This document shows, piece by piece, positions 1 through 64,000 of a stretch of DNA of 64,000 nucleotides. A program made the translations under genes and the position numbers. Every line of letters begins with the position of its first letter. The stretch's first letter is position 1. This DNA is from an uncultured Pseudomonadota bacterium. GTDB lineage: Bacteria; Pseudomonadota; Gammaproteobacteria; Burkholderiales; SG8-39. The notes below the pieces were generated by a model. It did no database searches. It was not told the DNA's origin and was given only the letters and a program-made list of their open reading frames with translations. The stretch spans positions 1-64,000 of the forward strand of contig CAIKRR010000057.1 in NCBI GenBank assembly GCA_903829815.1. The letters run 5' to 3'.

Positions 1-2109
1 ACGCCCACTGTCCTTGCCCCGGCAGCCAACGTGGCCGACATCGACCTGTCGGGCATCGGCAACTGGAACGGCGCAACGCTCACCCTGGCGCGCCACGGCG
101 GGGCCAATGCCGATGACCTCTTCAGCGGATCGGGCACGGTCGCGCTCAGTGGCAGCACCATCACCGTTGGTGGCACCCCCATCGGCACCTTCACCCAGAG
201 CGGTGGCACGCTCACCATCACCTTCAACGGCAACGCCACCCCGAGCCTGGTGACCACGCTCGCGCGGGGCCTTGCCTACGCCAACACCAACCTGGACCCG
301 CCTGCCTCGGTGCAGATCGACCTCGTCGTGAACGATGGCAACGCAGGCTCCTCGCTCGTACCCGGGGCGCAAGGGCTGGGCGGTCCGCTCGCCGCCAGCG
401 GTCAGGTGGCCGTCAACATCATCGCCATCGACAGCCCGCCCGCGAATGTCACGCCGAGCAGTGCCACGCTGATCGAAAACGCGCACTTCCCCTTCACCGC
501 CGCCGACTGCGTGTCCATCACCGACCCCGATGCCCGCACCGGCACCCTGAGCACCACCCTCTCGGTGGCTCACGGCACCCTCTCGCTGGGGGCCTTCAGC
601 GGTGGTGCCATCGCATCCGGTGATGGCACCGGCACCGTGGTGATCACCGGCACGCTCACGCAGATCAACAGCGCGATCGCCAACCTCACCTACCAGCCGG
701 TGCATGGCTATTACGGCCCTGACACCCTGCAAGTCGTCACCAATGACAACGGCAACACCGGACAGATGCCTGCCAGTGCCCCCGCAGGATCCACCTTCGG
801 CAATGGCGGCGCCTCGCTCGTCGCGAGCACGACCGTCCCGATCGACGTGGTGCCGATCAACACCGCGCCGAGCTTCAGCAATCTGGGCGGCAACGTGCCC
901 TTCACGCCCGGTGAGCGCCCGGCACCACTGAACCCGAACGCCCGGGTACAGGACCGCGAGATGGATGGCTTCAACGGCGGTGCCGGCAACTACGCCGGTG
1001 CCACGCTGTCGCTCTCTCGTGTCGGTGGGTCTGACCCCGGTGACGTCTTCGGCACCAGTGGAACGGTCACCATCACGGGGGGCAATGCGAGCGTGAACGG
1101 GGTGATCATCGCGAGCGTCACGCAGGTGAACGGACAGATTGGCTTCCACTTCAACGGCAACGCAAGCACCGCTCTGGTCAACACGCTGCTCGCTTCACTC
1201 ACCTACCAGAACGTGAGCGCCCGCCCACCGGCCACCGTCGACATCCTGTACCGGATCGATGATGGCAACACCGGTCCCCAGGGCGTGGGCGGAGCATTGA
1301 GCGGCACCGGTACGAGCACGGCCACCTATCGTCCCGGGTTCATTCCACCGATCGTGCTGCCGCTGCCCGTCCTGCCCCCGATCGGTCCCGTGCCCACCCC
1401 GGTACCGCCCCTGCCACCCCTCGGATCGCACCTGGCAGAAACCCCCGGATGGGGGCTGGGCGACTACGAACTGTCGATCCAGATCCGCTCGATCGATCTG
1501 GGCAACCGCGGGCTCTTCGGGCAGCGTGACGTACCCAAGCTCGAGTCGAGCCAGTTCGGCTGGCCGGCCTCGATCCAGCCCTCGCTGCCGGCAGGCGAGC
1601 CGCTACGGGTCGGGGCTCCGATCGGTGCCCGACAGTTTGCCACTGGCGCAGAATTCATCTTCGAGATTCCACGCGACAGCTTCCTGCGCAACAACCCCCG
1701 GAGCATCGTCAATCTGATGGCGATGACGCCCGACGGTCAGCCGCTGCCGGCCTGGGTGTCGTTTGATGACATCGCGGGCATCCTGGCCGGCCGTGCCCCG
1801 GCGGGCACCCGCTCGCTCCCGCTGCTCGTCATCGCCCGCGACACCGAGGGTAACGAAGCGCAGCAGACCTTCCAGCTGGTCTTTGCGGCCGACAACCGCA
1901 GCTCACTGCAGGGTCTGCCCCAGGCAGCAGGGTCTATCGTCGAACGTGACACCCGACCTGTCGCCCAGCGGGTCCCTGTCGCCCAGCGGGTCCCTGTCGC
2001 CAGCTTCGCCGAACAACTGCGCCTTGCGCGCGCCCCCCATCGCAACCTGCCAGAGCCGGGGCGCGCCACACCCCGCCCCCTTGTGATCGAACGAGAACCT
2101 GCCCGATGA
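1..2109 (+). CDS. C-terminal part of a large repeat-domain surface/adhesin-like protein (5' end outside window)
   Basis: The frame is open from base 1, so the true start lies upstream; 702 residues are visible. Two copies of a beta-rich repeat of about 95 residues (roughly residues 20-115 and 333-430) share the pattern GATL-L-R-GG, an F-G-SGTV core, FNGNA and a closing -DDGN-G or -NDGN-G. Between them lies a cadherin-like segment ending in YGPDTLQVVTNDNGNTG. A proline-rich linker follows (about residues 450-475), then a putative Ig-like domain with the hallmark LPAWVSFDDIAGILAGRAP. The tail is basic and lacks RTX glycine nonapeptides or a membrane anchor. The stop overlaps the start of the TolC-like gene (ATGA), and two HlyD adaptors follow, so I infer a secreted surface protein encoded with its exporter. 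The exact function is unknown. Confidence 0.75.
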   Translation, partial: TPTVLAPAANVADIDLSGIGNWNGATLTLARHGGANADDLFSGSGTVALSGSTITVGGTPIGTFTQSGGTLTITFNGNATPSLVTTLARGLAYANTNLDPPASVQIDLVVNDGNAGSSLVPGAQGLGGPLAASGQVAVNIIAIDSPPANVTPSSATLIENAHFPFTAADCVSITDPDARTGTLSTTLSVAHGTLSLGAFSGGAIASGDGTGTVVITGTLTQINSAIANLTYQPVHGYYGPDTLQVVTNDNGNTGQMPASAPAGSTFGNGGASLVASTTVPIDVVPINTAPSFSNLGGNVPFTPGERPAPLNPNARVQDREMDGFNGGAGNYAGATLSLSRVGGSDPGDVFGTSGTVTITGGNASVNGVIIASVTQVNGQIGFHFNGNASTALVNTLLASLTYQNVSARPPATVDILYRIDDGNTGPQGVGGALSGTGTSTATYRPGFIPPIVLPLPVLPPIGPVPTPVPPLPPLGSHLAETPGWGLGDYELSIQIRSIDLGNRGLFGQRDVPKLESSQFGWPASIQPSLPAGEPLRVGAPIGARQFATGAEFIFEIPRDSFLRNNPRSIVNLMAMTPDGQPLPAWVSFDDIAGILAGRAPAGTRSLPLLVIARDTEGNEAQQTFQLVFAADNRSSLQGLPQAAGSIVERDTRPVAQRVPVAQRVPVASFAEQLRLARAPHRNLPEPGRATPRPLVIEREPAR
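1960..2001 (+). repeat. In-frame 18-bp tandem repeat, 2.3 copies
   Basis: The 18-bp unit GTCGCCCAGCGGGTCCCT occurs at 1960-1977 and 1978-1995 and is followed by a 6-base partial copy. It encodes VAQRVP twice near the C terminus of the repeat-domain protein. Copy number could change without breaking the frame. Confidence 0.9.
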
Positions 2110-4016
2110 GTCTTCATTTGCCCCTTGATCGCCGAGCCGGGATCACCCATCCCGGGGGTCGGTTACGCCAATGGATGGGTGCACTGAGTTGTGGTGTCAT
2201 CCTGGCCGGCTGCGCCGTGCAACCGCAGCCGCTGGGCGAGGACGCTCACAGCGACGCCGGCCAGCGCGACCGCGAGCGGCTCGCAGCGGCGACCGAACCG
2301 CTCAACCGTCCAGTCACGCTGGCCGAAGCCACCGCACGTGCGATCCGCTTCAACATGGATTACCGCCAGCGCATGATGGAAGAAGGCGCAGCCGCGCGCC
2401 AGCTCGATGTGGCCAACTGGGACATGCTGCCCAAGTTCACCCTCCAGGCGGGCTACACCGCGCGCGACAACGACGCATTCAGCTACGGCGTCCAGCCCGA
2501 TGGCACAAAGACCGTGAGTCCATCCACCGCCATCGAGCGGCGACACTGGACTGACAGCGCCGTTTTCTCCTGGAATATTCTCGACTTCGGCCTCTCCTTC
2601 TATCGGTCCAGGCAGCTGGCCGATCAGGTGCTGATCGCCGAAGAGCGACGACGCAAGGCCCTGCAGAACCTGGTGCAGGACGTGCGCTTCGCCTGGTGGA
2701 GAGCGGAGAGCGCAGAGCGTCTGTTGCCGCAGGTCGATGCCTTTTTGCGTGAAGTCGATCTGACCATCGCACGAGCGCGTCTGATCGAGAATCGCCGCCT
2801 GCTGCCGCCGATCCAGATCATCGGCTATCGTCGCGCGCTGCTCGACCTCGCGCAGCAGATCACACTGCGCCGCCAGGATCTGGCCGCAGCGCGCGTCGAA
2901 CTGGCGACCCTGATGAACATCGGGCCCGGCACCCCCTACACCATCGCCACGCTGCCCACCGAGCGACAGGTGCCCGACTTCACCGCCCATATCGATGCCC
3001 TGGAGAATCTGGCGCTCACCAACCGCCCGGAATTGCGCGAGGAGCGCTACCGCGCCCGCATCACCGACCTCGAGCACACCCGCACGCAATGGTCGACACT
3101 GGTGCCCGGACTGGGCGTCGATGCGGGCTACTACCACGACTCCAATCGCTTCCTCGTGAACAACTCGTGGGAACAGGCCGGCATCGCGGCCGCCTTCAAT
3201 CTGGTGAAGGTGTTTTCACTGCCGGCCATCGACCGCTCATTTGACGCTCAGCGGGCGGTGGACGAGGCACGCCGACTGGCGCTCTCCAGTGCCGTCATCA
3301 CGCAGACCCGGATCGCGGCCGTGCGATTCCAGTTGCTGAAGAACGAGTTCGAGGTCTGGGATGAAGCCTTGCGCGATGACGAGCAGATCATCCGGTACCT
3401 GAGTGCAGCCAGTCAGATCGGGCTTGAAACCGAGCTCGAGATCGTCCGGGCCAAGGCACGACGCATGGTGACCCTGATGAACCGCGATACCGTGCACGCC
3501 GGATTGCAGGCGGCCATGGGCCGTGTCGCCTACTCGGTTGGCGTAGACAGTCTGCCCGACCAACTCGATGACCGCAGCACCGAGGGCATTGCGCGGGCGC
3601 TGATTGAACGTGTTGCAAGCTTCGAGTCGGCACATTTCAAGACCTCGGAACCGGTGCTGCTGCGCCCGGTACGCATTGCCACGCCCGCGGGCCTGCCCGA
3701 GGCGATGGCAGCGCCCTTCACCACAGCCATGCAGCGGGCGTTGACCGTGGCGCGCATCCCCACTGCGGGCAATGAACCGGCCGCCACGATAGAGACACGC
3801 ATCGACATGGAGCCTTCCCGGGACCAGTCACGTCTGGTGAAGATGAAGGTGCGAGTGCTTGACGCCGAGGGCCGGTCGCTCCTCGATGCCGAGCAGCGCA
3901 GCATGCTCATCGAGCCGCTGGACAACCCGCAATGGTCTGCCCTGGGCGAAGGCGTCGCCTACCGGGTCATCGTTCCGATCCTGCGCCACCTCGGGCAGCC
4001 GGCCATCGTGCGATGA
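2106..4016 (+). CDS. TolC-family outer-membrane efflux lipoprotein with an extra C-terminal domain
   Basis: The 636-residue product has a hydrophobic signal ending in the lipobox LAGC (Cys about residue 36), so it is probably lipid-anchored in the outer membrane. The central part has the long alpha-helical layout of TolC/OprM proteins (for example RALLDLAQQITLRRQDLAAARVELATL, seen in short stretches), expected to trimerise into an outer-membrane duct. TolC homologues are usually 420-490 residues; here about 125 residues after position 510 form an additional mixed alpha/beta region that I do not recognise. The start overlaps the upstream stop (ATGA) and two adaptor genes follow, so it most likely forms the exit duct for the upstream surface protein. 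Confidence 0.85.
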   Translation: MSLHLPLDRRAGITHPGGRLRQWMGALSCGVILAGCAVQPQPLGEDAHSDAGQRDRERLAAATEPLNRPVTLAEATARAIRFNMDYRQRMMEEGAAARQLDVANWDMLPKFTLQAGYTARDNDAFSYGVQPDGTKTVSPSTAIERRHWTDSAVFSWNILDFGLSFYRSRQLADQVLIAEERRRKALQNLVQDVRFAWWRAESAERLLPQVDAFLREVDLTIARARLIENRRLLPPIQIIGYRRALLDLAQQITLRRQDLAAARVELATLMNIGPGTPYTIATLPTERQVPDFTAHIDALENLALTNRPELREERYRARITDLEHTRTQWSTLVPGLGVDAGYYHDSNRFLVNNSWEQAGIAAAFNLVKVFSLPAIDRSFDAQRAVDEARRLALSSAVITQTRIAAVRFQLLKNEFEVWDEALRDDEQIIRYLSAASQIGLETELEIVRAKARRMVTLMNRDTVHAGLQAAMGRVAYSVGVDSLPDQLDDRSTEGIARALIERVASFESAHFKTSEPVLLRPVRIATPAGLPEAMAAPFTTAMQRALTVARIPTAGNEPAATIETRIDMEPSRDQSRLVKMKVRVLDAEGRSLLDAEQRSMLIEPLDNPQWSALGEGVAYRVIVPILRHLGQPAIVR

Positions 4017-4051
4017 GCCCATTCCGAAACTTCCGACCAGGTGATACCACC

Positions 4052-4777
4052 ATGTACCCCTTCATGCGAGCCGCCCTCTTCGTGGCGGCCATTGCCGCGC
4101 TTTCGCCCGCTCACGCCGAGGACACCTACCCGGCCATCATTGCTTCGGCCGAGGAGGCAACACTCTCGGCACAGATGCTTGGCCGCATCCAGACCTTGAA
4201 CGCCACGCTCGGCGCCACGTTCGCCAAGGGCGACGTCCTGGTGGCATTCGACTGCGCCGAGCGGGAAGCCCAGTTGAGCGCCACGCGCGCCGATGCGATG
4301 GGAGCGCGCGAGACGCATCTGGCCAAGCTGCGCCTGGAAGGGCTCGGGGCTGCCGGAGAACTCGAGGTCACCACCGCCGCTGCTGCGGCGGCCAAGGCCC
4401 AGGCCCAGGTTGCGCTGATCGAATCGCAGATGAGCTACTGCACGATCCGGGCCCCCTTTCCAGGACGGGTGGCACGCCTGCGTGCCAAGGCTGCCGAGAC
4501 GGTGAACCCCGGCCAGGCACTCATCGAGATCGTCAACCCCGAGGTCCTCAAGGCAACGATCAACGCACCGGCCAGTGCCCTGCGCTCGCTGCAGGTGGGC
4601 ACCCGCGTAGGGCTGCGCGCTCCCTCGGGCCGACGGTACGCGGCGGAAGTCTCGCGCATCAACGCCCGGATCGACGGCGTGAGCCAGACCATCGAAGTCG
4701 AAGCGAGCGTGGCAAGCGCACCCGGACTGGTACCAGGCATTGTCCTTGAAGCGCGTTTTGCGCCCGCACAGCGCTGA
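4052..4777 (+). CDS. HlyD/RND-type periplasmic adaptor protein (membrane-fusion family), short form
   Basis: The 241-residue product has a cleavable signal peptide (MYPFMRAALFVAAIAALSPAHA). A split biotinyl-lipoyl domain flanks a short helical hairpin: the first half contains GRIQTLNATLGATFAKGDVLVAFD and the second CTIRAPFPGRVARL, followed by a beta-barrel. I chose ATG 4052 because AGGTGA lies just upstream and the signal peptide begins there; an in-frame ATG at 4013, overlapping the TolC stop, would give a longer N terminus without a good signal. There is no inner-membrane anchor, so the protein is probably periplasmic, linking an inner-membrane partner (not in this window) to the TolC-like duct. 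Confidence 0.85.
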   Translation: MYPFMRAALFVAAIAALSPAHAEDTYPAIIASAEEATLSAQMLGRIQTLNATLGATFAKGDVLVAFDCAEREAQLSATRADAMGARETHLAKLRLEGLGAAGELEVTTAAAAAAKAQAQVALIESQMSYCTIRAPFPGRVARLRAKAAETVNPGQALIEIVNPEVLKATINAPASALRSLQVGTRVGLRAPSGRRYAAEVSRINARIDGVSQTIEVEASVASAPGLVPGIVLEARFAPAQR

Positions 4778-4904
4778 GCCCGCGGGCGCCGGACCCGGAG
4801 GCAACACCACGTCGCGCCCTCGCCCCTCGAGCATCGGGTCGGGGCATGCAGGCGGCTGGGTGCAGGCGCGACATGCCGCGTCACGCTGAGTCGCAGGGCA
4901 ACCG

Positions 4905-6257
4905 ATGAGCCAGACGACGCAGGCATCGAGCGAGGCCGAGTGGGTCGGTCGGCTGCTCGCCTACCAGGCGAGCCTCACGAGTTGCCGCTCGCGGCGCGAG
5001 CTGCAGTTTGCCATCGTCAACGAGGGGGTCGGTCTGCTGGGCCGTCATCAGGCCTGGCTGGGTGAACCGGGAACGCTCGGGCGCCTTCAGCCCATTGCTG
5101 TCTCGGGGCTGGCCGACCTCGACCGCAATACCCCCTTTTCATTCTGGTTTTCGCACCTGTGCCAATGGGCTCTCGATCAGGACCTGCCGGTCGTGGTTGC
5201 TTCGCCCGATCGTCTGAGCAGCGAACTCGCACGCGAGGGCAGCGAATGGATGCCGGCTCACGCCCTGGGCTGCCGGCTGCTCGGTCCGCGTGAGGAACCG
5301 CTGGGCATCCTCTGGCTGTGCCGCAACGAACCCTTCTCCACCGAAGAGTGCGAAGTCGCTGCCTGGATTGCCCGGCAGGCCGGGTTTGCGCTCTGGGGCT
5401 GGCGCTCGGAACGATCGCGCCTTGCCCGAGTCGTGCAACGGGTCTGGGGACGGCGCCTGGCCTGGCTCACCCTTGCCGTCGTGTTCCTGCTGGGCTGTAT
5501 CCCGGTGCGCCTGAGCGTACTGGCGCCGGGCGAGGTGACGCCCCTCCAGCCAACGCCCGTCACCGCGCCCACCGATGGGGTCGTGCAGCGTGTCTGGGTG
5601 ACGCCCAGTCAGCCGGTGAAGGCCGGTGACCTCCTGGTCACGTTCGATGACACGGTGATCCGCAATCGCCTGCAGGTCGCACGCAAGACCCTCGACATCG
5701 CCCGCGCCGAATCGCAACGCGCCGCGAGCAAGGCCTTCGCCGATGACCAGAGCAAGGCTGAACTCCAGATTCTCGATGCGCGCGCACGAGAAAAAGCCGC
5801 CGAAGTAGCCTACCTGGCGGAACTGCTCGAGCGCATGCGGATCACGGCACCGGTCGAAGGGGTCGCCGTCTTTGCCGACGCCTCGGAGTGGATCGGCAAG
5901 CCGGTGCAGACCGGCGAACGCATCATGCTGGTGTCAGACCCCGAGGAGGTCGAACTCACGCTCCACGTATCGGCTGACGATGCCATTCCTCTGGCCTCAG
6001 GCACACCGGTGCAGATGTACCTGAACGTGGCACCCCTGTCCTCCCTTGCAGCCACCGTGCGCCAGACCAGCTACGAAGCGCTGCCTGTCGGGGAGGGCAA
6101 CACCGCCTATGTGCTCAAGGCCGCCTTTGACAACACCCAGGCCCGCCCTCGCCTGGGCTTGAAGGGCACGGCGAAACTGTTTGCCGAACCGGTTCCGCTT
6201 GCCTACTACCTGCTGCGAAAACCGATCGCCTGGCTGCGTCGGGCCGCGGGCCTGTAG
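4905..6257 (+). CDS. HlyD-type adaptor with an N-terminal GAF-like cytoplasmic domain
   Basis: The 450-residue product has three parts. Residues 1-165 resemble a GAF-like sensory fold (starting with a helix, then GLLGRHQAWLGEP and LGILWLCRNEPFS). One transmembrane helix lies at about 187-207 (LAWLTLAVVFLLGCIPVRLSV). A HlyD-type lipoyl/barrel adaptor follows (GVVQRVWVTPSQPVKAGDLLVTFDD and MRITAPVEGVAVF). The C terminus, PLAYYLLRKPIAWLRR, is typical of adaptors that I recall beside M50-type membrane peptidases; no such peptidase is in this window, though it could lie upstream. The topology puts the GAF-like part in the cytoplasm and the adaptor in the periplasm. It is the fourth gene of the secretion module and ends 10 bases before the convergent monooxygenase gene. 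Confidence 0.75.
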   Translation: MSQTTQASSEAEWVGRLLAYQASLTSCRSRRELQFAIVNEGVGLLGRHQAWLGEPGTLGRLQPIAVSGLADLDRNTPFSFWFSHLCQWALDQDLPVVVASPDRLSSELAREGSEWMPAHALGCRLLGPREEPLGILWLCRNEPFSTEECEVAAWIARQAGFALWGWRSERSRLARVVQRVWGRRLAWLTLAVVFLLGCIPVRLSVLAPGEVTPLQPTPVTAPTDGVVQRVWVTPSQPVKAGDLLVTFDDTVIRNRLQVARKTLDIARAESQRAASKAFADDQSKAELQILDARAREKAAEVAYLAELLERMRITAPVEGVAVFADASEWIGKPVQTGERIMLVSDPEEVELTLHVSADDAIPLASGTPVQMYLNVAPLSSLAATVRQTSYEALPVGEGNTAYVLKAAFDNTQARPRLGLKGTAKLFAEPVPLAYYLLRKPIAWLRRAAGL

Positions 6258-6267
6258 CACGCACCTG

Positions 6268-7452
6268 TCAGACCAGTGGCACCGTGAGCGGGTCGTAGTT
6301 GTAGAGCCACTCGGCGCGTTCTTTCGCGATATTGCGCTCGTGAAACGCGCGCCGCATCTGCTCGGCATCGACCATATGGTAGAGCCCGCCATGCTCGGTC
6401 GACTCGGTGACGACACGCGAGGTACGGTCAACGCGATTGCGCTGATAGATCTCGAGCGCTTCGGTGACTGAACCCGCGCCCTCCACCGCACGGGCGAGCA
6501 CCGCGCCATCCTCGATCGCGATGCAGGCGCCTTGCGCAAGGAAGGGCAGGGTCGGATGGGCGGCATCGCCCAGCAGCGTGGCGCGCGCCGTACTCCAGTT
6601 GCGCACCGGCTTGCGGTTGTTGAGCGCCCAGCGATAGCACTCGTTCTTGTTGGCAGCATCGAGGATGGCCTGGATCTTCGGATGCCAGCCGACGTAATTG
6701 GCCTTCAGTTCCTCCCACGGTCTGCTCTGGGTCCACGACTCCTCTTCCCAGGCGCTGCGCTCGGGGCACCCGACCCAGTTGAGCAGTTCGCCACCGCGCA
6801 ACCAGTAGATGACACAGTGGTTCTTCGGCCCGCACCAGACCTGACCGACGATGTCCATGATGTCGGAGGGCAACTGGCTGCGCGGCACGGTGAGTCGCCA
6901 GGCCACATAGCCGGTGTAATTGACCGGCGTCTCGCCGACGATCTGGCTGCGTATGGCAGACCGGATGCCGTCAGCACCGATCAGCAGGTCACCCGACACG
7001 GTCGACCCGTCGGCGAGGGTCGCCGTGACCTTGTCGGCCGTCTCGCTGTAGCCTGTGACACGCGCACCGAGGGTGATGCAGTTGGGGTCCAGGGCGAGCA
7101 CGCAGTCGACCAGGATGCGGTGCAGGTCGGCACGGTGGATATGGTAGTAGGGTGCCCCGTGCTGGCGCTCATGCGCACCGGCAAACGGGATGGCGTGCAT
7201 GAGTTCGCCGGTGTCATAGCGCCTGAACTCATAGCTTTGCGGCTTTACCGACACCCGCTCGAGCGCCTCGCGCAGCCCGAGGTCGTACAACACCTTGGCC
7301 GAATTGGCGCTCTGCTGGACGCCGGCACCAATCTCGCCCAACTGCGACGCCTGTTCGAAAATGCGCACCTTGCAACCCTTGCGCATCAGACTCGCCGCTG
7401 CCGCCAGGCCACCCAGGCCTGCCCCGGCAATGATCACATCCACTTTATTCAT
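6268..7452 (-). CDS. FAD-dependent aromatic-ring monooxygenase (salicylate / 3-hydroxybenzoate hydroxylase type)
   Basis: The 394-residue product carries the three class A flavoprotein hydroxylase signatures. The FAD dinucleotide fold is VIIAGAGLGGLAAAASL near the N terminus, the DG motif is LLIGADGIRSAIR (about 158-170), and the GD motif is ATLLGDAAHPTLPFLAQGA (about 290). The family uses NAD(P)H and O2 to hydroxylate phenolic acids such as salicylate or 3-hydroxybenzoate. The substrate cannot be read from sequence. The gene stands alone on the minus strand between the secretion module and the nitrogen unit, with GAGGG just before its ATG. Confidence 0.88.
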   Translation of the reverse strand: MNKVDVIIAGAGLGGLAAAASLMRKGCKVRIFEQASQLGEIGAGVQQSANSAKVLYDLGLREALERVSVKPQSYEFRRYDTGELMHAIPFAGAHERQHGAPYYHIHRADLHRILVDCVLALDPNCITLGARVTGYSETADKVTATLADGSTVSGDLLIGADGIRSAIRSQIVGETPVNYTGYVAWRLTVPRSQLPSDIMDIVGQVWCGPKNHCVIYWLRGGELLNWVGCPERSAWEEESWTQSRPWEELKANYVGWHPKIQAILDAANKNECYRWALNNRKPVRNWSTARATLLGDAAHPTLPFLAQGACIAIEDGAVLARAVEGAGSVTEALEIYQRNRVDRTSRVVTESTEHGGLYHMVDAEQMRRAFHERNIAKERAEWLYNYDPLTVPLV

Positions 7453-7578
7453 GCTGCCCTCGAGAACGTTGCCCGCGTCGTGACCGCAAGGCCCGGGGCG
7501 AACACTACCGCACCCGCGCCGATCGCGCTGATCCGGCCCCGTATCTGCCCAACCGCATCAGCGCCGGACCGCTCCGAT

Positions 7579-7604
7579 TGCACCACACACGATCAAATGC
7601 ACCA
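7579..7604 (+). promoter_or_regulatory. Possible NtrC-type half-sites upstream of the sigma-54 promoter
   Basis: Two direct TGCACCA heptamers lie at 7579-7585 and 7598-7604, 19 bp apart and about 170-195 bp upstream of the -24 element. TGCACCA resembles an NtrC half-site, but the normal inverted partner TGGTGCA is absent, so this is tentative. The rest of the 406-base gap 7453-7858 holds no gene that I can support. Confidence 0.3.
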
Positions 7605-7773
7605 GAAAAGGGCGCACGAACCACCCCGGACAGGCTCGTGATCCGGACAGGCGGCCGTGAAGACATCAACGCCAGGGCTGGTCCTCGGGGTATCCATCCG
7701 TATCGAATTTCGTGACGAATCCGTGAAAACCCGCAAGAAAAGGCGGTCGGCAGGTCGGCTGGAGACCGCAGAT

Positions 7774-7789
7774 TGGCACAGTTGATGCT
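7774..7789 (+). promoter_or_regulatory. Sigma-54 (RpoN) -24/-12 promoter of the torF-glnK-amtB unit
   Basis: TGGCACAGTTGATGCT matches the sigma-54 consensus TGGCACGN4TTGCW at nearly every fixed position, with the invariant GG and GC correctly spaced 10 bases apart. It lies 70 bases before the porin ATG at 7859. Sigma-54/NtrC control of glnK-amtB is well established in proteobacteria, so nitrogen limitation is the likely signal. Confidence 0.75.
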
Positions 7790-7858
7790 TGCGATTGGCT
7801 CGGAAAAGTTGAAACGTCGATTCACATGGGCATGCCCCGACTCCAGAGAGAAGGTCAC

Positions 7859-9129
<1,271 letters not shown>

Positions 9130-9149
9130 TTCCCAGAAGGAGTACCAAG

Positions 9150-10634
9150 ATGAAACGTCTGATTGCTTTGCTTGCCCTGGTGGGCGCGGCGATGTTCATA
9201 TCGCCCGTGCTGACACCAGCCCACGCCGAGGACAAGGCCCCAGTGGCCGAAGCCAAGGCTGACGCCGCAGCACCCGCCGCAGCGGCCGAGGCAGCCACGC
9301 CCGCCCCGAAGTACGAGAAAGGCGATGTCGCCTGGATGCTGATTTCAACCGCGCTCGTTCTGCTGATGGCCGTACCCGCCCTCGCGCTCTTCTACGGCGG
9401 CCTCGTCCGCTCGAAGAACATGCTCTCGGTATTGATGCAGGTGTTCGTCACCTTCTCGATGATCACGGTACTGTGGTTCGTCTACGGCTACAGTCTGGCG
9501 TTCACCGAGGGTAATGCGTACTTCGGCGGCTTCGACCGGCTGTTCTTCAACGGCATGTTCGATCCGGCCAGTGGCGTCTTCGCACCGGCAGCCACGTTCA
9601 GCAAGGGGGTTGTCATTCCCGAGATGCTGTTCGCCGCCTTCCAGGCCACCTTTGCCGCCATCACCTGCTGCCTGATCGTGGGTGCCTTTGCCGAGCGCAT
9701 GAAGTTCTCGGCGGTGCTGATCTTCATGGTCATCTGGTTCACGTTCGCCTACACCCCGATCGCGCACATGGTGTGGTTCTGGATGGGCCCGGATGCCTAT
9801 ACCGACCCGAAACTGGTCGATGCACTGAACGCCAAGGCCGGCATGGTCTGGCAGTGGGGTGCGCTCGACTTCGCCGGTGGCACCGTGGTGCACATCAACG
9901 CCGGTGTCGCCGGTCTGGTGGGTGCCTACATGCTCCGCAAGCGTCTGGGCTATGGCAAGGAAGCCATGTCGCCGCACAATCTCACCATGACGATGATCGG
10001 TGCAGCGCTGCTCTGGTTCGGCTGGTTCGGATTCAACGCCGGCTCGGCGCTCGAAGCCGGTACGGCGGCCACCCTCGCCTTCATGAACACCTTCCTCGCC
10101 ACCGCTGCTGCCGTCATGGCCTGGACCTTCGCCGAGTGGGCCATCAAGGGCAAGCCCTCGATGCTGGGTGCTGCCTCGGGTGCCGTGGCCGGCCTTGTGG
10201 CCATCACCCCAGCGGCCGGCAACGTCGGCCTGATGGGCGGCCTGGTCATCGGCATCCTTGCCGGCCTGGTATGCCTGTGGGGTGTCACCGGCCTGAAGAA
10301 GTTGCTCGGTGCCGATGACGCGCTCGACGTGTTCGGCGTGCACGGTTTGGGCGGCATCCTTGGTGCGCTGCTCACCGGCGTGTTCAACTCACCTGACCTG
10401 GGTGGCCCTGGCTTCGTGACCGACTGGGTCACCGCGAAGACCGGCTTCACCTCGATCGGCGAACAACTGCTGGTGCAGGCCAAGGCGGTCGGTGTTACCG
10501 TGGTGTGGAGCGGCGTCGTCGCCTGGATCGCCTACAAGATCGCTGATCTGCTGGTCGGCCTGCGAGTCACCGAAGAAGAGGAACGTGAGGGTCTCGACGT
10601 GAATTCCCACGGCGAGAGTGCCTATCACATGTAA
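9150..10634 (+). CDS. amtB: Ammonium transporter AmtB
   Basis: The 494-residue polytopic membrane protein has a cleavable signal (to about residue 27, AHA) and an Ala/Glu/Lys-rich periplasmic linker before the Amt core. Diagnostic motifs are ALFYGGLVRSKNMLS, DFAGGTVVHINAGVAG with the first pore His, and FGVHGLGGILGALLTGVF with the second pore His. It conducts ammonium across the inner membrane and is gated by GlnK, encoded immediately upstream. AGGAG precedes ATG 9150. The unit ends at the terminator at 10655. Confidence 0.96.
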   Translation: MKRLIALLALVGAAMFISPVLTPAHAEDKAPVAEAKADAAAPAAAAEAATPAPKYEKGDVAWMLISTALVLLMAVPALALFYGGLVRSKNMLSVLMQVFVTFSMITVLWFVYGYSLAFTEGNAYFGGFDRLFFNGMFDPASGVFAPAATFSKGVVIPEMLFAAFQATFAAITCCLIVGAFAERMKFSAVLIFMVIWFTFAYTPIAHMVWFWMGPDAYTDPKLVDALNAKAGMVWQWGALDFAGGTVVHINAGVAGLVGAYMLRKRLGYGKEAMSPHNLTMTMIGAALLWFGWFGFNAGSALEAGTAATLAFMNTFLATAAAVMAWTFAEWAIKGKPSMLGAASGAVAGLVAITPAAGNVGLMGGLVIGILAGLVCLWGVTGLKKLLGADDALDVFGVHGLGGILGALLTGVFNSPDLGGPGFVTDWVTAKTGFTSIGEQLLVQAKAVGVTVVWSGVVAWIAYKIADLLVGLRVTEEEEREGLDVNSHGESAYHM

Positions 10635-10654
10635 GTCTTCTGCATCACCCCTCG

Positions 10655-10689
10655 AAGGCCGGTACGTTGCAACGCGTACCGGCCTTTTT
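10655..10689 (+). terminator. Intrinsic terminator after amtB
   Basis: A 12-bp perfect stem (AAGGCCGGTACG at 10655-10666 pairing with 10675-10686) with an 8-base loop is followed by TTTTT at 10685-10689. It lies 21 bases after the amtB stop and closes the nitrogen unit before the convergent Bug gene. Confidence 0.92.
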
Positions 10690-10726
10690 CATGGCGAAGA
10701 CCCGAGTCGAGCTTCGTTCGATCGTG

Positions 10727-11695
10727 TCAGCGAATCAGCCGCGCAATCGCCGCAAGCCGTGAGCGCTGGTCTTCCACGCCAGCGGCAAAGTCGCGCGGGC
10801 CCCGAACGTCGACCACCTGCCCGGTGGCCGCGAGGCGCGCACCCACAGCCGGGTCGGCACCAACCTGACGCACGGCATCGGCAATCTGCTCACGCAATTC
10901 GATCGGCATCCCGCGCGGACCGAAGAGCCCGACGAGGCTCTCGAGTTCGAGCGAGGGAAACCCGGCCTGGGCAGCGGTCGGTACCTCGGGCGCGCTGGGC
11001 GCTCGCTGCCGGCTCGTGACGGCCAACACACGGACACGCCCGGCCTGCATGTGGGGTTGCGCAACCGCCAGCGAGGTGATGGCAAGCGAGAGCCTGCCCT
11101 CGGCCATGTCATTGGGGGCCTGGAGGATGTCGCGATAAGGCACTCGCACCACATCGAGGCCGCTTGAACGCAGAAAGCCTGCCAGGAGGAATTCAGCCCC
11201 GCCCGCAGTGGCTGCCGCATTGAGTTGCCCGGGCTGTGCGCGGGCCAGTGCGACAAAGTCGGCTACGCTGCCGACCTTCAGCGATGTCGATGTGGACACA
11301 GCCAGAAAGAGCGTCGTGAAGCTGGCAATCGGCAGGAGATCGCGCTCGGCGTCGTAGGGCACCTTGTCCTGCACATACGGGTGGACCGCAAAGGTGCCCA
11401 CCGGCACGAAGAGCAGTACGTGATCATTGGCAGCACCGGTGAACGCATTGATCGCCACCAGGCCATCGCCGCCCGGGCGATTTTCGATGACCACCGACTT
11501 GCCCCATCGGGCTGAAAGCCGATCGGCAAAGAGGCGGGCCGTGATATCGGTGCCACTGGCCGGTGCAAAGGGCACGATGAAGCGTACGGTGCGGGCGGGC
11601 CAGGTCGATGGTTCGGCGGCCGCGGTTGCGCCGCTACCCCACACACTGGCCACGGCGATCGCGATCGCACTGAGCCCCATGGAGAATCGTGTCAT
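10727..11695 (-). CDS. Bug/TctC-family periplasmic solute-binding protein (1)
   Basis: The 322-residue product has a signal peptide (MTRFSMGLSAIAIAVASVWGSGATA) and then the Bug-family opening WPARTVRFIVPFAPASGTDITAR and VVIENRPGGDGLVAINAF. Typical internal motifs such as VPYRDILQAPNDMAEGRL follow. Proteins of this family bind carboxylates or aromatic acids, classically for tripartite tricarboxylate transporters (TctABC), but no TctA or TctB is present. I chose the ATG at 11695 because AGGAGG lies 5 bases upstream. It lies 11 bases downstream of a second Bug gene on the same strand, and the two probably form an operon. Confidence 0.9.
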   Translation of the reverse strand: MTRFSMGLSAIAIAVASVWGSGATAAAEPSTWPARTVRFIVPFAPASGTDITARLFADRLSARWGKSVVIENRPGGDGLVAINAFTGAANDHVLLFVPVGTFAVHPYVQDKVPYDAERDLLPIASFTTLFLAVSTSTSLKVGSVADFVALARAQPGQLNAAATAGGAEFLLAGFLRSSGLDVVRVPYRDILQAPNDMAEGRLSLAITSLAVAQPHMQAGRVRVLAVTSRQRAPSAPEVPTAAQAGFPSLELESLVGLFGPRGMPIELREQIADAVRQVGADPAVGARLAATGQVVDVRGPRDFAAGVEDQRSRLAAIARLIR

Positions 11696-11706
11696 CTTGC
11701 CTCCTG

Positions 11707-12720
11707 TCATTCGGCCCTCACACGGGCCGCGCGCACGATGCGGCTGAACCGCTCGGTATCGGCCTTCCAGGCGGCCGCATGCTCTTCGGGTGTACTGCCC
11801 ACCGGCTCGATGCCGAGCGCCGTGAACCGCTCGACGATGTCGGGCAACTTCACCACCTCGGCCATCGACTGCGAAATGCGCTGGATGATCTCGCGCGGCG
11901 TTCCTGCGGGCACCATATAGCCATTGGTGACCGCGTAATCGAATCCCGGTGCGCCCATCTCGGCCACAGTGGGCACGTTGGGCGCAAGCGCGGAGCGCCG
12001 CGCCTGATTTCCGGCAATCAGGCGCACGCGGCCGTCACGTGCGTAGCTCGCGAGCGAGGGATAGGCCGAAAACACCATCGCCACCTGCCCCGAGACCATC
12101 GCTGGCACCGACTGGCCGGTGCCCTTGTACGGCACATGGATGATCTGCAGGCCGAAGGCAAGATTGAGTGCCTCCATGCTCAGGTGATGCACCGTGCCGA
12201 TACCCGATGAGCCGTAACTGAGCTCTCCGGGCCTGGCGCGCGCCAGCGCAATGAGTTCCTGAAAGTTGGCAACCGGCACCGAACTGTTCACGGCGAGAAA
12301 GAGCGGCGAGCGCGCCACGATCGAAACCGCCTCGAAGTCGCGCTCGGTGTAGTTGAGTTTCGGGTAGGTGAACGGATTGACTGCAATCACCGACGCATCC
12401 GACAGATGCAGCGAGTAACCATCGGGGGCAGCCCTTGCGACAATGTCGGCAGCGGTAATGCCACCGGCCCCGGGGCGGTTGTCCATGATGACCTGCACGC
12501 CCCAGCGCTCGGCCAGTTTCTGCTGCACCAGGCGCCCTACCGTATCGGGCAAGCCACCCGCTGCAAAGCCCAGGTAAACATGCACCGGCTTGTCGGGCCA
12601 GCGCGCCACGGCCGCGATCGCGGTAGCGGGCTGCGCCGCCACCGGCATGACTGCAGCCGCCATCGCAAGAGCGGCCAACAACAGGCAAGAGCGTCGTGCG
12701 CCGTGCACAATGGCTTTCAT
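11707..12720 (-). CDS. Bug/TctC-family periplasmic solute-binding protein (2)
   Basis: The 337-residue product has a signal peptide (MKAIVHGARRSCLLLAALAMAAAVMPVAAQ) and the family signature ARWPDKPVHVYLGFAAGGLPDTVGR, VIMDNRPGAGGITAADIVA and VPYKGTGQSVPAMVSGQ. ATG 12720 is preceded by AAAGGAGAT. It is the first gene of a two-gene minus-strand unit of tandem Bug proteins that are clearly divergent from each other, so they may bind different ligands. The ligands are not predictable. Confidence 0.9.
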   Translation of the reverse strand: MKAIVHGARRSCLLLAALAMAAAVMPVAAQPATAIAAVARWPDKPVHVYLGFAAGGLPDTVGRLVQQKLAERWGVQVIMDNRPGAGGITAADIVARAAPDGYSLHLSDASVIAVNPFTYPKLNYTERDFEAVSIVARSPLFLAVNSSVPVANFQELIALARARPGELSYGSSGIGTVHHLSMEALNLAFGLQIIHVPYKGTGQSVPAMVSGQVAMVFSAYPSLASYARDGRVRLIAGNQARRSALAPNVPTVAEMGAPGFDYAVTNGYMVPAGTPREIIQRISQSMAEVVKLPDIVERFTALGIEPVGSTPEEHAAAWKADTERFSRIVRAARVRAE

Positions 12721-12813
12721 CGATGATCTCCTTTGGCTTGAGCAGGGGCCTGTCCGCCCCCTCAAAAAGCCACGGCTCTCTCACTGGCCGAAACCGCGAA
12801 GCGATGCAGGGCT

Positions 12814-13674
12814 TCAGAAACGCTGCGCGACCTCGAACAGCATGAAATGATCGGGCGTGTTGTTGTTGGCAGCAATGCCGTAGCGTACCCCGATCTGGGT
12901 CTCATCGGTGACAAGCCAGGCTGCACCCACGTCATAGCTCGCCACGGTACCACCGGCTGTTGCCCTGGCAACCTGCGAGGCCGAATACTCGACAAAGGCC
13001 CGCAAGCGCGCGCCGAACCGATGGTTGAGCACGACACCGAGAATGCCGGCGACGTGCTCGGGTGCGTCAGCCGTCGCACCGTACTGGATGCCGGGCATCA
13101 CGCCGAGGGCCAGTTCGTGCGGCAGGTCCCAGGTAATGACCGAGCGCAGCGACGGACGGCTGCGCACATCGCCAAAGCGTGTCGAGCCTGCCAGCGCATC
13201 GAGATGCGCAATCCATGCAACGGCCGGCCGGCCGACGCTTGCATCACGGTCGAGCACATGCCACTTGAGCCCCAGCGCCAGATTGCCCCATCCCGATTGA
13301 CCGGCCTCGTGCTGCATGCCAGAGGGGGCAAACCGCCACTCCCAATCGGGTGCAATACCAATCTTGAACAACCCCGGCGTCGCGAGGCGGGTGCCCGCAT
13401 GGCGATCACGTCGATCCTGAACAGCAGAGAGGTCGAGTTCGTACTGCAATCGACCCACAGGCACCACCTCGGAGGACTCGACAAAATCAGGGCCGTCAGT
13501 ATCGATCGGCTCCACCGCCAGCACAGAGGCTGCACTCAAGAGGCACACAAGGCCGCACACGATGGCCCTCAGCCCGGGGGCACTGCCCCTTGGGGCGAGC
13601 AGCCTCGGCGTGGCCGCATCCCGATGGAGCCTTGCGCTGAAACAAGCAACACGCGCGGTAGCAGAGCGCATCAT
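12814..13674 (-). CDS. Outer-membrane transporter-like protein of the phenol-degradation MetA family
   Basis: The 286-residue product begins with a long basic stretch and a hydrophobic segment (IVCGLVCLLSAASVLAVEP). The mature region opens EPIDTDGPDFVESSEVVPVGRLQYE, the hallmark of the family called MetA-pathway of phenol degradation. The rest is beta-strand rich and ends in AQRF, a terminal aromatic as in outer-membrane barrels. Members are thought to be outer-membrane channels for hydrophobic aromatics. The n-region is unusually long (about 35 residues), so the true start may be further in. It lies 93 bases upstream of the Bug pair on the same strand. Confidence 0.72.
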   Translation of the reverse strand: MMRSATARVACFSARLHRDAATPRLLAPRGSAPGLRAIVCGLVCLLSAASVLAVEPIDTDGPDFVESSEVVPVGRLQYELDLSAVQDRRDRHAGTRLATPGLFKIGIAPDWEWRFAPSGMQHEAGQSGWGNLALGLKWHVLDRDASVGRPAVAWIAHLDALAGSTRFGDVRSRPSLRSVITWDLPHELALGVMPGIQYGATADAPEHVAGILGVVLNHRFGARLRAFVEYSASQVARATAGGTVASYDVGAAWLVTDETQIGVRYGIAANNNTPDHFMLFEVAQRF

Positions 13675-13887
13675 GAGTGACCTGTAGAATCAGGGTTGAC
13701 GTGTCGGCGTGATGCGCCGGGCGTCGACCGGATGAGAAGCAGCGATCGCAATCATGCCATCTGCCCGCAGGCTCGTTCCACCGGAGCGCGATTGCACAAC
13801 GACTTGCGCAGCCCCCGAGCGCTGCACAAGGACAACCGGGCGCAGGCCCCTCCCCGCTTGGATACCCCTCACTGACAGGACTGCCTC

Positions 13888-14964
13888 ATGCTCTTCGATC
13901 CGTTCACCGCTCCCGGCCTTGATCTTCGCAACCGCGTCGTCATGTCACCGATGACCCGTAACCGGGCTGTCGTCTCCAGTACGCCCAATGCGCTCATGGC
14001 CGAGTACTACGCGCAACGCGCCGGTGCCGGTCTCATCGTCACCGAGGGCACCTCGCCCTCACCCAACGGCCTGGGCTATGCCCGGATACCCGGCCTTTTC
14101 AACGCGAGCCAGGCGACGTCCTGGAAAGTGGTCACCGACGCGGTTCATGCGCGGGGCGGAAGGATCGTCGTGCAACTCATGCACACGGGCCGCATCAGCA
14201 ACGCGGCCAACATGCCGGCAGGCGCGCGGATCATCGGACCGGTTGCGCTCGCCGCTGCGGGCGAGATCCATACCGACACGGGCGGCATGCAAGCCCACGA
14301 TGTGCCAAGCGCGATGACAGCGACCGACATCCAGTCTACCGTGGCCGAATACGCCCACGCAGCAGGTCTGGCCATCGAGGCCGGTTTCGACGGCATCGAA
14401 CTGCACGCGGCCAACGGCTATCTGATCGAACAGTTTCTCAATGCCAACGTGAACACCCGGGGTGATGCGTGGGGCGGCAGCATCGAGGGACGCAACCGCT
14501 TTGCCCTCGAGGTCGTTCGGGCCTGCGTGGCCGCGGTCGGCGCATCGCGAGTCGGCATCCGGCTATCGCCTCATGGTGCATTCAACAGCACCGGCACCTT
14601 CCCTGATGTGGATGCGCAATACGAAGCACTCACCCGTGAACTCTCGGCCCTGCACCTTGGCTACCTGCACCTGCTTGATCACTCGGCCATGGGTGCTCCG
14701 GCCGTACCGGCCGCGCTCAAGGCACGGCTTCGCACACTCTTCCAGGGGCCGTTCATTCTGGCCGGCGGCTTTGATGCAAAAACCGCAGAGAGCGCGCTGC
14801 TGGCAGCCCAGGCCGACCTCATTGCCTTCGGACGCCCGTTCATTGCCAACCCCGACCTCGTGGAGCGCATGAAACTGGGCGCCCCGCTTTCACAACCGGA
14901 CTTCAGCACCTTCTACACACCCGAGGCCCGGGGTTACACCGATTATCCGGCGCTGGCCGGCTAA
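13888..14964 (+). CDS. Old Yellow Enzyme-family alkene reductase / NADH:flavin oxidoreductase
   Basis: The 358-residue FMN-dependent TIM barrel matches the usual OYE length. It opens LFDPFTAPGLDLRNRVVMSPMTRNRA. The substrate-binding pair is His173 and Asn176, with the proton donor Tyr178, in ELHAANGYLIEQFL; the NTRGDAWGGSIEGRNRF segment follows. The C terminus holds FGRPFIANPDLVERMKLGAPL, which binds the FMN phosphate. OYEs reduce activated C=C bonds of enones, maleimides or nitro compounds with NAD(P)H. The gene is preceded by a 213-base gap with no gene visible. Confidence 0.93.
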   Translation: MLFDPFTAPGLDLRNRVVMSPMTRNRAVVSSTPNALMAEYYAQRAGAGLIVTEGTSPSPNGLGYARIPGLFNASQATSWKVVTDAVHARGGRIVVQLMHTGRISNAANMPAGARIIGPVALAAAGEIHTDTGGMQAHDVPSAMTATDIQSTVAEYAHAAGLAIEAGFDGIELHAANGYLIEQFLNANVNTRGDAWGGSIEGRNRFALEVVRACVAAVGASRVGIRLSPHGAFNSTGTFPDVDAQYEALTRELSALHLGYLHLLDHSAMGAPAVPAALKARLRTLFQGPFILAGGFDAKTAESALLAAQADLIAFGRPFIANPDLVERMKLGAPLSQPDFSTFYTPEARGYTDYPALAG

Positions 14965-15060
14965 GGGCTGCGGGGGCAGCAAACGGCGGCCGCACAGGCC
15001 CTCAGGGTAGAATCGGGCGGGAACATGTGACCCATCGACAGAGCCTGAGCCGCCGACCCC

Positions 15061-16248
15061 ATGAATGCCGCCACCCGAGAGCATGACCACATCCTGCGAG
15101 CGACCCTGATCGAGCGCGCACGCGAGCTGGTGCCTGCCTTGCGCGAGCGCTCGGCAAGCACCTGCCAGGCGCGGCGCCTGCCGGCCGAAACCGCCGCAGC
15201 GCTGCGCGACTCGGGCTTCACCCGCGTACTGCAGCCGGCGCGCTTTGGTGGTTATGAGGGCGACTACCTGCTCTTCACCGATATCATCCACGAACTGGCT
15301 CAGGGCTGTGCCTCGAGCTCCTGGGTCTACGGGGTACTCGGGGAGCACCAGTGGGTGCTCGCCAATTATCCTGAAGAGGGCCAGGCCGAGATCTGGGCTG
15401 ACCCGACCGCAGTGGCTTGTGCGAGCTTCACGCCCGCCGGCACCGCACGCCGGGTCGACGGTGGGTGGCGAGTGAACGGGCGCTGGTCATTCGCCAGTGG
15501 CTGCGATCATGCGCAATGGGCGATCGTCGGTGCCATGGTCGAGGAGACCGCCGGCAAGCGTGTCCAGCATGATTTCGTGATCCCGATGACGGCAATCACC
15601 ATCGAGGACGACTGGCATGTCATGGGGCTGGAAGGCACCGGCAGCAAATCCTTGCGGGTCAATGACGTCTTTGTGCCAGCCGCCCGATCGCTCGTGCACG
15701 ACGACCTCAAGGCCGCGAACACCCCCGGACAGCACCTGCATCCGGCGTTCGAACTGCTGCGCTCACCGCGTGGCGCATTTGCCTCGTTCACCCTGCTCGC
15801 AAGCCTGGTAGGCATCGCTCACCGTGCGGTAGACACCTTTGCCGACTACACGGCGCAGCGAGTGTCACGTGGGGTCAAGGTCTCCGATCAGGAATCCATG
15901 CAGCTGAAGCTGGCCGAATCGTCGGCCGAAGCCGATGCCGCCCGACTGATCGTGCGCCACACCCTGCAGGACAACGCCGCAGCACTGCAAGCGGGCGAAG
16001 CCCTGACCCTCGAGCGGGCGACACGCACCCGACGCGATATCGCTTATGCGGCCCGTCTTTCGGTGCAGTCGGTCGAGCGTTTGTTCATGGCCAGTGGCGG
16101 GCGCGCGATCTACGAGGGTAATGACATGCAACTCATCTTCCGCGATGCGCATGCAGCCGGCTCCCATCTGTTCCTCTCCTGGGAACTGGGTGCACGACCT
16201 TATGGTCAGCATCGCATGGGTTTGCCGATCGACAGCCCGATCATGTAG
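15061..16248 (+). CDS. Acyl-CoA-dehydrogenase-fold flavin monooxygenase, oxygenase component (HsaA-like)
   Basis: The 395-residue product has the acyl-CoA dehydrogenase fold but is of the group D flavin monooxygenase type (HsaA, HpaB, DszC relatives). It contains LPAETAAALRDSGFTRVLQPARFGGYEGDY, a CASSSWVYGVLGEHQWVLANYP segment, GRWSFASGCDHAQW and a C-terminal FMASGGRAIYEGNDMQLIFRDAHAAG. The catalytic Glu of true acyl-CoA dehydrogenases is absent from the usual place. Such enzymes need a separate flavin reductase, and none is adjacent. The likely role is hydroxylation of an aromatic or N-heteroaromatic compound; the substrate is unknown. Confidence 0.82.
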   Translation: MNAATREHDHILRATLIERARELVPALRERSASTCQARRLPAETAAALRDSGFTRVLQPARFGGYEGDYLLFTDIIHELAQGCASSSWVYGVLGEHQWVLANYPEEGQAEIWADPTAVACASFTPAGTARRVDGGWRVNGRWSFASGCDHAQWAIVGAMVEETAGKRVQHDFVIPMTAITIEDDWHVMGLEGTGSKSLRVNDVFVPAARSLVHDDLKAANTPGQHLHPAFELLRSPRGAFASFTLLASLVGIAHRAVDTFADYTAQRVSRGVKVSDQESMQLKLAESSAEADAARLIVRHTLQDNAAALQAGEALTLERATRTRRDIAYAARLSVQSVERLFMASGGRAIYEGNDMQLIFRDAHAAGSHLFLSWELGARPYGQHRMGLPIDSPIM

Positions 16249-16336
16249 CTGCTCCCGCGGCTGCACCACCCTGGCCAGAGACGGGCAGGTCAAGGCATTG
16301 CCTGACCCCGATCGACCTCATGGAGACTCACCCGGC

Positions 16337-17344
16337 ATGTGCCCTCTCGCTCGCATTGCCCGACAGGCCTTGTTGTCCTCGAGAGCGCTCGCCGGCGCCG
16401 TCCTGGCGCTATCGTCTCTCATCCCTTGCAGCACGGCACAGGCAGAAGTCTGGCCATCGAAGCCGATCCGCTGGATCGTCCCTTATGCCCCCGGTGGTCC
16501 GACCGATCTGGCGAGCAGGGCGCTGGCCCAGCAACTGTCAATCGCCTTGCGCCAGCCCGTGTTGGTGGAAAACCGCGCCGGCGGCGGTGGCACCGTCGGC
16601 ATGAACGCGCTCGCCAAGGCGAACCCCGACGGCCATACCATCGGCACGGCCGACAACGCACTGGTGTTCACCGCGGCGCTCCACGCATCGCTCCCCTACA
16701 ACCCCGAGCGCGACCTCGTCCCCCTCGCCCAGTATGGCGTGGTGCCCTTCATCGTCGTGGTTCAAAGCGGGGTCGAAGCCCATCGTCTGCAAGACCTCAT
16801 TGCCCTTGCGCGGGCTCGACCGGGGCAACTCACCTACGGCACACCGGGCATCGGCAGTCCTCACCACCTGTACATGGAGTTGCTCAAGTCGCGCACTGGC
16901 ATCGACATCGTGCATGTGCCCTACAAGGGTGGGGCACCACTGGTGCAGGATCTGGCAGCCGGTCGGATCACGATGTCGACCAGCAACTGGGGGTTGGTGT
17001 CAGCGCTCATTCGGGCCGGCACGCTGCGGCCATTGGCCGTCACCGGGGCCCAGCGCATCGCGACCTTGCCCGACATACCCACCATCGCCGAGTCGGGGGT
17101 CAGTGACTTTGTCGCCTACGCCTGGCAGGGCGTGATCGCACCAGCGGGCGTTGCTCCCGAGGTGATGTCATCCCTCAGCCAGATCCTGCTGCAGGTGATC
17201 GACTCGCCCGAGACGCGACGCTCATTTGCCGATCTGGGCATGACACCCACGCCACTGGGTGCGGCCGAGTTTGCGCAGTTCATCCGCAATGAACGGATGC
17301 GCTGGCTGCCGCTCATCAAGTCTCTTGCGATCACCGCCGACTGA
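16337..17344 (+). CDS. Bug/TctC-family periplasmic solute-binding protein (3)
   Basis: The 335-residue product has a signal peptide (ending CSTAQA) and the motifs EVWPSKPIRWIVPYAPGGPTDLA, VLVENRAGGGGTVGMNALAKA, VHVPYKGGAPLVQDLAAGR and LPDIPTIAESG. ATG 16337 was chosen because the signal peptide begins there and GGAG lies 11 bases upstream; the frame is open further 5' only as an overlap with the preceding gene. It lies 88 bases after the HsaA-like monooxygenase on the same strand, so the two may share a transcript and the protein may bind that enzyme's substrate. Confidence 0.9.
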   Translation: MCPLARIARQALLSSRALAGAVLALSSLIPCSTAQAEVWPSKPIRWIVPYAPGGPTDLASRALAQQLSIALRQPVLVENRAGGGGTVGMNALAKANPDGHTIGTADNALVFTAALHASLPYNPERDLVPLAQYGVVPFIVVVQSGVEAHRLQDLIALARARPGQLTYGTPGIGSPHHLYMELLKSRTGIDIVHVPYKGGAPLVQDLAAGRITMSTSNWGLVSALIRAGTLRPLAVTGAQRIATLPDIPTIAESGVSDFVAYAWQGVIAPAGVAPEVMSSLSQILLQVIDSPETRRSFADLGMTPTPLGAAEFAQFIRNERMRWLPLIKSLAITAD

Positions 17345-17494
17345 TACCCCCGGCTGAGGCAGCACGCTCACATCCCCTGCTGAGACCCGGGGTCTTTCTC
17401 GACCGGGGTTGAGGCATGCCATGACCCGGCAACATGCGCGGACGCACAATGTCCTCTCCTGAAGCAACACCGAACCAGTCCAGGGGAAAACGCG

Positions 17495-18355
17495 ATGCTG
17501 CCATGGACGCTCGAGGATATCGATCTGACCGCCGTACCTGTGGCCAACGGCGAAGCCGAGGAAACACTGGCCTTGATCATCGCCGCTGCCTCACTGGTCG
17601 AATCGGCCTCGCACCTTTATACGAGCAATCTGACGCAATACTTCGCCACCGACCTCGAAGTGAGTCGCTGGTTGATCGAGCACTGGGAACCTGAAGAACT
17701 GCAGCACGGGCGGGCATTGCGTGCCTGGACCGAACGCGCCTGGCCTGATTTCGACTGGGAGGCGACGTTCAAGGATTTCTTCACCGAATATTCGATGCTG
17801 TGCCGACTCGACTCACTTGAGGCCACGCCAGCACTCGAGATGGTCGCGCGCTGCGTCGTCGAGACGGGCACCGCGGCACTTTATCGGAGTCTGTCCACGC
17901 TGGCCCATGAACCGGTGCTGCGCCAGTTGACAAGCCTGATCCACGCCGACGAAGTGCGTCACTACAAGTACTTCTATCGCTTCTTCAGGCGCTACCAGGG
18001 GCTCGAACATCTCAGCCGCTGGCGCATCTCTCGGGTGCTCTTCGAGCGCTCGCGAGAGATCAGGCGCGATGATTCAGGCTGTGCGATACGGCACATCGTG
18101 CGGGCACGCGGAACCGGCAAGAGCAGCACGTCAAGCCAGGTGAACAACTGGACGCAGGCCATCCACCGCCAGGTACGACAGGGCTGTCCCTACGACATGG
18201 CAGCCCGCATGTTTCTTGCACCACTCGATCTTCCCCCGGGCGTCAGGCTCTGGGTAAGCGGAGGCCTCGCCATCGGCGCTCGGGTGGCCATGCAGGGGCT
18301 GCCATGGCGATCGCACCGAGCCTGGGCAGACGAGCGGCCGCAACCGCTCGGGTGA
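17495..18355 (+). CDS. Ferritin-like diiron-carboxylate protein of unknown function
   Basis: The 286-residue product has a four-helix core with a full diiron ligand set: Glu36; Glu68 with His71 (EELQH); Glu123; and Glu153 with His156 (DEVRH). This is the ligand pattern of fatty-acyl desaturase, ferritin and monooxygenase diiron proteins. Residues after about 165 are basic and include a Ser/Thr-rich GTGKSSTSSQ stretch, then a hydrophobic C-terminal segment (RLWVSGGLAIGARVAM). I cannot name a function; an oxidase or desaturase-like activity, or iron handling, is possible. AGGGGA precedes ATG 17495. It is flanked by a Bug protein and a luciferase-like oxidoreductase on the same strand. Confidence 0.7.
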   Translation: MLPWTLEDIDLTAVPVANGEAEETLALIIAAASLVESASHLYTSNLTQYFATDLEVSRWLIEHWEPEELQHGRALRAWTERAWPDFDWEATFKDFFTEYSMLCRLDSLEATPALEMVARCVVETGTAALYRSLSTLAHEPVLRQLTSLIHADEVRHYKYFYRFFRRYQGLEHLSRWRISRVLFERSREIRRDDSGCAIRHIVRARGTGKSSTSSQVNNWTQAIHRQVRQGCPYDMAARMFLAPLDLPPGVRLWVSGGLAIGARVAMQGLPWRSHRAWADERPQPLG

Positions 18356-18453
18356 ACACCCGCCTGAGCGCCCGAGAACCGGACGGCCATCATCATCCGG
18401 GCGGGCTGAACGGGTAACATGGCAGCCTGATGGGCCCTCAGGAGGAGACTTGC

Positions 18454-19494
18454 ATGACCGCTGCCCGCGCCCCGCTTCGTTACTCGATCTTTTCGGTCAA
18501 CGATCACCACCCTGATCTGTCACGCACGATCCCGCAGCTTTATGCTCAAGTGATGCGCCACTGCGAAATGGCAGAAGCTCAGGGCTACGACACGTTTTTC
18601 TGCGCCGAGCATCACTTTCATGCCTACGGGGTCGTGCCAGACCCGGCGGTCATGCTCTCCGCACTCGCCCAGCGCACCGAGCGTATCCGGCTCGGAACCG
18701 CCATCTGCGTGCTCACCTTCCACGACCCGCGCCAGATCGCTGAAACCTACTCGATGATCGACATGATGAGTGGCGGCAGGCTCGTGTTCGGTGTGGGCTC
18801 GGGCTACCTCAAGCACGAATTCGTCGGCTATGACAGCAACCCGGCCGAGAAGCGCGACCGCTTCAACGAAAATCTCGATATCGTCAAGCGCCTGATGGCT
18901 GGTGAGACCCTCAGCTACCAGGGAAAATTCTCGCAGAGCGAACAGGTTGCGATCAACGTTCGTCCGCACGAAAACCGGGTACCACCCATCCACGTCGCCG
19001 TGCTGGCGCGTGACGCGATGGAACATGTGGGGCGTCAGGGCAACCGCATATTCACCGTGCCCTATGCCTCGTGCAAGGACTTCGAGGACATCGGCACGAT
19101 GCTCACCGATTACCGACGCGGCCGCAATACAGCAGGCCTCCCGGCCGACGACGATGACCACGTCGTGACCCTGCACACCTATGTGGCCCGTACCGACGAG
19201 GAGGCCCGCGCTCACTGCAAGGGCGCCTACGAGCGTTATGTCGAGACACGCCTTTATGCCTCGCGCCATACCTACGAAGACATCATCCGCAACGGCATAT
19301 GCCTCTTCGGTTCGGTCGAGACCGTGACCCGCAAGGTCTGCCAGCTCTACGAGATGGGCGTGCGCCACGTAGCCACGCTGCACAACTTCGGCGGCCTCCA
19401 GGCACGGTTGGTCGAACGTTCAATGACCCTCTTTGCCAATGAGGTGATGCCTGCGGTGGCAGCCGAAGTCGGCAACGAGGCACTGGCGGCCTGA
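18454..19494 (+). CDS. LLM-class flavin-dependent oxidoreductase (bacterial luciferase-like) (1)
   Basis: The 346-residue product has a TIM-barrel layout typical of luciferase-like F420 or FMN monooxygenases: CEMAEAQGYDTFFCAEHHF, LSALAQRTERIRLGTAICVLTFHDPRQIAETYSMIDMMSGGRLVFGVGSGYL, and a C-terminal substrate region. ATG 18454 has AGGAGGAGA upstream. The family oxidises diverse compounds (alkanesulfonates, aldehydes, N-heterocycles) using reduced flavin from a partner reductase, which is not encoded here. The substrate is unknown. Confidence 0.88.
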   Translation: MTAARAPLRYSIFSVNDHHPDLSRTIPQLYAQVMRHCEMAEAQGYDTFFCAEHHFHAYGVVPDPAVMLSALAQRTERIRLGTAICVLTFHDPRQIAETYSMIDMMSGGRLVFGVGSGYLKHEFVGYDSNPAEKRDRFNENLDIVKRLMAGETLSYQGKFSQSEQVAINVRPHENRVPPIHVAVLARDAMEHVGRQGNRIFTVPYASCKDFEDIGTMLTDYRRGRNTAGLPADDDDHVVTLHTYVARTDEEARAHCKGAYERYVETRLYASRHTYEDIIRNGICLFGSVETVTRKVCQLYEMGVRHVATLHNFGGLQARLVERSMTLFANEVMPAVAAEVGNEALAA

Positions 19495-19515
19495 TTCACT
19501 GAGGGCCTGATTCAC
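19488..19515 (+). repeat. Short direct repeat at the 3' end of the luciferase-like gene
   Basis: GGCCTGATTCAC occurs at 19488-19499 and again at 19504-19515; the first copy contains the stop codon. A related GGCCTGA follows at about 19520. The surrounding 253-base gap to the next gene shows no gene. Confidence 0.6.
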
Positions 19516-19747
19516 CGGCGGCCTGAACTGCAGGCGACCTGGACTGCGGGCGAATTGCGCCGCTCGCAGGCGTAGCCGTGAGTCGCTCGCTCCCCCGGGC
19601 CGGGGGTCATGAAAATACGCCGAGGCGCGAGGCTAAAGCCTTGCAGGTCACGTGTCGATTTCCCTACAGGGCCGCGAGATGCGCGCATCACCGATACGCG
19701 TCGTCCTCGTGCTTGAATGAACCATCCGACCCACAGGGACGATCTGC

Positions 19748-21660
<1,913 letters not shown>

Positions 21661-21661
21661 C

Positions 21662-22681
21662 ATGCCCGTTTCGTGGTCTGGCTCGGGTCCCCTCGAAGGT
21701 CTGCTGCACGGTGCGCCCGGAGGATCGGCCGCAAGGGGTGTCACCGCGCTCTATCCACCCATCGAGCCCCACGACTGCGGCATGCTCGATGTCGGTGACG
21801 GTCATCGCATCTACTGGGAAGTCTGTGGCAACCCCGAGGGACAACCGGCCCTTTTCCTGCATGGTGGCCCGGGCGGCGGATGCAGCACCGACCACAGGCG
21901 GCTCTTCAACCCCGCCCTCTGGCGCATCGTGCTCTTCGATCAGCGCGGTTGCGGGCGCTCGCAGCCGACCGCCCGCATCGAGCACAACACCACCTGGCAT
22001 CTGGTCGAGGACATCGAACGACTGCGGCACGCGCTTGCCATCGAACGCTGGCTGGTGCTGGGAGGCTCTTGGGGCTCGACCCTCGCTCTGGCCTACGCGC
22101 AGAGGCATCGGCAAGCGGTCAGCGCACTCGTGCTGCGCGGCATCTTTCTCGCCCGTCAGACCGAAATCGACTGGCTCTACCGATCGGGGGCCTCGTACCT
22201 CTTCCCGGAAGCATGGGACGCGTTTCTGGCGCCGATCCCGGCGCCCGAGCGCGCCGATCTGGTGGCGGCGTACCACCGTCGCCTCGCCTGCGGCGATGCG
22301 GCTGTCGAACAGGTGGCCGCCGCCGCCTGGTGCGCCTGGGAGCGGGACATCATGACGCTGCTGCCCTCGCCCGCCGCACACGATGCTGCCGATGCGGGCC
22401 AGCTTGCGCTCGCCCGCATCGAAGCCCACTACTTCTGCAACGACTCGTTCCTCGCCCGGCACCCCCTGCTCGATGGCATGGATCGCATCGCAGACCTGCC
22501 AGGCGTCATCGTCCAGGGTCGCCATGATTGCGTCACGCCGGCCACCAGCGCCTGGGCGCTGCATCAGCGCTGGCCCGATTCGGTGCTGCAGATCATCCCC
22601 GATGCAGGCCATGCCACCAGCGAGCCAGGCATCCAGCGCGCACTGGTCGCAGCCACCGACCATTTTGGCCATCGGGTCTGA
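21662..22681 (+). CDS. pip: Proline iminopeptidase
   Basis: The 339-residue alpha/beta hydrolase of the S33 family releases N-terminal proline from peptides. It has the oxyanion segment FLHGGPGGGCSTDHRRLF, LFDQRGCGRSQP, the nucleophile elbow GGSWGS, a late acid in QGRHDCVTP and the catalytic His in DAGHATSEPG. ATG 21662 follows the nbaC stop directly. A GTG or upstream in-frame start inside nbaC is possible but would add non-family sequence. The residues before YPPIEPHDCGMLDV are an N-terminal extension of about 30 residues compared with typical Pip. Confidence 0.9.
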   Translation: MPVSWSGSGPLEGLLHGAPGGSAARGVTALYPPIEPHDCGMLDVGDGHRIYWEVCGNPEGQPALFLHGGPGGGCSTDHRRLFNPALWRIVLFDQRGCGRSQPTARIEHNTTWHLVEDIERLRHALAIERWLVLGGSWGSTLALAYAQRHRQAVSALVLRGIFLARQTEIDWLYRSGASYLFPEAWDAFLAPIPAPERADLVAAYHRRLACGDAAVEQVAAAAWCAWERDIMTLLPSPAAHDAADAGQLALARIEAHYFCNDSFLARHPLLDGMDRIADLPGVIVQGRHDCVTPATSAWALHQRWPDSVLQIIPDAGHATSEPGIQRALVAATDHFGHRV

Positions 22682-22737
22682 GCGCATGCGGGTGCGGTGC
22701 CGGTCTGGCTTGCAAAGGCGGCTCGCCTGACGGCGGC

Positions 22738-22764
22738 TTGGGTGATTCATGACCCTAGTACAAT
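22738..22764 (+). promoter_or_regulatory. Probable sigma-70 promoter of the lone Rieske oxygenase
   Basis: A good -10 element, TACAAT at 22759-22764, is preceded by TTGGGT at 22738-22743 with a short 15-base spacer. Transcription would start near 22771, about 25 bases before ATG 22796. A TGATTCA / TGAATCA inverted pair (22743-22749 and 22779-22785) brackets the -10 and could be an operator. Confidence 0.45.
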
Positions 22765-22795
22765 CAGGGGTTCGCCATTGAATCAGAGGCCCCTC

Positions 22796-24076
22796 ATGAC
22801 CGCAGAAGAAAACGAACTTTTTACCCGTACCGGTGCCGGGACCCTCATGGGTGACCTGTTCAGACGCTACTGGGTACCAGCCCTCCTCGCCTCGGAACTA
22901 GCCGAGCCCGATTGCGCCCCGGTGCGGGTGAAACTGCTGGGCGAAAAGCTCGTGGCGTTTCGCGATACGCTGGGCCGGGTCGGCATCATCGATGAATTCT
23001 GCGCCCACCGCGGTGTGTCCTTGTGGTTCGGCCGCAATGAAGAATGCGGGCTGCGCTGCGCTTACCACGGCTGGAAGTTCGACATCAACGGGAACTGCGT
23101 CGAGTTGCCGTCCGAAGGGCCCGATGGTCCGATGCGGCCGCGCATGAAACTGAAGAGCTATCCGTGCATCGAGCGGGGCGACGTGATCTGGACCTACATG
23201 GGCCCGCCCGAACTCAAGCCCGAAGAGCCGGCACTCGAATGGGTGACCGTGGCACCCGAGCGCCGCTTCGTCTCGAAGCGCTTCCAGGCCAACAACTACC
23301 TGCAGGCGATCGAAGGCGGCATCGACTCGAGCCATGTCACCTTCCTGCATTCGGGCGCGCTCAAGACCGATCCGCTCTTCGTGGGTAGCAAAGGCAACCT
23401 CTACAACGAGCGCGACAAGGCGCCGCAATTCGACGTCGCCGAGTTCGAGGGTGGACTGCTGGTGGCCGCGCGCCGCAACGCCGACGAGGGCCGCTACTAC
23501 TGGCGCATCACCCCGTTCATCATTCCTTGGCACTCGATCATCCCGCCGCGTGCCGGGCACCCGATCGGGGCACATGTCTGGGTACCGATCGATGACGAGA
23601 ACTGCTGGGCCTGGAGCATCAACTTCCACCCCACCCGCGATCTCACCGAACCGGAGCGCGTGGCGATGGAAGCGGGCAAGGGCATCCATGTGGCCTATGT
23701 GCCAGGCACCTTCATTCCGCTGCAGAACGCATCGAACGACTACATGATGGACCGCGCGGCGCAGAAGGCCGGGCGCACCTTCTCGGGCGTGGAAGGCATC
23801 TCGATGCAGGATGCGTCCTTGCAGGAGAGCATGGGGCCCATCCAGGACCGTACCCGCGAGAACCTGTGCCCCACCGACCGCGGCATCGCGATGATGCGAC
23901 GGCGCCTCATGGCAGCAGCCCGCGCCAACCAGGAAGGACGCAAGCTACCGGGCCTCGATCCGCGCGAGCAGCGGGTACGATCGGTTGCGGTCGAACTCCC
24001 ACCCGACCAGCCCTTCCAGGAAGGGGCAGCCGCGGGCCTCTTTGCCGAGCCGGGTACGGCACCGATGACGGTCTGA
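22796..24076 (+). CDS. Rieske non-heme iron oxygenase, phthalate 4,5-dioxygenase family (1)
   Basis: The 426-residue oxygenase subunit has the Rieske [2Fe-2S] ligands Cys69, His71, Cys88 and His91 (CAHRG and CAYHGW). The mononuclear iron site has Asp177, His180 and His185 in GGIDSSHVTFLH. The overall layout and C-terminal NDYMMDRAAQKAGRTFSGVEGISMQD segment fit the phthalate-dioxygenase family of single-component (alpha-only) oxygenases. No reductase gene is adjacent; the reductase at 54204 is a candidate partner. The gene is monocistronic, with its own promoter and terminator. The substrate is an aromatic acid by family, otherwise unknown. Confidence 0.92.
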   Translation: MTAEENELFTRTGAGTLMGDLFRRYWVPALLASELAEPDCAPVRVKLLGEKLVAFRDTLGRVGIIDEFCAHRGVSLWFGRNEECGLRCAYHGWKFDINGNCVELPSEGPDGPMRPRMKLKSYPCIERGDVIWTYMGPPELKPEEPALEWVTVAPERRFVSKRFQANNYLQAIEGGIDSSHVTFLHSGALKTDPLFVGSKGNLYNERDKAPQFDVAEFEGGLLVAARRNADEGRYYWRITPFIIPWHSIIPPRAGHPIGAHVWVPIDDENCWAWSINFHPTRDLTEPERVAMEAGKGIHVAYVPGTFIPLQNASNDYMMDRAAQKAGRTFSGVEGISMQDASLQESMGPIQDRTRENLCPTDRGIAMMRRRLMAAARANQEGRKLPGLDPREQRVRSVAVELPPDQPFQEGAAAGLFAEPGTAPMTV

Positions 24077-24102
24077 GGGGCGCAAGGGCAAGGCGCGTGT
24101 GC

Positions 24103-24127
24103 AAAGGGCCGCGGATGCGGCCCTTTT
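24103..24127 (+). terminator. Intrinsic terminator after the lone Rieske gene
   Basis: AAAGGGCCGC at 24103-24112 pairs perfectly with GCGGCCCTTT at 24117-24126 around a GGAT loop, with a short T run (24124-24127). It lies 26 bases after the stop at 24076 and separates this gene from the next operon. Confidence 0.88.
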
Positions 24128-24192
24128 GCCGAGTTGAACGGCGGCACCCTGCGTCGAAACATCGTGGTATGCTTTTGTCTAATCAGTGAATC

Positions 24193-24214
24193 ATTGTTTC
24201 ATTAGAGAAACAAT
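24193..24214 (+). promoter_or_regulatory. Inverted repeat, probable IclR-type operator of the 11-gene operon
   Basis: ATTGTTTC (24193-24200) and GAAACAAT (24207-24214) form a perfect 8-bp inverted repeat with a 6-base spacer, in an AT-rich island starting near 24170. TTTC-N6-GAAA symmetry resembles IclR-family operators, and the operon encodes an IclR regulator (29554). It lies 27 bases before the first start codon. A TTGTCT at 24175-24180 could act as -35 element, with a weak TTCATT -10 inside the repeat. Confidence 0.6.
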
Positions 24215-24241
24215 TTCGCACCAATCTGGTCAGAGGTCAGC

Positions 24242-24541
24242 GTGGATCACAACCCGTTCCTGAAGCCGTGGATACAGCCCCACCCGAACCGGACCGCAGG
24301 CAAAGGCACGATCGAACGGCCCGGGCAGACACCCAACATCCCGTGGCAGACCCGCTCGGCACCGCCGACCGAATTCGAGAATCAACTGGGCGACGCGCTC
24401 GAGCAGGTCTTCGAGTCGGGCGCGACCGAACTGGCCGACGTGGTCGCAGGGCTCAATGCCCAGGGCTTTCGCACCAGCGCCGGCACGGTCTGGGATGAGG
24501 CCAGTTTCCGGGTAGAACTCGCCCGTCTGGCGGCTAAATGA
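24242..24541 (+). CDS. Small recombinase-like helix-turn-helix protein, first gene of the catabolic operon
   Basis: The 99-residue product starts with GTG at 24242 (AGAGGT upstream). The N-terminal third is rich in Pro and Asn. The C-terminal half, from about residue 45 (FENQLGDALEQVFESGATELADVVAGLNAQGFRTSAGTVWDEASFRVELARLAAK, seen in parts), reads like the HTH found in serine recombinases (LNAQGFRTSAGTVW). There is no catalytic domain, so it is not a recombinase. Its stop overlaps the ABC ATPase start (ATGA), which ties it to the operon. The function is unknown: a small DNA-binding regulator or an accessory protein of the oxygenase are both possible. Confidence 0.7.
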   Translation: MDHNPFLKPWIQPHPNRTAGKGTIERPGQTPNIPWQTRSAPPTEFENQLGDALEQVFESGATELADVVAGLNAQGFRTSAGTVWDEASFRVELARLAAK

Positions 24542-25335
24542 CCGCCGCGCCCACACGCATCGAATACCGCAAGGTCACCCGCCGCTTTGCGCCCCAGCGC
24601 AAGGGCGCTGAAGGCGTGACCGCCGTGATCGATGTGGATCTCGCCATCGCCGATGGCGAGGTGGTGTCCCTCATCGGCCCCAGCGGTTGCGGCAAGTCGA
24701 CACTCCTGAACATGGGGGCCGGGCTCTACCTCCCCAGCGAGGGAGAGGTTCTGGTCGATGGCGTGATGGTTGACCGCCCCAACCCGCAGGTCGCTTTCAT
24801 GCTGCAGAAGGATCTGCTGCTGCCCTGGCGCACCATTCGCGAGAACATCGAACTGGGGCTGCAGATTCGTGGTGTTGCGCCCGCCGAGCGACGCGACCGC
24901 GCGCTTCGTCTGATGGAGCGTTGCCACCTGACCGGCTTTGCCGATCATCACCCGCACCAGCTCTCAGGCGGCATGCGCCAGCGCGCAGCCCTCGCGCGCA
25001 CGCTGGCCGTCGAACCGCTCGTCCTTCTCATGGATGAACCCTTTTCGGCACTCGACGCGCAGACAAAGATGGTGCTGCAGGCCGACCTCGCCCGATCGCT
25101 CGCCGACGAGCGCAAGACCGCACTCTTCATCACCCACGACCTGGTGGAGAGCGTTGCCCTCTCCGACCGGGTGCTGGTGATGTCGCGACGCCCGGGCCGC
25201 ATCATCGAGGAACTCGTCGTCGATCTGCCCGACCGCGACAACCCGTTCGGACGCCGTCAGCACCCACGCGTCACCGAGTACGTGAAGGCACTCACTGCGC
25301 TTCTGGACATCGGCCACCAGGAGTTGCACGCATGA
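24538..25335 (+). CDS. ABC transporter ATP-binding protein (nitrate/sulfonate/taurine-type, SsuB/TauB-like)
   Basis: The 265-residue ATPase has all core motifs: Walker A GPSGCGKST (about residue 44), Q-loop FMLQKDLLLPWRTIREN, signature LSGGMRQRAALAR, Walker B VLLMDEPFSALD and the switch His in FITHDLVESVALSD. The QKDLLLPWRT segment is typical of importers for sulfonates, nitrate, pyrimidine precursors or aromatic acids. It is coupled to its neighbours by ATGA overlaps on both sides. It energises uptake through the permease at 25332; no substrate-binding protein is encoded in the operon. Confidence 0.93.
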   Translation: MTAAPTRIEYRKVTRRFAPQRKGAEGVTAVIDVDLAIADGEVVSLIGPSGCGKSTLLNMGAGLYLPSEGEVLVDGVMVDRPNPQVAFMLQKDLLLPWRTIRENIELGLQIRGVAPAERRDRALRLMERCHLTGFADHHPHQLSGGMRQRAALARTLAVEPLVLLMDEPFSALDAQTKMVLQADLARSLADERKTALFITHDLVESVALSDRVLVMSRRPGRIIEELVVDLPDRDNPFGRRQHPRVTEYVKALTALLDIGHQELHA

Positions 25336-26120
25336 CATCGGCAGGCCAACCCAGACTGGGGCTCATCGCCGCCAGCGCAGGCGTACTGGTGGCGTTTCTC
25401 GCCGCCTGGGAGTGGCTGCCGGGGCTCATGCACATTCCCGAATTCATCCTCCCGCCCGGCTCCAGGGTGTGGCTCGAGTTCCTGCGCGTGCAGCAGACCG
25501 AGAACCTGTGGCTCCATACGGGCATCACCGCACTCGAGGTGATTGTCGGGTTTGTCCTCGGCTCCTTGATGGGCCTCGTGATCGGTTGCGTGCTGGGCGT
25601 GTCGCCACGGGCCGAACTGGTGCTCTCGCCCTACCTGCTTGCGTTGCAGATCGCACCGAAGGTGGCCTTTGCGCCCCTTTTCGTGATGTGGATGGGGTTC
25701 ACGGTCTATCCCAAGATTCTGGTGGCCGTGCTCATCGTGTTCTTCCCGGTCATGGTGAATGTGCTGAGCGCCATTCGGACCATCGACCCCGACCTCATCA
25801 ACCTCGCGCGCACCTTCTCGGCGTCGCGCTGGCAGATCTTTCGCATGATCGAATACCCGGCCACGATGTCGCCGCTCTTTTCGGGACTGCGCATTGCCTC
25901 GACGCTGGCCGTCATCGGCGTGGTGGTCGGCGAACTGGTCGGTGGCAACAAGGGCCTGGGCTATCTGCTCACCTATGGTGAAGGCCAGGGCAACACGGCG
26001 CTCGTGATGGTGTCGATCATCATGCTCACGCTCATCGGTATCGTCGCCTACGGTGCGGTAGCCCTCGCCGAGCGACGCGTCCTGCATTACCTGCCGCGCG
26101 CTCAACACACCACCGCCTGA
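25332..26120 (+). CDS. ABC transporter permease (SsuC/TauC-like)
   Basis: The 262-residue product has about six transmembrane segments (for example LIAASAGVLVAFLAAWEW, VIVGFVLGSLMGLVIGCVLG and TLIGIVAYGAVALAE). The cytoplasmic EAA-like loop reads INLARTFSASRWQIFRMIEYPATMSPLFSGLRIA, where the ATPase docks. It belongs to the binding-protein-dependent BPD_transp_1 family together with the overlapping ATPase gene. The binding protein must come from elsewhere, or one of the many orphan binding proteins nearby may serve. Confidence 0.92.
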   Translation: MTSAGQPRLGLIAASAGVLVAFLAAWEWLPGLMHIPEFILPPGSRVWLEFLRVQQTENLWLHTGITALEVIVGFVLGSLMGLVIGCVLGVSPRAELVLSPYLLALQIAPKVAFAPLFVMWMGFTVYPKILVAVLIVFFPVMVNVLSAIRTIDPDLINLARTFSASRWQIFRMIEYPATMSPLFSGLRIASTLAVIGVVVGELVGGNKGLGYLLTYGEGQGNTALVMVSIIMLTLIGIVAYGAVALAERRVLHYLPRAQHTTA

Positions 26121-26167
26121 ACGCAAGCGGCAAGACCTGACCCTATCCCTCATCACGAGGCAATGAC

Positions 26168-27250
26168 ATGAAGACCGAGATCGACAAGTCGCGCATCAAG
26201 GCCTATCTCGCGCGCGGCGTACGCAACGCCTGGTACCCGGTTGTACCGAGCTGGCGCGTGAGCGAGGCGCCGCTGGGCATCACCCGGCTGGGTGAGAACA
26301 TCGTGCTCTGGCGTGACGGGCAAGGCAACGTCCATGCACTCGAGGATCGTTGCCCGCATCGTGGCGCGCGCCTGTCCTTGGGCTGGAATCTGGGCGACCG
26401 CGTGGCCTGCTGGTACCACGGCATCGAGATCAATGGCAAGGGCCGTATCGTCGATGTACCCGCGGTCGAAGCCTGCCCGATGACCGAGGAGCGCTGCGTG
26501 CGCGCCTGGCCGGTCACCGAAGCCCATGGCGCGGTCTTCTTGTGGTTCGGCGACGAGCTGCACCCCGAGGCACCACCGATCGAATTTCCCGAGCAACTGG
26601 CTTCACCCGAATGGGGCTCGATGCTGTGCACCGCCCACTGGAAGTGCAACTGGCAATTCGCGGTCGACAACGTCATGGACCCGATGCACGGCGCCTACCT
26701 GCATGCCGCCTCGCATTCAATGGCCGATGGCGATCGACAGGCCGAAATGCGGACACGCAAGACCCCACAGGGCCTCGTGTTCGAGAAGGTCGGCCAACGC
26801 GACGTGAACTTCGACTGGGTCGAATGGGGCGAATCGGCGAGCTTCTGGATGCGCCTTGCCATCCCGTACAAGAAGCGCTTCGGACCCGGCGGGCAGTTCT
26901 ACATCATCGGCTATGCAACGCCGGTGGATGACGAGCACTGCATGGTGTTCTTCTGGCGCTGCCGCAAGGCCGAAGGCTGGCAGCGCGATGTCTGGCGTTT
27001 CATGTACCGCAACCGGCTCGAGGGCCTGCACTGGACCGTGCTCGAGCAGGACCGGGTCGTGCTCGAGGACATGGCCCCCGACCCGCGCAGTGGCGAATAC
27101 CTTTACCAGCACGACGCGGGCATGGTGCGCATCCGTCGCCGCCTCGAGGAGGTTGCACGCGAGCACCTGGCAGCCATCGACGAGACACGGACCGCGACGC
27201 GTGCGCCTGCAAGCACGGCCGGCGCCACAACCGCCACAACCGCCCCATGA
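26168..27250 (+). CDS. Rieske non-heme iron oxygenase (2), vanillate-demethylase/phthalate-type alpha subunit
   Basis: The 360-residue oxygenase has the Rieske ligands Cys62, His64, Cys81 and His84 (CPHRGARLSLGW and CWYHG). The mononuclear iron segment Asp171, His174 and His179 (DPMHGAYLH) uses the same internal spacing as the other two Rieske enzymes in this window. A 20-residue Ala/Thr-rich tail ends the protein. Family members O-demethylate or dihydroxylate aromatic acids, using electrons from a separate reductase. GAGG lies shortly before ATG 26168. Its stop overlaps the SDR start (ATGA). Confidence 0.92.
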   Translation: MKTEIDKSRIKAYLARGVRNAWYPVVPSWRVSEAPLGITRLGENIVLWRDGQGNVHALEDRCPHRGARLSLGWNLGDRVACWYHGIEINGKGRIVDVPAVEACPMTEERCVRAWPVTEAHGAVFLWFGDELHPEAPPIEFPEQLASPEWGSMLCTAHWKCNWQFAVDNVMDPMHGAYLHAASHSMADGDRQAEMRTRKTPQGLVFEKVGQRDVNFDWVEWGESASFWMRLAIPYKKRFGPGGQFYIIGYATPVDDEHCMVFFWRCRKAEGWQRDVWRFMYRNRLEGLHWTVLEQDRVVLEDMAPDPRSGEYLYQHDAGMVRIRRRLEEVAREHLAAIDETRTATRAPASTAGATTATTAP

Positions 27251-28041
27251 GCAGCACCGCGATGTCACCGCATGCAGCACACGCCTCTGCCAAACGTGAT
27301 GCGGGCACACCGCTGAACGGCTCGCGCATCCTCATTACCGGTGGCGCGCGGGGCCTGGGCGCCGACTTTGCCCGCGCCTGCAGCGCTGCCGGGGCTCGGG
27401 TGGTGATCGCCGACATTCTCGAAGAACGCGGACGCGAGACAGCGGCCGCAATCGGCGCAACCTTCGTGCCGCTTGACCTGCGTGACCCCGCGTCCATCGA
27501 AGCCTGCGCTCGCAGCACCTGCGAGGCGCTCGGTGGCCTCGATGGCCTGGTGAACTGTGGCGCCATCACCGACTCGGGGGGCCGCATGGCCGACCAGATC
27601 GAGATCGACACCTGGAATCGGGTGATGGAAGTGAACGTACGTGGCACCTGGCTCATGACCTGTGCCGTATTGCCTGCGCTGAAGGCAAGTGGCCACGGTC
27701 GCGTGGTGAACATCGCCTCCGATACGGCCCTCTGGGGTGCGCCACGCCTCATGGCTTATGTCGCGAGCAAGGGCGCCATCATCTCGATGACCCGATCGCT
27801 CGCACGCGAACTCGGCCCCTGGTCGATCGCCGTCAACGCCATTGCCCCTGGGCTCACCGAGGTGGAAGCCACGCAGTATGTGCCCCAGGCACGCCACGAG
27901 CACTACCTGAACGGGCGCGCGATCCAGCGCCCGCAAGTACCCGCCGATGTGAGCGGAACGGTGGTGTTCCTGCTGTCGGGCGCAGCCGGATTCGTCACCG
28001 GGCAGACGCTGCCGGTGAATGGGGGCTTCACCTTCGTGTGA
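27247..28041 (+). CDS. Short-chain dehydrogenase/reductase
   Basis: The 264-residue classical SDR has the cofactor motif TGGARGLG near residue 30, an Asp after the second strand (VVIADILEE) that favours NAD, the NCGAITDSGG segment, catalytic Ser in NIASDTALWG and the YVASK pair (Tyr and Lys). In a ring-hydroxylation operon the expected job is oxidation of a cis-dihydrodiol or an alcohol produced by the Rieske enzyme, whose gene overlaps its start. The first 20 residues are a variable extension. Confidence 0.92.
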   Translation: MSSTAMSPHAAHASAKRDAGTPLNGSRILITGGARGLGADFARACSAAGARVVIADILEERGRETAAAIGATFVPLDLRDPASIEACARSTCEALGGLDGLVNCGAITDSGGRMADQIEIDTWNRVMEVNVRGTWLMTCAVLPALKASGHGRVVNIASDTALWGAPRLMAYVASKGAIISMTRSLARELGPWSIAVNAIAPGLTEVEATQYVPQARHEHYLNGRAIQRPQVPADVSGTVVFLLSGAAGFVTGQTLPVNGGFTFV

Positions 28042-28082
28042 AGCACGACTGAACCAGAATCACGAGAGACGAGGAGATGACC

Positions 28083-28712
28083 ATGGCTGAAGCAGATCAA
28101 CACGGCGCGACAGGCGCGACAGGCGCGGCGGGTGCGACGAGCGCCACGCCAGCAACAGTGGCGGCATCGACCGCGGCACACGCGCCGAGCGGCGACCCGG
28201 CGGCCGCCACCTGGGAGCGCCCGGCCGGCGCCAGCCTGGGTGACTGGCTCGAGCGTCGAGTGGCGCGCCACTCGACCCGGCGCTATGACTGGGACGCGCT
28301 CAAGTTCCAGGCTGACTACGACCCGGCCTATCGCCGTGCGCAGATGCGCTACGTCGGCACCGGCGGCACCGGCGTGGCCACCGACTCCAGCACGGTGCCT
28401 TCGGGGCACTTCACGTTTTCGACCATGCTGATTCCCGCAGGCCACATCGGACCAAGCCACCTGCACATGGATGTGGAAGAGATCTTTTTCGTGATGCGCG
28501 GCACGATGAAAGTGATCTGCGAGAAGGATGGCGAACGCTGGGAGTCGATTCTTGGCGAACGCGACCTCATCTCGGTGCCGCCTGGGGTCTATCGCGAGGA
28601 ACACAACATCGGGGAAGAAGATGCCCTCATGTGCGTGATGCTCGGTGCCGCAAAGCCGGCAACGCCTACCTACCCCCCCGACTCACCGCTTGCGAAGATC
28701 AAGCGCAAGTGA
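28083..28712 (+). CDS. Cupin-domain protein
   Basis: The 209-residue product has an Ala/Thr/Gly-rich N terminus (to about residue 45), then a helical part and a single cupin barrel. The first cupin motif is present as GHIGPSHLHMDVEEIFFVMRG (His, His, Glu), with the second in LISVPPGVYREEHNIGEED. I chose ATG 28083 over 28077 because GAGGAG ends directly against 28077 and is properly spaced only for 28083. It could be a metal-dependent dioxygenase, isomerase or decarboxylase in the pathway. The stop overlaps the next start (GTGA). Confidence 0.82.
   Translation: MAEADQHGATGATGAAGATSATPATVAASTAAHAPSGDPAAATWERPAGASLGDWLERRVARHSTRRYDWDALKFQADYDPAYRRAQMRYVGTGGTGVATDSSTVPSGHFTFSTMLIPAGHIGPSHLHMDVEEIFFVMRGTMKVICEKDGERWESILGERDLISVPPGVYREEHNIGEEDALMCVMLGAAKPATPTYPPDSPLAKIKRK
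28104..28130 (+). repeat. In-frame 9-bp tandem repeat in the cupin gene
   Basis: GGCGCGACA occurs at 28104-28112 and 28113-28121, with a third, one-third-changed copy GGCGCGGCG at 28122-28130. It encodes the GAT-GAT-GAA run in the low-complexity N terminus. Confidence 0.85.
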
Positions 28713-29536
28713 GCGGATTGCACCCACCCAGAAAGGTACTGGCAGGCCGATACACCATCGGCTACCGCGAGGCCTGCGATATCGCCGGTTCGCCTGCCCT
28801 GGTGCTGCTGCACGGTATCGGCTCGGCCTCGGGCTCGTGGGTGCATCAGCTCGACGCCTTCGCGAGCCAGTTTCGTGTCGTGGCGTGGGACGCTCCAGGC
28901 TATGGCGAATCGACCCCGCTCGAAGAGAGCGCTCCTGTGGCCGCCGATTACGCGCGGGCGCTGGAAGCCTTTCTCGATGCGCTCCAGATCAGGCGCTGCC
29001 TGCTGGTGGCGCAGTCACTCGGCGCCCTGATGGCGACCGCTCTCGCGGCGAAGGCGCCCGAGCGGTTCGATGGCCTGGCGCTGATCAGTCCGGCCAATGG
29101 CTATGGACGGGCAACGCCCTCCGAGCGCGCAGACAAACTGCATGCCCGACTCGATGCGATGGACAGGCTCGGCCCCGCGGGGCTTGCCGATGCGCGGGCG
29201 GCCAACCTGCTCTCGACAGAGGCATCCTCCGAGGCACTTGCACTCGTTCGCGAGAACATGGCGAAGCTCGATCCGGCAGGCCATGCGCAGGCTGCGCGGA
29301 TGCTGGCCGGTGGCTCGCTGGTGGACGACGCCGCCCGATACGCAGGGCCCACGCTCGTGCTGTGCGGAACAGCCGATCGCGTCACCCCGCTGGCAGCCTG
29401 CGAGACCGTTGCGATGGCGTTTGCCGATCACACCTTTGTGCCGTTGCCAGGCCCCGGACACGCCAGCTACGTCGAATCGCCCGTACTCGTGAACGAACTG
29501 ATCGGGCAGTTCGCGCACCGGCTCGGCTTGTGCTGA
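28709..29536 (+). CDS. Alpha/beta hydrolase
   Basis: The 275-residue hydrolase uses a GTG start at 28709 that overlaps the cupin stop, the pattern seen at other junctions here. It contains LVLLHGIGSASGSW (oxyanion loop), WDAPGYGES, the nucleophile elbow AQSLGALMA with Ser, an Asp in CGTADRVTPL and the catalytic His in GPGHASYVESP. In aromatic-catabolic operons such enzymes hydrolyse ring-cleavage products (C-C hydrolases), esters or enol-lactones. The exact substrate is unknown. Confidence 0.88.
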   Translation: MSGLHPPRKVLAGRYTIGYREACDIAGSPALVLLHGIGSASGSWVHQLDAFASQFRVVAWDAPGYGESTPLEESAPVAADYARALEAFLDALQIRRCLLVAQSLGALMATALAAKAPERFDGLALISPANGYGRATPSERADKLHARLDAMDRLGPAGLADARAANLLSTEASSEALALVRENMAKLDPAGHAQAARMLAGGSLVDDAARYAGPTLVLCGTADRVTPLAACETVAMAFADHTFVPLPGPGHASYVESPVLVNELIGQFAHRLGLC

Positions 29537-29553
29537 ACTCGACGACCGGTGAG

Positions 29554-30423
29554 ATGAGTACGCCCGCAGCTGACAAGCGAAGCTCTGTCGACGAGGGAGT
29601 CGCTGTCGAGGTGGGTGCCCCTGCAGGCAGGGGCACCGCTGCCGATGAGGAACGCTACCTGGTGCCCGGTCTTGAACGTGGTCTGAAGCTCCTGCAACTC
29701 TTTGATCGCGACCGTACCCGCATCGCGGCGGCCGAGGCAGCGCGGCTGCTCGATGTCCCGCGCTCATCGGCCTTCCGGCTGATCCAGACCCTGGAGCATC
29801 TGGGCTATCTGGAGCGCAGCGGCAACGACTACCGACTGGGTCCGTCGGTGATGCGCATGGGCTTCGAATACGTTGCTGCCCTGCCCATTACCGCTCTGGC
29901 GCGCCCCGTGGTCGAACGACTGCGCGATGAATCGGGCTGCACCGCGCAACTGGCGATCCGCGACGGTCGCGAGGTGGTCTACGTCATGCGCGAACTCGGA
30001 CCCTCGCATGTATCGAGCAACGTCGCGGTTGGCACCCGCCTGCCCGTACATGCAACCGTCCTGGGGCGGATGTTTCTCGCCCACCTGGGCGCGACGGCGA
30101 TCGCAGCGCTTTATGCCGGTGCAGCCCTTGAACGGTTTTCGGCGCACACGGTGACAACCATCGAGGGACTGCAACAACAAGCCCTGGCCGACCGTGCTCG
30201 CGGCCATGCCGTGAGCGAGTCGGACTTCGAAGGCGGCATCTCGGCCATCGCCGCACCGGTGCTCGACAGCCATGGCAGTGCGGTGGCAAGTCTGTCGGTA
30301 ACGCTTCTCGCGCCGAGCATTGGTTCGACCACCGAACGCGACCGCCTCATCGGTGTGGTGACTGGCGCCGCCCTAACCCTCTCGCATCGTCTCAACTACC
30401 GTGAAGACAGAGCATCGACATGA
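29554..30423 (+). CDS. IclR-family transcriptional regulator
   Basis: The 289-residue regulator has a low-complexity N terminus (about 35 residues), a winged HTH (RIAAAEAARLLDVPRSSAFRLIQTLEHLGYLERSGNDYRLG) and the IclR effector domain with VGTRLPVHATVLGRMFLAHL and the C-terminal SDFEGGISAIAAPVLDSHG. Members sense aromatic or organic acids. It sits inside the operon, so it probably autoregulates the whole unit through the inverted repeat at 24193. Its stop overlaps the next start (ATGA). A much longer open frame extends upstream but is a shadow of the hydrolase gene. Confidence 0.93.
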   Translation: MSTPAADKRSSVDEGVAVEVGAPAGRGTAADEERYLVPGLERGLKLLQLFDRDRTRIAAAEAARLLDVPRSSAFRLIQTLEHLGYLERSGNDYRLGPSVMRMGFEYVAALPITALARPVVERLRDESGCTAQLAIRDGREVVYVMRELGPSHVSSNVAVGTRLPVHATVLGRMFLAHLGATAIAALYAGAALERFSAHTVTTIEGLQQQALADRARGHAVSESDFEGGISAIAAPVLDSHGSAVASLSVTLLAPSIGSTTERDRLIGVVTGAALTLSHRLNYREDRAST

Positions 30424-32084
30424 CTGAATCCATCACCACCGGCGAACTGATTGCCCGGTTTCTCGAGTCGTGCGACGTGACGACCGTCTTCGGCGTGATC
30501 TCGATCCACAACATGCCGATTCTCGATGCCATTGCACGGCGCGGCAAGATCCGCTTCGTGCCCGCGCGCAGCGAACAGGGTGCCGCCAACATGGCCGACG
30601 CCCACGCACGCGTGAGCGGGGGCATCGGCGTGGTGATCTCGAGCACCGGCACCGCTGCGGGCAACACCTGCGGCTCGATGGTCGAGGCGCTCACCGCCGG
30701 CACGCCGCTCCTGCACATCACCGGACAGATCGAACGCGACTGGCTCGACCGTGGCTGGGGATTCATCCACGAAGCCCGTGATCAGCTGGCGATGATGAGT
30801 GCGGTATCCAAGCGCGCCTGGCGGGTCTGGTCGCCCGAGACGGCACTGGGTACGCTGCGCGAGGCCGTGCGCACGGCGCGCATGGCGCCCTCAGGACCCG
30901 TGGCCGTCGAAATTCCCATCGACGTACAGGCCGCGATGGTCGATTGCCCGGTCGATGGTGCTCTGGATGCCCTGCGACCAGCACCGGTGCCGCGGGTACC
31001 GTTTGATGAAGCCGCCCTGGAGCGTCTTGCCGTCGCCCTCGAACGGGCTCGACGCCCGCTGCTGTGGCTGGGTGGTGGCGCACGCGGCGCAACGGCCGAG
31101 GTTGCACAACTGATGGCACTTGGGTTTGGTGTTGTCACGAGCGTGCAGGGGCGCGGCATCGTCGATGAACGCCACCCGATGTCCCTCGGGGCCTACAACC
31201 TCTACCCCGAATCGGAGGCGCTCTACCAGAGCTGCGACGCGATGGTCGTGGTGGGCTCGCAACTGCGCAGCAACGAGACGCTGCGCTACCAGCTGAAACT
31301 GCCACGGCCCCTCTACCGGATCGATGCCGATGCGTCCAAGGACGGACGCGCCTACGCATCCGACCTCTTCGTGTGTGGCGATGCCGCTCTCGCCCTGGGG
31401 GCACTCGCCGAGCGACTGCGCACGCGCATGAGCATCGACCCGCGTTTCGCAACCGACCTGGCCGAGGCGAGGCGCGGTGCGACCGTACGCATTGCGGCCG
31501 GCCTGGGTCCCTACCAGGGTCTGGTCGATGCGCTCACCGCGGCGGTGGCCGCGCGCCCCTCGACCTGGGTGCGCGATGTCACCGTGTCAAACAGCACCTG
31601 GGGCAATCGGGCCGTGTTGCTCTCGGGCCCGCGCGAGGGCGTCCATGCCATGGGCGGTGGCATTGGCATGGGCATCCAGATGGCGGTTGGCGCGGCGCTC
31701 GCTGCCCCTGATCGCAAGACCCTGTGCCTGAGTGGCGATGGTGGCCTGATGGTGAACATCGGCGAACTCGCCACACTGGTGCAGGAGGACGTCGACGTGA
31801 CGCTTTTCGTCATGAACGACAAGGGCTATGGGGTCATCCGCAACATCCAGGATGCGCAATACGGCGGACGCAGGCACTATGTCGACCTGCATACGCCGCA
31901 GTTCGCAACGCTGGCGGCAGCACTGGGCCTGGCCTATCGCCGCATCGACCGTGCCGATGCATTTGCAACCCAGGTTCAGGCGGCCATCGATACCCGCGGT
32001 CCGATGCTGGTGGAAGTGGATATGACAGCCATCGGCCCCTATGCCAGCGCCTTTGCCGGCCCGCCCCTCAAGAAGACCGCCTGA
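30420..32084 (+). CDS. Thiamine-diphosphate-dependent enzyme (acetolactate synthase / 2-keto-acid decarboxylase family)
   Basis: The 554-residue product has the three-domain layout of the family. The N-terminal PYR domain carries the catalytic Glu in ARSEQGAANMADAHARVSGG. The central domain has LLWLGGGARG. The C-terminal PP domain has the ThDP/Mg motif SGDGGLMVNIGELATLVQ ending in FVMNDKGYG. The specificity of acetolactate synthase is not certain, and no small regulatory subunit is present, so decarboxylation or carboligation of a pathway 2-keto acid is more likely than branched-chain amino acid synthesis. The gene is translationally coupled to the IclR gene. Confidence 0.88.
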   Translation: MTESITTGELIARFLESCDVTTVFGVISIHNMPILDAIARRGKIRFVPARSEQGAANMADAHARVSGGIGVVISSTGTAAGNTCGSMVEALTAGTPLLHITGQIERDWLDRGWGFIHEARDQLAMMSAVSKRAWRVWSPETALGTLREAVRTARMAPSGPVAVEIPIDVQAAMVDCPVDGALDALRPAPVPRVPFDEAALERLAVALERARRPLLWLGGGARGATAEVAQLMALGFGVVTSVQGRGIVDERHPMSLGAYNLYPESEALYQSCDAMVVVGSQLRSNETLRYQLKLPRPLYRIDADASKDGRAYASDLFVCGDAALALGALAERLRTRMSIDPRFATDLAEARRGATVRIAAGLGPYQGLVDALTAAVAARPSTWVRDVTVSNSTWGNRAVLLSGPREGVHAMGGGIGMGIQMAVGAALAAPDRKTLCLSGDGGLMVNIGELATLVQEDVDVTLFVMNDKGYGVIRNIQDAQYGGRRHYVDLHTPQFATLAAALGLAYRRIDRADAFATQVQAAIDTRGPMLVEVDMTAIGPYASAFAGPPLKKTA

Positions 32085-32138
32085 ACACCCGCGCCGGGCA
32101 CGATCACGCGCAGTAGTGCGACACAGGAGAAGACGAGC

Positions 32139-32933
32139 ATGAACATACTGATGATTGGCGGTGGGGCCATCGGCCGCGAAATCCTCAAGCACATCGCCAA
32201 TGACCCTCAATTGAAGGTGACCCATGTGCTGGACATCCCGGCTGCACACGCCGATCTGCGGCTGCGCCTGCCCGCCTCGATCCGCCTGATCGGATCGCTC
32301 GATGAACTCGACATCCGCCCCGATCATGTCATCGAGTGTGCCGGACATGCCGCCGTGAAGTCTGCGGTGCCTGCGCTCCTGCGCCAGGGCATCGACGTAT
32401 CGCTGGTATCGGTGGGGTCGCTCGCCGAAGAAGGGCTGGCCGAATCGCTCGAAGCAGCCGCACGCGAAGGGGGTGCGCAACTCACGCTCATCTCGGGCGC
32501 CATCGCCGGCATCGACGCCATTGCATCGGCCCGGGTGGGTGGGCTCGACTCGGTGGTCTACACTGGACGCAAGCCGCCGGTGGGTTGGCTCGGCACCCCT
32601 GCCGAAAAAGTCTGCAATCTCGCCACCCTCACCGAAGCCACCGTCATCTTCGAGGGTAGTGCCGGCGAGGCAGCACGCCTCTACCCCAAGAATGCCAACG
32701 TCGCGGCCACCGTGTCGCTCGCCGGCGTCGGGCTCGACAAGACCCGCGCCACGCTCATCGCCGACCCCGGTGTCACGCGCAACATCCATCATGTGAAGGC
32801 AAGCGGCGCCTTTGGTGACCTCGAGATCACGATCTCGGGGCATGCGCTCGCCGACAACCCCAAGACCTCGGCGCTGGCTGCCTACAGCGCCGTGCGTGCG
32901 CTGCGCAGCCTCAGCGCACCGGTGGTGATCTGA
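32139..32933 (+). CDS. nadX: Aspartate dehydrogenase-like NAD(P)-dependent enzyme
   Basis: The 264-residue product begins with the nucleotide-binding MNILMIGGGAIGREILKHI. It has family segments SGAIAGIDAIASARVGGLDSV, YTGRKPP, YPKNANVAATVSLAGVGLDKT and NIHHVKASGAFG, the last holding the catalytic His. AspDH converts L-aspartate to iminoaspartate and ammonia (or the reverse) with NAD(P). In NAD biosynthesis it would sit with nadA/nadC; here it sits in a catabolic operon, so release of ammonia from an amino-acid-like intermediate is an alternative. AGGAGA precedes ATG 32139. Confidence 0.88.
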   Translation: MNILMIGGGAIGREILKHIANDPQLKVTHVLDIPAAHADLRLRLPASIRLIGSLDELDIRPDHVIECAGHAAVKSAVPALLRQGIDVSLVSVGSLAEEGLAESLEAAAREGGAQLTLISGAIAGIDAIASARVGGLDSVVYTGRKPPVGWLGTPAEKVCNLATLTEATVIFEGSAGEAARLYPKNANVAATVSLAGVGLDKTRATLIADPGVTRNIHHVKASGAFGDLEITISGHALADNPKTSALAAYSAVRALRSLSAPVVI

Positions 32934-32954
32934 CCCCCTGCAAGGAGAACCGAC

Positions 32955-33923
32955 ATGAGCATCGAAGGTATCGAGGAAGTTGTCTATGGCGTCGAAGATC
33001 TCGCCAAGGCCGAACAGTTCTGGACTGACTGGGGCTTGCGCCTGGCTGCGAGCAGCGCCACCGAACTGGACTTTCGTACGCTCAACGGTTGTGCCGTACG
33101 CGTACGCGCGGCCGCCGATCCCAGCCTGCCACCTGCCATCGAAGCGGGCTCGACCGTGCGTGAAGTCGTCTGGTGTGTCGACAGCCCAACCGACCTTGAT
33201 GCGCTCGCCCGCCACGCTGGCATCACGCGCCGTGACACGTCCGAGGGCAGCGAGTGCGTCGCCACCGACCCCAATGGCCTTGCCATCCGGTTTCGCGTCT
33301 CGACGAAGAAGGCAGTCGATGTCGCTGGCAGCCCCAGCAACAACTGGGGTTCGCCCCAGCGCATCAACCAGCCCAGCCGCATCTACGAACGGGCCGAACC
33401 GATCGAGATCGGTCATGTCGTATTCTTCACCGACAAGCTCCAGGCCTGCGAAGACTTCTATGTGGCACTGGGATTTGTCGTATCCGATCGCTACCCGGGA
33501 CGCGCAATCTTCCTGCGCGCCTCACCCACGGGGGGACATCATGATCTGTTCCTGCTGCAGATACCGGGTGGGAAGCCTGGCCTCAACCACGTGGCGTTCT
33601 CGGTGCGCGACATCCACGAAGTCTTTGGTGGCGGGCTTCACATCAGCCGCTGCGGCTGGGAAACCCAACTCGGACCGGGCCGTCATCCGATCTCGTCGGC
33701 CTACTTCTGGTATGTGAAGACCCCCTGCGGCGGTCTGGCCGAATACAACGCCGACGAGGACATGCTCACGGCCGACTGGCACCCACGCGAATTCACCCCC
33801 TCGAACGAGGCCTTTGCCGAATGGGCGATCGAGGGGGGCCTTGATGGCAACACACGCCGTCAGCTGGCCGCAGGCGGCGATGCCATTGTCGCGGGAAAAT
33901 TCGGCACCGAACGGCGCAACTGA
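32955..33923 (+). CDS. Two-domain VOC-superfamily protein (extradiol dioxygenase-like)
   Basis: The 322-residue product contains two VOC modules, about residues 1-120 and 145-270. The second carries the metal-ligand triad of type I extradiol dioxygenases: His in EIGHVVFF, His in GLNHVAFSV and Glu in CGGLAEYNAD. The first domain lacks obvious ligands, as in two-domain ring-cleaving dioxygenases. Meta-cleavage of a catecholic intermediate is therefore plausible. AAGGAG precedes ATG 32955. It is the last gene of the operon and is followed by a 9-bp hairpin. Confidence 0.82.
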   Translation: MSIEGIEEVVYGVEDLAKAEQFWTDWGLRLAASSATELDFRTLNGCAVRVRAAADPSLPPAIEAGSTVREVVWCVDSPTDLDALARHAGITRRDTSEGSECVATDPNGLAIRFRVSTKKAVDVAGSPSNNWGSPQRINQPSRIYERAEPIEIGHVVFFTDKLQACEDFYVALGFVVSDRYPGRAIFLRASPTGGHHDLFLLQIPGGKPGLNHVAFSVRDIHEVFGGGLHISRCGWETQLGPGRHPISSAYFWYVKTPCGGLAEYNADEDMLTADWHPREFTPSNEAFAEWAIEGGLDGNTRRQLAAGGDAIVAGKFGTERRN

Positions 33924-33929
33924 TCGACT

Positions 33930-33959
33930 GCGCCGCCCCCGATCAATCTTGGGCGGCGC
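33930..33959 (+). terminator. Hairpin between convergent genes
   Basis: GCGCCGCCC (33930-33938) pairs with GGGCGGCGC (33951-33959) around a 12-base loop. There is no T tract on either strand, so it is a weak candidate, but its place directly after the operon's last stop and before a convergent gene supports termination. Confidence 0.5.
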
Positions 33960-34003
33960 GGCGAATACGAACGTGCAGACGACCTGAATCGAGCCCGACG
34001 CGC

Positions 34004-35035
34004 TCAGACCTTGAGCGTGCGCTCGGTCGCCCGCACCAGCAACTCGTACAGCGCCTTTTCCTCCGGCTTGCGGCTGCTCACCTCAGGCCCGATCGAGGCC
34101 ATCATGCGATTGACCTGCGCCCGTTCTTCATCGCTGATGGTCGTAACCTCGCCACCACCCTTGAGCCAGCCGGCACGCGCATTGGCGTAATCATCGATTG
34201 CCCAGCCGCCGATTTCGGCGCTCACCTTGCGCCCGGCATCGACCACGATCTTCTGCACATCGGGCGAAAGCTTGTCGAACCACAACTTGGACACGATGCT
34301 CATGCTCACCACCATCGAGTGACCCGTTTCGAGATAGTACTTGGCCGAGTCGTAGTAGCGCATCGGCGTCACCACCGGCACGCTGCTCATCATGCCGTCG
34401 ATGGTGCCCTGCTGCAGGGCGGGCAGCACCTCACCGAGTGACATGGGAATAGGATTGGCCTTGATACGACGCATTTCCTCACGGTCCATGTCGGCGGCCA
34501 GCACACGGATCTTGCGCCCCTCGAGATCGGACATCTTCGCCGCACGGGTGCGGGTCACGAAACCGGCCGAACCGAGCACGTAGAGCCCCAGGCCCTTGAT
34601 GCCCTTGTTCGCACCAAGCGCGAGAAAGGCTGCATTGAATTCCGGGTCTTGCAAGGCACGGTGCGCATGCGCCATGTCACGAAAGATGCCCGGCGCCGAG
34701 GGGATCTCGAAGCGCGAGTCGATACCGGCGAGAAATTGCGGCGGTCCGGCCCAGGCCTGGATCGACCCGAACTGGGTGCCCTCGATCTGGCGGGGTATCG
34801 AACCGAGCTGGCTCGCCGGGTAGACCTCACCGCGCAGCTTGCCACCGGTTGCCTGTGACACCTCGGCGGCGAAGCGCCGCAGCCACTCGTGCTGCACTTC
34901 ATTCACGGTGGCGGTCGAGAGCTTCATCACCGAGCCCCCGCTCTCCTGCGCGAACGCGCCTCGAGCCCCACCCAATCCGGCGAGCACGGTGGCTCCCGCA
35001 GCTGCGCCCAGGGCGCGACGTCTTGCTGAATGCAT
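34004..35035 (-). CDS. TRAP transporter substrate-binding protein, DctP family, lone
   Basis: The 343-residue periplasmic protein has a Tat-like signal (MHSARRRALGAAAGATVLAGL... ending AFAQ). The DctP signature includes KLSTATVNEVQHEWLRRFA, GKLRGEVYPASQLGS, DLEGRKIRVLAADMDRE and LPALQQGTIDGMMSSVPVVTP. AGGAGA precedes the ATG at 35035; the frame is open further upstream but that part lies in the next gene's terminator-proximal region. No DctQ or DctM permease is present. It lies 37 bases downstream of the molybdenum-hydroxylase gene on the same strand, so both may share a transcript and a substrate. Confidence 0.9.
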   Translation of the reverse strand: MHSARRRALGAAAGATVLAGLGGARGAFAQESGGSVMKLSTATVNEVQHEWLRRFAAEVSQATGGKLRGEVYPASQLGSIPRQIEGTQFGSIQAWAGPPQFLAGIDSRFEIPSAPGIFRDMAHAHRALQDPEFNAAFLALGANKGIKGLGLYVLGSAGFVTRTRAAKMSDLEGRKIRVLAADMDREEMRRIKANPIPMSLGEVLPALQQGTIDGMMSSVPVVTPMRYYDSAKYYLETGHSMVVSMSIVSKLWFDKLSPDVQKIVVDAGRKVSAEIGGWAIDDYANARAGWLKGGGEVTTISDEERAQVNRMMASIGPEVSSRKPEEKALYELLVRATERTLKV

Positions 35036-35072
35036 GGCTGTCTCCTCTCTTCTTGTGGGCATCGACTGCAGG

Positions 35073-37418
35073 TCACACGCTGGCATGCGCTCCGGCTTTG
35101 CGCAAGTGCCAGGCCAGTCGCTGCGGCAGTAGCGGCGTCTCGTTGAAGCGAATCCCGAAGGGGCTGAGTGCATCTTCGATGGCGCTGGTGATCGCGGCAG
35201 CAGCCGGAATGGTACCGCCCTCGCCTGCGCCCTTGACGCCCAGCGGATTGAGCGGCGACGGGGTCTCGATGTGCGTCATCAGTACCTCGGGCACATCGGT
35301 GGCCATCGGCATCGTGTAATCGGCAAAAGTCGTCGTCGTCGGTTGCGCCTGGTCGTCGTAGCCCAGGAATTCGTAGAGCGCATTGCCTATACCGTGTGCC
35401 ACCCCACCCTGAATCTGACCGTCGACCAGCATCGGGTTGATGAGCACACCCGAATCATGCGCCACCACGTAGCGCACGATCTTCACCCGCCCGGTATGGA
35501 TGTCGACCTCGACCTCGACCACATGACTGCCGTTGCAGTAGGTGGAGCGCTCGGGCGAGAAGTACACCGTCTCCTCCATGCCGCACGTGACCCCTTCAGG
35601 AAAGGAAAAGCCGGGCATGCCCTGCGAGATGCGCGCCAGCTGCGAGAACGTCTTGTGTCGTCCGGGTATGCCCTTCACCTGAACCTGCCCGCGCACCAGT
35701 TCGAGATCTTCCTCGCTCGCTTCGAGCAGATGCGAGGCAAGCTTGAGCAACTTGCCGCGCACCGTCTTTGCCGCCGTATTCACCGAGTTGCCAGCATTCA
35801 CCGTGACCCGACTGGCAAAGGTACCCACTCCCATGGCGATCGCATCGGTATCGGCAATCACCACATCGATCAGATCGGGGTCGGCGCCGAGATGATCGGC
35901 GGTGATCTGCGCCCAGATCGTCTTGTGCCCCTGACCCTGAGCGCCCGCGCCACAGATCACGGTGATACGACCGTTCTGCTGTACCCGCACCGTGGCACCC
36001 TCGAAGGGCCCCAGACCCGTGCCCTCGACATAGTTGCCGATGCCGATCCCCAGATAGCGCCCTTCGGCTCGAGCCGCGGCCTGTCGTGCCGCAAACCCGG
36101 CCCAATCGGCCAGTTCGAGCGCCTTGGCCTGACACAGGGGGTAATCACCCGAGTCGTAGATCACCGGTTTGCCATCGCGATAGATGAAGCCCACCGGGTA
36201 GGGCATCTGGTGCGACTGCACGAGGTTGCGGCGACGGATCTCGTCACGACTGATACCCAGCACCTGGGCGGCACGATCCATCGTGCGCTCCATCGCAAAC
36301 ACCCCTTGCGGCCGCCCGGCACCGCGCATCGGCGTGGTCGGCACCTTGTTGGTGTAGACCACCTTGAGGGTGAGTTCGATGTTCGGCACCACATAGGGGC
36401 CGGGTGTGGTGGTCACTGCGATGTAGGGCATGATGATGCCCCAGGGCACGAAAGCCCCGGTGTCGTGAATCATCTCGAAGCGCAGCCCGAGAATGTGCCC
36501 TCCGGCGTCGAGTGCCAGTTCGACATCCCAGTACTGGTCACGCTCCTGCGTGGCCGTCAGAAAGTGCTCGCGCCGATCTTCGATCCACTTGACTGGTCGC
36601 CCGAGGACCACGGCGGCGTGCGCGACGATGGCCTGCTCGCCATAGACGATGGTCTTGGGGCCAAAGCCGCCGCCGACATCGGGATTCACAACCCGCAGTC
36701 GTTCAGGATCCCATTCGAGCAGATCGACCAAGGTCGTCTTTTCCAGAAAAGGCGACTGCCCGGCACACCAGCTGGTGAGCCGGCCGCCAATCGGGTCGCA
36801 GGCCGCCACAGTGGCACGCCCTTCGATCGGCTGCCCCGACCCACGATGCTGGTAGTAGCGCTCGCGCACGACATGCGCAGCGCGTGCAAACGCCGCCGTC
36901 GTGTCTCCGCACGACATCTTCACCAGCGCAGCAAGATTGTCACGGCCATCGGTATGGCAGAGGGGTGAGCCCTCACGCAGGGCCTCGCGGCAGTCGGCCA
37001 CGACAGGCAGCACCTCCCAGTCGACCAGCACCGTCTCTGCCGCATCTTCGGCGATGTGGCGGCTGTCGGCGATGACCACGGCAACCGCTTCGCCAACGTA
37101 GCAAACCTCGGTCGACGCCAGGCACTGCGCGGTACGCGGATCACGCAGTGCCGGATTGGGCACCAGCAGCGGAATGGGCGCCTGCAAGGCTGCGGGCAGA
37201 TCGGCACAGACCAGCACCGAGTGCACACCCGGCATCGCACGAGCCCGTGAGGCATCAATCGACCGGATGCGCGCGTGCGCGTACGGACTGCGCACGAACG
37301 ATGCGTGCAGCATGTCCGGCAGATGGATGTCATCAACGTAGCGACCCTCGCCACGCAGCAACGACGGATCTTCGGTGCGGCGCATGCGCGCGCCAATGAA
37401 AGGAAGGCCTGCACTCAT
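35073..37418 (-). CDS. Molybdenum-hydroxylase large subunit (xanthine dehydrogenase / CoxL family) (1), lone
   Basis: The 781-residue product binds the molybdopterin cofactor. It opens with FIGARMRRTEDPSLLRGEGRYVDDI, contains VVNPDVGGGFGPK, MRGAGRPQGVFAMERTMD and a GAGAQGQGHKT loop, and the active-site Glu in GVKGAGEGGTIPAAAAI. The family hydroxylates N-heteroaromatics, purines or aldehydes, or oxidises CO; the AYRCSR loop of true CO dehydrogenase is absent. Such enzymes normally need a 2Fe-2S subunit and an FAD subunit, and neither gene is adjacent. ATG 37418 is the family start; a GTG at 37457 is possible. Confidence 0.9.
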   Translation of the reverse strand: MSAGLPFIGARMRRTEDPSLLRGEGRYVDDIHLPDMLHASFVRSPYAHARIRSIDASRARAMPGVHSVLVCADLPAALQAPIPLLVPNPALRDPRTAQCLASTEVCYVGEAVAVVIADSRHIAEDAAETVLVDWEVLPVVADCREALREGSPLCHTDGRDNLAALVKMSCGDTTAAFARAAHVVRERYYQHRGSGQPIEGRATVAACDPIGGRLTSWCAGQSPFLEKTTLVDLLEWDPERLRVVNPDVGGGFGPKTIVYGEQAIVAHAAVVLGRPVKWIEDRREHFLTATQERDQYWDVELALDAGGHILGLRFEMIHDTGAFVPWGIIMPYIAVTTTPGPYVVPNIELTLKVVYTNKVPTTPMRGAGRPQGVFAMERTMDRAAQVLGISRDEIRRRNLVQSHQMPYPVGFIYRDGKPVIYDSGDYPLCQAKALELADWAGFAARQAAARAEGRYLGIGIGNYVEGTGLGPFEGATVRVQQNGRITVICGAGAQGQGHKTIWAQITADHLGADPDLIDVVIADTDAIAMGVGTFASRVTVNAGNSVNTAAKTVRGKLLKLASHLLEASEEDLELVRGQVQVKGIPGRHKTFSQLARISQGMPGFSFPEGVTCGMEETVYFSPERSTYCNGSHVVEVEVDIHTGRVKIVRYVVAHDSGVLINPMLVDGQIQGGVAHGIGNALYEFLGYDDQAQPTTTTFADYTMPMATDVPEVLMTHIETPSPLNPLGVKGAGEGGTIPAAAAITSAIEDALSPFGIRFNETPLLPQRLAWHLRKAGAHASV

Positions 37419-37526
37419 TGCGGTTGCCGTCTCCTGCCTGAAAGCTGCGGACCTCACACGGGCCCTCGTGCAGACTATTCTAAACGCAGGTCATGTGATC
37501 GTGACGCCCTGTTGGCGCTATCGGCT

Positions 37527-38741
37527 TCAGCGACCGCCGTACACGTAATCGCGAGTCATCGGCAGCGGGCTTTCGAGCGACTCGCCCTTCTTGTTGCACA
37601 GGATCTGATAAAGGTTGATCCAGTTGCGCGAGAAGGCATAGGCACAACCCATCAGATAGATCGACCAGATGCGATAGCGACGCTCGCCCACGATGCGAAC
37701 GCCCGCCTCGCGGTTGGCCTCGAGTCGCTCCGCCCAGGCACGACAGGTGTCGGCATAGTGCCGCCGCAGCGACTCGACGTCGGCCACCTCGAGGCCGGCC
37801 CGCTCGATTTCGAGCGTCACGAGCGAGAGATGTTCGAGTTGCCCGCCAGGGAAGACATATCGCTCGATGAAGTCACCGGCGCCGAACCCCACTTCGCGCC
37901 CATCGATATTGCCGGCCGTGATGCCCTGGTTCATCACCAGCCCATCATCGGCAAGCAGTTCGCAAAGGCGGGAAAAGTAGGTACGCAGGTTATGGCGCCC
38001 CACATGTTCGAACATGCCGACGCTGGAGATACGATCGTAGACCCCACGGCCCGGAATGTCGCGGTAGTCCTGCAGACGCACCTCGCAGCGCCCCTCGAGA
38101 CCCTCCCGGCGGATGAGTTCGCGGGTGTACTCGAACTGTCGCTCGCTCAAGGTGACACCGGTGGCCTGCGCACCGTAGTGCTTTGCAGCACGCACGATCA
38201 TTGCGCCCCAGCCGCAGCCGATATCGAGAAAGCGATGCCCCGGTCGAACCTGCAATTTGGTGAGGATGTGATCGAGCTTGTTCAACTGAGCCTGCTCCAG
38301 CGTGTCCTCGCTCGAGCGATAGTAGGCGCATGAATACACCATGCGCCTGTCGAGAAACAGTTGGTAGAACCCGTTGGACACATCTTAGTGGTACTCGATC
38401 GCGCGCTTGTCACGCGCCCGGGTGTGCTTCAGACGGGCGGCGAAATCGAGCAGCCGCCCCTGCGCCTTGCCACCGGCACGCGCGAGTTTCTCGGCGGCCT
38501 CGAAGATGTCGCTGAGGCGCCCCTGCACATCGATGTGGCCTTCCACATACGCCTCGCCAAGTTTCATCAGGTCGGTGTTGATGAGCCAACCCGCCGATGA
38601 GGCACACGGTACGTGCAACTTGACCCGCGGCCTGTCACCCAGAGGATAGGTCTGACCATTCCACAAGGTGAGTTCGATCGGAATGTCGTGCCGGGCGCGC
38701 AGATTGGCCGCGACGCTTGCGAGTTTTCTGTCAAACAGCAT
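37527..38741 (-). pseudogene. cfa: Cyclopropane-fatty-acyl-phospholipid synthase gene interrupted by an in-frame TAA
   Basis: Read from ATG 38741 (GGGAGG upstream) the gene would encode 404 residues, the usual Cfa length. The N-terminal part (MLFDRKLASVAANLRARHDIP, LMKLGEAYVEGHIDVQG) runs in the same frame into a TAA at 38385-38387. Without a shift the sequence continues DVSNGFYQLFLDRRMVYSCAYY, then the SAM-binding LDIGCGWGAMIVRAAKHYG and the C-terminal half. In intact homologues the position is Tyr in the conserved H-Y-D-V-S/G-N motif, so one base change from TAT or TAC explains the stop. A restart at GTG 38381 would give an N-terminally truncated methyltransferase. Sequencing error cannot be excluded. 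Confidence 0.88.
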
Positions 38742-38893
38742 GAGCCCCTCCCCGGTCAGATTCGGCAGTCGAGGACCGAGCGACATCACCCGGGTCACCC
38801 GTCTGCAACAGCGAGGAGAAAAGCCTACAACCGCAGCCCCAGGGGCGGACTGAGCAGGATCAATCCGGCGGGGCACTCCCGCACTGCCCCGGC

Positions 38894-41521
38894 TCAGGCA
38901 AGGCCGGCCGCAAGCGCAGCATCGACATCGTCAAGCCAGACAAAGGTGAGCGCATCCCGGGCTTCGGCCGGAATTTCCGGGAAGTCCGACCGGTTGCGTG
39001 CCGGCAGCATCACCGTACGCACACCCGCCTGCGCTGCGGCCAGCACCTTCTCCTTGATACCGCCCACCGGCAGTACCAGACCACGCAGACTGATCTCGCC
39101 CGTCATCGCGGTATCTGCTCGCACCACCCGCCCACTGAATATGGACGCGATGGCGAGAAACATGCCCACGCCTGCGCTGGGACCATCCTTGGGCGTCGCC
39201 CCGGCCGGCACATGCACATGGAGGTCCGACTTCCGGAAGACGGCTGGATCGATGGCGAGGGCCTCGGCACGCGACTTCACCAGGGTGAGCGCCGCCTGCA
39301 CCGACTCCTTCATCACATCGCCCAGTTGCCCGGTGACGATCAGGCGCCCCGTGCCGGGCGTGCGTGTGGCCTCGATAAAGAGCACGTCACCGCCAGCCGG
39401 CGTCCAGGCCAACCCCGTAGCCACCCCCGAGAGTCCGGCGGGAAGGGCGCTTTCGTTCTCGAACTTGCGCGGCCCCAGCACCTCGGCCAGGTCGGTCGGC
39501 TCCACGATCACCTGCGAAGTCTCGCCACGGGCAATACGCACCGCGGCATGGCGACACACGGCTGCAATGCGGCGCTCCAGACCTCGCACGCCGGCCTCAC
39601 GGGTATAGCCGCGCACGATCTCGCGCAGGCTGGCCTCGCCAAGCACGATCTGCGCTGGCTGCAGTCCGTTCTGACCGATCTGCTTCTCGACCAGATGCGT
39701 TAGGGCTATGTTCACCTTTTCGGTTTCGGTGTACCCGGGCAACTCGACCACCTCCATGCGATCGCGCAAGGGCGCCGGGATGGTGTCGAGCATGTTGGCG
39801 GTAGCAATGAAGGTGATGCGCGAGAGGTCGAAGGGCACGCCCAGATAGGCATCGCGAAAGCTCGCGTTCTGCTCCGGATCGAGCACCTCGAGCAAGGCTG
39901 CAGAAGGTTCACCATGAAAGCCTCCGTGCCCGAGTTTGTCCACCTCATCGAGCAGCATCACCGCATCGCGGGTGCCGGCCTTCTTCAGTGCCTGCACGAT
40001 ATTGCCCGGCAAGGAGCCCACATAGGTACGACGATGGCCCCGTATCTCGGCCTCGTCATGCACGCCACCCAGAGCCACCCGCACGAAGGTCGTTCCAAGG
40101 GCCCGTGCAATCGATTGGCCCAGCGAAGTCTTGCCCACCCCCGGTGGGCCTGCAAAGCACAGGATGGGCGCCTTGCCAGCCGGATTGAGCTTTCGCACCG
40201 CCAGATACTCGACGATGCGACGCTTCACCATATCGAGCCCGAAGTGGTCTGCATCCAGCACGGCGCGCGAGGCATCCAGATCGATATCTCGCGCGCTGGT
40301 GACGGCCCAGGGCAATTCGACCAGCCAGTCCAGATAGCTTCGAACCATCGAATACTCGGCAGAAGAGTCCGACATGCGCTTGAGTCGAGCCAGTTCCTTG
40401 CGCGCCTGCTTCAACACATCGGGAGGCATCTGCGCGGATTCGATCGCCGCTCCGAGATCCTCGAGTTCACCCGTTTCGCCCTCATCGCCGAGTTCACGCT
40501 GGATCTGGCGCAGTTGCTCACGCAACATGAATTCGCGCTGCCGCTCGTCGACCTTCTCCTGAGTGCGATCACCAATCTCACGCGACAGGCGCATCACCGC
40601 GATACGGTGCGCAAGCAAGGCCAGCACGTTGTCCAGGCGCGCCTCGAGATCGATGGTCTCCAGGATGGCCTGCTTTTCCTCGGGCTTGATGTCCATGAAG
40701 CCCGCCACCATGTCGGCGAGTGCTCCGGCCGAACTGAAGCTCTGGATGGCCGCGACCAGGTCATGCGGGGTCTGAGGCAGCAGTTGCAAGGCCTCGGCCG
40801 CCCGCTGCTTGAGGAGCAGCATGCGCGCCTCGATGCCGCCGTCGCGCTTGTCGCTCTCCTTGATGCGCTCGATGCGTGCCGCCAGAAATGGCATGTCACG
40901 CAAGACTTCGATGATACGAAAGCGCTGCTCGCCCTGACACACGACATGGTGACCGCCATCACCCGTGGTGACGTAGCGAACGACTCGGGCCAGCGTTCCA
41001 ATGGCGTGCAGGTCCTCGGGCTCAGGATCGTCACGCGCCGGATCCCGCTGCATCACCAGACCGACCGGCCGCTCGCTGCGCGCAGCCTGCTGAGCGGCGG
41101 CAATCGAGCCAGGCCGCCCGATGCCAAACGGCAGCACCATGCCCGGGAACAGCACGCTGTTGCGTACCGGAATGAGTGGCACCACATCGGCGGGCAACGA
41201 GTAGATGGTGGCAAGGTCACCGCCCCGCACCGGCATCGTCGAGCCCTCGGCAGCAGGCTGGGTTGCAGATTCGACATCGACCTCGGAGTCTGACTGGGCA
41301 ACGATCTGGGCAGACTCTCCAACGACCGCAGCGACCGGAGCACCCACAGCCTGAACCTCAGCCTGAACCACAGCCTCACCCACGGCCTCGACCTCAGGCA
41401 GCGCCGGCAGTGCAACAGGCACCGAGACCGCCTCGGCCTGCGCCCCCGACTCGGCATCGATCACGACTGCGGTGCCCGAGGACTTCATGTCGGTGCCGCC
41501 TGCGTCTTTCTGTCTGTCCAT
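38894..41521 (-). CDS. lon: ATP-dependent protease Lon
   Basis: The 875-residue product has all Lon parts: substrate-binding N domain (VPLIPVRNSVLFPGMVLP), coiled region, Walker A GPPGVGKTSLGQSIA, Walker B AVMLLDEVDKLG, and the C-terminal protease with the Ser-Lys dyad (PKDGPSAGVGM and GGIKEKVLAA). Lon usually has about 780-810 residues; here about 75 residues of low-complexity Ala/Val/Glu/Pro sequence precede the N domain. The start is uncertain: ATG 41521 or ATG 41488. The gene is divergent from the mrfA-like gene across about 200 bases that hold their promoters. Lon degrades misfolded and regulatory proteins in the cytoplasm. Confidence 0.95.
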   Translation of the reverse strand: MDRQKDAGGTDMKSSGTAVVIDAESGAQAEAVSVPVALPALPEVEAVGEAVVQAEVQAVGAPVAAVVGESAQIVAQSDSEVDVESATQPAAEGSTMPVRGGDLATIYSLPADVVPLIPVRNSVLFPGMVLPFGIGRPGSIAAAQQAARSERPVGLVMQRDPARDDPEPEDLHAIGTLARVVRYVTTGDGGHHVVCQGEQRFRIIEVLRDMPFLAARIERIKESDKRDGGIEARMLLLKQRAAEALQLLPQTPHDLVAAIQSFSSAGALADMVAGFMDIKPEEKQAILETIDLEARLDNVLALLAHRIAVMRLSREIGDRTQEKVDERQREFMLREQLRQIQRELGDEGETGELEDLGAAIESAQMPPDVLKQARKELARLKRMSDSSAEYSMVRSYLDWLVELPWAVTSARDIDLDASRAVLDADHFGLDMVKRRIVEYLAVRKLNPAGKAPILCFAGPPGVGKTSLGQSIARALGTTFVRVALGGVHDEAEIRGHRRTYVGSLPGNIVQALKKAGTRDAVMLLDEVDKLGHGGFHGEPSAALLEVLDPEQNASFRDAYLGVPFDLSRITFIATANMLDTIPAPLRDRMEVVELPGYTETEKVNIALTHLVEKQIGQNGLQPAQIVLGEASLREIVRGYTREAGVRGLERRIAAVCRHAAVRIARGETSQVIVEPTDLAEVLGPRKFENESALPAGLSGVATGLAWTPAGGDVLFIEATRTPGTGRLIVTGQLGDVMKESVQAALTLVKSRAEALAIDPAVFRKSDLHVHVPAGATPKDGPSAGVGMFLAIASIFSGRVVRADTAMTGEISLRGLVLPVGGIKEKVLAAAQAGVRTVMLPARNRSDFPEIPAEARDALTFVWLDDVDAALAAGLA

Positions 41522-41725
41522 GACCTGACCACTCCCTGCTCGATGGCGTTGGCACATGCGCCACGCCGCCCTTCATAGATGGGAACCCCTGAGGCCAATT
41601 CAAGTGCCATCGCGCATCGTGTCGCTCATCCAGTGAGCCAGATCGCGAGCAGGCTCGTTTGCGACGACACCCATACCGGGTTGGTCGTGCGGCCATTTCC
41701 TTCCGATTCAAGGTGCCATCCAGCC

Positions 41726-44284
41726 ATGACTCCGCCAGCCCCTTCCGCTGACTTCATTGACGATCTCTTTGCCACCGCGGCGCCCGAGTCCCGCTCCACC
41801 CGCCCGCCCCGTCGGGTCGCTGGACCCGCATCAGCCGAGGCACTGCTCAGCGCGCTGCGTACCCGACATGCCGAGCGGATCACCGGACAACTCATCACCC
41901 CGGCACGAGCGGGCACCTGGGCAAGTCTCCCGCCCGAGTGCGACCCACGCCTGCGCCAGGCGATGCACCAGCGTGGCATCGACCAGCTCTACAGTCACCA
42001 GCGCGAAGCATGGGACCGCGTCCGCCGCGGCGAGGACATCGTGGTGGCAACTCCCACCGCCTCGGGCAAGAGCCTCTGCTACAACCTGCCAGTGATCGAT
42101 GCCGTTCTCTCCACGGGTGCCAAGGCACTCTATCTCTTTCCGACCAAGGCACTGGCGCAGGACCAGGTCGCCGAATTGCTGGCGATCAACGACAGTGGTC
42201 GACTCGGCCTGCGCACCAGCACCTTCGACGGCGATACGCCCGCTGATGCGCGACGCGCGGTACGCATCAATGGCGATATCGTGATCACCAACCCGGACAT
42301 GCTGCATCAGTCGATCCTGCCGCATCACACCAAGTGGGCCCAACTGTTCGAGAACCTCGCCTTCGTGGTGATCGATGAATTGCACACTTACCGGGGCGTG
42401 TTTGGCGCCCATGTCGCGAACCTGCTTGCCCGACTGCAACGCATCCTCGCCTTCTATCGGTCGACACCGCGCTTCATCACCTGCTCGGCGACGATAGGCA
42501 ACCCCGATGACCTCGCGAGCCGCCTCATCGGCCGCCGCGTTCATGCCATCACCCAGTCGGGAGCACCCAGCGGCGAACGACACCTGCTCATCTGGAATCC
42601 TCCCATCGTCAACGCCGACCTGGGCTTGCGCGCATCGGCGCGGTCGCAAAGCACGCTCCTCGCGCGCCAGGCCATCGACCTGGGCCTGAAGACCATCGTG
42701 TTCACCAACTCACGACTCGAAGTGGAGGTGATCACCAAGTACCTGAAGGACATCTACGACGCCGACCCGCGCCATGCAGCGCGCGTGCTCGCCTACCGAG
42801 GTGGCTACCTGCCAACAGAGCGCCATTCGCTCGAAGCCAGCCTGCGCTCGGGCACCCCCGACGCGGTCGTGAGCACCTCAGCGCTCGAACTGGGGATCGA
42901 TATCGGCGCCCTCGACGTGTGCATCCTCAACGGCTATCCGGGCAGTGTGGCGAGCGCGCTGCAGCGCTTCGGACGCGCCGGACGACGCAACCGCACCGCG
43001 GTCGGCATTCTGGTGGCGAGCAGCGAGATGCTCGACCAATACCTGGCACGAAACCCCGATTTCTTTCTCGGTGCCAGCGCCGAGGAGGCCGTTCTCGACC
43101 CCGAGCACCTGCTCATCCAGATGGAGCACCTGCGCTGTGCCGCCTTCGAGCTGCCGTTTCGCGCGAGCGAGCCGTTTGGAATCGAGCCGGTCGAGCCTCG
43201 CCTTGCCTATCTCGAGGGCGAGGCGGTACTGCATCAGGCCAACGGCGAATGGCACTGGATTGCCGACAGCTATCCTGCCAACGCGATATCACTGCGCGCT
43301 GTGGCCGATGGCAACTTCACCGTGATCGATGTCACGGGCGGGGGCAAGACCGTGATTGCCGAAGTGGACTACTCGGCAGCCGCCATGACCCTCTACGAAG
43401 GCGCCATCTACATGGTGCAGTCGGCCCCCTGGCAGGTCGAGCGTCTGGACTGGACCGGCCGCAAGGCCTTCGTGCGCCGCACCCGGGTCGACTACTACAC
43501 CGACGCCATCGATTACACGCGACTGAAAGTGCTCGACTGCTTCAGCCAGTCACCCGCAGGCCAGGGCCAGTGCCAGCATGGCGAGGTGCATGTGGTACGC
43601 CACGTCTCGGGGTACAAGAAGATCCGCTACTACACCCACGAGAATGTGGGCTACGGGCCGGTCAACCTGCCCGATCAGGAGATGCATACCTTTTCTCTCT
43701 GGTGGGATCTGCCGGCCGCGGTTCTCGACGAAGCCTTTGCCGACAGGCAGACAGCCATCGACGGGTTCATCGGCGCGGCCTATACGCTGCAGCATATGGC
43801 CGCACTGGTTTCGCTCTGCTCGGTACGCGACATCGGTCGTGCCGTGGGCGATGGCAATGGCACCTGGTCGGCGGTGATCGATTCGCACCGCCGCGCCGCG
43901 CCGCCCGAGAGCGGCTCGGGCGGTGTGGGCGCCCAAGGCCCCGAGGCTGGGCCGGGCAGGCCATTCAGACCCACCCTCTTTCTCTACGACAACACTGCCG
44001 GGGGGAGCGGTCTTGCGCCGGCGCTCTTCGAGCGACGTACCGAAATCGTCGATCGCGCACTGAGTCTTGTCACCGGGTGCGAATGCAGCGAGGGCTGCCC
44101 TGCCTGCGTCGGGCCGATTCTGCGTGTCGAATCGAGCGGAGCGGGCATGACGGGCACCTCGGGCCCGTCGAGCCGCTCAGGGCGCAGGAACCGGTCGTTG
44201 CCATCGCCCAGGGTGTCGGCGCAGCGCATCCTCGAACTGCTCGGCGCAAGACGCATCGAGCAATCCCGTCCCGAGGCCACATGA
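41726..44284 (+). CDS. mrfA: DEAD/H-box DNA helicase with C-terminal Cys cluster, MrfA (YprA)-like
   Basis: The 852-residue SF2 helicase has Walker A TASGKS at 111-116, the DEAH-type box DELH at 217-220 and helicase C motifs (STSALELGIDIGALDVCIL and QRFGRAGRRNR). The C-terminal DUF1998-like region ends in the four-Cys cluster GCECSEGCPAC (about 785-795), which is needed for Bacillus MrfA. MrfA and the exonuclease MrfB repair mitomycin C adducts independently of UvrABC in Bacillus subtilis. An mrfB-like gene follows with an ATGA overlap, so the pair is probably functional. ATG 41726 was chosen from the helicase's conserved start; a longer open frame reaches 41579. Confidence 0.88.
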   Translation: MTPPAPSADFIDDLFATAAPESRSTRPPRRVAGPASAEALLSALRTRHAERITGQLITPARAGTWASLPPECDPRLRQAMHQRGIDQLYSHQREAWDRVRRGEDIVVATPTASGKSLCYNLPVIDAVLSTGAKALYLFPTKALAQDQVAELLAINDSGRLGLRTSTFDGDTPADARRAVRINGDIVITNPDMLHQSILPHHTKWAQLFENLAFVVIDELHTYRGVFGAHVANLLARLQRILAFYRSTPRFITCSATIGNPDDLASRLIGRRVHAITQSGAPSGERHLLIWNPPIVNADLGLRASARSQSTLLARQAIDLGLKTIVFTNSRLEVEVITKYLKDIYDADPRHAARVLAYRGGYLPTERHSLEASLRSGTPDAVVSTSALELGIDIGALDVCILNGYPGSVASALQRFGRAGRRNRTAVGILVASSEMLDQYLARNPDFFLGASAEEAVLDPEHLLIQMEHLRCAAFELPFRASEPFGIEPVEPRLAYLEGEAVLHQANGEWHWIADSYPANAISLRAVADGNFTVIDVTGGGKTVIAEVDYSAAAMTLYEGAIYMVQSAPWQVERLDWTGRKAFVRRTRVDYYTDAIDYTRLKVLDCFSQSPAGQGQCQHGEVHVVRHVSGYKKIRYYTHENVGYGPVNLPDQEMHTFSLWWDLPAAVLDEAFADRQTAIDGFIGAAYTLQHMAALVSLCSVRDIGRAVGDGNGTWSAVIDSHRRAAPPESGSGGVGAQGPEAGPGRPFRPTLFLYDNTAGGSGLAPALFERRTEIVDRALSLVTGCECSEGCPACVGPILRVESSGAGMTGTSGPSSRSGRRNRSLPSPRVSAQRILELLGARRIEQSRPEAT

Positions 44285-45384
44285 ACACGGTCGAACTGCG
44301 CGAGCGACTCATGCGAGCGACACGTGGCGCGACACGTGGCGCGACACGCGGCGACACTGCGCAGGCGACAAGCCGGGTGAGCATGACAAGCGGAGGAAAC
44401 ACGACAAGCACGAGAGGCGAAGGCATGCTCGCGCCACAAGGAAGGTACGCCCCTGGCACAATCCCCGCGGCGATGCCCGGCGCCGGTGCAGCAGCTCTGT
44501 CCATCGCCGAGCGGCTCGCTCGTCTGAGACCGCAACAGGTGCCCTCGCGACCCAGCGTCATCGACCCGCAGCAACTGGCCCTGTCACTGGGTGGCGTGCT
44601 CGACGCACCAGGCGTGGTGCGAATCGACCTCTACCTGAATCAGGAGTCGACGGGTTCCATCAGCGACGCAAGAACTCCGCAAGATCTTGCCCCGCTGCCC
44701 AACAGCATGAACCTCAGGCGCGATCACCTGCATGCGCTCGGCCTCACAGCGCTCGAGGATGCTGCGTCGCTCGTCTTTCTCGACACCGAAACCAATGGTC
44801 TTGCAGGCGGCGCTGGCACGCTTGCCTGGATGATCGGCGCCGGCCGGATCGAGGCCCGGGGGTTCACGATCAGGCAATGGATGCTCCTTGGCCCTGGGGC
44901 TGAACGTGACATGCTCACCCTGCTCGGGCAATGGCTAAGCCCCGACTCGACGATCGTGACCTACAACGGACGCACCTTCGATCTGCCACTATTGGCCACG
45001 CGTTACTGCCTGAGCCGAATGAATGATCCGCTCGCGGCACGCCCCCATCTCGATCTGCTTGCCAGCGCACGTGGCCTGCCCCGTGCAGGTGCCCCCGACC
45101 TCAAGCTGAGTTCGATCGAGCGCACCTGGCTTGGGGTCTGTCGTGCCGATGACCTTCCAGGCAGTGCGGCACCCGGTGCCTGGCGCAACTGGCTGCAGGC
45201 CCGTGATGCAAGGGCATTGCCGGGGGTACTGAAACACAATGCCATCGACATCGAGAGCCTCGCGCGCCTGTGCCTTCATGCGGGTCGCATCAAGGCAGGA
45301 CTCTTCGATGACAGGGGAATCACGATGGCTGGCCCGGCTCAATCAGCTGAAGTCACCGAAGCCACCGACACTGCTCTGCTATAG
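44281..45384 (+). CDS. mrfB: RNase H-like DEDD exonuclease, MrfB (YprB)-like
   Basis: The 367-residue product has a DEDD-type nuclease domain: Asp168 and Glu170 in VFLDTETNG, a middle Asp in TYNGRTFDLPLL, and the HNAIDIESLARL motif with the last Asp. The N-terminal 90 residues are low complexity and hold a 12-bp tandem repeat. Bacillus MrfB is slightly longer with C-terminal TPR repeats, which I do not see here. The start overlaps the helicase stop (ATGA), which supports a two-protein repair complex in the cytoplasm. Confidence 0.82.
   Translation: MNTVELRERLMRATRGATRGATRGDTAQATSRVSMTSGGNTTSTRGEGMLAPQGRYAPGTIPAAMPGAGAAALSIAERLARLRPQQVPSRPSVIDPQQLALSLGGVLDAPGVVRIDLYLNQESTGSISDARTPQDLAPLPNSMNLRRDHLHALGLTALEDAASLVFLDTETNGLAGGAGTLAWMIGAGRIEARGFTIRQWMLLGPGAERDMLTLLGQWLSPDSTIVTYNGRTFDLPLLATRYCLSRMNDPLAARPHLDLLASARGLPRAGAPDLKLSSIERTWLGVCRADDLPGSAAPGAWRNWLQARDARALPGVLKHNAIDIESLARLCLHAGRIKAGLFDDRGITMAGPAQSAEVTEATDTALL
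44317..44352 (+). repeat. In-frame 12-bp tandem repeat, three copies, in the mrfB-like gene
   Basis: GCGACACGTGGC occurs at 44317-44328 and 44329-44340, and with one change at 44341-44352. It encodes the ATRG-ATRG-ATRG run near the N terminus. Confidence 0.92.
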
Positions 45385-45385
45385 T
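45377..45385 (+). promoter_or_regulatory. Possible extended -10 promoter of the metallo-hydrolase gene
   Basis: TGCTATAGT at 45377-45385 fits an extended -10 element (TGN-TATAAT-like). It overlaps the mrfB-like stop codon and would start transcription near 45392, about 19 bases before ATG 45411. No clear -35 is seen. Confidence 0.4.
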
Positions 45386-45410
45386 CGGTTTGCCCCTCCC
45401 GAGACTCGCC

Positions 45411-46325
45411 ATGGCCCTTTCTTTCAATCGCGAGATACGCTTCGAATACGGCACGCTGGAGACAGTGGCGCCGGGCCTGCGGCGGATCGTCGCGCGCAAC
45501 CCCTCGCCCTACACGCTGCACGGCACCGGCACCTACGTCGTGGGCACGGGCGAAGTGGCCGTGATCGACCCTGGCCCCGATGACCCAGCGCATGTCGATG
45601 CCCTCCTCGAGGGCCTGGACGGCGAAGTGGTGAGCCATGTGCTGGTGACCCACACCCACAACGATCACTCACCAGCGGCTGCGCACCTGCGCGCGCGCTG
45701 TGGCGTGGCGATCTGGGGCTGCGCCCCCCACCCGACAAGCGGCGACACCTTTACCGGCGAGGCTGGCGGCGACACCGACTACCGCCCCGATCGGCTCCTC
45801 ATCGATGGCGAGATCATCGAAGGACGCGACTGGACCATCGAGGTGGTGCACACACCCGGGCACACCTCCAACCACCTGTGCTATGCGCTGCAACCGCAGG
45901 GCATTCTCTTCTCGGGTGACCATGTGATGGGATGGTCGACCAGCGTGGTATCCCCCCCCGATGGCGACATGCGCGCCTACCTGCGCTCGCTCGAGCGCCT
46001 GGCGGCACGGTCGGATCGCATCTACTGGCCGACGCACGGGCCGGCGATCGAATCCCCGCAGGACTACGCACGCGCGCTGCACGCCCACCGCTTGCAACGT
46101 GAAGCGATGGTGGTGGATGCCTTGCGCGCCGGGCTCGAGTCGATACCGGCGATGGTCCAGCGCATCTATACGGGCCTCGACCCGCGACTGGTGCGTCCGG
46201 CCGGGCGCACCACCTGGGCGCACCTGCGCTGCCTGGTCGAGGACGGCAAAGCGTGCGTCATCGACGGCGAGGGTGGTCTGGCGAGCGCCACGCTGGAGTC
46301 ACGCTATCGCCTGGCAAACGACTGA
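45411..46325 (+). CDS. MBL-fold metallo-hydrolase (LACTB2-like) (1)
   Basis: The 304-residue metallo-beta-lactamase-fold protein has the zinc motif HTHNDH (VLVTHTHNDHSPAAA), His in VHTPGHTSNHLCY, Asp in LFSGDHVMGW and a late His in YWPTHGPAIES. The layout, with a C-terminal helical tail containing RTTWAHLRCLVEDGKA, fits the LACTB2/glyoxalase II-like group of hydrolases or nucleases. The start was taken at ATG 45411, after SD-less sequence; ATG 45390 in frame would overlap nothing else and add seven residues. The substrate is unknown. Confidence 0.85.
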   Translation: MALSFNREIRFEYGTLETVAPGLRRIVARNPSPYTLHGTGTYVVGTGEVAVIDPGPDDPAHVDALLEGLDGEVVSHVLVTHTHNDHSPAAAHLRARCGVAIWGCAPHPTSGDTFTGEAGGDTDYRPDRLLIDGEIIEGRDWTIEVVHTPGHTSNHLCYALQPQGILFSGDHVMGWSTSVVSPPDGDMRAYLRSLERLAARSDRIYWPTHGPAIESPQDYARALHAHRLQREAMVVDALRAGLESIPAMVQRIYTGLDPRLVRPAGRTTWAHLRCLVEDGKACVIDGEGGLASATLESRYRLAND

Positions 46326-46416
46326 CCGAATCCTGGCGAATACGCGGCCCTGGTCTGATGAGAACACGCGCTCGGGGACGCGGTCGGCATTCCCGGGCAC
46401 GCCCCCACGAAACCCT

Positions 46417-47475
46417 CTAGATGCGCCGTGCCTCGGGCAGGATGTCGCGACCGAAGATCTCGAGGGAACGCATGATCTGCGCTTGCGGCAAGGAGCCAAA
46501 GTCGACCAGCATGCCAACCTGGGTGATGCCCATGCGCGCCATCTGCTCCAGGCGCGTCAACACCTGGTCGCGCGCACCCATGAGAACCCGATCGGGGTAG
46601 TAGAGTTCAAACGAACTCTGGCGCTGGTAGTCCTCACGCGCGGCATAGCCCTTGTAGGCAATCGGGTCAGGCGCCTTGGTGGCGGCCTCGACGCCTGCCG
46701 CGGTGTATTCACCCATCGGACGATCAACCACGCTACGCAATTGCGCGTCATCGGGCTGATCGAGGAAGTGCGCATGATAGACACAGGCAACCTCGTGATC
46801 TTCGACTCGCCGCCCACTCTTCACCAGTGCGTCGGTGTACCAGCCAATCCGCTGGGCGGCCGTGGCGCCATCGACGTGATAGGCCACATAGAGCAGGTTG
46901 TAGCCCTCCGTCCCCGTCCACTCGAAGCTCTCGGGCGACATGAGGCACGCCACCCAGATCGGCGGGTTGGGCTGCTGACGCGGCGTGGGCAGGACACGCA
47001 GCCCTTCGATCGGCGGTCGGAAAGGCCCGCTGTAGTGAACCGGCTCGCCACTCCAGGCCTGCCGTACGAGCGAGATGCCATCCTCGAGGCGCTCGCGCGT
47101 CTCGCGCATCGGCACGCCAAAGGCATCGAATTCGTCGCGCAGGAAACCGCGACCGATCCCCAGATCGGCGCGGCCGCCCGACAGGTGATCGAGCACGGCA
47201 GTCGACTCGGCGACGCGAATCGGATCATTGAGCGGGAGCACCGTGGCGCCAGTACCCAGGCGGATGTTGCGGGTTCGTCCGGCAAGGTACGAGAGCATCG
47301 AGAATGGCGCTGAACTGAGGCCGCCGTGGCGCACGAAATGGTGCTCGACAAACCACGCATAGTCGATGCCGATCTCATCGGCATAGCAGACTTGTTCGAC
47401 CATATTGTCGATATGAGTTGCCTGGTCGATGTGTGCCGGCATGTGGGTCGGCAGGTAGAACAATCCGAATTTCAT
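46417..47475 (-). CDS. LLM-class flavin-dependent oxidoreductase (2)
   Basis: The 352-residue luciferase-like product contains MKFGLFYLPTHM at its start, YADEIGIDYAWFVEHHF, LAGRTRNIRLGTGATVLPLNDPIRVAESTAVLDHLSGGRADLGIGRGFLRDEFDAFG and a C-terminal MARMGITQVGMLVDFGSLP. It is a distant paralogue of the protein at 18454. ATG 47475 has GGAGA upstream and matches the family start. Flavin-dependent oxidation of an unknown substrate is expected. It is convergent with the metallo-hydrolase gene. Confidence 0.88.
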   Translation of the reverse strand: MKFGLFYLPTHMPAHIDQATHIDNMVEQVCYADEIGIDYAWFVEHHFVRHGGLSSAPFSMLSYLAGRTRNIRLGTGATVLPLNDPIRVAESTAVLDHLSGGRADLGIGRGFLRDEFDAFGVPMRETRERLEDGISLVRQAWSGEPVHYSGPFRPPIEGLRVLPTPRQQPNPPIWVACLMSPESFEWTGTEGYNLLYVAYHVDGATAAQRIGWYTDALVKSGRRVEDHEVACVYHAHFLDQPDDAQLRSVVDRPMGEYTAAGVEAATKAPDPIAYKGYAAREDYQRQSSFELYYPDRVLMGARDQVLTRLEQMARMGITQVGMLVDFGSLPQAQIMRSLEIFGRDILPEARRI

Positions 47476-47755
47476 GTCTGTCTCCGTGGCGCCTGGATGC
47501 CCTGGGCCTGGCCGGCGAGGATCGCGGCGCTGGCTCTCATTGGTGCAGAGTGATCCGCAGGATTCACAGTTTACCGTGCCTGCGCTGAAGCGCAGACGAT
47601 GACCCTCGGACAACGATCACTCGCAGCCCGAGGGCGAGCGTGCCCCGGTACAATCCACGCCGAACGGTACAGCACGCCAACCAGGCCGCAGGCGAAGCAG
47701 CGTGCTCGAGCAGCGAGTCACGCGCACGTCGCCGTGCCCATGAGGAGACCCCTTG

Positions 47756-48778
47756 ATGACCATCACACTCACCCCCCTTGCACCTGTCGGTCGCACGCAC
47801 ACGCCTGCCGGCAAGGTCCTGGCCCGACTCGGATTCGCCACGCTCGCCGTTCTGACAGCGTTGCCAGCCCTGGCCCAGACGGCCTGGCCGACCAAGCCGA
47901 TTCGCATCATCGAGCCGGCGGTTGCCGGCAGCGCGGTCGATGTCTACATCCGTCGGGTCGCCCCGAAGCTCTCCGAGGCACTGGGCCAGCCGATCATCAT
48001 CGAGAACCGGCCAGGCGCCAACAGCGCCATCGGCGCCCGTGAAGCGGCGCGCGCGCCCGCCGATGGCTACACGATCTTCCACGCCAACATCAACAATTCG
48101 ATCAACGATGCTCTGATCGGCGACAACTGCTGCCGCCTGACTCAGGAGTTCGCACCGGTCACACGACTCACATCCACTGCGCTCATGATGGTCGTGCACC
48201 CCTCGGTACCGGCAACCACGTTGAAGGAATTTGTCGACTATGCGCGCGCCAACCCGGACGTGCTGACCTATGCATCGGGCGGTACCGGTGCCATCACGCA
48301 ACTGATCGGCGAACGCCTGAAGATGGTGGCCGGCATCAAGGTGCGCGAGGTGCCCTACAAGTCGATTGGTGCCGAGTTGCCCGATCTGACCGCAGGTCAC
48401 GTAAAGACCGCCTTCCTGGCCCCGATCGTGATCAGTCAGCATGTGAAGGCCGGGCGCCTGCGCGCCCTGGCCGTACCGGAAGCGCGCCGCGCGCCTTCGA
48501 TGCCCGATGTCCCCACGATGGCCGAAGCCGGCGTCTCTGGCGTGGACGCCACCGGCTGGAACGGCATCTTCGTGCCCGCAGGTACACCCGAGCCGGTGAT
48601 CAGGCGCCTTCAGCAGGAGTTCTCGAAAGTCCTCAACCTGAAGGAAGTGCGTGACGAGGCGGCATCGCTCGCCACCGAAGTGGGCGGCGAATCGACCGAG
48701 GAATTCACCACGTTCGTGCGCAGTGAAATAGCCAAGTGGGGACGCGTCATCAAGGAAGCCGGCATCAAGGCCGAGTGA
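47756..48778 (+). CDS. Bug/TctC-family periplasmic solute-binding protein (4)
   Basis: The 340-residue product has a signal peptide (ending ALPALA) and the motifs AWPTKPIRIIEPAVAGSAVDVYIR, IIIENRPGANSAIGAREAA, VREVPYKSIGAELPDLTAGH and MPDVPTMAEAGVSG. An unusual pair of adjacent cysteines (NCCRLTQEF) replaces the common YDP-DF segment. AGGAGA precedes ATG 47756. It is convergent with the second molybdenum-hydroxylase gene; the 280 bases upstream hold no gene I can support. Confidence 0.9.
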   Translation: MTITLTPLAPVGRTHTPAGKVLARLGFATLAVLTALPALAQTAWPTKPIRIIEPAVAGSAVDVYIRRVAPKLSEALGQPIIIENRPGANSAIGAREAARAPADGYTIFHANINNSINDALIGDNCCRLTQEFAPVTRLTSTALMMVVHPSVPATTLKEFVDYARANPDVLTYASGGTGAITQLIGERLKMVAGIKVREVPYKSIGAELPDLTAGHVKTAFLAPIVISQHVKAGRLRALAVPEARRAPSMPDVPTMAEAGVSGVDATGWNGIFVPAGTPEPVIRRLQQEFSKVLNLKEVRDEAASLATEVGGESTEEFTTFVRSEIAKWGRVIKEAGIKAE

Positions 48779-48810
48779 AGCCCCAACCGCGCGCGCACTG
48801 CCGAACTGCA

Positions 48811-48840
48811 GCGCGCCCACCCGGCGTCGGGTGAGCGCGC
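48811..48840 (+). terminator. GC-rich hairpin between convergent genes
   Basis: GCGCGC-C-CACCCG (48811-48823) pairs with CGGGTG-A-GCGCGC (48828-48840), one mismatch, GCGT loop. It lies between the stops at 48778 and 48848. It lacks a T tract, so its role as terminator is likely by position but unproven. Confidence 0.45.
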
Positions 48841-48847
48841 CCCCCCC

Positions 48848-51220
48848 TCAGGCGCGCGCGCGGGCCGCGTGCAGCAGTTCGAGCACCACCACCGGGCTCA
48901 GTGTGGCCTGATTGACCTTCACGCCAAACGGCGCAAGGGCATCTTCGATGGCCGACACCAGAGCGGCCGCCACCGGCAATGTGGCCGCCTCGCCGATACC
49001 CTTCACACCCAGCGGATTGAGCGGCGACGGACTTTCGTTGAAGATCACCTCGATCATCGGCAGTTCGGTGGCGGTGGTGAGCAGGTAGTCGGCAAAGGTG
49101 GTGGTAATGGGCTGCCCCTCGTCATCGAAGCGCATCCACTCATACAGCGTATTGCCCACGCCATGCACGATGCCACCGTGCACCTGCCCCTCGGCGGTCG
49201 CCGGGTTCACCAGGCAGCCGCTGTCTTGCACCGCGACATAACGCAGGATACGGGTATCGCCAGTGAGGATGTCGACCTCCACTTCGCAGGCGTGGCAGGC
49301 ATTGGCATAGCACTGGATATCGGCCTGGTAGAGCGATTCGGCGGCAAGGCCTGGCGAGACGCCACCGGGCATCGAATAGCCCGGTGAGCCGCGCAACTTG
49401 CGTGCGATCTCGGCGAGCGCGATGCCCTTGGCGGGTACACCGGCAATCTGCACCCGGCCATCGCGCAGTTCGAGGTCTTCCTCGGCGGCCTCGAGCAGAT
49501 GGGCGGCGGCCTTGAGCGCCTTGGCCTTCACCTCGAGCGAGGCCACATGCACCGCAGAGCCTGCCATGATGGTCTGGCGGCTGGCAAAGCCGCCCATGCC
49601 GAGCGAATTGACCGAGGTGTCACCCGCCATCACGTCGATGGAAAGAATATCGACGCCGAGTTGCTCGGCACACACCATCGCAAGCGTCGTCTTGAGGCCC
49701 TGACCCATCGCCAGCGCGCCGGTGTAGATGCTGACCCGACCACCGGGTTGAACCCGGACTACCGCAGTCTCGTAGGGACCACGCCCGGTGGGCTTCACGC
49801 AATGGGCGAGGCCCAGACCGATGTAGCGACCTTCGGCCAGCGCCGCTGCCTGACGCGCCGCAAACCCGACGTGATCGATGGCCTCGAGCGCCCGCTCCTG
49901 ACACCGCAGATAGTCGCCGCTATCGAGCGTGACCGCCGCACCGGCGCGGTTCTTCAGCGGCTTGGTATAGGGCATGCTGGCGGCGGGCACCAGATTGCGC
50001 GCACGCACTTCGGCCCGATCGAGCCCCAGCCCTTGTGCCACGCGATCCATCATGCGTTCCATGACGAACGCTGCCTGCGGGTACCCTGCCCCGCGCACCG
50101 GCGCGACCGGCGTCTTGTTGGTATGGGCCACATGCACCGCAAGATCGTAGGCTGGCACCTTGTAAGGCCCGGTGACCGACGATGCCGAGTTGTAGGCCAC
50201 ATTGGTCGCCTGAGGAGTATAGGCCCCGTGGTCATGGATCAGATGTCCGCGCAGCCCCAGGATATGGGCCTCGGCATCGACCGCAATCTCCATCTCCCAG
50301 AACTGGTCGCGCTCCTGGATCGTGGCGAGAAAATGCTCGCGGCGATCCTCGACCCACTTGACCGTACGCCCAAGCAGCAGGGCCGCCGCCACGGTGGCCA
50401 CCTCGTCGTTGTAGGCCATGAACTTGCCACCAAAGCCGCCCCCGACCTCAGGGGCGATCACGCGCAGCGCGTTCTCGTCGAGCGCAAAGACTTCGGCAAG
50501 AATGCGAAAGAGTTCATGCGACATCTGGGTCGATGCCCAGACCGTCGTGACACCCAGTGCCAGGTCAGGTCGGGCGAGCACACCTCGACATTCGATCGAA
50601 TTGGGCACGCCACGGTGCTGCCAGAACCGCTCGCGAAACACGTGTGGCGCACGCGCGAATGCACCTTGCGGGTCACCATAGGCCACGTGATACTGCTGCA
50701 AGATGTTGTTGGGCAACTCGCGCCTCACCTTGGGCGAATCGGCTTCGATCGCACGACGCGGGTCGGCCACGACCGGCAGCATCTCGTAGTCGATCTCGAC
50801 CAGGGCTGCGGCATCTTCAGCGACAGCGCGGGTCTGCGCGACCACCATCGCGATGGGCTCGCCCACGTGAGCCACCTCATCACGGGCGAGTATCCAGGGC
50901 GTGGTGTTGCGCGGCAGCGAATCGGTCGGAAAGCCAAAGGGCATGCGCGCATGGGTCAGCATCGGCGCGATGTCATCAGCGGTGTAGACGGCGACCACGC
51001 CTGGGTACGCCCGAGCCACTGCGGTATCGAGGCGGGTGATCAGGGCATGCGCGAGCGGGCTGCGCACGAAGGCTACTTCGAGCGCGCCTTCGGACGGAAT
51101 GTCATCCACATAGCGCCCTTGGCCACGCAGCAGTGAGGGGTCCTCGATGCGTCGAGCGCGCTTGCCAACGACGCGGGGTTCGATGCGAGCTTCCTGCTTG
51201 GGGGGCGCAACAGTGTTCAT
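48848..51220 (-). CDS. Molybdenum-hydroxylase large subunit (xanthine dehydrogenase / CoxL family) (2), lone
   Basis: The 790-residue product opens VVGKRARRIEDPSLLRGQGRYVDDI and has VIAPEVGGGFGGKFM, VRGAGYPQAAFVMERMMD, GALAMGQGLKTTL and the active-site Glu in GVKGIGEAATLPVAAAL; note GEA rather than GEG after the catalytic Glu. It is a clear but divergent paralogue of the protein at 35073. As there, neither the 2Fe-2S nor the FAD subunit is adjacent. ATG 51220 has GAAGGA upstream. It is divergent from a Bug gene, which may bind the same compound. Confidence 0.9.
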   Translation of the reverse strand: MNTVAPPKQEARIEPRVVGKRARRIEDPSLLRGQGRYVDDIPSEGALEVAFVRSPLAHALITRLDTAVARAYPGVVAVYTADDIAPMLTHARMPFGFPTDSLPRNTTPWILARDEVAHVGEPIAMVVAQTRAVAEDAAALVEIDYEMLPVVADPRRAIEADSPKVRRELPNNILQQYHVAYGDPQGAFARAPHVFRERFWQHRGVPNSIECRGVLARPDLALGVTTVWASTQMSHELFRILAEVFALDENALRVIAPEVGGGFGGKFMAYNDEVATVAAALLLGRTVKWVEDRREHFLATIQERDQFWEMEIAVDAEAHILGLRGHLIHDHGAYTPQATNVAYNSASSVTGPYKVPAYDLAVHVAHTNKTPVAPVRGAGYPQAAFVMERMMDRVAQGLGLDRAEVRARNLVPAASMPYTKPLKNRAGAAVTLDSGDYLRCQERALEAIDHVGFAARQAAALAEGRYIGLGLAHCVKPTGRGPYETAVVRVQPGGRVSIYTGALAMGQGLKTTLAMVCAEQLGVDILSIDVMAGDTSVNSLGMGGFASRQTIMAGSAVHVASLEVKAKALKAAAHLLEAAEEDLELRDGRVQIAGVPAKGIALAEIARKLRGSPGYSMPGGVSPGLAAESLYQADIQCYANACHACEVEVDILTGDTRILRYVAVQDSGCLVNPATAEGQVHGGIVHGVGNTLYEWMRFDDEGQPITTTFADYLLTTATELPMIEVIFNESPSPLNPLGVKGIGEAATLPVAAALVSAIEDALAPFGVKVNQATLSPVVVLELLHAARARA

Positions 51221-51371
51221 GCGATCCTTCCGGTGGGAACACGACGATCTGAAAACAATCGCCGATTCTATCGCGCAACGACCGAATGTCCCCACCGCCC
51301 GACGCGGGCGGCGGCGCCGGAGCCCGGTATGACAGCCTTATACTGGCGCAACTCCACCCCAGGTGCCCGGC

Positions 51372-52400
51372 ATGATCGCTCACGCTCGCAACGCAGCCAC
51401 CGCCAGCGAACTGCGCAGGGCCCGGGTCTTCGCCTCGCCATTCGTGTCGCTCTGTGCATCACTGTGTGCCTGCCTGCTTCCCGGTGTGGCATCGGCGCAA
51501 GCGCCCTGGCCCAGCAGGCCGCTGAAACTGATCGTGCCCTTCCCACCCGGTGGTCCCACCGACCTCATCGGGCGCACCGCGGCGCGCATCCTTGCCGATG
51601 CACTCGGGCAACCGGTGATCGTCGATAACCGCCCCGGCGGCAGCGGCGTGACCGGACTCGATGCGCTCGCGAAGGCGACGCCCGACGGCTACACGGTGGG
51701 GCTTACGGCCATCACGGTTGCCACAGCACCGCACCTGGGGCCAGTGCCCTTTGACACGATGCGCGATTTCACCTTCATCACCAATCTGGTGAGCACCACA
51801 CCGCTCATCGATGCGCACCCCTCGTTTCCGGCCAGCAATCTGGCCGAACTGATCGCACTCGCACGCGCCCATCCGGGCACGATCCATTACGGCACGCCAG
51901 GCATTGCCACCGTGCCGCATCTGGCGGCAGAAATGCTGCAGGCCGCAGCCGGCATTCGCCTCGTGCACGTACCCTACAAGGGCACCTCGCAACTCACCGG
52001 CGATGTGCTGGCGGGGGTCATCGGCCTGAACTTCGAGAGTTCTCTGGTGCTGGCCCTGCCCAACATCCGGGCGGGCAAGCTCAAACCGATTGCTGTCATT
52101 GGCGCACGACGCACGAGCATGCTGCCCGATGTGCCGACGATTGCCGAGTCAGGCTACCCCGATATCCATGCAGAACCCTGGTTTGGTCTGGGAGCACCGG
52201 CGGGCATCACGCTTGCCCAGCGCACACGCATCAACGAGGCACTGGTTCGCGGGATGCAATCCAAAGAGGTGATCGATCGCTTCGCCGCCATCGGGGCCGA
52301 AGTGCACACGACCAGCCCGGACGCCTTCGAGGCTTTCGTGCGGACCGAGTCTGCGCGCTGGGGCGAGATCGTGCGCCGCACCGGGATCCGTGCCGACTGA
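51372..52400 (+). CDS. Bug/TctC-family periplasmic solute-binding protein (5)
   Basis: The 342-residue product has a signal peptide (FVSLCASLCACLLPGVASAQ) and the motifs WPSRPLKLIVPFPPGGPTDLIGR, VIVDNRPGGSGVTGLDALAKA, VHVPYKGTSQLTGDVLAG and LPDVPTIAESGYPD. ATG 51372 has AGGTG upstream; GTG 51363 is possible. It reads away from the molybdenum-hydroxylase gene and toward the MarR gene. By neighbourhood it could import the aromatic acid used by the Rieske system at 55326, but this is inference. Confidence 0.9.
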   Translation: MIAHARNAATASELRRARVFASPFVSLCASLCACLLPGVASAQAPWPSRPLKLIVPFPPGGPTDLIGRTAARILADALGQPVIVDNRPGGSGVTGLDALAKATPDGYTVGLTAITVATAPHLGPVPFDTMRDFTFITNLVSTTPLIDAHPSFPASNLAELIALARAHPGTIHYGTPGIATVPHLAAEMLQAAAGIRLVHVPYKGTSQLTGDVLAGVIGLNFESSLVLALPNIRAGKLKPIAVIGARRTSMLPDVPTIAESGYPDIHAEPWFGLGAPAGITLAQRTRINEALVRGMQSKEVIDRFAAIGAEVHTTSPDAFEAFVRTESARWGEIVRRTGIRAD

Positions 52401-52432
52401 GCCTGATACCCGGTCATGCCTGCGCGGCAAGG

Positions 52433-52449
52433 GCGGTCGCAAAGACCGC
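52433..52449. terminator. Short hairpin between the convergent Bug and MarR genes
   Basis: GCGGTC (52433-52438) and GACCGC (52444-52449) pair around a 5-base loop, nested inside a wider CCGGTCA/TGACCGG inverted pair. No T tract; weak candidate for a bidirectional terminator. Confidence 0.3.
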
Positions 52450-52453
52450 GCGG

Positions 52454-53002
52454 CTACTGACCGGAATCCGGTCGTTTGCCCCTTGTCGGTGGCACTCGCA
52501 GTGCGCTGCCGGCACCCTCGACCGCGTCGCGCGCGAGATTGGAGAGAATCGCGCGCAAGGTTCGTCGGGTGGTCGCCACAGCGGCAGCATCGAGGCCTGC
52601 CACCGCAATGTCGTTGACCTCGATCGCAAGGGGCACCAGCACCTGGCGCAATGATCGCCCCAGCGGCGTGAGGTCGATATAGACCTTGCGCCGGTTGCCC
52701 GGCTCCTGCCTGCGCGTGACATAACCCAGGGCCTCCATCGCCTTCAGTGCCGAGAAGGTCGTGGGCTCCATGACCCCTGCCAGTTCACTCAGTTCGCGCT
52801 GGGTGAGTCCGTCAGACTCCCAGAGAATGCGCAGGAACGTCCAGTGCCCGAATGACACGCCGTGTGGCGCCAGCCGCATCTGCAGCGCGCGCACCATCGC
52901 GCGGGTGGCGTCCTTGGCCACATGCGCAAGGCGGTCATCGGGCACGGCTTCACGCCAGCGCTCGAGAAGCGCGCGCATCTCGGGCGAACGCGCGCCACTC
53001 AT
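52454..53002 (-). CDS. MarR-family transcriptional regulator
   Basis: The 182-residue product has a winged HTH ([68 protein letters not shown], seen in parts) between the dimerisation helices. MarR regulators of catabolic operons usually repress and are released by an aromatic ligand. ATG 53002 overlaps the stop of the Gfo/Idh gene (ATGA), so it is the last gene of a three-gene minus-strand operon starting at 55169. It likely acts on the palindrome at 55189-55200. Confidence 0.92.
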
Positions 53003-54207
53003 CGACTCGGCACCTGCTGGCGTTCGAGCCTGACCTCGCGCCCCTCGCGGGCCGAGCGCAGCATCGCCAGACAGACCTCGAGGGTCGAGCGCGACCAGCC
53101 CCCGTCGTGCAAGGGCGGCACGCCATCGAAGACCGCAGCACACAGTTCGTCGACCACTTCGGACCGCGGGACAGCCGGTGCCGGCAGCGCCTCGAGCCAC
53201 TGGCGGTCATCGGCGTACACCATCACGCCGCTGGGCAGCGGCCGCAGATCGGCATGCTCGCAACTGACGATGAGTGGCCCGAAATGCTGATGCAGACGCC
53301 CCTGCGGCAACGCGCCGGCGTTGGCCACAGCCGACTCACCGCCGTAGTTGCGGGCCGCCTTGAGGCTCGCCTCGGCATCGGCAGAACCGGTTGCGGCCAG
53401 AGCCCGCCGCGCAGCCCCGTAGCGCGACGGGTCCTTGCGCTCACCCGACTCGCCAATACCGCCACAGAATTCATCGGAGTCAAAGTGGGCATAGCCGCTG
53501 TAGGTGAGGCTTGCGAAGGTGCCCTCCTCGAAGTCGAGGAGGGCCGAATAGGCACCCTCGGTCGGACGCGCGGCATCCCAGGCTGAGGTATGGGCCCGCA
53601 CGCTGCGCACCCGCCCACCGCCCAGCAGACGCACGATGTCCACCTGATGCGCGGCCTGACTGAAGAGCACGCCACCGCCTAGCGCAGTATCCATCTCCTC
53701 GGGCCGGCGCGGGCGATACATGTAATCGGTGAAGTCCAGAGCCGTGATCATGCGCACGCGACCAAAAGCACCGCTGCCGATGAGTTCTCGAGCGCGCAAC
53801 ACGGGCGCATCGAAACTGTGGCTGTGGCCAACCACGAGATGCACCCCGGCGCGGTGCGCCGCATCGATCATGGCAGTGCATTCGTCGAGCGAAATCGCCA
53901 TCGGCTTTTCGACCAGTACATGGCGGCCGTGCGCTGCGGCGATATCGACATGCGCGCGGTGCAACTGATGGGGCGTGGCAATGTAGATCGCATCGATGTC
54001 TGGCTGGGCGCAAAGCGCCTCGATGCTTTCATGCACCGTGCCACCGAAGTCGGCTGCAAAGCGCGCACGCGCTTCAGCACGTGGGTCGGCAGCGGCCACA
54101 AGGCGGATACGCGGATCGGCCACGAAGGTGGGCAGCATCAAGGTGAACGCGCGCCCGAGCCCTGCCACCCCGAGACGCAATACCGGTTGTGTGGCCTGGC
54201 CGCTCAT
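52999..54207 (-). CDS. Gfo/Idh/MocA-family dehydrogenase, phthalate-dihydrodiol-dehydrogenase-like
   Basis: The 402-residue product has the NAD(P) fold at its N terminus ([20 protein letters not shown]), the EKPMA motif with the conserved Lys, [16 protein letters not shown], and a C-terminal domain with [19 protein letters not shown]. Phthalate 4,5-dihydrodiol dehydrogenases (Pht4 type) belong to this family, and this gene lies in one operon with a reductase and beside a phthalate-family Rieske oxygenase. I therefore infer oxidation of a cis-dihydrodiol to a catechol; the assignment rests largely on context. ATGA overlaps on both sides. Confidence 0.8.
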
Positions 54208-55169
54208 CGATCAATCACCAGGTCGCTTCCGGTGGCGGCGCGCGATACGCAGATCATGATGTGGGTCGTGCGCTCCTCGCCCGCCAGCACGAAGTCGCGA
54301 TGATCGACCTCCCCATCGAGCAACTCGGTGCGACAGGTACCGCAACTACCGCTCTCGCAGGAACTGGGGCAGTCATGCCCGGCCGCGCGCATCGCCTCGA
54401 GAATGCTCACACCGGGCGGCACTTCGAGCCGTGCGCCGGAGCGAGCGAGCTGCACGAAAAACGCTTCATCGGTGGTCCGAGACGCTGTCGCATCAGCAAA
54501 CGCCTCGAAATGCACACTGCTCGCCGGCCAGTGTCCGGTCATGTCACGCACCGCATTCATCAGTCCGGCGGGACCACAGCAGTAGAGGTGACGGCCACCC
54601 GGGCGCTCGAGCAGGGGCCACAGGTCGAAGGCCTCATCGGGGTCGCCACCGTCGTGATGCACGGTTACCCGGGCGGCGAGGGCAGGCTCGGAGAGCACCC
54701 GGGCAAAGGCGGTCTGCGCCACCGATCGCGTCAGGTACACCAGTTTGAAGCGCGCCTCACCCTCGCTTGCCAGATGGCGGATCATCGACAGTATCGGCGT
54801 GATGCCGATGCCCCCTGCAATGAAGAGATAGCCCGCAGCGGATTTCGCCAGGCTGAAATCGTTGCGTGGCTCAGACACATCGAGCAGATCGCCGCAGCGC
54901 AGGTGATCAACCAGATCGGCAGAACCGCCGCGGCCGTCGCCCTCGCGCAGCACGGCGATCTCGTAGCTCTGGCGATCGGCCGGGGCGTTGGCGAGCGAGT
55001 ACTTGCGCTCGAAGCCTCCCGGGGTGCGCACACGCAGGTGCGCACCTGCCTCGAATGCGGGTAGCACCGCACCCTGCGGATCGCGCAGCACAAAGCGCAT
55101 GATGTCCGTTGCTGCAGGCTCGGCGACATCAACGCGCAACGCTCTCCACTGGGCGGATTCAGAGGCCAT
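54204..55169 (-). CDS. Phthalate-dioxygenase-type reductase (FMN / NAD / [2Fe-2S])
   Basis: The 321-residue electron-transfer protein has an FMN-binding barrel with RKYSLANAP, an NAD domain with [18 protein letters not shown] and YCCGPAGLM, and a C-terminal plant-type ferredoxin with cysteines in CESGSCGTC and a distal Cys (HIMICVS). This order (FMN, NAD, 2Fe-2S) defines the PDR/VanB family, the partner of single-subunit Rieske oxygenases. It is the first gene of the minus-strand operon and is divergent from the oxygenase at 55326. It is the only such reductase in the window. Confidence 0.93.
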
Positions 55170-55170
55170 C

Positions 55171-55200
55171 TGCTATACTCGCAATAACTTAGATATCTAA
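55171..55200 (+). promoter_or_regulatory. Divergent promoter with MarR-type palindromic operator
   Basis: TTAGATATCTAA at 55189-55200 is a perfect 12-bp palindrome in an AT-rich island (55171-55208) within GC-rich DNA. On the plus strand TGCTATACT (55171-55179) reads as an extended -10, which would put the start of transcription just before the palindrome. On the minus strand GATAAT lies on its far side. Binding here could repress both the reductase operon and the oxygenase gene. The MarR protein at 52454 is the natural candidate. Confidence 0.65.
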
Positions 55201-55325
55201 TATTATCACGCACCCGACGCGCTCGAGCACAGCCATCGACCCCAGCGGGCCGGCTGCGGGTGTTCGGTGCCGCCGGCAGACACGCGATCGTTGCCTGCCC
55301 CGAAGCCAGCGAGGAGACCCTGCCG

Positions 55326-56636
55326 ATGACCCCTCAGGACAACGAACTGCTATGCCGCGTCGAGGGCGACGCACCGATGGGACAGATCATGCGGCGCCAC
55401 TGGATTCCGGCCTGCATGACCGAGGAAGTTGCCGAGCCTGACGGCAAGCCGCTGCGCGTGCGCTTGCTGGGAGAAGATCTGGCGATCTTTCGCGACACCG
55501 AAGGTCGGATCGGCATCCTCGATGACCACTGCCCGCATCGCGGCGTGTCACTGTCCCTGGGACGTAACGAAGAGTGCGGCCTGCGTTGCCTCTACCACGG
55601 CTGGAAAATGGACGTCGAAGGCAATGTGCTCGAGATGGCCTCGGAGCCTGCTGCGAGCAAGCTCGTCGAGAAGGTGAAGCACAAGGCCTACCCGGCGCGC
55701 GAAGCGGGCGGTTTTGTCTGGGCCTGGATGGGTCCGGCCGAGGCGATGACAGCGTTCGAACCGCCGGTGTTTGCCCCAACCGAAGACACCCCGGTGAGCA
55801 TCGTGAAAGTCCACGTCGACTGCAATTGGGCGCAGATTCTGGAAGGCGCCATCGACTCGGCGCACAGCTCGAGCCTGCACTCCTCCGACATGGTGCCCTC
55901 GCGGGTCGAGGGCGCCCGGGCCACCGACTCGAACTGGCTGCGTCCCTCCACCGACAAGGCACCGCGGATGCAGGTGCAGACCACGTCGTTTGGCTTTCGC
56001 TATGCCGCGATACGGCGCCCGATCAAGAGCGCCGAGACCCACGACTATGTGCGCGTGACCCTGTTCGTTGCCCCGTTCACCGTGGTGATTCCGCCGAACA
56101 ACCGCTACAACGTCATCAACCTCAACGTGCCGGCCGATGACGAGCACACGGTGTTCTACTTCATCGCCTGGGGCGGCGAGGAAACCCCGCATACCGAGGC
56201 CTGGCGCAAGTTCTGCGGCGCCCAGCCCGGCATCGACCTGGACATGAAGTTCCGCAACCTGCACACCCGCGACAACGACTACCTGCAGGATCGCCAGGCA
56301 ATGAAGCTTGGCAATTTCACCGGCATCCGCGGCATCCCGCAACAGGACATCCCGATGTGGGAAACGATGGGCGCCATTACCAACCGGACGGGCGATCGGC
56401 TCGGGGCAAGCGACCTCGCCATCGTGGAATTCAGACGTCAGATGGTGGAGGCAGCACGCACCGTTGCAGCAGGTGGCCCCATCATCGGAACAGCCGAACC
56501 GCGCGTGCCGCTTGCGCGACTGAGTTCATTCGAAGGCGTCGTACCCAAGACCACCGACTGGCGCAGCCTGGCGGTATCCGAGGAAGAACGGCAAATCGCA
56601 GCCATCCACGCAGGCACGGCAACTCAACCGGCCTGA
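55326..56636 (+). CDS. Rieske non-heme iron oxygenase, phthalate 4,5-dioxygenase family (3)
   Basis: The 436-residue oxygenase has Rieske ligands Cys69, His71, Cys88 and His91 and the iron-site residues Asp177, His180 and His185 (GAIDSAHSSSLH). These are the same positions as in the enzyme at 22796, so the two are close-fold paralogues. The C-terminal NDYLQDRQAMKLGNFTGIRGIPQQD segment is also family-typical. GAGGAGA precedes ATG 55326. With the divergent reductase and dihydrodiol-dehydrogenase-like gene it forms a two-component oxygenase system for a phthalate-like aromatic acid; the exact substrate is not fixed by sequence. Confidence 0.93.
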   Translation: MTPQDNELLCRVEGDAPMGQIMRRHWIPACMTEEVAEPDGKPLRVRLLGEDLAIFRDTEGRIGILDDHCPHRGVSLSLGRNEECGLRCLYHGWKMDVEGNVLEMASEPAASKLVEKVKHKAYPAREAGGFVWAWMGPAEAMTAFEPPVFAPTEDTPVSIVKVHVDCNWAQILEGAIDSAHSSSLHSSDMVPSRVEGARATDSNWLRPSTDKAPRMQVQTTSFGFRYAAIRRPIKSAETHDYVRVTLFVAPFTVVIPPNNRYNVINLNVPADDEHTVFYFIAWGGEETPHTEAWRKFCGAQPGIDLDMKFRNLHTRDNDYLQDRQAMKLGNFTGIRGIPQQDIPMWETMGAITNRTGDRLGASDLAIVEFRRQMVEAARTVAAGGPIIGTAEPRVPLARLSSFEGVVPKTTDWRSLAVSEEERQIAAIHAGTATQPA

Positions 56637-56658
56637 CGAAGACGACGGTGCGCGCCGG

Positions 56659-57651
56659 TCAGCGTGCCTTCGCCGTGGCGTCGAGCCAGTTGCCCAGACC
56701 CTGGGCATTGAGTTCGATATCGAGCCCGAGCACGGCCAGAATCATCTCGTCGGCGTGACGCAGCCCGGCCTGGCGCGCCTGGGCCAGCACGAGGGCCTTC
56801 ATGCCCTCGTGCAAGCGCTCATGACGCACCGCACCCGCCTCATGGCGACACCGCTCACCCAGTGCCGCATAGGCATCGAGCAGGCGATGCAGCATCGCTC
56901 CCAGGCGCGGCACTCCACGCACCTGCGCATAGTGCGTGAGGTAGACAGCCTCGGGCGCGAGCGCCAGGATGCGATCGATCGAGCGATGGGCTTGGGCCGG
57001 ATCGAACTGCGACGGGCTGCTCGTCGGGATGATGAAGGGCTGCCCGCCCTCATCGAGCTCCCGATACGACAGCCCGAAGACATCGCCCGAGAACACATGC
57101 CCCGAGGCCGAATCGACATAGGCGAGGTGGTGACGTGCATGGCCGGGCGTGTCGAGAACGCCGAGGCGCCGGCGACCGAGCGAGAGTTCGGCCCCATCCA
57201 GAACCACGTCGATGCGGCCGGCATCCACCGGCACCGGGGCCCCGTAAGCCTCGTCGACATGCGCCTGGCCATAGACCTCGATGGTCGCTGCCCAAAGCCG
57301 TGACGGATCGGCGATATGGCGGGCCCCGCGCTCATGCACCGCCAGACGTGCCTGCGGCAGCAACTGCATCAGGGCACCGGCACCTGCCGCATGATCCAGA
57401 TGCACGTGGGTGAGCAGCAGATGACGAACAGCCGATGGCGCGAGCCCGAGCAGGCGCAGTGCCTGGAGCACACGCGGCACCGACTGGGTCGTACCGGCAT
57501 CGATGATGGCCACCTCCCCTGCATCGACGATGAGGTGAATGGCGTCGAGCTGCGGCCGGTAATAGCCCGAATCGATGGCGTGTATGCCCGCCTCGAAGGA
57601 CAGGAGTGCCACGGGCAAGGGAACAGCAGCGGGCGATGCGGTGTCGGACAT
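56659..57651 (-). CDS. MBL-fold metallo-hydrolase (2)
   Basis: The 330-residue product has the zinc-site motif HVHLDH (LLTHVHLDHAAGAGALM), His in DTPGHARHHLAYVD, Asp in VFSGDVFGLSY and a late His in YLTHYAQV. The start was placed at ATG 57651, where the family-like sequence begins; the frame is open further but that part overlaps the promoter area of the divergent dehydrogenase gene. It is convergent with the Rieske gene, 22 bases apart. A hydrolase for thioesters, lactones or esters is possible; the substrate is unknown. Confidence 0.85.
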   Translation of the reverse strand: MSDTASPAAVPLPVALLSFEAGIHAIDSGYYRPQLDAIHLIVDAGEVAIIDAGTTQSVPRVLQALRLLGLAPSAVRHLLLTHVHLDHAAGAGALMQLLPQARLAVHERGARHIADPSRLWAATIEVYGQAHVDEAYGAPVPVDAGRIDVVLDGAELSLGRRRLGVLDTPGHARHHLAYVDSASGHVFSGDVFGLSYRELDEGGQPFIIPTSSPSQFDPAQAHRSIDRILALAPEAVYLTHYAQVRGVPRLGAMLHRLLDAYAALGERCRHEAGAVRHERLHEGMKALVLAQARQAGLRHADEMILAVLGLDIELNAQGLGNWLDATAKAR

Positions 57652-57785
57652 GGTCTCGAATCGGCCACAGGGGCCGGCAGCAACAGGTGACGACCAGCGT
57701 ACACCAAGGCGCCGGGTGCAGACGGCCTCCCCACCCCCGCGCGTAAACTGCTGCCATCGCGACGATTGGCACGAGAACGAGGACG

Positions 57786-59417
57786 ATGATGGCTGACACG
57801 ATCGAGAAGAACACCGAGCAGGGCAATGACGCGCTTGTGGCGCAGCATGTGATCGGCATCGTCGGTGCGGGCGTGATGGGCCGGGGCATTGCCCAAGTGG
57901 CCGCACAGGCAGGCTTCCGGGTGCTGATGCACGACAGCCAGGCGGGCGCGGCCGACCGCGCTCGCTCGGCGATCGGCGACACCCTGGCACGCCTGGTCGA
58001 GCGCGGCCGGATGAGCGATGACGCGCGCGAACAGACCCTGGCACGCCTCACCCCGGTGACGAGCGTGGGCGAACTCGCCCCCTGCACGGTCGTGATCGAG
58101 GCCATCGTCGAGGCGCTCGAACCCAAACGCGCCCTGTTTCGCGAACTCGAAACGATCTGCTCACCCGATTGCATTCTCGCCACCAACACATCGTCCCTGT
58201 CGGTCACGGCCATCGCTGCTGCCTGCGAACACCCGCACCGGATGGCCGGGTTTCACTTCTTCAACCCGGTGCCCCTGATGAAGGTGATCGAGGTGGTCGA
58301 TGGTGCCCTCACGGCGCGCGCCGCGGGTGACACGCTGATGGCGATTGGCCGCTGCTTCGGGCACACCCCGGTAAGGGCCCAGGACACGCCCGGCTTCATC
58401 GTCAACCATGCCGGACGTGCCCTGGGCACCGAGGGACTGCAGATTCTGCGCGAGGCAGTGGCCGACTACCCGGTCATCGATCAGATCCTGCGCGAAGCTG
58501 CCGGCTTTCGCATGGGTCCGTTCGAACTGCTCGATCTCATCGGCCTGGATGTCTCGCATGCCGTGATGGAGTCGATCTACCGTCAGTATTACGAAGAACC
58601 GCGCTATCGCCCCTCGCCCATCGGCACCCAGCGGGTATCGGCCGGCCTCTACGGTCGCAAGTCGGCGCGCGGCGGTTTCTACCAGTACGAAAAAGGCGTG
58701 CCGCTGACAAGGCCTGAGGCGCCAGCGCCGACACCGGCCGCCGACTCGCCCGCCTTCTGGGTGAGCACGAAGGGCGGTGGCGCCGCGCTGCTCGCACTGG
58801 TCGAGCAACTGGTCGAGCAACGGGTCGAGCAACGGGTCGGACACACTGGGGCTGGTCAAGAGGCCGCGGGACAGGCGAGCGCGCTGCGGCTCGATCGGGG
58901 TTTGCGCCCGGCGCCCGATTCGATCTGCCTCGTTGCTCCTCTGGGCGAAGACGCCACGAGCGCTGCGCTTGCCGAAGGTCTCGACCCCCGGCGAACCGTA
59001 GCGGTGGATACGCTCTTTTCGCTCCAGAGTCGGCGCACCCTGATGACAACCCCGGTCACCTTGCCCGAGGTACGCAGCGCCGCCCACGCGCTCCTCGCCG
59101 CCGATGGGGTCAGGGTGAGCCTGATTCGCGACAGCGCAGGCTTTGTTGCCCAGCGTGTTGTTGCACTGGTGATCAATATCGGCTGCGAGATCGCGCAGCA
59201 ACGCGTCGCCGAACCCGCCGATATCGATCGTGCCGTCACCCTCGGGCTGGGTTATCCGTCAGGCCCGCTCGCCTGGGGTGACTCGCTCGGGGCTGATCGC
59301 GTGCTCGCCATCACCGAAAACCTGCACGCCGCCACCGGCGACCCACGCTACCGCCCCAGCCCCTGGCTGAAGCGTCGAACCCGCCTTGGAGTATCATTAT
59401 TGACCCTTGAGACCTGA
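57786..59417 (+). CDS. 3-hydroxyacyl-CoA dehydrogenase (PaaH-like, two-domain)
   Basis: The 543-residue product opens with the NAD-binding [21 protein letters not shown], then has the catalytic [16 protein letters not shown] and [13 protein letters not shown] segments of 3HCDH and a second, degenerate C-terminal 3HCDH half, as in PaaH/PaaC of phenylacetate breakdown. A linker of about 60 residues between the halves carries a 12-bp tandem repeat. It oxidises (S)-3-hydroxyacyl-CoA with NAD. ATG 57786 or 57789 may be used. No other paa gene is near; glutaryl-CoA dehydrogenase follows on the same strand, which suggests a dicarboxyl-CoA lower pathway. Confidence 0.9.
58799..58834 (+). repeat. In-frame 12-bp tandem repeat, three copies, in the hydroxyacyl-CoA dehydrogenase gene
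   Basis: GGTCGAGCAACT (58799-58810) is followed by GGTCGAGCAACG at 58811-58822 and 58823-58834. It encodes VEQL/VEQR units in the linker between the two dehydrogenase halves. Confidence 0.92.
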
Positions 59418-59487
59418 CCGCCGAGCGGGTCGACGCCCTGCCAGACAGCGCGCCCCAAGACTGCTCGTGTCCCTGCCGGAGTCGTGC

Positions 59488-60687
59488 ATGAACGCCCCCC
59501 AATCCAAGCCCCGCAAAGCCGTATTTGACTGGGCCGACCCCCTGCTCCTCGATGCGCAGTTGACCGAGGATGAGCGCATGGTGCGCGACGCAGCACGCGC
59601 CTATTGCCAGGACAAGCTGCAGCCTCGAGTACTGGAAGCCTTCCGGCACGAAAAAACCGATCCGGCGATCTTCCGCGAAATGGGTGAACTGGGTCTGCTC
59701 GGGGCGACCATTCCCACCGAGTATGGCGGTGCCGGCCTGAGCTATGTCTGCTACGGCCTCATCGCCCGGGAAGTCGAACGGGTCGATTCCGGCTACCGCT
59801 CGATGATGAGCGTGCAGTCCTCACTGGTGATGCATCCGATCAACCTGTTCGGCACCGAAGCACAGAAGCAGAAGTACCTGCCGGGCCTGGCTCGGGGCGA
59901 ACTGATCGGCTGCTTTGGCCTGACCGAACCCAACCACGGCTCGGACCCGGCGAGCATGGCCACGCGGGCACACACGGCCGACGGGGGCTATCTGCTCACC
60001 GGCTCGAAGATGTGGATTTCCAACTCCCCCTTCGCTGACGTGTTTCTGGTCTGGGCCAAGACCGACGATGGCATCATCCGGGGCTTCCTGCTCGAAAAGG
60101 GCATGAAGGGATTGAGTGCACCGGCCATCCACGGCAAAGTGGGTCTGCGCGCCTCGATCACCGGCGAGATCGTGATGGACAACGTATTCGCGCCGGCCGA
60201 GAACATGTTGCCTCATGTCACCGGCTTGAAGGGTCCGTTCACCTGCCTCGATTCGGCGCGCTTTGGCATCGCCTGGGGCGCGCTGGGTGCGGCCGAATTC
60301 TGCTGGCATGCAGCACGTCAGTACACACTCGATCGCCAGCAGTTCGGACGCCCGCTGGCAGCCAATCAGCTCATCCAGAAGAAGCTTGCCGACATGCAGA
60401 CCGAGATTACCCTGGCCCTCCAGGGGTGTCTGCGCCTTGGCCGGATGAAGGATGAAGGCACCGCAGCCGTCGAGATCACCTCGATCATGAAGCGAAACTC
60501 CTGCGGCAAATCACTGGACATCGCCCGTGTGGCGCGCGACATGCTCGGCGGCAACGGGATCTCCGATGAGTTTGGCGTCATTCGCCACATGGTCAACCTC
60601 GAAGTGGTGAACACCTACGAGGGCACCCATGATGTCCACGCACTCATCCTCGGCCGTGCCCAGACTGGCATCCAGGCCTTCAGCTGA
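59488..60687 (+). CDS. gcdH: Glutaryl-CoA dehydrogenase
   Basis: The 399-residue acyl-CoA-dehydrogenase-family enzyme converts glutaryl-CoA to crotonyl-CoA and CO2 using FAD. It has the family opening [57 protein letters not shown] and the catalytic Glu in [24 protein letters not shown], the C-terminal sequence typical of GcdH. ATG 59488 gives the family length; the frame is open upstream only as overlap with the preceding gene. It probably works with the 3-hydroxyacyl-CoA dehydrogenase upstream. Confidence 0.93.
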
Positions 60688-60694
60688 TACGGCC

Positions 60695-61297
60695 ATGCCG
60701 GTGCGCTGCGCGTGGGCTCGCCGGGCACCGGACATTGCCTATCACGACACCGAGTGGGGGGTTCCCCTGCACGGTGATCAGGGCCTTTTCGAGTTTCTGA
60801 TCCTCGAGGGCGCACAGGCCGGTCTATCCTGGTCGACGATACTCGATCGCCGCGAGAACTACCGCCGAGCCTTCAATGCGTTTCGGCCGGAAGAAGTCGC
60901 CCGGTACACCGACACTGACGTGGCGCGACTGCTGGGTGATGCCGGCATCGTCCGCAATCGGCTGAAGGTCGCATCGGCCATCAGCAACGCGCGCGCCTTC
61001 ATCGATGTTCAGTCGCGCTGGGGCTCTTTCGACCGTTTTCTGTGGAGCCGGGTCGATGGCACCCCGATCCAGGGCGGTTGGCAATCGCCCGCTGAAGTAC
61101 CCGTTCACACGCCGCTTGCCGTCGAATTGAGTCGCGAATTGCGCGCGCTGGGGTTTCGCTTCGTGGGCCCCACCATCGTCTACGCCTTCATGCAGGCCAC
61201 GGGGGTGGTCAACGACCATCTGACCGATTGCTTTCGATGCGCAGCCCTCGGCGGCTCGTCGCAGCACCAGCCACCGCGCAGGGAGGCCCTGCAATGA
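60695..61297 (+). CDS. tag: DNA-3-methyladenine glycosylase I
   Basis: The 200-residue base-excision repair enzyme removes 3-methyladenine from alkylated DNA. The zinc-snap residues are present: Cys5 (RCAWA) and His17 (AYHDTEWG) near the N terminus, and His and Cys in VNDHLTDCFRC near the C terminus. The active-site Glu/Trp region appears as FEFLILEGAQAGLSWSTIL. ATG 60695 begins 8 bases after gcdH, with no clear ribosome-binding site. The stop overlaps the YqgE-like start (ATGA). Confidence 0.95.
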   Translation: MPVRCAWARRAPDIAYHDTEWGVPLHGDQGLFEFLILEGAQAGLSWSTILDRRENYRRAFNAFRPEEVARYTDTDVARLLGDAGIVRNRLKVASAISNARAFIDVQSRWGSFDRFLWSRVDGTPIQGGWQSPAEVPVHTPLAVELSRELRALGFRFVGPTIVYAFMQATGVVNDHLTDCFRCAALGGSSQHQPPRREALQ

Positions 61298-62148
61298 GAC
61301 TCTGGGTCCTGTGGGCGTTCCAAGGGGTCTGGCTGCTCGCCCGCAGCGTGGTGGCGACAGCGCTTGCCTGCGCTCTGGCCTCCGGGCTTGCCTGTGCGCT
61401 TGAAGCGCAGGCTCAGACAGGTCAGCGACCTGCTCTGCGGGTTGCCGAACCCAGAACACTCGAGGCCACCGGCCAGGCACTGTTTCTGGTGGCGACACGC
61501 CGACTCGCCGACGCACGCTACCGGCGCACGGTCATTCTGATCATCCCGCGCAAGGGCGAGCGACATGTCGGATTGATCATCAACCGGCCGACCAGTCGCT
61601 CGATGGCAAGCCTGTTTCCCGACCATGAACCCTCACGACGGGTTGCCGACCCGGTGTACTACGGCGGCCCGATGTCCGAGGATACGCTGCTTGCGCTGCT
61701 GCGCACCGAGTCGAGCCCCGACCCCCGATCGATCGAACTGCTGCCCGGCCTGTTTCTGCTGCAAGGCGCACCAACCATCGATCAGGTGATCGAAAACACC
61801 CCCAACGATGCACGCTATTACGCCGGCCTCGTGCTGTGGCGCTCAGGCGAACTGCGCTCGGAACTGCGCCGTGGCCTGTGGCAGGTCTGCAGCGCCGATG
61901 TGCACACGCTGTTCCGCAAGGACCCCAGCCGCGTGTGGCGCGAACTGCTCGAACAGACCGAGCGGATCAATGCAGGCATCGATGGCGCCCGACTCGCAGG
62001 CGCCATCGACAGCACTCAGGCCGCCACCTTCTCGGGTATCTTCTCGAACCGCATCGAGCCGCGCTCGAGATGGACCTTCACGGTATCGCGAGCCGCAAAC
62101 CGGCCCTCGAGGAGCGCCTTGGAAAGCGGGTTCTCGAGCTCCGACTGA
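61294..62148 (+). CDS. YqgE/AlgH-family protein with an N-terminal signal peptide
   Basis: The 284-residue product contains the YqgE core: [55 protein letters not shown] and [25 protein letters not shown]. YqgE proteins are usually about 185 cytosolic residues; here a hydrophobic signal-like N terminus (about residues 10-38, ending EAQAQ) is added, and a C-terminal tail after about residue 240 that is encoded antisense to the end of clpB. The function of the family is unclear. The start overlaps tag (ATGA). The tail may be an accident of a lost stop codon. Confidence 0.82.
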
Positions 62149-64000
62149 ATCGCCCGCTTGAGCGGTCGAGCACCATAGAGCGGATCGAACCCGGCGCGGG
62201 CCAGTTCACTCAAGGCCTCGTCGGTGACCACAAGCCCGATATCGAGTCTGGCCAGCTTGGCCTCCAGCAGTTTCAACTGGATGCGCGCGATGTTGCGGAT
62301 GTTCTTCTCATCGAGCGACTGGAATACCACCAGTTCGTCGATCCGGTTGACGAACTCGGGCCGGAAGTGCGTCTTGACCTCGGCCAGCACCGCCATCTTG
62401 ATCAGACCGGGCTCGCTGCCTGACATCGCCTGGATCATCTGAGAGCCCAGGTTGGAAGTCATGACCACCACGGTATTGCGAAAGTCGACCGTGCGCCCCT
62501 GCCCGTCAGTCATGCGACCGTCATCCAGCACCTGGAGCAGCACGTTGAACACATCGGGATGGGCTTTCTCGACCTCATCGAGCAGAATCACCGCGTAGGG
62601 CTTGCGCCGCACCGCCTCGGTGAGATAGCCACCTTCCTCGTATCCGACATAACCCGGTGGCGCACCGATGAGACGTGCCACCGAGTGCTTTTCCATGAAT
62701 TCCGACATGTCGATCCGGATCAGATGATCGTCAGCGTCGAACAGGAACCCGGCCAGGGCCTTGCACAGTTCGGTCTTGCCAACCCCGGTCGGGCCGAGAA
62801 AGAGAAAGGAACCATAGGGCCGATTCGGATCAGCCAGCCCGGCGCGCGAGCGACGGATCGCGTCGGATACCAGACGTACCGCTTCCTCCTGACCCACCAC
62901 CCGCTCGCGCAGGCGGTCTTCCATCGCGAGGAGCTTGTCACGCTCACCTTGCATCATCTTGGAGACCGGGATGCCGGTTGCACGAGACACGACTTCGGCA
63001 ATCTCTTCGGCACCGACCTGCGTGCGCAGCAGTCTGGGCCTGCCCCCCTGCGCTCCCGCAGCACTGGCCGTCTCGGCCGAGTGCAGTTGCGCTTCGAGCT
63101 GCGGCACGCGCCCGTATTGCAATTCGGACATTCTCTGCCAGTCGCCCTTGCGGCGCGCAGCCTCCATCTCGAGCTTCACGCGTTCGAGTTCCTCCTTCAC
63201 CGTCTGCGAGCCCTGCACCGCCGACTTCTCGGCTTTCCAGATTTCTTCGAGATCGGCATATTCGAGTGACAGCCGCTCGATCTCCGACTCGATCAGCGCG
63301 AAACGCCGCTGCGATGCCTCGTCGGTCTCCTTGCGCACCGCTTCGCGCTCGATCTTCAACTGGATGAGTCGCCGGTCGAGCTTGTCCATCACCTCAGGAC
63401 GCGAGTCGATCTCCATCTTGATCCGAGCCGCCGCCTCGTCGATGAGGTCGATGGCCTTGTCGGGGAGAAATCGATCGGTGATGTAGCGGTTGGACAGTTC
63501 GGCCGCAGCGACGATGGCCGGGTCGGTGATCTCGACGCCATGATGCACCTCGTACTTTTCCTGCAAGCCGCGCAGGATGGCGATCGTGGCCTCGACACTG
63601 GGCTCACCAACGAGCACCTTCTGAAAGCGCCGTTCGAGCGCCGCGTCCTTCTCGACATACTTGCGATATTCGTCCAGCGTGGTGGCACCGACGCAATGCA
63701 GTTCGCCCCGAGCGAGCGCGGGCTTGAGCATATTGCCTGCATCCATGGCGCCCTCGGCCTTGCCGGCACCCACCATGGTGTGGAGTTCGTCGATGAAGAC
63801 GATGGTCTGACCTTCGTCCAGGGCAAGCTCCTTCAGTACGGCTTTCAGACGCTCCTCGAATTCGCCTCGATACTTCGCGCCTGCAAGCAAGGCGGCCATA
63901 TCCAGGGACAGCACGCGCTTGCCCTTGAGCGACTCGGGCACCTCACCATTGACGATCCGCTGCGCCAGGCCTTCGACGATCGCGGTCTTTCCCACCCCGG
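62016..64000 (-). CDS. clpB: ATP-dependent chaperone ClpB (N-terminal part outside window)
   Basis: About 661 residues are visible, entering within the first Walker A ([16 protein letters not shown]). NBD1 Walker [16 protein letters not shown] is followed by the coiled-coil M domain ([21 protein letters not shown] and on), which distinguishes ClpB from ClpA/ClpC. NBD2 has Walker [16 protein letters not shown] and Walker [17 protein letters not shown]. ClpB with DnaK disaggregates proteins in the cytoplasm. The final 133 bases overlap the convergent YqgE-like gene. About 200 N-terminal residues and the promoter are missing. Confidence 0.97.

Follow-up and report, generated by a model that had tools for sequence, protein, structure and literature searches.

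Why should a HlyD-type periplasmic adaptor carry a large domain on the cytoplasmic side of the membrane, and what would such an adaptor help to export? Both questions are raised by GAF-HlyD, a 450-aa protein encoded in the window (the whole 64,000-nucleotide stretch of DNA analyzed here). A preliminary description had proposed a GAF-like N-terminal part joined by one membrane helix to a periplasmic lipoyl/barrel adaptor, and each of these elements was borne out. Pfam detected HlyD_3 (E = 1.6e-13) and HlyD_D23 (E = 1.5e-9) in the protein, both above cut-off, and Foldseek matched the adaptor part to MacA (3fpp, E = 5.7e-16); by these matches the lipoyl/barrel-sandwich, hairpin, and beta-barrel of an HlyD/MFP periplasmic adaptor are present, with the hairpin modeled as helices 250-276 and 281-310. 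A hydropathy scan revealed a single clear hydrophobic stretch, whose best 19-mer begins at residue 188, and in the AlphaFold2 model an unbroken helix (residues 146-198) runs from the GAF domain to the membrane. Together these results confirm that a single chain combines a GAF domain with a HlyD/MacA-like adaptor, the two being joined by one membrane helix. Since there is one membrane helix and the adaptor lies outside, the GAF domain should face the cytoplasm.

By sequence alone, the GAF assignment is marginal. The Pfam GAF model (PF01590) scored 22.9 bits, just above its cut-off of 22.4, over residues 84-163; two of the 23 family members matched PF01590 and two matched GAF_2 at E ≤ 1; and a phmmer search of solved chains with residues 1-170 returned no GAF domain (best E, 0.56). 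Structure comparison was needed because that search found none. The AlphaFold2 model, built on 23 sequences, had a mean pLDDT of 85.1 (81 to 91 in ten-residue blocks across residues 11-160). VIA-align, applied to Foldseek's best 1000 chains for this model, superposed residues 8-171 on the solved GAF domain 3ci6 with a Z score of 16.7 and an rmsd of 2.7 Å over 150 residues, and other GAF chains matched the same residues with Z scores of 15 to 16. The proposal had been staked beforehand on a GAF fold in the N-terminal region, and structure prediction returned that fold. All seven longer homologs scanned exceeded the Pfam GAF cut-off (up to 56.6 bits); among short homologs, L043 had a match below cut-off, while L041 and L044 had none at E ≤ 1. 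The longer proteins (L079-L086, 553 to 664 aa) have an extra N-terminal region ahead of their well-scoring GAF domain.

Scanning the genome collection with a pattern yielded 22 relatives of GAF-HlyD from 81 candidate stretches, and the gene is therefore not a chance open reading frame; with the conserved neighbors, these relatives rule out an annotation artifact at this position as well. By name, nineteen of the relatives belong to betaproteobacterial groups, and three are designated no more narrowly than proteobacteria. All 22 lie near a gene encoding a second fusion, M50-HlyD. This gene directly follows GAF-HlyD in 19 loci; in the remaining three, members of the window's own branch, it shares the contig but is located upstream. 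Within the relatives' stretches, many of which are cut, a TolC homolog was present in 9 of 22 and a separate HlyD2 homolog in 11 of 22. The supposition that the fusion is a rarity did not hold, as it recurs in these relatives and has been in print since 2015. Kamneva, Poudel, and Ward describe a locus of GAF-HlyD, Peptidase_M50-HlyD, and a secondary SecA_DEAD protein, with a further HlyD protein and sometimes an OEP; no ABC transporter was found, a regulatory and sensory function was proposed for the GAF domain, and the broader role of the gene set was called "completely unknown" (PMC4452313).

In 21 of the 22 relatives, conservation is lower in the GAF domain than in the adaptor. Across L010-L028 (19 of the 22), identity to the window protein is 17 to 28% in the GAF domain and 38 to 49% in the adaptor, and the order is reversed in the closest relative, L007 (GAF, 97%; adaptor, 90%). 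Of the GAF positions, 16 of 164 are kept in at least 21 of the 23 sequences; for the adaptor the figure is 61 of 251. All 23 sequences agree at eight GAF positions: in the model, L33, F35, and N39 sit in the second helix; S67, G68, P77, and W81 occupy the segment that leads from the second strand into the first turns of the third helix; and P117 is separate. The poor conservation in L010-L028 weighs against ready acceptance of the suggestion that the domain senses a ligand or the energy state. It may instead be a docking or dimerizing part that holds M50-HlyD (or SecA) to the adaptor ring. The lower conservation, the small number of kept positions, and the proximity of M50-HlyD in all 22 relatives argue for docking, but the eight invariant positions are explained equally well by a pocket or an interface, and we rate docking as a serious possibility, though less likely than not. 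Set directly against each other, ligand gating and docking appear to us to have similar odds.

The genes of the locus are divided between two contigs (Table 1). Contig C57 begins at window base 1, so the DNA upstream of the window is on another contig. On contig C40, about 1,670 N-terminal residues of the DUF4347 protein are encoded before the contig ends. Both this piece and the window's adhesin piece align to a single adhesin of 2,870 residues in the closest relative locus, L092, the former over residues 3-1671 (90%) and the latter over residues 2175-2870 (89%). In L092, M50-HlyD, adhesin, TolC, HlyD2, and GAF-HlyD are contiguous in this order. Because both pieces align to one L092 adhesin, they probably belong to one adhesin gene. 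The assembly gap probably lies inside this gene, with about 500 residues absent between C40 and C57, judged by L092. An M50-type peptidase had been sought upstream of the window, and M50-HlyD on C40 answers to it; in L092 it is upstream on the same contig. The open reading frame (ORF) containing HlyD2 (3932-4777) matched HlyD_3 (60.2 bits) and RND_mfp (104.3 bits, above the cut-off of 94.9) in Pfam, and counted from 4052 the protein begins MYPFMRAALFVAAIAALSPAHA. At gathering thresholds, Rfam had no match anywhere in the window. At window positions 8593-10634 lie adjoining GlnK-like and AmtB-like genes, named from a look at the sequence, and on the minus strand at 10727-12765 are two adjoining genes whose products resemble tripartite tricarboxylate (Bug/TctC) binding proteins.

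Table 1. Features of the GAF-HlyD locus, in window coordinates unless contig C40 is named
Feature	Coordinates	Strand	Basis or remark
Giant adhesin, C-terminal end, open from contig start	1..2109	+	Frame 1 open 1-2106; alignment to L092 adhesin
TolC-type outer-membrane factor, lipobox-like N-terminus	2106..4016	+	Pfam OEP 100.9 bits; LAGC by eye
HlyD2, second adaptor, soluble periplasmic type, signal-peptide-like N-terminus	4052..4777	+	Listed ORF 3932-4777, likely start 4052
GAF-HlyD adaptor	4905..6257	+	ATG ORF, 450 aa; Pfam, AlphaFold2 model, solved-structure comparison
GAF domain (predicted), residues 8-171	4926..5417	+	VIA-align Z 16.7 to 3ci6
Membrane helix, residues ~188-206	5466..5522	+	Most hydrophobic 19-mer; continuous helix 146-198 in model
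Periplasmic adaptor: lipoyl/barrel-sandwich, short helical hairpin (250-310), beta-barrel, membrane-proximal part	5502..6254	+	Pfam, model helices, Foldseek
ORF downstream of GAF-HlyD	6268-7452	opposite	ORF list
M50-HlyD gene of the window's genome	C40:5217-7562		Followed by N-terminal part of DUF4347 protein

The large proteins beside the module, often of the DUF4347 type, point to a candidate client. Fifteen distinct genes of this kind have in common an N-terminal tag resembling LExR..FDGA. A strict form of the pattern gave 11 matches, and in a set of 3,156 ORFs holding 10 of the 11, each of 20 shuffles gave 0. A relaxed form gave 16 matches, corresponding to the 15 distinct genes, among 5,065 ORFs, with 0 to 3 matches (mean, 0.75) in shuffles. 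Every match falls close to the beginning of a large ORF adjoining the module, and none occurs elsewhere; the tag is at ORF position 10-86, and at 228 in L015, where the start codon is uncertain. The N-terminus of a recognized large neighbor was readable in 16 cases, which are not a blind sample because resemblance to the window's adhesin partly guided the recognition; 15 fit the relaxed pattern, and the exception, L082, reads VEPRLLFSA, a variant outside both patterns. In most other loci the neighbor's N-terminus lies beyond the stretch, and the tag was checkable only inside. No such large neighbor was recognized in L019, L083, or L084, and there was no tag match around a second M50-HlyD gene (L032).

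We ran Pfam and NCBIfam on tagged N-termini from 10 of the 15 distinct genes. Seven have DUF4347 after the tag; the others have no domain (L014), a bacterial Ig-like domain (L020), or a cadherin-like domain (L090). Because the tag is kept in these three, it is a more general feature than DUF4347. The tagged L090 protein has just 836 aa, which counts against reading the clients as giant adhesins. The LEPR-XLL model (NCBIfam NF012209) matches 6 of the 10 scanned N-termini, one of them above cut-off. L080 scores 26.8 against a cut-off of 17; matches below cut-off were obtained for the window adhesin, L011, L016, L018, L089, and L092, and none for L012, L014, L020, or L090. A paper on Vibrio mentions a protein of ~8000 aa with a LEPR-XLL domain (PMC10868602). 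The tag and this domain differ in wording, in that the window's relatives mostly read FDGA whereas L080 reads LLSAD.

We considered the adhesin as a Sec client and rejected it on the N-termini examined. In 11 adhesin N-termini, some with uncertain start codons, the top hydrophobic stretch in a hydropathy scan (used rather than a signal-peptide predictor) scored 0.89 to 2.08, below the starts of the two controls, HlyD2 (2.43) and TolC (2.29); L090 (2.08) came nearest. Two further observations concern genes near the tagged ORFs or the module. In L016 (1363-2319) and L012 (2067-3038), a gene of ~320 aa with a signal-peptide-like start lies directly ahead of the tagged large gene. L079 contains a large ORF (16873-19899, minus strand) with GGLGDD-like repeats, RTX-like by eye; cut at the stretch end, it shares its strand with the module and is located upstream of GAF-HlyD.

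M50, or site-2, proteases are marked by the motifs HExxH and NxxPxxxxDG. HExxH and NxxPFMRFDG-type motifs are intact in all 16 aligned M50 proteins (alignment A2, comprising 15 of the 19 from L010-L028, with L015, L017, L021, and L022 left out, plus that of the window's genome). The N-domain of M50-HlyD was modeled from residues 4-112 of L018 with 15 sequences (pLDDT, 86). Against solved structures, the model best resembled lasso-peptide B1 proteins with leader (6jx3, Z score of 10.7 and 2.8 Å over 82 residues; 5v1u, Z score of 9.8), followed by PqqD (5sxy, 8.8) and a sactipeptide synthase (7.5). Its three strands and three helices match those of solved RiPP leader recognition elements (RREs), and the first nine Foldseek rows were lasso and sactipeptide chains (E = 8e-3 to 8e-2). 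Structure comparison was needed to see this fold because a sequence profile of the N-domain found no RRE among solved chains; Pfam PqqD likewise had no match in three M50 proteins. The daptide HExxH protease model NF041824 gave 140 to 156 bits in three M50 proteins, below its cut-off of 300. We predict that the N-terminal domain of M50-HlyD has the RiPP leader-binding (RRE/PqqD-like) fold.

Co-occurrence was computed over 274 genomes, an even sample of the class that includes the window's genome. GAF-HlyD was scored from A1 matches at E ≤ 1e-15 (24 of the 173 genomes with any match), which may miss the GAF part, as in G103 and G072; M50-HlyD was scored at E ≤ 1e-30 (40 of 98 genomes) and DUF4347 over its cut-off (30 of 31 genomes). 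M50-HlyD is present in 23 of the 24 GAF-HlyD genomes, against an expected 3.5. Both M50-HlyD and DUF4347 are found in 23 of the 274 genomes, against an expected 4.4 (p = 6e-17, kinship ignored); in 10 of them, reading by hand placed the pair on a single contig, no more than ~6 kb apart. Seven of the 30 DUF4347 genomes are without the module, and 17 of the 40 M50-HlyD genomes are without DUF4347, both of which count against reading the module as an export machine for these proteins.

We lean toward the reading that GAF-HlyD is one of three adaptors in a TolC-linked export machine for tagged, very large, repeat-built surface adhesins. In its M50 partner, a HlyD adaptor would share one chain with an intramembrane zinc protease and an RRE/PqqD-like domain that binds leaders. 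This partner would bind the LExR..FDGA tag near the adhesin N-terminus and cut the adhesin behind or within the tag, and the cut adhesin would be handed to a conduit made up of HlyD2, GAF-HlyD, the adaptor part of M50-HlyD, and TolC. GAF-HlyD would serve as the inner-membrane-anchored adaptor, its GAF domain joined to the membrane helix by one continuous helix, and from the cytoplasm that domain would gate or dock the machine in response to a cytoplasmic ligand or partner. Computation shows the predicted folds, the linkage of the genes, the common tag, and the co-occurrence; reading and cutting of the tag, the path through the inner membrane, and the part played by the GAF domain are inferred from these. 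If this is true, leader recognition of the kind used for peptide natural products has been borrowed for the export of very large surface proteins. A stronger version holds that this is a leader-guided secretion machine distinct from type I secretion (T1SS), with no ABC transporter and, in this branch, no SecA of its own, in which the RRE-protease-adaptor reads LExR..FDGA on giant adhesins and GAF-HlyD couples the channel to a cytoplasmic signal; we advance it tentatively and consider it on the doubtful side.

A different account would have an ordinary T1SS ABC transporter or the housekeeping SecA/SecYEG move the adhesin across the inner membrane, with GAF-HlyD and M50-HlyD just processing or tethering it. 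The window's genome (98% complete, 98 contigs) has one SecA_DEAD match, a 933-aa frame, and no secondary one. Among genomes with short-type GAF-HlyD (frames of 415 to 495 aa), a second SecA_DEAD was found in 0 of 9, where the sole match of G126 is partial, at a contig end. Among those with the long type (553 to 664 aa), it was found in 8 of 9, G209 being the one without; the shorter secondary SecA adjoins M50-HlyD in 7 of 9 and lies on another contig in G084. G193, of ambiguous type because its GAF-HlyD frame is interrupted, had no second SecA_DEAD, and 6 of the 21 genomes behind the relatives' loci (that of L023 left out) had one. The short version of GAF-HlyD is usually without a secondary SecA.

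Over the whole window genome, TIGR03375 detected two LssB-like ATPases (646 and 618 bits, short of the cut-off of 693), which favors a T1SS route, and there was no match in C57:1-6257 or C40:1-7562, that is, no T1SS-type ABC transporter in the cassette. One of the two, at C40:25490-27394 (L077), is ~18 kb from M50-HlyD with large ORFs adjoining and may be a second, ordinary secretion locus. Because the genome has two T1SS-type ATPases, one on C40 itself, it is possible that the module borrows such an ATPase. A T1SS-type ATPase at E ≤ 1e-100 is present in 11 of 19 module genomes, again in favor of that route, but the other 8 have none. In those eight, the HlyB and PrtD models find among scored candidates only frames of 580 to 684 aa, below cut-off, and the HlyB matches are without at least the first 123 model positions; in G126, neither model finds anything at E ≤ 1e-60. 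Five of the eight (G122, G165, G115, G156, and G126) are short-type and have neither a T1SS-type ATPase at E ≤ 1e-100 nor a second SecA_DEAD. We rejected a single ATPase as the motor for the whole family, as the T1SS ATPase and the secondary SecA are each missing in part. With these eight genomes against it, and with 11 adhesin N-termini whose signal-peptide-like stretches, if any, are weaker than those of both controls, we judge the T1SS or Sec route unlikely. Export of a small RiPP-like peptide, with the large neighbor unrelated, would suit the predicted RRE fold and the resemblance to the daptide HExxH protease (156 bits at most, below cut-off), but the tag is common to otherwise different large proteins beside the module in 15 genes, and we regard this account as very improbable.

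Neither the GAF-HlyD fusion nor its locus is new. What the present analysis adds to that locus, on computational support, is a candidate client with its tag, a candidate reader of that tag, and the version with short GAF-HlyD and no secondary SecA. The terms adhesin, surface protein, cadherin, DUF4347, and PqqD are all absent from the main text of PMC4452313. Keyword searches of the open-access literature found neither the tag on large neighbors, nor the RRE-like N-domain of the M50 protein, nor the short GAF-HlyD without SecA, a weak negative because one such search, on the fusion and its M50 partner, missed PMC4452313, which writes Peptidase_M50. Set against the 2015 locus, the present one likewise joins GAF-HlyD with M50-HlyD (on two contigs in the window's genome), whereas the window's genome has no secondary SecA, its GAF-HlyD is short, and its cassette includes a giant tagged adhesin. 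With a candidate client, tag, and tag reader, the role of the 2015 gene set becomes testable (PMC4452313).

Among other known systems, the N-domain of the M50 partner resembles, in predicted fold, the RiPP leader recognition elements PqqD and lasso B1, and its M50 core resembles the daptide HExxH protease. Unlike in RiPP systems, the RRE of M50-HlyD is fused to HlyD, and the proposed client is a very large protein rather than a small peptide. The adaptor part of GAF-HlyD is like the MacA/MexA/HlyD periplasmic adaptors, from which the protein differs in its large cytoplasmic GAF domain ahead of the membrane helix. Type I secretion comprises HlyB, HlyD, and TolC and includes the giant adhesins of the Lap type. 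The module has TolC, HlyD-type adaptors, and a giant adhesin in common with it; in contrast to type I secretion, it has no T1SS-type ABC transporter in the cassette of the window's genome, its candidate clients have a shared tag at the N-terminus, and it has in addition an M50 protease and a GAF domain.
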